From a virus: DNA of 25,957 nucleotides. How positions within the stretch are numbered: the stretch's first letter is position 1; the number at the start of each line of letters is the position of its first letter. The DNA lies in the IMG/VR virus record IMGVR_UViG_3300032893_001332, positions 1-25,957 of that record. One strand, written 5' to 3'. Below the pieces are notes generated by a model. The model saw only the letters and a list, made by a program, of their open reading frames with translations. It did no database searches and was not told where the DNA came from. The position numbers were made by a program, and so were the translations under genes. Shown here piece by piece: positions 1 through 25,957 of this stretch.

Positions 1-1070
1 TGCCCCATGTAGTGAGAGCAGCAATTGGCGCCCTGTTTCCGGAACGCCGTCGTCCGATTTTTGCAGACGTAATTGCCGAAGCGAGCCGCTCCGCGTCCCA
101 TCGGATAAATCTTCGATCCGCACTCCCCACAGGTTAGGAAGCCCGTGTAGAGGAACTTCTTCGCCATCGTGCCGGACGCGCGGAGCCGTCGATCGTACTT
201 CGCGGAAATAATCGCTTGAGCTTTCGCGAAGTCGCTTTCCGAGACGAGCGGATCATCGATCACCTTTATGCGGATGATCTCGTTCGCGTCGCGAGCGATC
301 TTCTTCCGATAGCCTTGTCTCGCGTCCGCTGAGTCGATCTTTCCCGCGAGGCTGGAGTCGACCTTCCGATCGACCACCCTCCATCCGATGTAGATCGGAT
401 TCGAGAGAATCTTTCGGAGCGAGCCCTGGGCGCATCCGACAACTTTCGAGAGCTTCGCATAGTTGTGTTCTCCCGCGAGAAGCATCTCGAACGCTTTCCG
501 GACGCGGATCGAGTCCGCCGTGTAGTGCCATCCGCGCTCCTTCGTGTACCACACTCCGCGAGGACAAGCGACTTCCGCGTTGGTCGGACACTTTCCCTCC
601 GCGCGGGCCCGCTCCTTCGAGAGCCAAATTTTCCGCTTGAACTCTTCGAGTTCCTTCGCCGCGAACTCTCCGAGGAGGAGAGCCATAATCCGGTGCTCCG
701 ACTTCGTGAGATCGAACTCGCCGGAGGGGAGGAGGAGCCGCGTCTCAGTACGGATGAAGATCGACAGCAGAACGTAGTCCGCCGGATCGACTGGACGGAC
801 TACGCGGGAGAACTCGCGAGCCGCGACTCCGTAGCAATCCGGCCGTTCCATGATCGAGAACATCCTCTTGTACTCGGGCGACTTCATTACGCTGGTTCCC
901 GAGACGTCTTCGACTTCGATCCACCACCCAACGACCGCGCCGTTCGCCCGGGCGATCTCCTCGATCGTCGCTTTCTGTGCAGGTATCGAGTGACGATCCG
1001 CTCCCGCCTGGGCTGCCGTTGATACTCGGATCACGCCGACGATCTTCCGCGTCCGCTTCGAGTCGCTCAT
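1..1070 (-). CDS. Large serine recombinase (phage integrase), C-terminus cut by window edge
   Basis: The frame is open from ATG at 1070 to the window edge, giving 356 residues. The N-terminal resolvase domain shows GVIRVSTAAQ around residues 12-21, with Ser17 as the expected nucleophile and Arg15 beside it. The EFSRVVRP stretch near 86-93 fits the second conserved arginine region. A recombinase domain follows (about 160-300, including ILSNPIYIGW near 221-230). The zinc ribbon then starts with CGEC at 314-317 and pairs with Cys336 and Cys350/351. Large serine recombinases integrate and excise phage genomes between attP and attB using a 2-bp crossover. The stop of the upstream 48-codon gene overlaps this start as ATGA, so translation is probably coupled. 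The C-terminal coiled coil expected in this family lies outside the window. A transposon-type large resolvase is possible, but the adjacent phage cluster favours integrase. Confidence 0.93.
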   Translation of the reverse strand, partial: MSDSKRTRKIVGVIRVSTAAQAGADRHSIPAQKATIEEIARANGAVVGWWIEVEDVSGTSVMKSPEYKRMFSIMERPDCYGVAAREFSRVVRPVDPADYVLLSIFIRTETRLLLPSGEFDLTKSEHRIMALLLGEFAAKELEEFKRKIWLSKERARAEGKCPTNAEVACPRGVWYTKERGWHYTADSIRVRKAFEMLLAGEHNYAKLSKVVGCAQGSLRKILSNPIYIGWRVVDRKVDSSLAGKIDSADARQGYRKKIARDANEIIRIKVIDDPLVSESDFAKAQAIISAKYDRRLRASGTMAKKFLYTGFLTCGECGSKIYPMGRGAARFGNYVCKNRTTAFRKQGANCCSHYMG

Positions 1071-1213
1071 CGTCCGCTCGCTTTCTGGAGTCGCGGACGT
1101 CCTCCGAGCTTCCCGTTCTCACGAGCCGCGCGAGCTTTCGCTTTCGACGTCGAGCGCCCTCCGACTCGTCCTCCGATCTGTCCGAGCGCCGCCATTTTCC
1201 GGTTCTTCTGCAT
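1067..1213 (-). CDS. Small basic protein with GGR repeats, upstream of integrase
   Basis: This is a 48-residue protein starting at ATG 1213, with a GGGAGG-type ribosome site about 10 bases upstream. It is rich in Lys, Arg and Gly and carries repeated GGR motifs, including ENGKLGGRPR near the C-terminus. Short basic proteins with this motif are common in mobile elements, but I do not recognise a function. Its TGA overlaps the integrase ATG, suggesting co-translation and perhaps a DNA-binding accessory role, which is inference. A longer open frame extends upstream to about 1573, but its middle part looks like a shadow of the next gene, so the short start is preferred. Confidence 0.6.
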   Translation of the reverse strand: MQKNRKMAALGQIGGRVGGRSTSKAKARAARENGKLGGRPRLQKASGR

Positions 1214-1226
1214 CCTTTTTCGCCTC

Positions 1227-1267
1227 CCGCTTTGGGTTATTACTGCGCTGCTAATATCCCAAAGCGG
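1227..1267. repeat. 41-bp near-perfect palindrome beside the integrase operon
   Basis: The arms CCGCTTTGGG (1227-1236) and CCCAAAGCGG (1258-1267) are exact reverse complements. After one mismatch the symmetry continues with TATTA/TAATA around a 9-base centre, CTGCGCTGC. It falls in the gap between the 70-aa and 48-aa genes, within 200 bases of the integrase start. The size and symmetry fit a serine-integrase attachment site, an operator, or a strong hairpin regulating the downstream genes. There is no U-tract, so it is not a typical terminator. Confidence 0.6.
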
Positions 1268-1277
1268 AAGCGGGCTG

Positions 1278-1490
1278 TCATGCAATTTCGCTTTCGGTTT
1301 CCCGATTCGGGAGTGATCTCCCGACGAGCTCGCCTGCCAGTCGCCGAACTCGGCAGGGCCGCTCGCAAGTTTCGTGTGAGTCGATCGCGTCGCGGATTCC
1401 GAGGAGGAGTTGCTTCCGACGTGTCCCGATCTCCAGGAGCAGGTCGAGGACTCCGCGACGCTGTTGGGCATCTTCCGAAGTGGTATCCAT
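1278..1490 (-). CDS. Small hypothetical protein (70 aa)
   Basis: This 70-residue ORF begins MDTTSEDAQQ. Its N-terminal half looks helical and leucine-rich (GVLDLLLEIG followed by a basic stretch and IRDAIDS), and the C-terminus is polar. The candidate ribosome site (AAGGGAG) is rather far upstream. Codon use resembles the phage genes. It lies upstream of the 48-aa gene and the integrase in the same orientation, with a 41-bp palindrome in between. I do not recognise the family. The overlapping 168-residue frame reads as low-complexity Ser/Arg here and was rejected. Confidence 0.5.
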   Translation of the reverse strand: MDTTSEDAQQRRGVLDLLLEIGTRRKQLLLGIRDAIDSHETCERPCRVRRLAGELVGRSLPNRETESEIA

Positions 1491-1570
1491 CTAACTGCTA
1501 GTTCTCCCTTGTGGCGTTCTTGCGCGGTCGTATTGTGTTCGATCCTGTCGCTCATCTTTCGACCGCGTCG

Positions 1571-1736
1571 CAAGATGGTAATAACGGATGATTACCTTGC
1601 TCTGCAAGCCAAAAAATCGAAGTCCGAACTCTGTTTTGTGGAAATCCACCCTTCGATTCTAACGACCGTTCGACGTTCGTGCTATCCAAGCCGCGTCACT
1701 ATGGTGTCTCACGCGGACCGGGTGACGAGCGTCACC
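1571..1736. repeat. Cluster of inverted repeats in the integrase-proximal intergenic region
   Basis: Several short inverted repeats are packed here. GGTAAT (1577-1582) pairs with ATTACC (1591-1596). CTTGC (1596-1600) pairs with GCAAG (1604-1608) and is flanked by another GCAA. GTGGA (1638-1642) pairs with TCCAC (1645-1649). GGTGACG (1721-1727) pairs with CGTCACC (1730-1736) with a 2-base gap. The stretch 1574-1738 has no convincing gene. The density fits a control or recombination region. The 1721-1736 hairpin lies just past the stop of the interrupted ORF on the minus strand. Confidence 0.4.
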
Positions 1737-1738
1737 GT

Positions 1739-2011
1739 TCAACGTGATAAGTGGATCTTTCGCGACTTGGAGCTCGTCGAGTTTACCCGCTTGGTTCGCC
1801 GCTGTACCACGTTCGGGGTAGACGAGGCACCGCCCGAGAGGACTCCTGAGAGGAAGACGTCGAGGAGCTGCGCGACGGAGTCGATTGATTGGCGCAGGGA
1901 TTTGTCGAAAGGAACCACGCACAGCAGTTCGAATCACTCTTCGGAATAACCCATCGGCAACCAGCCTGTAAACACTGACTTATTCGCAGCGACCTGTAAC
2001 AAATGAGCCAT
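1739..2011 (-). pseudogene. 91-codon ORF interrupted by one in-frame TGA (hypothetical)
   Basis: On the minus strand, ATG at 2011 opens a 25-residue reading frame (MAHLLQVAANKS...) that ends at TGA 1936-1934. The same frame then stays open for 64 more codons, with protein-like composition including SLRQSIDSVAQLLDVFLSGV, and ends at TGA 1741-1739. Amino-acid composition looks coding on both sides of the first stop. It may be a small gene broken by a premature stop. Alternatively there are two short ORFs, the second starting at a GTG near 1918. I do not recognise the family. Confidence 0.35.
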
Positions 2012-2093
2012 CTCGGCTACTGAATATATGAGAGACAATTTAAGTCTCGACTCAGACCTCAACAGACGGGGTCACAAACCAAGGAGAAACGAG

Positions 2094-3989
2094 ATGATCG
2101 AACAAGCACAAGAAGATATCGACATTCAAAACCCAACGTGGGGTGAGGATGCACCGAAAGGTGGGAAAGTCGTCCTCTCCCGAATCATCAAAGAAAAGGC
2201 TACTGTTCCGCTCTTCTTTGGTCAGACTCTCATCACATCGCTCCGCGACATGGGGTACAACAGCACCACTTCCGCATTGTGTGAACACGTAGACAACGCA
2301 ATCCAGTGGGGCGCAACCGAGGTGAGGGTGTATTTTTCTCAGACAGGCCGAAAAGGAGACTACAACACCGACGTCCTCGTTTTCGACAATGGCCTGGGGA
2401 TGGCACCTAACGTCCTCAAAATGGCGACTTCTTTCGGCGGATCGATGGTCTACGGAAATCGTTCCGGGATCGGCCGCTATGGAATGGGAATGAAGACTGC
2501 CGCGCTCAGCGTGAGCCCTATCATGGATCTTTATTCCTGGCAAGAACCGTCGGCGATCTACAACATGACTCTCGACGTTGAGGCCATCGGAAAGGAGCGA
2601 ACCAATCTTATCGAATTGCCCGATCCAACCCTGATTAACGAGTTGCCGACTGAACTGTCCGACATTTTGACAAAGCCACTCTCATTTCCGACACGCCACG
2701 ATGAACAGGAGTTGTTTGCATCCGATGCAGACGATCTCAAGGAGCGACTTGGCAGGTCTGGAACGATTGTCTTCATGCCGGGATGCGATAGGCTCACATT
2801 CGCTAAGGCTCGTACTCTGTGTGAACACGCCGTGAAGGAGATGTCGCGAATATATCGAAGGTTCTTGGCGAAAGGGTTGAGACTGTTCGTAAACAACCGA
2901 ATTATCGAACCGTTCGATCCAACCTACTCGATTCCGAACGCAAGGCACGCGAAGCTGCTGGACGTGCCAACCAAGAATAGTCGCCTTGTAGTCTCGAAGA
3001 TCGTTCGAATCAAGCGCAAAGATGGCCCGCATGACGGCGACGAAATTGCTGCAACCGAGCCGGTGACAGTGCGTCTGTATGCATTGCCAATCGAAGAGTG
3101 GGCCCCGTTGCCTCAAAAAGTGAAGAAGAACGATCTGCGAATATACGATGACCACACCGTCTCGTTCGTTCGCAACGACCGCGAGGTGTTTATCGGCACT
3201 GTGCCTGAGATCGCTAAACGACACGGAGACACCAACTGGTTCCGAGTTCAGATCGACTTCAGCGGCGCCCTCGATGAAGCATTTGGCGTGGCCGCCAACA
3301 AGCAAGGCGTCCGTCCAAAGGACTACGTCTTGACTGAAATATCGCGGGAGTTGCAGGGAGAGATCGGCGCAGTTCGGGAACAGATCAAGCGTTACCAGAG
3401 CGAACAAACCGTTAAAGCGCAAGGTGGCGGACAAACGCCAGGGGAGAGCCGGGCTGAGGAAGCCGAGGGTTTACAGACAAAACCCTTCCCGGACGGCCCT
3501 GCCCCGCTCACGGAAGAAGAGCGTGAGCAACTGGATTCGAACCTCCGTACCCTTGCGATAGTGCTCAAGCGCGACGAGGAGACCGACGAAGAGGCATTCC
3601 AGCGTGTCAAAAACTCAAAGTACATCATCCACTACAAACATGATGAGTACTGGCCGTTCTACCACGTGGATCACCGATTTGGAAAGGTCATTCTCACGAT
3701 CAATACTGCTCATGCATTTTATGACCAGCTATATCAACCACTAAGTGACGCCGCAATCGCTTTGGCCGTCACGAAGGCGGAGAATGCCCCGATAGATCAG
3801 CCAGAGAAGGACGAACCTCAAACTTTTGAGGGTGCGCGAGACGCGCTGATTGCCCTACAGTTGATGCTGCTATCACTGGCACGTACACAAGGCTCGATGT
3901 CGGTTCACGATCCGGACCGTTCGCAACTGTTCGACCAGTTCCGCAAGGAGTGGTCTGCTACGTTCCAGACCCAACTTACTGCACCATGA
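2094..3989 (+). CDS. GHKL ATPase, MutL/MORC-like (HATPase_c_3 type)
   Basis: The protein has 631 residues. ATG 2094 is chosen because AAGGAG lies 7 bases upstream; an in-frame ATG at 2028 lacks such a site. The N-terminal ATP-binding domain carries the GHKL motifs: N-box ALCEHVDNAI (Glu64, Asn68), DNGLGM at 98-103, and GRYGMGMKTAA at 127-137. A second domain follows with VAANKQGVRP, resembling the lysine-bearing loop of MutL/MORC transducer domains. The rest is a charged linker and an unassigned helical C-terminus (about 465-631). The family opens and closes around ATP to clamp nucleic acid or partners. Bacterial MORC/MutL-like members occur in restriction-like defence operons with Z1 helicases and nucleases (Iyer, Abhiman and Aravind), but no such partner is visible beside it. 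Its lower GC and opposite strand suggest acquired cargo. Confidence 0.85.
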   Translation: MIEQAQEDIDIQNPTWGEDAPKGGKVVLSRIIKEKATVPLFFGQTLITSLRDMGYNSTTSALCEHVDNAIQWGATEVRVYFSQTGRKGDYNTDVLVFDNGLGMAPNVLKMATSFGGSMVYGNRSGIGRYGMGMKTAALSVSPIMDLYSWQEPSAIYNMTLDVEAIGKERTNLIELPDPTLINELPTELSDILTKPLSFPTRHDEQELFASDADDLKERLGRSGTIVFMPGCDRLTFAKARTLCEHAVKEMSRIYRRFLAKGLRLFVNNRIIEPFDPTYSIPNARHAKLLDVPTKNSRLVVSKIVRIKRKDGPHDGDEIAATEPVTVRLYALPIEEWAPLPQKVKKNDLRIYDDHTVSFVRNDREVFIGTVPEIAKRHGDTNWFRVQIDFSGALDEAFGVAANKQGVRPKDYVLTEISRELQGEIGAVREQIKRYQSEQTVKAQGGGQTPGESRAEEAEGLQTKPFPDGPAPLTEEEREQLDSNLRTLAIVLKRDEETDEEAFQRVKNSKYIIHYKHDEYWPFYHVDHRFGKVILTINTAHAFYDQLYQPLSDAAIALAVTKAENAPIDQPEKDEPQTFEGARDALIALQLMLLSLARTQGSMSVHDPDRSQLFDQFRKEWSATFQTQLTAP

Positions 3990-3992
3990 GGA

Positions 3993-4030
3993 AAAGAGCC
4001 TGGCGGTTTCCCGCCAGGCTCTTTCTTTTT
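3993..4030 (+). terminator. Rho-independent terminator of the GHKL ATPase gene
   Basis: A perfect 14-bp stem (3993-4006 with 4011-4024, core GAGCCTGGCGG/CCGCCAGGCTC) has a TTTC loop and is followed by CTTTTT. It begins 4 bases after the ATPase stop codon. This is the clearest intrinsic terminator in the window, and it separates the ATPase gene from the next plus-strand gene. Confidence 0.95.
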
Positions 4031-4054
4031 AGTTGTAACATCACGGCATTTCCG

Positions 4055-4076
4055 GCTACTATTCAGTAGTAGTAGC
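4055..4076. repeat. Short hairpin GCTACTA/TAGTAGC downstream of the terminator
   Basis: GCTACTA (4055-4061) and TAGTAGC (4070-4076) form an inverted repeat. An alternative tight hairpin is CTACT/AGTAG at 4056-4069. ATTCAGTAG (4061-4069) is the exact reverse complement of CTACTGAAT at 2017-2025, just before the ATPase gene. The preceding CGGCTACT is also shared (2014-2021 and 4053-4060). These may be matched operator half-sites controlling the two cassette genes. The 229-base gap otherwise shows no promoter I can support. Confidence 0.35.
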
Positions 4077-4218
4077 AATACAGGCGGGTTGACCGCGCCG
4101 TCAGGCCATAGGGCACAAAGTCCCAGGACTCACAGCCGGTTGATTCATAACCAATAACCTTCAACACATTAGCGTCAGGGTCGCGACATCGATCGCTGCC
4201 CACAGACCAGGAGACGAA

Positions 4219-4677
4219 ATGAACGATCCTCTCGAATACCCGTGGTCCACCTACCTTGAACTTCAATCAAAGTTAATGCACAGCCACACCGTCTCTGGCG
4301 TGACCAACGCCATGGAAGATGGACTCAATCATATCCTGCAAACAATCGAGGCCACTGCTGTCCCATCTAAGTCTGCCGAGTTGCAGTCACAGGTTGACAC
4401 GAGAATGTCCACCTCCGCATGGAATGAGCGCAACCATGCTCGGCTCCGGAGGAAATTTGCAGGCGATATCGCCAGATCGGATAAAGCTGAGAGTGGGATT
4501 TTCGCATTTGTCAGAATCCGTGATATCGCCGACTTTCTCGGCGCAGCAGCATCGAAACTCCTCAAGGCGATCGCTGACGGTTGGACCTATGACCAGATCA
4601 GCAGGGCCGAAGGCGGCGCAGGCGGCCAGCTGCGAACGCGAGTATCGCGGTTAAGATCACGGCTGCGGAATCATTGA
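4219..4677 (+). CDS. Small protein with C-terminal sigma-region-4/LuxR-like helix-turn-helix
   Basis: This 152-residue protein starts at ATG 4219, 4 bases after an AGGAGA ribosome site. The N-terminal 110 residues (MNDPLEYPWSTYLELQ...) match nothing I recognise. The C-terminal 40 residues (ADGWTYDQISRAEGGAGGQL, then RTRVSRLRSRL) match the spacing of sigma-70 region 4/LuxR helix-turn-helix domains (WSYEEIA...GTVRSRLSRAR-like), so DNA binding is likely. It lies 229 bases downstream of the GHKL ATPase, beyond that gene's terminator, so it needs its own promoter. It shares the ATPase gene's lower GC, suggesting they travelled together. It could be a regulator of the cassette or a partner of the ATPase; neither is shown. 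Its 3' end overlaps a minus-strand remnant by 7 bases. Confidence 0.7.
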   Translation: MNDPLEYPWSTYLELQSKLMHSHTVSGVTNAMEDGLNHILQTIEATAVPSKSAELQSQVDTRMSTSAWNERNHARLRRKFAGDIARSDKAESGIFAFVRIRDIADFLGAAASKLLKAIADGWTYDQISRAEGGAGGQLRTRVSRLRSRLRNH

Positions 4678-4775
4678 TCCTCCGAGAGCGCGATCTCGTC
4701 CAGCGCAGCGGTGAGGATCGCGTCATACAGCTTCGAGGGATCGAAAACCTCCCGAGAGTCGTCAGTCCTGAGATT
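4671..4775 (-). pseudogene. Start-less 34-codon gene remnant (hypothetical)
   Basis: A minus-strand frame between TAG (4778-4776) and TGA (4673-4671) encodes 34 residues ending EVFDPSKLYDAILTAALDEI and ALSEDQ. The composition is strongly protein-like, but no ATG, GTG or TTG precedes it. The same frame upstream (about 4780-4840) is also partly protein-like and is broken by the TAG. It looks like the C-terminus of a decayed phage-operon gene lying between the lysis module and the convergent ATPase/HTH cassette. The family is not recognised. Confidence 0.3.
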
Positions 4776-4866
4776 CTAGACTAAGTCCGGACTTCGAAAT
4801 TCGCTAGTGGGAGCCCTTTTCAGCGATCGGATCGCGGGGTGATCGAAGACGTCCAGGAGGGGTGAA

Positions 4867-4898
4867 CGCCGCGTCCCTGGGGTATCCTGGACGCGGCG
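4867..4898 (-). terminator. Hairpin downstream of the phage late operon, possible terminator
   Basis: CGCCGCGTCC (4867-4876) and GGACGCGGCG (4889-4898) form a perfect 10-bp GC-rich stem with a 12-base loop. It lies about 30 bases past the last gene of the minus-strand phage cluster. No U-tract follows on the minus strand, so termination would be factor-assisted or weak. The rest of 4678-4925 holds only the remnant noted separately. Confidence 0.5.
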
Positions 4899-4925
4899 CT
4901 ATAGCGTAGGACGCGACGCTCGCTT

Positions 4926-5192
4926 CTAGGGAATCGCGGGGACTCCGAGCTTCGCGGGTTGAGTCTTGAACGCGCCGATGATCCCGCCCGCTAGTTGGTT
5001 CGCTGCCTGGATGCTTTCCGCGTCATTCGGATCGAGATCATTCGCCGCTCCCGTCGCCGCGACAAGAGCCGTCGCCGCGAGCTCCGTCTTCGACTCCGTG
5101 TCCTTGTTCGCGTGGATCGTCTCCACGGTTTTGATTACTCGCGGAGCTTCCGCGAGCAGTCCGAGAACGAGCTTCTTCCAATCAAATGCCAT
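4926..5192 (-). CDS. Small conserved-type phage protein of the lysis module (88 aa)
   Basis: This 88-residue protein starts MAFDWKKLVLGLLAEAPRVI behind an excellent GGGAGG ribosome site. The N-terminal helix is amphipathic rather than a clear membrane span. The middle is Ala/Thr-rich with no cysteines. Small proteins of this plan (short MDWK-like start, then Ala-rich helices) often follow endolysin genes in phages and are sometimes annotated as holin-like, but no transmembrane segment supports that here. It is the last gene of the minus-strand cluster, 24 bases after the endolysin stop. Confidence 0.7.
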   Translation of the reverse strand: MAFDWKKLVLGLLAEAPRVIKTVETIHANKDTESKTELAATALVAATGAANDLDPNDAESIQAANQLAGGIIGAFKTQPAKLGVPAIP

Positions 5193-5216
5193 AAAATCCT
5201 CCCTGTTGTTACCGCG

Positions 5217-5801
5217 TTATTGCACTATTTCCCGCAAAGCACCTTGCGGGGGCTGATCGAGTTCCGCCTTGAGGAGCTCGACGATCTTCGAGAATTCTCC
5301 CCATCCCTTGAGCCCGCCATTGACGCGGCGCCGGACGAGCTCCCACTCTTCCGACTCCGCCGCTTCCGCGACGCGATGATCGCGGAAGAAGACCGCGAAG
5401 ACCTTCGCCGCGATCGCCGGATCGAGCGCGAGATCGGGGTTCTCCTGGAGATCGGCTCCGATCTCCCGTCCGATCGCACGGTAGTTCGCGCGTCCCGTGA
5501 TCTGTACGAATCCGCGTCCGCGATATCGTTCGCCGTCTCCCGCCTGGACGTTCCCGAGATCGGAGCGTCCGTCGTATAACTTCGCGAGGTACGCCGCTCC
5601 TCCCCGCTCCTTGCAGGGAGAGAATGATCCCGTCTCGACCCCGATCGTCGCGAACGCCGCGACGAGACAGTTCGGGGACGCGATCCCGAACTCGACGAGC
5701 GCGTTCTCGACGAGCGGCCAGTTCGTCGCGACGTTCAAAGGCGGAGCGGGTTTCCCCGCTTCGCGGAGGATCGCTACGAGCTTCTCGATCGGGACGTTCA
5801 C
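5217..5801 (-). CDS. GH19 (chitinase-like) endolysin
   Basis: This 194-residue single-domain lytic enzyme is expected to cleave the peptidoglycan glycan strand at lysis. The GH19 signature YRGRGFVQITGRANY spans residues 93-107. IGVETGSF around 53-60 supplies the likely catalytic glutamate (Glu56). There is no signal peptide and no separate binding domain, so it probably needs a holin for export. The start is GTG at 5801, overlapping the TGA of the preceding membrane-anchored gene as GTGA, so translation is coupled. Length is typical for phage GH19 endolysins of Gram-negative hosts. Confidence 0.92.
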   Translation of the reverse strand: MNVPIEKLVAILREAGKPAPPLNVATNWPLVENALVEFGIASPNCLVAAFATIGVETGSFSPCKERGGAAYLAKLYDGRSDLGNVQAGDGERYRGRGFVQITGRANYRAIGREIGADLQENPDLALDPAIAAKVFAVFFRDHRVAEAAESEEWELVRRRVNGGLKGWGEFSKIVELLKAELDQPPQGALREIVQ

Positions 5802-6199
5802 GGCGTCGCCGCTCCTGGATGTTCGAGAATCATCCGCTTGTCATGGGTTTCGAGTTCCGTCCGGACGCGCATCTGTTCGGACTTGAGTTCGCGGAGAGCT
5901 TCGATTACTTGAGCGTAGAAGACGAGATGCTCGTCCCGCGTGAGCATCTTCGACATTTGCCCTTCGAGGACGACGATCCGCGCGTCCTGGGCTTTCTGAT
6001 TCTGGACGACTTCGGAGAGGATTCTGTATTGGCTTTCGAGGACGGCGATCCGCGCTTCGTGGCTTCCCGCTTCACGCGTCGAGGAGATCATCCATCCGGA
6101 CGCAAAGAGTAACAGTCCGCCCGTGATCCCGAGGAACCATTTTGCGATCATCGATGGTGTCACGGAAGAAGACTCGGCCAGAGCTTCGACAGGATTCAT
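5798..6199 (-). CDS. Membrane-anchored coiled-coil protein, spanin- or holin-like
   Basis: The protein has 133 residues from ATG 6199. An ATG at 6217 adds six residues, but the GGAAGGA serving as a ribosome site falls between the two, favouring 6199. A single hydrophobic segment (WFLGITGGLLLFASGWMI, about residues 21-38) is followed by a long heptad-rich coiled coil with repeated AxIxVLExQ-type units. One N-terminal span plus a periplasmic coiled coil is the layout of inner-membrane spanins (Rz type). Some phage holins are similar. The coupled overlap with the endolysin gene supports a lysis role. Confidence 0.65.
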   Translation of the reverse strand: MNPVEALAESSSVTPSMIAKWFLGITGGLLLFASGWMISSTREAGSHEARIAVLESQYRILSEVVQNQKAQDARIVVLEGQMSKMLTRDEHLVFYAQVIEALRELKSEQMRVRTELETHDKRMILEHPGAATP

Positions 6200-6222
6200 C
6201 GGTATTATTCCTTCCATAAAAA

Positions 6223-6690
6223 TCAGCCCATTACGAAGGAGTCGGTCGTCCGCGCGACTCCCGACACTCCGCTGTTAACTGGAGTGATTCGCAGCTGCAC
6301 CGTCTTCGTCGGATCGACGTCGTCCGCGATCCGCTGCGCGTGAGTGTATGTAAAGCTCGTCCCCGTGATCCCCGCCGTCGTTCGAACGACGGAGCCCGCG
6401 ATGAGAACGTCGACGGTATAGTTCCCCTCGGGACTCCCCACGGAGCCCGCATCCTGCACGACGATCGAGTATCCGGACTGCGCTGTCCGGTTCCGATGAG
6501 CCCATGTGAGCGTGACGTCCCCGACGTAGGTCTTCCCGTTCGGCCAGGAGTCGCCGTTCACTCTCACCGCTCCAGGAGGAAGCGGGAGCGACGCGCGATT
6601 CGTGAGCGTGAGCGCGATGGCTGGAACGCTCCCGATCGCGACAGTCCCGCGAGCGTTCTTCGGAAGGAGCTTGAAGTTCCACGTCTCCAT
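6223..6690 (-). CDS. Fibronectin-III/Ig-like virion protein
   Basis: The protein has 155 residues, begins METWNFKLLP and is almost all beta-strand. Residues about 50-150 show a fibronectin-III-like pattern (GDVTLTWAHRNRT, then alternating hydrophobic strands ending in VQLRITPVNSGVSG). Similar modules sit at the C-terminus of tail-tip proteins in other phages. Here it is a separate gene after the fibre genes. It is probably a small exposed tail or capsid decoration protein that binds sugars or stabilises the fibre complex, which is inference from fold and position. Confidence 0.65.
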   Translation of the reverse strand: METWNFKLLPKNARGTVAIGSVPAIALTLTNRASLPLPPGAVRVNGDSWPNGKTYVGDVTLTWAHRNRTAQSGYSIVVQDAGSVGSPEGNYTVDVLIAGSVVRTTAGITGTSFTYTHAQRIADDVDPTKTVQLRITPVNSGVSGVARTTDSFVMG

Positions 6691-6692
6691 GT

Positions 6693-7109
6693 TCAGTTAC
6701 TCCATGCCCATGCTTTGCCGGACGTCGCCGCGAAGATCGTGATCGAGAAGCTCCCGTCCGCGTATCCGATCGAGTTCGACGCGCGGAGCGCGAAGGCAAA
6801 GGTCTGAGACCTTCCCGAGATCGCTCCAGGAGTTCCCGCGATCTTCCAGGCGTTGCCGGAGACTTGCACGATCGAGAGTCCAGGAGGAAGCGAGCCGGAG
6901 AGAAGCGCGACGGTCGCCGTCGGATTCGCGGGCGTGAGATCGAACTGTTCCGAGTAAGCGACGCCGGCGACTCCATTCGCGAACGTGAACGACGGCCATC
7001 GCGGACTCGCGCTCGTCGCCGCGATTCCAACCGCTGCCGCGAACCAATTCGGGCGAAAGATAACGGGAGAGATTTTCGCGTCTCCGTACTTGAGAGCTGT
7101 GTAGGCCAT
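6693..7109 (-). CDS. Putative Ig-domain (He_PIG-like) virion protein
   Basis: The protein has 138 residues. After a short N-terminus (MAYTALKYGDAKISP) comes one bacterial Ig-like domain at about 42-130. It shows the typical He_PIG signature: VAYSEQFDLT, SGSLPPGLSI, IAGTPG and a closing FSITIF strand. Such domains decorate phage tails and fibres and mediate weak surface binding. The start has a GAGG-type site in GATGAGGTACG. It lies 4 bases from the fibre gene upstream and 2 bases before the FN3-like gene. Confidence 0.7.
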   Translation of the reverse strand: MAYTALKYGDAKISPVIFRPNWFAAAVGIAATSASPRWPSFTFANGVAGVAYSEQFDLTPANPTATVALLSGSLPPGLSIVQVSGNAWKIAGTPGAISGRSQTFAFALRASNSIGYADGSFSITIFAATSGKAWAWSN

Positions 7110-7113
7110 TGCT

Positions 7114-8037
7114 TTATTCGTACCTCATCAAACCTGCCATGGCGGAGCCCGCATAGTTTCGCTGTCCGAAGAAGACAGAATGTCCCGCGTCTCCCCCTCC
7201 GTTTCCCTTCACCACGACGAAGGTATGCGTCCCTCCGTATAAGTTCGAGACGGTGACGATCGATCCGTCTCCAACGTCCGCCGCGCAGCAGTTCATCACT
7301 CCGAGGAACGGATTCCCGACTTTCCCGAGGATCGGAAAGATCGGGAGAGCCGCGACAGTCCCGCCCCATGCTCCGGTGTTCGCAGTAAGCCCGATGCAGG
7401 GAAGTCCCTGCTCGTAATTCCCGAGGGCCGTGGCAGAGATGATCTGGAAAGCGTGGTTCCACGTTGCGCCCGTGGATGTGATGCCGTTCGTCGCCATTAC
7501 CGCGACGAACTCGTCCGTCTTGTTCCCGCTCGCGTCCTTCGATCGCTCGATCGCGAAGAAGGCTCCCATCGTTTGAGTAGTACACTGCCAGAGATACATC
7601 CGCATCTCGCCAGCATCCCCACTGAAGAAGCAAGGGAATAGCGTCGAGCCGTTGTTCACCCAATCGAAACAATAACCCGTCAAATTGCAGTAATTGAGCG
7701 TCCAGGGAGCGGAGTTCACGACGTTGCCCGTGATCGTCCCGCTGCCGTTCGAGTTCGTTCCTACGGTCGCGCGGATTGTTGGAGCCGTCGAGCTGTATCC
7801 GTATTCCATCTTCACGAAGATCGGCATCGTCGCCGCTTGTGCGTCGTTCGCTTTCCACACCTCATAGACGTAAGCGTTCGACGGAACGGACGCGAGCGAG
7901 CTCCAGTTCACCTGTCCCGAGTCCGCCGTCTGCGTCCATCCGAACGCGGAGAACGCGGCGGAGATCGCCATCGCCCAATTCTTGAAGTTCGCGAGCGACG
8001 AGTTGTCGCAAACGTAATTACCGGTTTGAGCTGCCAT
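7114..8037 (-). CDS. Tail fibre/virion structural protein (307 aa)
   Basis: This 307-residue, Gly/Asn/Thr-rich beta protein starts NYVCDNSSLANFKNWAMAIS, with GWTQTADSGQVNWSSLASVP following. That N-terminal pattern is familiar from prophage tail or baseplate-distal proteins of unknown fine function. The body is rich in aromatic and small residues, with several paired cysteines (near CNLTGYC and NCCA). The start follows GGAGGAGC by about 6 bases and overlaps the preceding zinc-ribbon gene by 20 bases. It is likely part of the receptor-binding assembly. Confidence 0.75.
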   Translation of the reverse strand: MAAQTGNYVCDNSSLANFKNWAMAISAAFSAFGWTQTADSGQVNWSSLASVPSNAYVYEVWKANDAQAATMPIFVKMEYGYSSTAPTIRATVGTNSNGSGTITGNVVNSAPWTLNYCNLTGYCFDWVNNGSTLFPCFFSGDAGEMRMYLWQCTTQTMGAFFAIERSKDASGNKTDEFVAVMATNGITSTGATWNHAFQIISATALGNYEQGLPCIGLTANTGAWGGTVAALPIFPILGKVGNPFLGVMNCCAADVGDGSIVTVSNLYGGTHTFVVVKGNGGGDAGHSVFFGQRNYAGSAMAGLMRYE

Positions 8038-8170
8038 CGGTTTGCTCCTCCCTCGTATCCGTGACGACTCCGAGTCCGCACTGTGGGCAGACGAGAGGGA
8101 TCGATGCTTCTCCCTTCGGGAGCTCTTCTCGATTCGCGATCGTCGTTCCGCATTGTGGGCAAGGGATCAT
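8018..8170 (-). CDS. Small two-CPxCG zinc-ribbon protein (50 aa)
   Basis: ATG 8170 is chosen over one at 8206 because GGAGG lies directly upstream. The 50-residue product has two CPQCG motifs (residues 4-8 and 28-32), giving four cysteines spaced as a rubredoxin-like zinc ribbon, and a polar tail. It lies between two fibre genes and overlaps the next start by 20 bases. Its function is unknown; it could bind nucleic acid or act as a structural zinc knuckle. It is too small and cytosolic-looking to be a fibre. Confidence 0.65.
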   Translation of the reverse strand: MIPCPQCGTTIANREELPKGEASIPLVCPQCGLGVVTDTREEQTDGSSNR

Positions 8171-8180
8171 GGTTCCTCCT

Positions 8181-8969
8181 TCAGTTCGGCTGAATGTAGA
8201 GCTCAATCGTTCCGCGAGTGAGTCCCGACAGAGCGGTGATGTTGAATTGAACGACGTCCCACTTGACGACGACCGTCGTCGTCCAGGACGAGACGCTCGA
8301 CGCGTCTCCGCTCGCGGACTGCGCTCCGCTCATCGCGATCGGAGCCGATCCGCTGATCTTGTCCGTCGTCGTGTTCGGGATCGCCGGAGCGGACGGAGGA
8401 GCGGAGGAAGCGTGTTTGTCGACTTCGCAAGTGATCGATCCTGTCGCGTCCGAGTCCGTGATCCCCCATCCGATGATGGTTCCCGAGTAAGCGACCTGCA
8501 CTCGACGCGCGAGCGGGACTCCTGGACTTCCCTCGAAGGAGATTCCGATCGTGCGGATCGAGGGCGTCTTCGCTTTGTACTTTCCCGCCGTCCCGTCGTA
8601 AGCGACGAACTGCGCGTCCGCCGGAGCTCCGATCGTCGTCGCGTCGAGCGCCTTCCCTTCGAGTCCGACGACGGTCTGTGACGTCGACGTTCCCGAGAGA
8701 TCGCCTCCCGCCGTGAATCCTCCCGTCGGGGCTTTCGCTTTCCAGGTGCCGGACGCCGCGTCGAACGTCGGGACTTGTCCGTCCGCCGGAGCTCCCATCG
8801 TCACCGTGTCGAGGAGCTTCCCCACCCAGGAGAGAACTTTGAAGAACGCGGACGTCGGGATCGGATCGGCGCTCGTCCCTGCGTGTCCTGGAGCTTGCCG
8901 GAAGTGTACGTTTCCGTCCGAATCACTCGGAGGAGGAGGATCGCTCGCGTTGAGTTGAATCCAGGCCAT
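8181..8969 (-). CDS. Tail fibre protein with internal repeats
   Basis: The protein has 262 residues. Two related units, GAPADGQVPTFD...GTWKAKAP (about 52-80) and GAPADAQFVAYD...GKYKAKTP (about 107-135), flank a GGDLSGTSTSQTVVGL segment. That arrangement is characteristic of trimeric phage fibre shafts. The C-terminal about 120 residues (from ISFEGSPGVP) form an Ala/Ser-rich beta domain that could be the receptor-binding or decoration head. AAGGACAC precedes ATG 8969. It follows the tail-tip gene directly, as is usual for side or tip fibres. Confidence 0.75.
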   Translation of the reverse strand: MAWIQLNASDPPPPSDSDGNVHFRQAPGHAGTSADPIPTSAFFKVLSWVGKLLDTVTMGAPADGQVPTFDAASGTWKAKAPTGGFTAGGDLSGTSTSQTVVGLEGKALDATTIGAPADAQFVAYDGTAGKYKAKTPSIRTIGISFEGSPGVPLARRVQVAYSGTIIGWGITDSDATGSITCEVDKHASSAPPSAPAIPNTTTDKISGSAPIAMSGAQSASGDASSVSSWTTTVVVKWDVVQFNITALSGLTRGTIELYIQPN

Positions 8970-8975
8970 GTGTCC

Positions 8976-11900
8976 TTAATCCGCCACTACGAGGAATTGG
9001 TCGCCGTCGCCGCTTGTGTCCACCTTCGTGTCCGGAAAGGCGTCGCATAAGAACGGACGTCTCGCGTCGCGAATGAAGACGACGCGCGTCCCCTGGGCGT
9101 GATCCGCCGGAAACGTGTCATAAACTCCGCGAACGATGTTCCCGATCGTGACGCTCCCCGCTCCGTCGCCGTTCGCCGTCGCCGTCTGATAGGCACAGAG
9201 CTCGCCGGAGTCGTCCTCGAAGCGAAGAAGACAATCGCCCGCGAGGAGGCCCGTCGCATCCGTCCCGAGGAGCTCCCTGAGATCGACTCCTCCGACGAGG
9301 ATCATTCCCGTCGCGTCCGTCGCCGGAGTCGTCCGAAGATAGTCGGACGCGAGAACTCCAGAGGGGCACATCGCGAAGCCCGACTCGTTCGTCTTCCGAT
9401 ATCCGCTCCCGTCATCCGTCCAGACTTCGAGTCCCGTCGTTCGCGAATCCGCGCGAACGATCCCGACTCCGACTCGCTCCTCCGCCGTCGTCGTCGGGAG
9501 GAGTTGGTAAGGGAGTTCGAGAACGACTTCGTCGAGCGGAGCGTTCGGAAGTCCAGAGGGATCGATCCATCCGCTCCCGCCTGGAGGCGAGAATGCGACA
9601 GTCGAGAGCCCGAAGATATCCTCGACGGCGTCGATCGTGATCGTGCCTTCGTCGACTTTCCCGTATCCGATCCGCGCGACGCGGAAGACTTCGTCGTCGA
9701 TCCCGAGCGGTTCCCATGTGAAGCGGAAGCATCCCCCAGGCCGGAGCTTCCATGCCTTCCGATTCGTTTTGACCGTGAGCCGCGCGAGCGGGGAAGAGAG
9801 CGTCTTCAAAGCGCGAGCCGCGACGAGCGTCGCCGTCGTCATGTTCGAGAGTCCCTTGAAGTCGATCGTCTCGCTGTTGAGCGTCCCGAGGATCGCGATA
9901 TTCGCCGTGTCCTGTGCGGGAGGAGAGACGTTCTGTTCCCAGTTCGACGAGCGATCGGTGAAGGTGATTTTCACTTCGTTCGTCGTCTCGCTCCAGGAGC
10001 CGCGCGAATACTGCGGAGGTTCGAGGACGTCGTCGACGGAGAGGACGGGAAGCGACTCGGGATCATAGTCTGCTCGCGCGAGCTTGAGCGTGTAGAGTCC
10101 CGTCTGAGGGTCGTTATAGAGAACGCCGTCCGCGTGACGGAGAATCTCCCCGATGAGTTCGTCCGCGCTCGTCGGAGTGTCGATGTTCATCGAGATTCCG
10201 AGTCCCTCCGCCGCGAGCGTTCTCGCCGCGACGTCGAACGAAGTGAGATCGATCATCGAGTCCGGCTTCCGGAGTCCGTAAATCGGGTGGGTGAGCAGGT
10301 CGTAAATGACGAGCGCGGGATTCGCGTCCCCGTCGATATCCGCGACGGAGCGGTTCATCGTCCCGAGATCGAGCTGGTTGACGATGCACTTCGCGTCCAT
10401 GCAGAACGCGGAATTGGACGTCGGATCATACTGATGCCAGAATCCGGTGCGATCTCCCTGGACTTGGTAGTCCGAGAGCTTATGAGGGAAGGCGATCGTG
10501 AGCGATCGCGCGTCGACGATATTCATCCCCCAAAGGAAGTAACGTCCCCCTACAAGCTCCGAGATGTTCCCCGCGAGGTTGAAGTCGTCGAGGTGCGTCG
10601 AGCCCGCGTGACAGGTCCCGACGACGCTCTTCGAATCGATGCTCCACTTGAAGAGCCCGTAAGTCGTCGCCCAAATGATCGAGTTGTCGGGGGCGTAGTA
10701 AATCGCACCTGTCCCGTTCGCCCAATCGAGCTGTATATCGTCGGCGAGATAGTCCGTGTTTCCGGAGGGCGTCGCCAGGGTGATGTAGTTGTGACCGTCA
10801 CCGTAAGTTCCGCTCGCGTCGAGAATCCACACGTTGTCGCTTCCGTCGATCGCGAGCGTTTGGTTACTCAAAGCGAGAAGCCCGTGGCGACTCGCGAGTC
10901 CGAGGCTCTCGACCGTGACCGCTCCGCCGTCGGAGAACGTGATCCGGTTTATATCCCCGAATTCGCTCACGGTGACGATTCGTCCCTGTGAGTCGATCGC
11001 GGTGCTTCGCGTTCCGTTCGGAGGAGAGATCGCCGTCGGAGTCTGCGCGAGAACCGTCCCGTCGAATCCGATCCGATAGACCCAAGCGTCCCCGCGATAT
11101 CCGGACGACAGCAGCACATAGAAACAGTTGCGCGAAGGATCGACCACGAAGAAGCTCTCCCACAATCCCCGCTGCGGGAAGTTCGGAACGGCGATCGTCG
11201 TCGCGATCTCGGAATAAGCTCCCGAGTCGATCGCGACGCACGCGACGGTGACGTGTTCAACGTTCGGAGGGACGTTATAACCTCCCTCGTGCGAGTGACT
11301 CTTGATCCAGTACAGTTTGCGAGCGTCTTGATCGAAGAACGAACGACTCGCGAGCGATCCTCCTCCGTAAGAAGCGAGAGGAGTCGTCTGTCGCGGAGCG
11401 GACTCCGTCGGGAGATATCCGAAGGGATTCGGGATTCGCTTCACGACGAATCCGATCGTCTTCACGTAAGACGTCGTGCCGATGTAGAACGGAGTCGAGT
11501 TCCCCCATGAGCTGGCGTGAATTCGATGCACATCGATCTCGTCGAAGTAACACGTCGATGTGTTGTTATTCGCCGCGACGACGATCTGCATGAGCCCCGC
11601 TCCCGCAGGAACGGCAACGTCTGCAGAAACGACGCTCCAGTTCGTCGAGTTGCAGAGAACGATCTGTTGCGAGATGAACGTGTAAGGCTTCGTTGCCGTG
11701 TAGAACTGGAGAATTAGTTCCGCCGGATTCGCGGGATCGGTACACTTCATCGCTGCCGCCGCGCGGAAGACGTCCCCAGGAGTGACAGGGAAGACGAGAT
11801 CGTACTGGATCGCGGGACTTCCCGATCCGTCCCCTCCCGTGATCGCAAGCGACTTCGTTCCCTTGTATGGAGCCGCTGTCTCATACGTCCAGGTGACGCT

Positions 11901-12578
11901 CGCGCGGAGATGCGTCCAGTAGGTCGGAGGACTTCCGCCGGACTCGAAGTCGGAATTTAGGAACGCGAAATTGTTGTTCCCTGCGACGACTCCGAAGACC
12001 GCATGGCAGATGCCGCGATACGCGGGGACGTCGCGTCCCTGTTGAGCCGCGAGGTATCCGTCCGGAGGCTGGACGTTCGCCGGAGCCGCGCGGTGGTCCG
12101 TCCCGCGATAGAACGAGACGTCTCCGACGAATCCTCCCTCCTGTTTATCCCCTCCGAAGAAGTCCGGTTGATTCACTCCGAGCGTGAGTGGCTCCGACGT
12201 CTCGCCGTTCTCAAACGCGGAGCAAGGGACGATTTTGTCGTCCGCTATAAGCGAGATGAACTCGACGCGGTTATCGGGATTCCCGTCCGCTCCTCCGCTC
12301 CACGCTCCGTAGCAAAGCGTGTACTGCATCCCGAGCGAATACTTGTAGCCGATTACGACGTCGGTCCCGCCGATCCCCAGGAATCCCCCCTGGTGCTGCG
12401 TCATTTTGTCGACTTTGAGATCGCCCCACCATGTGCAATTCCCTCCCGTGATCTTCGCTGTCCCGTAGACGATCGGGATGCAACGTCCTCCCTGCGCCGT
12501 CGGAAGCGTGAAGTCCCCGAGCGCGGACGGTTGGGGCTGTCCGTACTTCGGACGCGGAGCGAGCATGGCCGTTACCAC
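8976..12578 (-). CDS. Tail-tip (host-specificity, gpJ/PF13550-type) protein with inserted adhesion modules
   Basis: The ORF has 1200 residues. The N-terminal tail-tip core (about 20-200, with PIVYGTAKITGGNCTWWGDL) and the later core (about 740-1020, with GDANPALVIYDLLTHPIYGL and ILRHADGVLYNDPQTGLY) resemble the phage-tail family that closes the tail and contacts the host. Two foreign-looking modules interrupt this core. Residues about 203-352 are jelly-roll/CBM-like (NSDFESGG...YFDEIDV). Residues about 400-735 form a propeller-like repeat region (TAIDSQGRIVTVSEFGDINR, LAIDGSDNVWILD). The first start is GTG 12578, without a ribosome site. A hydrophobic segment lies in frame just upstream without a start codon (see findings). 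It is the largest gene here and probably determines host range. Confidence 0.85.
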   Translation of the reverse strand: MVTAMLAPRPKYGQPQPSALGDFTLPTAQGGRCIPIVYGTAKITGGNCTWWGDLKVDKMTQHQGGFLGIGGTDVVIGYKYSLGMQYTLCYGAWSGGADGNPDNRVEFISLIADDKIVPCSAFENGETSEPLTLGVNQPDFFGGDKQEGGFVGDVSFYRGTDHRAAPANVQPPDGYLAAQQGRDVPAYRGICHAVFGVVAGNNNFAFLNSDFESGGSPPTYWTHLRASVTWTYETAAPYKGTKSLAITGGDGSGSPAIQYDLVFPVTPGDVFRAAAAMKCTDPANPAELILQFYTATKPYTFISQQIVLCNSTNWSVVSADVAVPAGAGLMQIVVAANNNTSTCYFDEIDVHRIHASSWGNSTPFYIGTTSYVKTIGFVVKRIPNPFGYLPTESAPRQTTPLASYGGGSLASRSFFDQDARKLYWIKSHSHEGGYNVPPNVEHVTVACVAIDSGAYSEIATTIAVPNFPQRGLWESFFVVDPSRNCFYVLLSSGYRGDAWVYRIGFDGTVLAQTPTAISPPNGTRSTAIDSQGRIVTVSEFGDINRITFSDGGAVTVESLGLASRHGLLALSNQTLAIDGSDNVWILDASGTYGDGHNYITLATPSGNTDYLADDIQLDWANGTGAIYYAPDNSIIWATTYGLFKWSIDSKSVVGTCHAGSTHLDDFNLAGNISELVGGRYFLWGMNIVDARSLTIAFPHKLSDYQVQGDRTGFWHQYDPTSNSAFCMDAKCIVNQLDLGTMNRSVADIDGDANPALVIYDLLTHPIYGLRKPDSMIDLTSFDVAARTLAAEGLGISMNIDTPTSADELIGEILRHADGVLYNDPQTGLYTLKLARADYDPESLPVLSVDDVLEPPQYSRGSWSETTNEVKITFTDRSSNWEQNVSPPAQDTANIAILGTLNSETIDFKGLSNMTTATLVAARALKTLSSPLARLTVKTNRKAWKLRPGGCFRFTWEPLGIDDEVFRVARIGYGKVDEGTITIDAVEDIFGLSTVAFSPPGGSGWIDPSGLPNAPLDEVVLELPYQLLPTTTAEERVGVGIVRADSRTTGLEVWTDDGSGYRKTNESGFAMCPSGVLASDYLRTTPATDATGMILVGGVDLRELLGTDATGLLAGDCLLRFEDDSGELCAYQTATANGDGAGSVTIGNIVRGVYDTFPADHAQGTRVVFIRDARRPFLCDAFPDTKVDTSGDGDQFLVVAD

Positions 12579-12660
12579 GGTCGAGACGACTGCGATGATG
12601 AGGATGATCCACCAGAAGAAGGCTACTGCCCTGCCTCTCTCGCTTCTCGCGTGACGACGA

Positions 12661-13452
12661 TCATGTAAGTCTCCCGTTGAACGGATTCCGATTCGGGATC
12701 ATGTCGAATCCGAGGAACCTCTCGACGTTCGAGAACGACGAGCAATCCGCGTATGTTTTCCGGCATCCCGCCGTCCCGCTCACTGCGTCTCCTGGAGCGA
12801 GATCGGGGATCGCGGTCATGAGCGTGACCTTGTTCCCGTTGTGAGCGACAACGAATCGCGCATCGCTCCCGCGAAGGATGTATCCCGTCGTGAGCGAATA
12901 AGGGATCGACGCGAACTCGGGAACGGTGATGATCGTCCCGTTCCCCTGGACGGACGCGATCGTTCCCGTGTACGTCTTCGCCGCGAGATCGATCCCACAT
13001 CCCGGGTCGCCGAAGATGCGCGGGCAAGAGGGCTGATAGAGAAGAGTCGGGATTTTACGCTTCAATTCGTCCCGATCCGTGACGCAGGTTAGCTCGCACT
13101 CGTCCGGATAAAGCGCGGAGGCGACGCGACCGATGAAGATCGGAACGATCTCGTCGTCCCCGTAATGCCCGCTGTAGATCGTGAGTGTTACAGGGACGGG
13201 AGGAAGTCGCGGAATGAAGAGAGCCGCGATCGCATGAGACTTCGGGAGCTTCACTTTCACCGTTCCCGCGTCCTGCTCCTGCGAGAGCTCGATCTCGTCG
13301 CGAGAGATCGTCGAGGGAGCATAGGTTCTCCCGTTGTAGGTGATCGGGGAGTCTTCGTTCGTGAGCGTCCAGACGGTCGAGCCCATCCCGAACAGATAGA
13401 GATCGAAATTCTGCGCCAAATATCCCGAGGACTCGATCGCGTCGAAGCTCAT
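12661..13452 (-). CDS. Phage BR0599/DUF2163-family distal tail protein
   Basis: The protein has 263 residues. The N-terminal half (about 15-155) resembles the DUF2163 tail domain. The C-terminus has the BR0599-type ending GCRKTYADCSSFSNVERF followed by FDMIPNRNPF. Conserved cysteines occur in PSCPRIFGDPGCGI, as in the iron-sulfur-binding tail hub relatives of gene transfer agents and siphophages. ATG 13452 follows a GGGAGG site and overlaps the previous stop as ATGA. Unlike many relatives, no NlpC/P60 peptidase gene lies between it and the tail-tip gene. Confidence 0.85.
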   Translation of the reverse strand: MSFDAIESSGYLAQNFDLYLFGMGSTVWTLTNEDSPITYNGRTYAPSTISRDEIELSQEQDAGTVKVKLPKSHAIAALFIPRLPPVPVTLTIYSGHYGDDEIVPIFIGRVASALYPDECELTCVTDRDELKRKIPTLLYQPSCPRIFGDPGCGIDLAAKTYTGTIASVQGNGTIITVPEFASIPYSLTTGYILRGSDARFVVAHNGNKVTLMTAIPDLAPGDAVSGTAGCRKTYADCSSFSNVERFLGFDMIPNRNPFNGRLT

Positions 13453-14642
13453 GCCGGAACCTCCCTCGGGACTTCAACGGTCGGAAGCGACGCCATCGCG
13501 AACGTCGACGAGCTCCAGGAGAGATCGACGTCGTCCGTCGCGAGCCGGACGAGCTCCAGGAACGAGATTTGTGTCCGATCCTTCCGGAACGCCGTCCCGA
13601 TCGGAGCCGCGAGCGTGAGCGTCTCCGTCCCGTCCGAGTTCTGGACGGAGTTCAAGATTCGCGTGTAGACGCGCTCTCCCGTCACCGCGAGGAATGCGAT
13701 ATCGCGTCGCGAGGGGGAAGGGAAGAGAAAGCGCGTGTAATTCATCACGTCGACGCGGATCGTCGAGTCCGTCGCGAGAACGTCACTCGCGAGGATGAGG
13801 TCTTGATTCCAGGACGGAGCGAAGAATGGGACGAGACGTCCCTTCCGCCGATCCAGGAAGGCGCGGAACTTGTCGACCTCCGCGCGATCCGCGAGGAAGC
13901 ATTGAATCGGAGCGGCGGAGATCGGGGACGAGCCCTTCGTCTCGACTGTGACGTCTCCCGTCTTTGAGTCCAGGACGATTAGAGATCGCGCGATCGTCCG
14001 CTTCGAGTCCTGTGTCCAGTTCGGAGACACTTCGAGGACGTCGATCCCGAGATATTGCTCCGGGCTCCAGGAGCCCGCCGGAGCGACTTGTCCCGCTTCG
14101 CCGGAGAACGCAAAGTCCGCCATGATCCCGCCGGACGAATAGCGGGTGACGTCGACGCTCGACGCGAGACGCGCGAGGAACGCGGGAAGGACGAGACAGT
14201 CGTTCGCGGTCCAGTCGTTCGCCGTCCCGCTCGCGAGCGTGAGCCCGCTCCCATCGACGTTCGCGACGGAGACGAGCTCGTTGTCGAACGCGTTCCGCCA
14301 TATCGCCGCGAGCCCGCCGGACGCGAAGAGCCGCGTCGAAGGATCGAGCGGGATCGCCGTCGAGCCGGACGGGAGATCGGAGGAGAGCCGGAGCGCGTCC
14401 GGCCACCAGGGAAGCGCGAAGGGATTCTGCATCGATCCGAAGAGAATCGCTTCGAGGAGAGCCGTCTCGCGCGAGCTCGTCGTCGTGATCGGGAATCCGA
14501 GCGATCGTCGCGGATTCGCGCGGAGCCCGCGACGCTGTTCCGCGTCCGAGTAAGCGACGAGAACGTCTGTCAGGTACGAAGTCGTCTCCTTCACGTCCTT
14601 CGTCCAGTCCGGGGGGATCGGGAATAGAACGGGTGAGCTCAT
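13449..14642 (-). CDS. Tail protein with two tandem related domains (397 aa)
   Basis: It lies between the tape measure and the BR0599-type gene, where distal tail (Dit-like, DUF2460-position) proteins occur. Two halves look homologous. Residues about 10-160 contain DWTKDVKETT, then NPFALPWWPDALRLSSDLPS and LTLA. Residues about 205-370 contain NWTQDSKRTI, then RLVPFFAPSWNQDLILASDV and LTLA. Both end in beta-rich segments. It overlaps both neighbours as ATGA, so it is co-translated with them. A role in the ring or hub that joins tube and tip is inferred from order; I cannot name the exact family. Confidence 0.7.
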   Translation of the reverse strand: MSSPVLFPIPPDWTKDVKETTSYLTDVLVAYSDAEQRRGLRANPRRSLGFPITTTSSRETALLEAILFGSMQNPFALPWWPDALRLSSDLPSGSTAIPLDPSTRLFASGGLAAIWRNAFDNELVSVANVDGSGLTLASGTANDWTANDCLVLPAFLARLASSVDVTRYSSGGIMADFAFSGEAGQVAPAGSWSPEQYLGIDVLEVSPNWTQDSKRTIARSLIVLDSKTGDVTVETKGSSPISAAPIQCFLADRAEVDKFRAFLDRRKGRLVPFFAPSWNQDLILASDVLATDSTIRVDVMNYTRFLFPSPSRRDIAFLAVTGERVYTRILNSVQNSDGTETLTLAAPIGTAFRKDRTQISFLELVRLATDDVDLSWSSSTFAMASLPTVEVPREVPA

Positions 14643-17476
14643 CCCCTGGAGATCGCTTTCTGCATGGCTTTCGCGTTCCTGTTCGCGTGATGAACGATCA
14701 CTCTGCCCGCGTCCTTCGATTCGAGCTCCTGGAGAATGAGCCCGCGTTCAAGTCCGATCTGCACTCGGAACTCTCCTGCCGCCGGAGCGGAGGAGTCGGA
14801 GCGGACGAGCCCGCCGTCCGCGAAGCGCGGGATCGATCCGACCGCGACCGCGGGAATCCGGAGTCCGCGGTTAATCGCCGCGAGCGTATGAACTCCGATC
14901 GCGCGAACTGCCGCCGCTCGAACGACGAACTCGCCATGTGAGAGCCGCGCGGGGATCGAGTCGCTCGTCTCCGTTCCCGCTCCGAGGACGAGTCCGCCGG
15001 ACGCGAATCCGAATCCCGCCTTCATGCTGTTCGCCACCATCAGCATTTGCGCTGCCGCCATGAGTTCGGTCGCGGAGAAGCCGAGAGCGACCGCTCCCGA
15101 GGTAATCATCGCCCCCGCTCCGTCCATCATTCCGGACGCGATCATCAGCGGAGTCGCCTGTGCCGCTCCCGCCGCCGCCGCCGTCGCGATCGACGTCGCT
15201 CCCGAGGAGGAGCCCGATCCCTTCCCGAAAGTCGACTTTAGCCAGTCGAAAGCCTTCGAGATCGCTATCTGGACGAGCATCTCCGTCGCGATCTTCCGGA
15301 TCGTCTGGAGCGCGGTTAATCCAAGCTGGCCGAACGCTTGCCCGAGGGAATTCACCTTGTCGATGCCGGAGTCGAGGAAATTCGCGAGATCGCTCGTTAC
15401 TCCGACTTGGACGTCTGTCACGAAGTTCGTCCAGTTGATAGCGGTTTTCTCGATCGACGCGGCCATCGTCTCGACCTGCGAGGAGAACTGTTCGGCCTGG
15501 AGAATCTTCGCTTGGTCGCCCGTCTGCTGCGCTGCCGCGAGCTCTTGAGCCGCGATCTCGCGGAGCCCGTCGATCCGACTCCGTTCGAGGTCGACGATCT
15601 TCTGCGTCGCGTCGTATTGCGACATGAGCCCGCTCGTCACGTCGTTCTGGATCGCTTGCCGATCGAGATCGAATTGAGTCATCGCCTGGGAGCCCTGCTT
15701 CCCGATCTCGGAGAAGAGAGCGTCCGACGTCTTCCCGCCCGTGAGCTGCGCGACCATCGCGTCGATCTGGTCGGGGCTCATTCCCGCCTGGGCGAGAGCC
15801 TTCCGGACCTCGACCGCTTCCTGCGCGATCTTGAGGATCGCCGCGTTGAACGTCTTCCCCTCCGCTTCGAGAATCTGCTCCTGGTATCCGAGGATCGTCT
15901 TCGCGTTCTTCTCTTTCGCTGCGAACTCTTCGCCGTCGAGCGTCTTGTTCTGGAGGGTAGCCGCGACCTCCGCCGTGTGAATCTTCGCTTTCAAGTCCGC
16001 GATCTTCTGGAGGTTCGCTTGTCGCTCCTGGTCGTTCTTCGCGGGGGCGTTCTGGAGGAGCCCGATCTCCGACTGGATCGTCGTCTTCTCCGCGTTCAAG
16101 TCCTGCTCGATCGCCGTCCGACGAGCCGCGAAGTATTCCGCCTGTGAGATGAGTCCCTGGTCATACTTGTTTTTCTCCTCCTGGACTTCGAGCTTCGTCT
16201 CGTCCTTGTACGCTTTGAGCTCCTGCTCCAGAGCTTGCCGGAGGAGATCGAGCCTCGCTCCCTGCCCCGTCTTATCGGGGAGGTCGGTATCCGTTTCGCC
16301 CTGTCCGAGGGTGTCCTTGAACTTCTTCGCGCGATCGCTCTGTCGCGCTTTCTGCTGGCCTGGATCGAACATCCGGTCTTCTGCCGCTTTCTTCGCCGCG
16401 ATGTTCTCGTCCCACATCCGATTTTGGTCTTCGATCCCGTCCTGGACGAGTATCTTTGTCGTCGTCCATCCCTGCCCTAGGTCCTGCCATGCCTTCGCGA
16501 AGTTCCCCGTCGCCGCATCCGCGAACGCCTGGAAGACTGCCGATCCTCCGGTTTTGATCGTTGCCCATAGAGTCTCGAACGCCGCGATCGACGAGTTCAC
16601 GACGAGCGCGATATCCATCCCGAGCTCTTCGAATCCCACGATGATGAAGCGGATCGCGTCTCCGGCTAGCTCTCCGAGGGTCTTGAATCCGTCCGTCCCT
16701 TCCCCCGTCCCGCGAACGAGCTCGTCCGCCGCGTCCGCGAGTCCAGGCATGAGGCCAGTCTCGAACGCTTGCCCCATTCCTTCCGCTTTCTCTTTGATCT
16801 CCTGCATCGCTCCCGCCGTCGCCATGAAGGAGGCGACGGTGTCGTCGTCCAGGAGCTTCCCGAGGTCTTTCGCCCGCTGAATCAGCGTCCCGAGTCCCGC
16901 CTCCGCGAGCTCGTTCATCACGGGAATTAGAGCCGCTCCTCCGCGTCCGAGGAGAGCTTGAGACTCTGCCGCTTTGAGGTTCCCCGCCTGGAGCTTCCCG
17001 ATCGCGTCGAAGACGAGGAGGACTCGCTGGTCGGTATTAAGTCCCGTGAAGGACTTCGCGGAGAGCCCGATCCGATCGAACGCCGTCGCCGCCTGGGTCG
17101 ATCCTCCCTGGAGTTGTACGATGTTCCGCGAGAGCCGGATGAGCCCCGTCGACATTTGCTCATGCGTGACACCGACAGCCGCTCCCGCGACTTGTAGCGC
17201 GGAGAGCGTCTTCACGGTGACTCCCGTCTGTTGCGAGAGCCGTCCCGTCTGGATCACGTCGTCCGCGACTGCCTTCCCGAAGTCGGCGAGACGACGGATC
17301 GTCTCGATCCCGATGAATCCGGAGATCGCTTTCCCGAGGGTGAGCGCGGATTCCGCTGCTTCGACTTGGCGATTCTTCAAGTCCTGGAGCTCGCCCGCGA
17401 GCGTCTTCACGGCGTTCGCGACTGCGTCCGCTCCGTCCGCGCGGAATCGAACTGCGATCTCGGGGGCATCTGCCAT
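14639..17476 (-). CDS. Tape measure protein
   Basis: The protein has 945 residues, sets tail length and occupies the tube lumen. It is the longest helical gene of the cluster and follows the chaperone pair, as in siphophages. The N-terminal region (MADAPEIAVRFRADGADAVA, then LSQQTGVTVKTLSALQVAGA) is typical of tape measures. The middle (about 400-620) is a charged coiled coil. A Gly/Ala-rich hydrophobic stretch near 760-850 may be the membrane-penetrating part. The C-terminus has HGEFVVRAAAVRAIG, common in this family. GAGGT precedes ATG 17476. Confidence 0.92.
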   Translation of the reverse strand: MADAPEIAVRFRADGADAVANAVKTLAGELQDLKNRQVEAAESALTLGKAISGFIGIETIRRLADFGKAVADDVIQTGRLSQQTGVTVKTLSALQVAGAAVGVTHEQMSTGLIRLSRNIVQLQGGSTQAATAFDRIGLSAKSFTGLNTDQRVLLVFDAIGKLQAGNLKAAESQALLGRGGAALIPVMNELAEAGLGTLIQRAKDLGKLLDDDTVASFMATAGAMQEIKEKAEGMGQAFETGLMPGLADAADELVRGTGEGTDGFKTLGELAGDAIRFIIVGFEELGMDIALVVNSSIAAFETLWATIKTGGSAVFQAFADAATGNFAKAWQDLGQGWTTTKILVQDGIEDQNRMWDENIAAKKAAEDRMFDPGQQKARQSDRAKKFKDTLGQGETDTDLPDKTGQGARLDLLRQALEQELKAYKDETKLEVQEEKNKYDQGLISQAEYFAARRTAIEQDLNAEKTTIQSEIGLLQNAPAKNDQERQANLQKIADLKAKIHTAEVAATLQNKTLDGEEFAAKEKNAKTILGYQEQILEAEGKTFNAAILKIAQEAVEVRKALAQAGMSPDQIDAMVAQLTGGKTSDALFSEIGKQGSQAMTQFDLDRQAIQNDVTSGLMSQYDATQKIVDLERSRIDGLREIAAQELAAAQQTGDQAKILQAEQFSSQVETMAASIEKTAINWTNFVTDVQVGVTSDLANFLDSGIDKVNSLGQAFGQLGLTALQTIRKIATEMLVQIAISKAFDWLKSTFGKGSGSSSGATSIATAAAAGAAQATPLMIASGMMDGAGAMITSGAVALGFSATELMAAAQMLMVANSMKAGFGFASGGLVLGAGTETSDSIPARLSHGEFVVRAAAVRAIGVHTLAAINRGLRIPAVAVGSIPRFADGGLVRSDSSAPAAGEFRVQIGLERGLILQELESKDAGRVIVHHANRNAKAMQKAISRG

Positions 17477-17483
17477 CGGTCGA

Positions 17484-18154
17484 TTACCTCAAGAGCTCCG
17501 GAACATCTGGAGCGGATCGATCTCCCTTAATCCAGGGAGACTGGATCGCCCAAACGAGGAGACTCGTCTCGTAAGCTCGACGAGCGTCCCGCTTCAACAT
17601 CGCGACATAAGCGAGAAACAAGTCGCGGAGCGCGAAGTCCTGGACGGCGTCGAAGCGATCGGGATTCCACCCTGCGACCTCGCGAATAATTATTGAGAAG
17701 TCCCCGAGGTCGCGAGCTCCGCGCTCTCGGTAGTGAGCTCCCCGTTGTTCGGGTTTGAAGAGTTCGGGGAAGTCGTCGACGATCGATCCCCTAAGCGAAA
17801 AAAACCGATCACGAAGGAGACGATCGACTTCCGCATGATCTCCTTGTCCTCGGGATCGGTCGCGTCGCCGAAGAGCTCCGCGAGCTCGTCCGCCCGCCGC
17901 GCGTTCCACTTCTTCTCGTTCTCGACGAGCAGTCCCGCGAGAATCTCCGGAGCGTATCCGGAGACGAGAATCCGCGTTAGAAGTTCGGACGACTTCGTCT
18001 CGACGTCCGCGTCCTTCATCGTTCCGACGACGTCGATCACTCCCGCGAGACGCAGGTATCCCATGAGGTAGTTATCCTGTCTCGCTGTGATCGCTTGTCC
18101 TGCCGGCTCGAAGTCGATTCCGCAGATGTGGAGGGTATTCGTGGCGTCGTTCAA
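17484..18154 (-). CDS. Tail assembly chaperone, -1 frameshift fusion (gpG-T-like)
   Basis: Reading zero frame to codon 119 and slipping -1 at T TTT TTT (17804-17798) joins 104 codons (17798-17487), giving a 223-residue fusion. The downstream frame has no start of its own near the join. It looks coding (FALRDLFLAYVAML, YETSLLVWAIQSPW) while the zero frame there is low-complexity. A minority -1 product extending a gpG-like chaperone by a T domain that recruits tail tube subunits is the established lambda-type arrangement. The fusion stops 8 bases before the tape measure start. Confidence 0.88.
17690..18154 (-). CDS. Tail assembly chaperone, short form (gpG-like)
   Basis: The 154-residue product starts at TTG 18154, with AGGAG 7 bases upstream; an overlapping ATG at 18159 ends after two codons. 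The helical N-terminus (ITARQDNYLMGYLRLAGVID) and acidic middle fit gpG-type chaperones, which coat the tape measure protein before the tube polymerises and are absent from mature virions. Gene position, between the tube gene and the tape measure, matches. A T TTT TTT heptamer at codons 117-119 allows a -1 shift into the downstream frame. The zero-frame tail beyond it is a low-complexity Ser/Thr/Asn/Glu sequence. Confidence 0.85.
   Translation of the reverse strand: MNDATNTLHICGIDFEPAGQAITARQDNYLMGYLRLAGVIDVVGTMKDADVETKSSELLTRILVSGYAPEILAGLLVENEKKWNARRADELAELFGDATDPEDKEIMRKSIVSFVIGFFRLGDRSSTTSPNSSNPNNGELTTESAELATSGTSQ
17798..17804 (-). promoter_or_regulatory. Slippery heptamer T TTT TTT for programmed -1 frameshifting
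   Basis: On the minus strand the codons GGT TTT TTT CGC contain seven consecutive T, so both P- and A-site tRNAs can re-pair after a -1 slip. The site lies 36 codons before the zero-frame stop and opens exactly the frame that encodes the T domain. Confidence 0.85.
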
Positions 18155-18288
18155 TTCATCGCTCCTGTTCCGGATTCGATGGAAGTCTTCGCCTTCACTT
18201 CCGGCGATCCGAGTTCACTTCCACTGCGACGGGAGCTCGCATCCTCGCCAAACCGCTCCGCGAGTCTCCCGTCGAGGGGAGAAAGGTA

Positions 18289-18600
18289 TTACTGCGCTGC
18301 CGGAGTGTTCGCCGTCACCGCTGCCGCGAGCTTCGCGTCTTCCGTTTTCAACGAATCCGCGAGTCCCTGGAGCGCGACGGGATCGGTCTTCAAGCTCTCG
18401 ATCTTCGTAGCGAGTCCCTGGATCAAAGCGATCGCGGACTCCTCGACCGTCGTCGCGTTCGTTACTTCTGCTGTCATCGCGTCGAGTTCTGCTGACATAA
18501 CGTCCTGCTCCTTCCTGAGTTCGGTTAAGGCGTCGAGGATGCGGTCGAGCTTTTGGTTCGCCGCATCGTCGACGACGTGAATGTAAACGTCGATCCTCAT
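18289..18600 (-). CDS. Small coiled-coil phage protein (103 aa)
   Basis: This 103-residue acidic helical protein begins MRIDVYIHVVDDAANQKLDR and continues with heptads (MSAELDAMTAEVTNATTVEE, LIQGLATKIESL), ending TANTPAAQ. Similar short proteins occur widely in phages with no assigned role. GGGAGG precedes ATG 18600. Its place between the tube gene and the chaperones is unusual for a strict siphophage order and suggests an accessory tail or capsid-decoration role, which is inference. The following 134 bases (18155-18288) contain no gene I can support. Confidence 0.75.
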   Translation of the reverse strand: MRIDVYIHVVDDAANQKLDRILDALTELRKEQDVMSAELDAMTAEVTNATTVEESAIALIQGLATKIESLKTDPVALQGLADSLKTEDAKLAAAVTANTPAAQ

Positions 18601-18615
18601 CGTTCCTCCCTGGAC

Positions 18616-19401
18616 TTATTCCTCGAAGGTCGCGAGGTAGTAAGGCGAATCGGGGTGATTCGCGGAGTCGTCCAGGATCGACGCGTCGAGCGTCCAATTC
18701 CCGTAATCGTCCGCGATGAGTCCGATCTGCCCGTTCGGAGCGAGATTGCAGCGCCACACTTCGACGCCGATCTTCTGCCCGTCGGAGGGATCGGGAACGA
18801 AGCGGATGCGTCCCTGGAGAACGGGCTGCGTCCCTCCCGCGACTTGATCGAAGGTCTTGACGAGCGTCGAATAATCCGCCGTGACCGCTTTCGAATCGTC
18901 GACCGCGCTCGTCGACGGGAAATAGATCAATCCTTCGATGGGATCGGCGACGATGTAGTCAGTATTCGCGGCGAGCGACGTCGTTCCCTGGTGCAGAACG
19001 ACGGTCGCCGGATCGACGGAGCGCGACGCGAGCGCGAAGTATTTGCTCTTCTTCGTCGCTGTCGCGGACGCGAGAGCTTCCGCCGTGACCTCTCCCGCCG
19101 CGATCGCGAGCGACGTCTTCCCCGCGCTCATAAACGCGAGCGCCATGTGATCGGCGGAGAAGTCCGTCCCCGTGATCGAGAGAGTCGGAGTCCGCTTCTT
19201 CAATGCCGTCGCGATGAGCGAAGGAACTTTGTTGATCGACTGAAAGAGCTCCGCTTTCTCGTCCTTCGTGTCGAGCTCGAACTTCGAGCAGTTTCCGAGA
19301 TGAAAATATCCTTGCGGGTTGCCGCTCGCGTCGAACCGATCGAATAAGACGGAGCCCTTCCCGAGCATCGGAACATGGGCGACGGGGTACTTGATACTCA
19401 T
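18616..19401 (-). CDS. Major tail tube protein
   Basis: The protein has 261 residues and is beta-rich. The N-terminal GNPQGYFHLGNCSKFELDTK and STSINK-like KAELFQSINKVPS stretches follow the pattern of tail tube proteins. Residues LSITGTDFSADHMALAFMSA are also typical. The C-terminal half (GRIRFVPDPSDGQKIGVEVW to the end) supplies the second part of the tube fold or a decoration domain. Subunits stack as hexameric rings around the tape measure. An excellent AAGGAGG site precedes ATG 19401. Position between tail terminator and chaperones agrees. Confidence 0.85.
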   Translation of the reverse strand: MSIKYPVAHVPMLGKGSVLFDRFDASGNPQGYFHLGNCSKFELDTKDEKAELFQSINKVPSLIATALKKRTPTLSITGTDFSADHMALAFMSAGKTSLAIAAGEVTAEALASATATKKSKYFALASRSVDPATVVLHQGTTSLAANTDYIVADPIEGLIYFPSTSAVDDSKAVTADYSTLVKTFDQVAGGTQPVLQGRIRFVPDPSDGQKIGVEVWRCNLAPNGQIGLIADDYGNWTLDASILDDSANHPDSPYYLATFEE

Positions 19402-19411
19402 TGGTTCCTCC

Positions 19412-19867
19412 TTAGTTTCGCGACGTCGGATCGGTTCGAGCCGTCCGGTATCGGATGTGATAGTTCGCGATCGCCGCTGCGATGACGACGTCCGCTTCTT
19501 TCGAAATCCAGTTCGTCTTGCCTTCGATCGCTCCGATCGCGAGCCCGCCGATCGTTTCGTTCTGCATGATCTGTTGCGTTGTCCAGACGAGGAGCGGATC
19601 GAGAGTCTCGTCCGGAGAACTTCCGCCCGTCACCTTCGCGCGAGCTTCGACGATGACGTGAAGCGATCGCTCGACAAGCGGAGAGCGGAACGTCTGCGCG
19701 TCCGTCGTCTTCGGATCGTCGTCCTCGCAATAAACGACGATCGCGGGGAGCGAATCCGCTTCAATCGGACGCGTCCGCTCGCGATGTACCGCGAGCCCGT
19801 CCGGAGCTCCGTCCGCCTGGAGAAGTCCGACGATCGTGGAGACGATCTGCTCGCGGATCGAGCTCAT
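19412..19867 (-). CDS. Tail terminator (gpU-like minor tail protein)
   Basis: The 151-residue alpha/beta protein begins MSSIREQIVSTIVGLLQADG and continues with LPAIVVYCEDDDPK and LHVIVEARAK. This order of helix then strands is seen in tail terminators that cap the tube and join it to the head. The length is close to gpU. ATG 19867 overlaps the upstream TGA as ATGA, with GGGAGG just before it. The C-terminus (NYHIRYRTARTDPTSRN) is basic. Confidence 0.75.
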   Translation of the reverse strand: MSSIREQIVSTIVGLLQADGAPDGLAVHRERTRPIEADSLPAIVVYCEDDDPKTTDAQTFRSPLVERSLHVIVEARAKVTGGSSPDETLDPLLVWTTQQIMQNETIGGLAIGAIEGKTNWISKEADVVIAAAIANYHIRYRTARTDPTSRN

Positions 19868-20160
19868 ACGTCCTCCCGAAGTAAGAGCTTGACGAGAGCC
19901 GCGTCTCCCTCGCGAACGGGATGCCGGACGCGATACGCGGCGCCGTCGACCGTGATCGGATCGTCGATCTTGATATTCGGGACGTCCAGCGTCCTGACGA
20001 GAAGCGAGATCGTCGATCCGACGACTTCCGCGCGTCCCTGATCGGAGAGGATCGTGAGATCGTTCGTGTCCAGGAGCCCGAAGAAGTTTGAGCCGTTAAA
20101 CGAGACGGGCGTGCCGACGGGAGGCTTCATCATCGCGACAATGTCTTCCGGACGGAACAT
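19864..20160 (-). CDS. Head-tail attachment protein (gpFII-like)
   Basis: The 98-residue beta-rich protein includes GTPVSFNGSNFFGLLDTNDL and ITVDGAAYRVRHPVREGDAA, with the strand pattern of lambda FII/head-closure proteins. It would seal the portal-adaptor stack and provide the tail docking face. It is coupled to the tail terminator gene by ATGA. The ribosome site for ATG 20160 is weak, so it may depend on translation of the gene upstream. Confidence 0.7.
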   Translation of the reverse strand: MFRPEDIVAMMKPPVGTPVSFNGSNFFGLLDTNDLTILSDQGRAEVVGSTISLLVRTLDVPNIKIDDPITVDGAAYRVRHPVREGDAALVKLLLREDV

Positions 20161-20167
20161 TCGAGCG

Positions 20168-20446
20168 TTACTTTCCCGCGACTTTCTTCGGCTTTGGATC
20201 GCGGTTCGTAAGATCGTCGAGCGTCGCCGTGGTTAAGGGTTCGGTAGAGGGAGCCGCTCCGACGAACTCGGCTTGTCCCTGCCCGACGAATTGCTGTGCC
20301 ATCCATCGCGGAACCTCGAAGACTTCGCCCGCTTCCGCGATGACGTGAGGAGCGACGACGACGGACTTCGTGATTCGAATCCGATCGACCTTCGTCGCCG
20401 CGCTTACTTCGAGCCGCTTCGTTCCATCGTCCTGCACTTCGATCAT
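20168..20446 (-). CDS. Small head-region protein (92 aa)
   Basis: The 92-residue protein starts MIEVQDDGTKRLEVSAATKV after a CGGAGA site. It contains the motif EAGEVFEVPRWMAQQFVGQG, common in small phage proteins between capsid and head-closure genes (a short beta unit plus a helix). The C-terminus is a Lys/Pro tail. It probably aids head completion. The lambda-type decoration protein is an alternative, but the resemblance is not specific. Confidence 0.65.
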   Translation of the reverse strand: MIEVQDDGTKRLEVSAATKVDRIRITKSVVVAPHVIAEAGEVFEVPRWMAQQFVGQGQAEFVGAAPSTEPLTTATLDDLTNRDPKPKKVAGK

Positions 20447-20471
20447 GCTGTTCTCCGCGTCTTTAGTGAGT

Positions 20472-20509
20472 CCCGAGGAGGACTCTCGTCCGGACGAATC
20501 CTCCTCGGG
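20472..20509. repeat. Large nested palindrome after the capsid gene
   Basis: CCCGAGGAGGA (20472-20482) and TCCTCCTCGGG (20499-20509) are perfect arms. The loop contains its own 12-bp palindrome TCGTCCGGACGA (20486-20497). It lies 22 bases past the capsid stop on the transcribed minus strand, with no U-tract. It may be an attenuator or RNA-stabilising hairpin that sets the high capsid level relative to downstream genes. Confidence 0.7.
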
Positions 20510-20531
20510 GGTCGTTTGGGGTCATCCCGAA

Positions 20532-22544
20532 TTAAGAGCGTTTGCAGTAGCTCGCGACGACGAACGCGGGAGCCTGTTTGATCCCGACGTCGCACATCAC
20601 GAAGGTCGTGAGCTCGATCATTCCCTGCTTCTTCAAGCGGTAAGGATCGACGACGAGCTCGAATCCGTTCCCCCACATCCCGACGACGAGCGTCGAGAAG
20701 CATCCGTAAATCAGGGGTTGGAGATTCGTTCCCGCTCCCTTCGTCAAATTCTTCGGGAGTTGGTTCGTCGCTCCCGCCTGGATGCCGTCGATCGTTCCGT
20801 CGTCCGTCCAGATCGGGATGCCGATCGTGTTCCCGAGGCGAGCGGTGAGCTTTAAGCGAGCCTTGATGCCTGGAGTCGTCGCCCATGCGAACGCTCCGAG
20901 CTCGTCCGCATTCACGTCCTCGACCATCTCTTCCATGAAGATGATGTCGTCCCATACGGGAAGAGCTCCCGCTCCGGTGTCGCCTTCGAGAACGTAAGCC
21001 TGGACGCCAGTCGTATGCATGATGCCCGTCGGAGAACCTCCCGTCCCATCTCCGACGAATCCCGCCGCGTCGATCGCGAGAGCCGTGTCCTTCGCGAGAT
21101 CGTTGCGGATCATCATGTCGACGTCGACGACTCCCTGCGCGAGCAACTGCCGCGAATAGGACGAGGTCGCTTGGCGCGTCTTCGGGCTCATGTTGATGAG
21201 TCCGAGAGTCGGATTCGTCTCCGCGACGTCGACTCCAGGATTCTCCGACACCCAAGAGCCCGCGCTCTTCCCCGTCATCTTCGGGAACGCAATGTTCGCC
21301 TGGAGTCCGGAGAGCGTCTCCGCTCCGAATTGCTTGAGAAGCATCCGGTTGTAGAGGTACTGAATGAACGATCCAGGCTCGATGAAGACGAGCTCTTTCC
21401 CCGTCGTCGCCGTCTTCGTGTCCATCCCCGCGCGGGTCTGGAGTTCGCGTCCGATCGCCCGCTCCGCTTTCCGCGCGAGTCCGCCGTCGATCCCGACTTT
21501 ATACGGGACGAACAGTCCCCCGTGACGCTTGACGGATGCGGGAAGAGACTTCTCGATCGTTTCGGAAACTTCGAGCTCGAAGCAGTTCTCGCGCTTTCCC
21601 GTCTCCTCGTTCAATGCGACAGTCATCACGCCGCGAGCGACGCGATACTCCCGCTGTTCTTTTTCTGTGAACTCGACTTCCGCCGGAGCCTGGGTCGTCG
21701 GTTTCCCCGCGCTCGCGCGTTTACCGACTTCCGCGAGAATCTCCGTCGATGCCTGTTCGAGCGAGAGTCCGCGCTCGATCATCCCCGCGACGATCTCGGG
21801 CTCGATATTGTGAACGCTCCCGAGTCGCACGATCTCAGCCTGTTGCTTCGGTTCCATGTTCCTTACCTCCGTGGTGGTTTGCGGCTTGGGAGCCGTCTTG
21901 GTGATGAGACTTCGAAACGTGAGCGGGTACGTCTTCACGTCCGCCGATCGTCCGACTCCGACAGTCGTGTCCGCCGGCACTGCTACCGTCGAGACTTCCG
22001 CCGGAGTCCAGGACGTGACGCGATACGTGTTCCCCTCGTCTTCGCTTTGTCTTTCGAGGACGATCTCGTTCACGCGATATCCGACGGAAATCCAGGGACG
22101 GATGCCGTCCTGGACGTCCCGCTTAATCTCTTGAGCTCTCGCGGATCGCGAGAAGCGAACGACGCCGCGAAGGACTCGATCCGCTCCGAGCGCGACGTTC
22201 TCGACGATCCCGACTTGATCTCCCGTGTCGTGGTCGACGAGATGCGCGAGCCCCTGCGCCGCGCGAGTGAGATCGACCGCGTCCGTCGAGTGATCGAGAA
22301 TCTCCGTCCCGTACCATCGCGGGACTTCGGCCTCCGAGGAGATCGCGATCTCGAAGCGATTCTCGTCGGCGGAGTCTTCGTCGCCTTGCTGCGCCGGAGT
22401 TTCCGTGAGTTCCTCCTCGGGATCGCCTTCCGCTCGCGTCTTCGGAACTCTCGGGGTGACGACGCGCGGGATCGCTTTCATCTCTGCGGGGATCGCGCGA
22501 CTCTGGAGCGGGAGCTCGTTCAATTCTTCGACTTCGGGGATCAT
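20532..22544 (-). CDS. HK97-type prohead protease-major capsid protein fusion
   Basis: The fused ORF has 670 residues from ATG 22544, overlapping the portal stop as ATGA. Residues about 65-200 form an HK97-family prohead protease. The HLVDHDTGDQVG segment at 101-112 holds the likely catalytic His, and WISVGYR near 151-157 the likely Ser153. After a linker, residues 230-670 are a HK97-fold capsid. A delta-like helical segment (about 230-280) is followed by the N-arm and shell (LLKQFGAETLSGLQANIAFP, AWATTPGIKARLKL, GNGFELVVDPYRLKKQ). The protease normally cleaves the delta domain and itself. No stop or frameshift separates the parts. A strong internal start at 21857 could make capsid alone. Confidence 0.92.
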   Translation of the reverse strand: MIPEVEELNELPLQSRAIPAEMKAIPRVVTPRVPKTRAEGDPEEELTETPAQQGDEDSADENRFEIAISSEAEVPRWYGTEILDHSTDAVDLTRAAQGLAHLVDHDTGDQVGIVENVALGADRVLRGVVRFSRSARAQEIKRDVQDGIRPWISVGYRVNEIVLERQSEDEGNTYRVTSWTPAEVSTVAVPADTTVGVGRSADVKTYPLTFRSLITKTAPKPQTTTEVRNMEPKQQAEIVRLGSVHNIEPEIVAGMIERGLSLEQASTEILAEVGKRASAGKPTTQAPAEVEFTEKEQREYRVARGVMTVALNEETGKRENCFELEVSETIEKSLPASVKRHGGLFVPYKVGIDGGLARKAERAIGRELQTRAGMDTKTATTGKELVFIEPGSFIQYLYNRMLLKQFGAETLSGLQANIAFPKMTGKSAGSWVSENPGVDVAETNPTLGLINMSPKTRQATSSYSRQLLAQGVVDVDMMIRNDLAKDTALAIDAAGFVGDGTGGSPTGIMHTTGVQAYVLEGDTGAGALPVWDDIIFMEEMVEDVNADELGAFAWATTPGIKARLKLTARLGNTIGIPIWTDDGTIDGIQAGATNQLPKNLTKGAGTNLQPLIYGCFSTLVVGMWGNGFELVVDPYRLKKQGMIELTTFVMCDVGIKQAPAFVVASYCKRS
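21855..21870 (-). promoter_or_regulatory. Internal ribosome site and start for capsid alone
   Basis: Within the fusion gene, GGAGGTAAGGAAC sits immediately before the in-frame ATG 21857 (residue 230, MEPKQQAEIV). It is as good as the best ribosome sites elsewhere in the cluster. Initiation here would give a 441-residue capsid precursor (20532-21857), a normal length for this family, while the full ORF gives a minor protease-bearing form. Confidence 0.7.
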
Positions 22545-24109
22545 TGCGGTTTGCCTCCGACTGCGAGCGCGAGCTCGCGCATCTTCGCGAATCGTTTCGG
22601 GGAGAGCGGCTTCGTCTCCGCCGCGTTCGGATCGTTTTCGTCGACGACGTTGTCGTCCGTGCCGGGAACTTTGTCCGCAAGGAGCGGAGTCGTCGTCGAT
22701 CCCTGGAGCTCGATCCCGTACTTCTCCGCGAGCTTCTTCTCCTCCGCGAGCTGTTCGAGCGTCTCCTCGAAGTCCCCTCCGCGATCGGAGATCACGTCGT
22801 CGCGCGTATCGAGAGCCGCGTCGACCGCCATGATCGCGGCCTGGACGTCTTTCAGCGGATCGACCCACTGCCAGCCGCGAGACTGCCAGCGTCCCTCGCT
22901 GTACTGCCGGAAGTCGCGCGACGGGAGCTTGAGCTCGCCGGAGAGGAGAGCCATCGGGAGCCATTGATCGAAGATCGGTTGCAGGAACGACTCGCCGAAC
23001 CATGCTTGATGACGTCGCCATTGATCCCGCTCCGTGAGCAGTCCCGCGCGGATCGAGGAGTAATTGACTCCGACGAGATCGTTCGCGAGCGCGTTGTACG
23101 AGACTCCGAGTCCCGTCGCGATCTGCCGGAGAACGGCTTGAACGAAGTTCGGGAAGGCGTTCGCGGGATGTTCGAGCTTCCACTCGACGAACTCCATCCC
23201 AGGCGGAAGCATCTCGACTGTCCCTGGAGCCGCTTCGAATCGAATCTTCGTTTTGCTCGGATCGGGAGGGTCGAAGTCCGCGTCGTCCTTGTACTTGAGG
23301 AATCCCATCTTCGAAGCTCCCGTCCTCGCCGCGACGAGCTCCGCTTCGATGTAACCTTCGAGGATTCTCATCGCGAGCATGACGCTGTGGAACCATGTGA
23401 CGCCGCGCGTCTGATTCACTCGCGCGGGATCGTAAAGATGGGTGATGTACTCCGCCGGAATCCGCTCGCGCTCCAGCGATCCGCCGAAGTCCGAGGGATG
23501 GTAAGGCGAGACGTAGTAAGCGACGGGACGTCCCCATCCGTCGACCTCGACTCCGAGCCGAATCTCGTTCTCGTTCTTCCCGCGCTCCCGCGTGTAGTTG
23601 TGATCGATGCAGTCCGCGTCGATTAACTGGATCGCGTATCGATGTCTGTTCGCGAATCCAGGGACGTGCCGGACGAAGACTTCGCCGTCCGTGGCAACCG
23701 ATCGAACGGCGAGGTCTTCGACCGCACGAAGAGAGAGCTTGCCGTCGACCGTGCAATTCCCGCGCTTGCTCCAGTCCTTGAACGCCGTCTCGACTTTCCG
23801 ATTCGTCTCCGAGTCGAGATCGCCGCTCGCGCTTCGAACTCGCGATTGATACTGAATCCCCGCGCTCCCGATGACGTTCGCCGCGAGCAGGTTTAGGTAC
23901 TGCTTCGCGACGGGATTATTCCGCCCGAGCTCGCGTCCGCGAGCGCGGAGCGTCCGCATATTCCCCTTCGTCTCCTGGTCAGCGGAGAGGATCGCCGCAA
24001 ACCAATCGAGCGTGAGTCGGTTCGCCTGGGCTCCCGTGTAAGAGAACGCATTACGACGCGCGAATCCAAACTTCGCGAGAACGCGATCCGCGAGCTTCCG
24101 TAGGTTCAT
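22541..24109 (-). CDS. Portal protein (lambda gpB-type)
   Basis: The 522-residue protein begins MNLRKLADRVLAKFGFARRN and forms the dodecameric DNA channel at one capsid vertex. Family features are: the N-terminal RELGRNNPVAKQYLNLLAAN block; GEVFVRHVPG followed by LIDADCIDHN; HLYDPARVNQTRGVTWFHSV; ATGLGVSYNALANDLVGVNY followed by SIRAGLL; and FLQPIFDQWLPMAL. The length is typical of lambda-type portals. ATGA overlaps join it to the gpW-like gene upstream and the protease-capsid gene downstream. A longer open frame upstream reads as noise. Confidence 0.95.
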   Translation of the reverse strand: MNLRKLADRVLAKFGFARRNAFSYTGAQANRLTLDWFAAILSADQETKGNMRTLRARGRELGRNNPVAKQYLNLLAANVIGSAGIQYQSRVRSASGDLDSETNRKVETAFKDWSKRGNCTVDGKLSLRAVEDLAVRSVATDGEVFVRHVPGFANRHRYAIQLIDADCIDHNYTRERGKNENEIRLGVEVDGWGRPVAYYVSPYHPSDFGGSLERERIPAEYITHLYDPARVNQTRGVTWFHSVMLAMRILEGYIEAELVAARTGASKMGFLKYKDDADFDPPDPSKTKIRFEAAPGTVEMLPPGMEFVEWKLEHPANAFPNFVQAVLRQIATGLGVSYNALANDLVGVNYSSIRAGLLTERDQWRRHQAWFGESFLQPIFDQWLPMALLSGELKLPSRDFRQYSEGRWQSRGWQWVDPLKDVQAAIMAVDAALDTRDDVISDRGGDFEETLEQLAEEKKLAEKYGIELQGSTTTPLLADKVPGTDDNVVDENDPNAAETKPLSPKRFAKMRELALAVGGKPQ

Positions 24110-24726
24110 CGTTCGGGAATCCCCGTAATGTCGACCCAAGTCGACGGGAGAGAGGGAGTGTCTTCGAGCGGGTTGAAGACGATCTCGATCGAGGGAGCGA
24201 GCCTGCCGGGGTTGTAAATGCGGAAGACTTCCGCGCGATATTGAGCGCGGAGCTTCTTCAAGTCTGCGATCGGAATCTTCGAGACGATCCTTCCGCCGAT
24301 CGAGTAGCTCGCGAGATCGGCGGAGAGCTTCCCTTCGATCTGCGCTTCGATGATCGCGAGAACGCGCTCCGCATGAGTGACGCAAGCTCCCGAGTCCGCC
24401 GTCGCGAGATCGAGCCCGACGTTAACGACGCCGTCCCCGACGTTGTGAGCCTCGATCACTTTCGGAGGAACGCTCGTGTCGAACTTCGAGACGCGTTCGA
24501 GGTAGCGATAACCTCCCGCCGGAAGAGTGTCCGAGGGATCGATGGTGACGACGAATCCGTCGCCGTCCGCGACGCCGTCCTTGTGGAGCTTCGCGGCGAG
24601 TCCGTTCAAGTACAGCGCGAACGTCCAGCCGTCCGAGGGGAGATAGTCCGGAACGAAGCGACGGTACGTCACCGTCTCTCCGGCGGAGAACACGATCGGG
24701 ATGCTATCGGGGACGTCGACGCTCAT
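24106..24726 (-). CDS. gpW-like head-tail joining protein with extra N-terminal domain
   Basis: The protein has 206 residues. The C-terminal part (LAIIEAQIEGKLSADLASYS, then KIPIADLKKLRAQYRAEVFR) resembles gpW-type joining proteins and closely related small phage proteins placed before portals. The N-terminal about 120 residues form a beta-rich region (VFSAGETVTYRRFVPDYLPS and onward), longer than lambda gpW (68 residues). It has no ribosome site of its own, but its ATG overlaps the TGA of a remnant frame upstream, so it was once translationally coupled to a gene now missing or truncated. Confidence 0.7.
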   Translation of the reverse strand: MSVDVPDSIPIVFSAGETVTYRRFVPDYLPSDGWTFALYLNGLAAKLHKDGVADGDGFVVTIDPSDTLPAGGYRYLERVSKFDTSVPPKVIEAHNVGDGVVNVGLDLATADSGACVTHAERVLAIIEAQIEGKLSADLASYSIGGRIVSKIPIADLKKLRAQYRAEVFRIYNPGRLAPSIEIVFNPLEDTPSLPSTWVDITGIPER

Positions 24727-24884
24727 CGCGCCCGAATAATGCCGGCGTAGCGATGCGCGAATCCAGCTTTTTTTTCTTCGACAACGTCGAAGGAGATTCG
24801 ACGGGCGCGAGGATCGCGAGACTTTACGCGGGGAGGAGCGAGAGTGTGAAACGAGAGGACGGGATCATTATTTTTCGAGCGCGA
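24723..24884 (-). pseudogene. 53-codon start-less remnant upstream of the gpW-like gene
   Basis: A minus-strand frame from TGA (24887-24885) to TGA (24725-24723) encodes 53 residues ending SFDVVEEKKAGFAHRYAGII and RAR. No ATG, GTG or TTG occurs in it. Its stop overlaps the next ATG as ATGA, exactly as between the other phage head genes, which argues it is the true C-terminal end of a lost gene. The large terminase or a small gene after it would be expected here. It also includes a CTTCGAC/GTCGAAG hairpin (24776-24792). Confidence 0.4.
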
Positions 24885-24926
24885 TCAGGACTCGACCGCA
24901 CATCTCCTCATGCCCGAGGAGAGCGT

Positions 24927-24965
24927 CTCCCCTGCCGAGTAGTGAGAGCCGGCATTGCAGGGGAG
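24927..24965 (-). terminator. Hairpin downstream of the restriction-type gene, possible terminator
   Basis: CTCCCCTGC (24927-24935) and GCAGGGGAG (24957-24965) form a perfect 9-bp stem around a 21-base loop, beginning about 22 bases after the stop at 24987. There is no U-tract. It may end transcription of the restriction-type gene before the phage cluster. The interval 24885-24986 holds nothing else I can support. Confidence 0.4.
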
Positions 24966-24986
24966 TCTTTCAAGTGTCAGACGACC

Positions 24987-25957
24987 TTACAATGGCTCTT
25001 CCAGCATTCTTCTGAGGTCGGCCTTCCAATCCCGGTCCTCATATTCGCCCTCATCGAGTACCTGCACCCGAAACGTCTCATCCGAGAAGTCCTTCGCAAG
25101 TTTTTGCCAAGGCACCTTGTGCCCGACCTTCCCAAAATATTCGGCTACTTTCCTTTTGTAGCTCGTGTCCTCACTGCCCTTGAGCTGTTTCCCCTTACTC
25201 TCAACAACGAGCACCGCCGCCATGGGTTTCTTGTTCTTGCCGCGCTGAACCACAAAGTCGGGATATATTTTGTTGCGACGATAACCTTGTATCGAAAAAT
25301 GCTCTGGTCCGATCAGATTCCGGTACCACCAGAGAACCTCAGGATGATTATCCAGGTATAGGGCCACAGACCTTTCGTACCGGTTGAGGTCATCAGGCAC
25401 ACGATCAAAGAGAGATCGCTGTAATGGCTCGTTGTCATCGCGTGCGAGCCAACGAGTCGCGCGGATACTAACCTTTGGCGGGATCTCGAAGCGTGCATCT
25501 CGACATTCGAGGAAGAACTGCAGTTGTTTGTTCCTATAGAGCGCTTCGAATGCTGATTGTGTTTGTTGGTCTGTGGAACGCTCAATTAAACCAGCGATTC
25601 TTTCGCGAATAGGAAACTTCACCAATCCCAATTCGCCGATGAGCTCTGGCATACGTCTTAGCAGCTCTTCAGTCGCCTTCCGCACTATTTCGCGTAGCTG
25701 CTTGTAACTGTAGTAATCAAACGAGAGACTCGCAACTAACCAGTTCCTAACCTGCTCATCGCTTTCCAGAACCGTCGCCCGCCTTTGCTCGACTGGCTCA
25801 ACCATATCTTGATCGAGAGTAATTCGATAAAACGAGTCTTTTGCAGTGGCAAGCTCTTGAGACAAATCCCAGTCTGCGTCGGCGTAGCCGAACTTTGTGA
25901 TGTCGATCTCGCTGATGAGGTGCCTAAAATAGTCGAGTACCTCGTACTCACCAGCAC
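24987..25957 (-). CDS. C-terminal part of a type III restriction Res-like/SF2 helicase protein (5' end outside window)
   Basis: The frame is open to the right edge, with 322 residues visible. A TTG at 25865 is only an internal codon: the upstream 30 codons (EYEVLDYFRHLISEIDITKF) also look coding. The visible part is a helical linker, then a PD-(D/E)xK nuclease-like domain: ERSVALYLDNHPEVLWWYRN, KIYPDFVVQRG (Asp) and VLVVESKGKQLKG (E-x-K). This order, with NEDT-like GSEDTSYKRKVAEYF after it, is the C-terminus seen in Res subunits and related DEAD/DEAH helicases. The helicase motifs would be upstream, outside the window. Lower GC than the phage genes indicates separate origin. A modification subunit, if any, is not visible. 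Confidence 0.75.
   Translation of the reverse strand, partial: AGEYEVLDYFRHLISEIDITKFGYADADWDLSQELATAKDSFYRITLDQDMVEPVEQRRATVLESDEQVRNWLVASLSFDYYSYKQLREIVRKATEELLRRMPELIGELGLVKFPIRERIAGLIERSTDQQTQSAFEALYRNKQLQFFLECRDARFEIPPKVSIRATRWLARDDNEPLQRSLFDRVPDDLNRYERSVALYLDNHPEVLWWYRNLIGPEHFSIQGYRRNKIYPDFVVQRGKNKKPMAAVLVVESKGKQLKGSEDTSYKRKVAEYFGKVGHKVPWQKLAKDFSDETFRVQVLDEGEYEDRDWKADLRRMLEEPL

Follow-up and report, generated by a model that had tools for sequence, protein, structure and literature searches.

The locus described here raises the question of why a virus should carry, on the strand opposite to its own genes, a gene for a large GHKL ATPase followed by one for a small helix-turn-helix (HTH) protein. 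The window (the whole stretch of DNA analysed) is a virus record of 25,957 bases, within which phage genes were called; its minus strand encodes a lambda-type portal, tail genes, an endolysin (5217-5801) and a serine integrase (about 1-1070). Two ORFs, listed at 2028-3989 (ATPase) and 4219-4677 (small gene), lie on the plus strand between the endolysin and the integrase, in agreement with the orientation and the placement between lysis module and integrase given in the first-pass annotation. The base composition of the cassette, already described there as deviating, departs from that of the window, with a GC content of 0.530 versus 0.604 (lowest equal-size stretch elsewhere in the window, 0.570) and a dinucleotide distance of 0.245 (maximum of 0.103 in the other equal-size stretches). 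This deviation in GC and dinucleotides implies a foreign origin, which supports the reading of the cassette as foreign cargo. Its left boundary had been placed at 2014, a position that falls within a promoter-like element (1995-2021, see below), and was given up. At the right end of the window (24750-25957), GC drops to about 0.49 and the ORFs have no PHROG or Pfam match; this may be a further foreign stretch that is truncated where the contig ends. Our analysis of the two proteins, their relatives and the leaders of both genes suggests that the cassette probably represents a self-regulated module directed against viruses, hitherto undescribed.

The ATPase gene was assigned to positions 2094-3989 on the plus strand (631 aa). 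The previously listed start at 2028 was replaced, and 2094 is most likely the correct one because it follows a Shine-Dalgarno sequence (AAGGAG, 2081-2086, plus strand; part of a CACARA-N3-4-GGAG block conserved in relatives) and aligns with the relatives, and because the ATG at 2028 lies inside the promoter and leader. The description of the protein as a complete GHKL ATPase held: all of the features by which membership of this superfamily is recognised (N-box E..DN, DxGxGM, GxGxxGxG and GT) were found, and in seven aligned members they are invariant, as CEHVDN (E64, D67 and N68 in the 631-aa numbering), DxGxGM (98-103), GIGRxGMGM (125-133) and GT (223-224). Consistent with these motifs and with the full-length relatives, the protein matched Pfam HATPase_c_3 (E 3.6e-17; 63.1 bits, cut-off 25), and the only relatives of the family profile among PDB sequences were MORC2 and MORC4 (E 0.001). 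Beyond the GHKL domain lie a predicted S5-like region and a C-terminal extension. Domain searches recognised no nuclease or other toxic domain in the ATPase, and its conserved C-terminal 200 residues had no family match. A putative S5 motif, in a stretch chosen by eye (residues 261-271, GLRLFVNNRII), resembles the MORC motif GhXhhpXXRhl given for the S5 domain by Iyer, Abhiman and Aravind (2008; PMC2292703), with V or I instead of a polar residue at position 6 and the first G missing in one relative (L007). As the MORC-specific motif is nearly but not fully matched, the ATPase is named here MORC-like rather than MORC. A structure model built from six sequences had a pLDDT of 43.5 and was left out of the fold searches. 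The N-terminal 120 or so GHKL residues also resemble MzaB of the MZA system (PADLOC E 6.6e-12; NCBIfam E 1.8e-12); assignment as MzaB was rejected, given a score of 46.4 bits versus a family cut-off of 850 and no match over the rest of the protein.

The small partner gene (4219-4677, plus strand) encodes a protein of 152 aa. No match was obtained in a Pfam search with the small protein of the window alone; an eight-member family profile matched PDB entries with HTHs of the LuxR type and of the ECF sigma-4 type (E about 1e-4), and the C-terminal HTH of the structure model superposes on DosR with a TM score of 0.80 (by target), both results confirming the sigma-4/LuxR-like HTH first noticed in the sequence. 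Like ECF sigma factors and LuxR-type regulators, the protein therefore bears an HTH of this type in its C-terminal 55 or so residues, whereas neither a sigma region 2 nor a receiver domain was detected. The N-terminal half (about 90 aa) is different; it is helical and contains a conserved W..Y...Q motif. The idea of a complete but divergent ECF sigma factor arose from weak Foldseek matches and from the look of the promoter-like element, whose TGTAAC-N16-CTAC we take to be ECF-like. Alignment of the family profile by hhalign with eight proteins of the same genomes, seven of them ECF sigmas and the eighth a response regulator (96.9%, E 1.5e-10), covered sigma region 4 only. As regards occurrence of the small protein without the ATPase, its other matches in those genomes span essentially the HTH half, those read being ECF sigmas or a response regulator. 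Sigma70_r4_2 was found in three of the eight members, with a best E of 3.6e-4, below the curated cut-off, and Sigma70_r2 (sigma region 2) was absent from every member searched. With region 4 alone aligning and region 2 not found by the available tests, the sigma factor assignment was rejected. A receiver domain was likewise not matched in these proteins of about 140-155 aa, for which the model is all-helical.

The first-pass annotation had proposed that the two genes form a conserved pair. In all nine relatives sequenced past the ATPase (ATPases 49-72% identical), the small gene adjoins the ATPase gene on its 3' side and on the same strand, at a spacing of about 190-290 nt. These relatives, which are few and include several close kin, originate from Acidobacteriota (L005, L006, L007 and L021), from Pseudomonadota (the proteobacterial genomes L008, L027 and L035, the last a RepC plasmid-type locus), from a Roseomonas plasmid (L004) and from a second viral contig that carries a terminase small subunit (L003). 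L005, which stops inside the small gene, was counted among the nine, and L020, a fragment ending within the ATPase, was excluded. The pair thus recurs in distant bacteria, on chromosomes and on four mobile elements (two phages, the Roseomonas plasmid and the second plasmid-type locus). The close subfamily is rare: each search recovered it in one or two of 129-398 genomes, seeds included, and viral scans with the A1 profile and the L007, L004 and L027 ATPases revealed no close viral member beyond L003. The annotation had noted no helicase, nuclease or methylase partner, and none occurs in the cassette of the window or is constant across the relatives. It had also envisaged ATPase homologues lacking the HTH gene; none was found within the close subfamily (at least 49% identity), and they do occur among distant ATPases near 25% identity, the neighbours of which are of RM/Dnd type and include a DEAD helicase with a phospholipase-D-family protein, DndB with a cysteine desulfurase, HNH or GIY-YIG nucleases and a second ATPase, as taken from annotation that may miss an unannotated small gene. 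Within its close subfamily, the ATPase-HTH pair is almost certainly a real functional unit.

Each gene of the pair appears to have its own control region. The sequence TGTAAC-N14-GGCTACT occurs at exactly two sites in the window, one 5' of the ATPase gene (1995-2021) and one 5' of the small gene (4034-4060), both on the plus strand, with 0 expected from shuffles. Of 11 members, 8 have GTAAC at 94-102 nt upstream of the start of the ATPase gene (it is GTCAC in L008, displaced in L027 and absent in L035), and it is similarly placed in the small-gene leaders of five relatives. The ATPase gene does have a terminator of its own, as had been claimed, in the form of an intrinsic terminator at 3993-4029 (plus strand) with a 14-bp stem (3993-4024), a 4-nt loop and CTTTTT. 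Judged from these signals, each gene appears to be transcribed as a unit of its own. This arrangement bears on the part played by the HTH protein, for which the chances of its being chiefly a regulator are about even. Alternatively, it could form a stable complex with the ATPase and serve as its DNA-targeting subunit: the HTH would load onto DNA, the ATPase would close around it, and the leader hairpins described below would do no more than keep the two proteins in proportion. The strict co-occurrence and fixed gene order of the pair would be consistent with such a complex, as would the variation of the other partners from locus to locus, such that the two genes by themselves may suffice for function; however, the terminator separates two apparent transcription units, and the small protein diverges faster (21-38% identity among members) than the ATPase (49-72%), and we regard the subunit explanation as rather unlikely. 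The separate units, the shared promoter-like element and the faster divergence make the HTH protein somewhat likelier to be a regulator than a subunit.

The leaders of both genes contain hairpins that, within the family, are very likely real. In the ATPase leader, the first (2032-2048, plus strand; GAGAC-AATTTAA-GTCTC) corresponds to a homologous stem GAGAGC/GCTCTC in relatives, in which three of six pairs have changed on both sides and 81% of cells are paired. The second (2055-2073, plus strand; GACCTC-AACAGAC-GGGGTC) lies immediately 5' of the ribosome-binding site. Its loop is AAYAGC in most relatives (as in GACGCT-AACAGC-AGCGTC of L035), with 95% of cells paired and both-side changes in five of seven pairs in a 5-member set; the copy in the window retains the shape (-7.0 kcal/mol, z -2.2) with the loop AACAGAC. 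In the small-gene leader, a hairpin with the loop CACAGCG is found in all eight relatives of the set, with 11 of 14 stem pairs changed on both sides, although four of the eight are close kin and the independent stem changes are therefore fewer than the cell count. This covariation was reached by none of 500 shuffles and was lost when the partners were slid. Searches of whole genomes returned one strong site per genome, always at the pair locus; since the found sites had trained the model, the informative part is the absence of other sites. In a blind test, a model built before L035 was found ranked the correct intergenic place of that locus first (18.4 bits, E 0.0096), at 34 nt before the start compared to 87-110 nt in the eight relatives. 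No match to the leader hairpins at the gathering score was found in Rfam for nine loci.

In the window, the probable counterpart of the CACAGCG-loop hairpin, identified by its position about 105 nt before the start, is a short, diverged GGG-CACAAAGT-CCC (4111-4124, plus strand), which folds no better than shuffles. An intact CACAGCG hairpin in the window was rejected, as the model built without the window misses this copy. The predicted RNA element is thus well supported for the family and partly for the phage copy. The CACAGCG and AAYAGC loops share an AYAG core, and the combination of fixed loops with varying stems argues for RNA and against a double-stranded DNA operator. A further hairpin with a RAYARY loop may be present in the last 40 or so nt of the small-gene leaders of L003, L005, L006, L008 and L021, adjoining the ribosome-binding site and resembling the hairpin of the ATPase leader; this comparison used a manual alignment, which is biased by construction, and the hairpin is therefore treated as a lead only.

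Together, the promoter-like elements of each gene and the conserved leader hairpins point to dedicated co-regulation of both genes. A more specific form of such regulation is conceivable but doubtful: one of the two proteins of the module would bind the ACAG-type loops in both leaders, and perhaps the promoter-like element, repressing the genes until infection titrates or modifies it, and the phage copy would have drifted in both loops. If true, a GHKL ATPase acting as an immune effector would come with an RNA switch of its own. The same tight, layered control, with a shared promoter-like element as well as leader hairpins, would also suit a toxin-antitoxin-like or abortive module, in which a harmful free ATPase would be kept in check by the small protein, at the level of protein or of expression, until infection. 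Residence of the pair on phages and plasmids would be consistent with this; however, domain searches revealed neither a nuclease nor any other toxic domain, the intergenic terminator is unlike the usual coupled toxin-antitoxin operon, and we know of no GHKL ATPase without a nuclease domain that acts as a toxin, making such a module improbable.

Support for a module directed against viruses comes from the neighbourhoods of the relatives, seven of nine of which lie among known or candidate defence genes. In L021, the pair is located between BREX PglZ/BrxL and a DUF6791/ThiF operon; in L007, it is flanked by a SNF2 helicase with a DUF1156 methylase and by an E1-E2/JAB pair; and in L005, it comes after a type I RM system. 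The phage contig L003 and L006 share the same downstream order, a metallo-beta-lactamase-like gene and then a membrane gene, the former corresponding in L003 to the PADLOC candidate PDC-M48B (E 1.3e-89). Candidate PDC-S21 (DUF4917) is found downstream of the pair in L004, and a Mrr nuclease, a DEAD helicase and an integrase are nearby in L027. The pair is surrounded by housekeeping genes in L008, and adjoins plasmid RepC and conjugation-type genes in L035. These neighbourhoods support a conflict role for the pair, short of proof. That the pair instead serves an ordinary phage interest unrelated to defence (e.g., lysogeny or the element's own DNA handling) would fit its integrase-lysis slot, opposite strand and foreign composition, the usual place of accessory genes, and the lack of defence neighbours in L008 and L035, but is quite improbable, as eight relatives reside on chromosomes or plasmids, six of them with defence-gene neighbours, which implies that the pair is not a phage-specific regulator.

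Two of these loci are of separate interest. Positions 331-12161 of L021 (reverse complement) hold a BREX-type island in which PglZ and BrxL, an XRE-ImmA gene, the pair and the DUF6791/ThiF (ubiquitin-like) operon are neighbours. The pair with its metallo-beta-lactamase-like and membrane-protein genes is found within 9-8074 in L003, where there is also a large RNase H/PD-(D/E)xK-helicase gene upstream, and within 7950-12402 in L006 (Acidobacteriota); this arrangement may be a larger version of the ATPase-HTH system.

A defence role of the pair, most likely against phages, is thus moderately likely from its genomic context. The ATPase would be the effector, recognising or trapping invading DNA, possibly as an ATP-driven DNA clamp by analogy with its MORC and MutL relatives; the HTH protein would be a dedicated regulator of both genes, acting via the promoter-like element or via the hairpins of the leaders; and the pair carried by this phage would serve as cargo that protects the lysogen. 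The full combination, a mobile, self-contained conflict module with an ATPase effector, an HTH partner that is mainly a regulator and a lysogen-protecting function, is tentative, at slightly less than even chances. Eukaryotic MORC-like GHKL ATPases silence transposons and viruses, and a system of only an ATPase and an HTH protein would be minimal and cloneable for the study of ATPase action on invading DNA. The covarying hairpins, of which each genome has a single strong site, are dedicated to this module. They indicate RNA-level control that belongs to the cassette itself, a rare one in defence islands, and the question of how immune ATPases stay silent becomes directly testable.

The published accounts found describe MORC/paraMORC-type ATPases in the company of helicases, nucleases or methylases, or with a nuclease domain fused to them (PMC2292703, PMC8011034, PMC12137116). 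The cassette resembles the prokaryotic MORC/paraMORC GHKL-S5 ATPases of PMC2292703 in its GHKL domain, predicted S5-like region and C-terminal extension, its sporadic distribution and defence-type neighbourhoods, and in having MORC2 and MORC4 as PDB relatives. Unlike the paraMORC restriction-type operons of these sources, it has no constant helicase, nuclease or methylase, its neighbours varying by relative, and it differs further in that a small sigma-4-HTH gene is dedicated to the ATPase and the leaders have conserved hairpins. An example of a GHKL ATPase in tested phage defence is provided by VcSduA (PMC12137116), a protein of the Shedu type in which this domain is N-terminal; there, a PD-(D/E)xK nuclease is fused to it within a single polypeptide, in contrast to the cassette, which has an HTH partner and no recognised nuclease. 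No description of the two-gene ATPase-HTH arrangement or of the leader hairpins was found in those parts of the open-access literature that were available, preprints excluded. Among MORC-like conflict ATPases, we regard the cassette as a variant, set apart by a new dedicated partner and by its leader RNA.

Several plasmids carry more distant GHKL ATPases in other gene sets. On a Leisingera plasmid (L009, 5515-12386), two such ATPases occur with a DUF4338 gene and a helicase gene, along with an opposite-strand gene of 210 aa that is sigma-like by eye and has no Pfam match. On plasmids of Pannonibacter (L030) and Trichormus (L031), distant GHKL ATPases belong to sets with helicase and phospholipase-D-family genes; both sets adjoin PAPS-reductase-family genes, and the latter also DndB and a cysteine desulfurase, which suggests restriction systems of a phosphorothioation-linked type.
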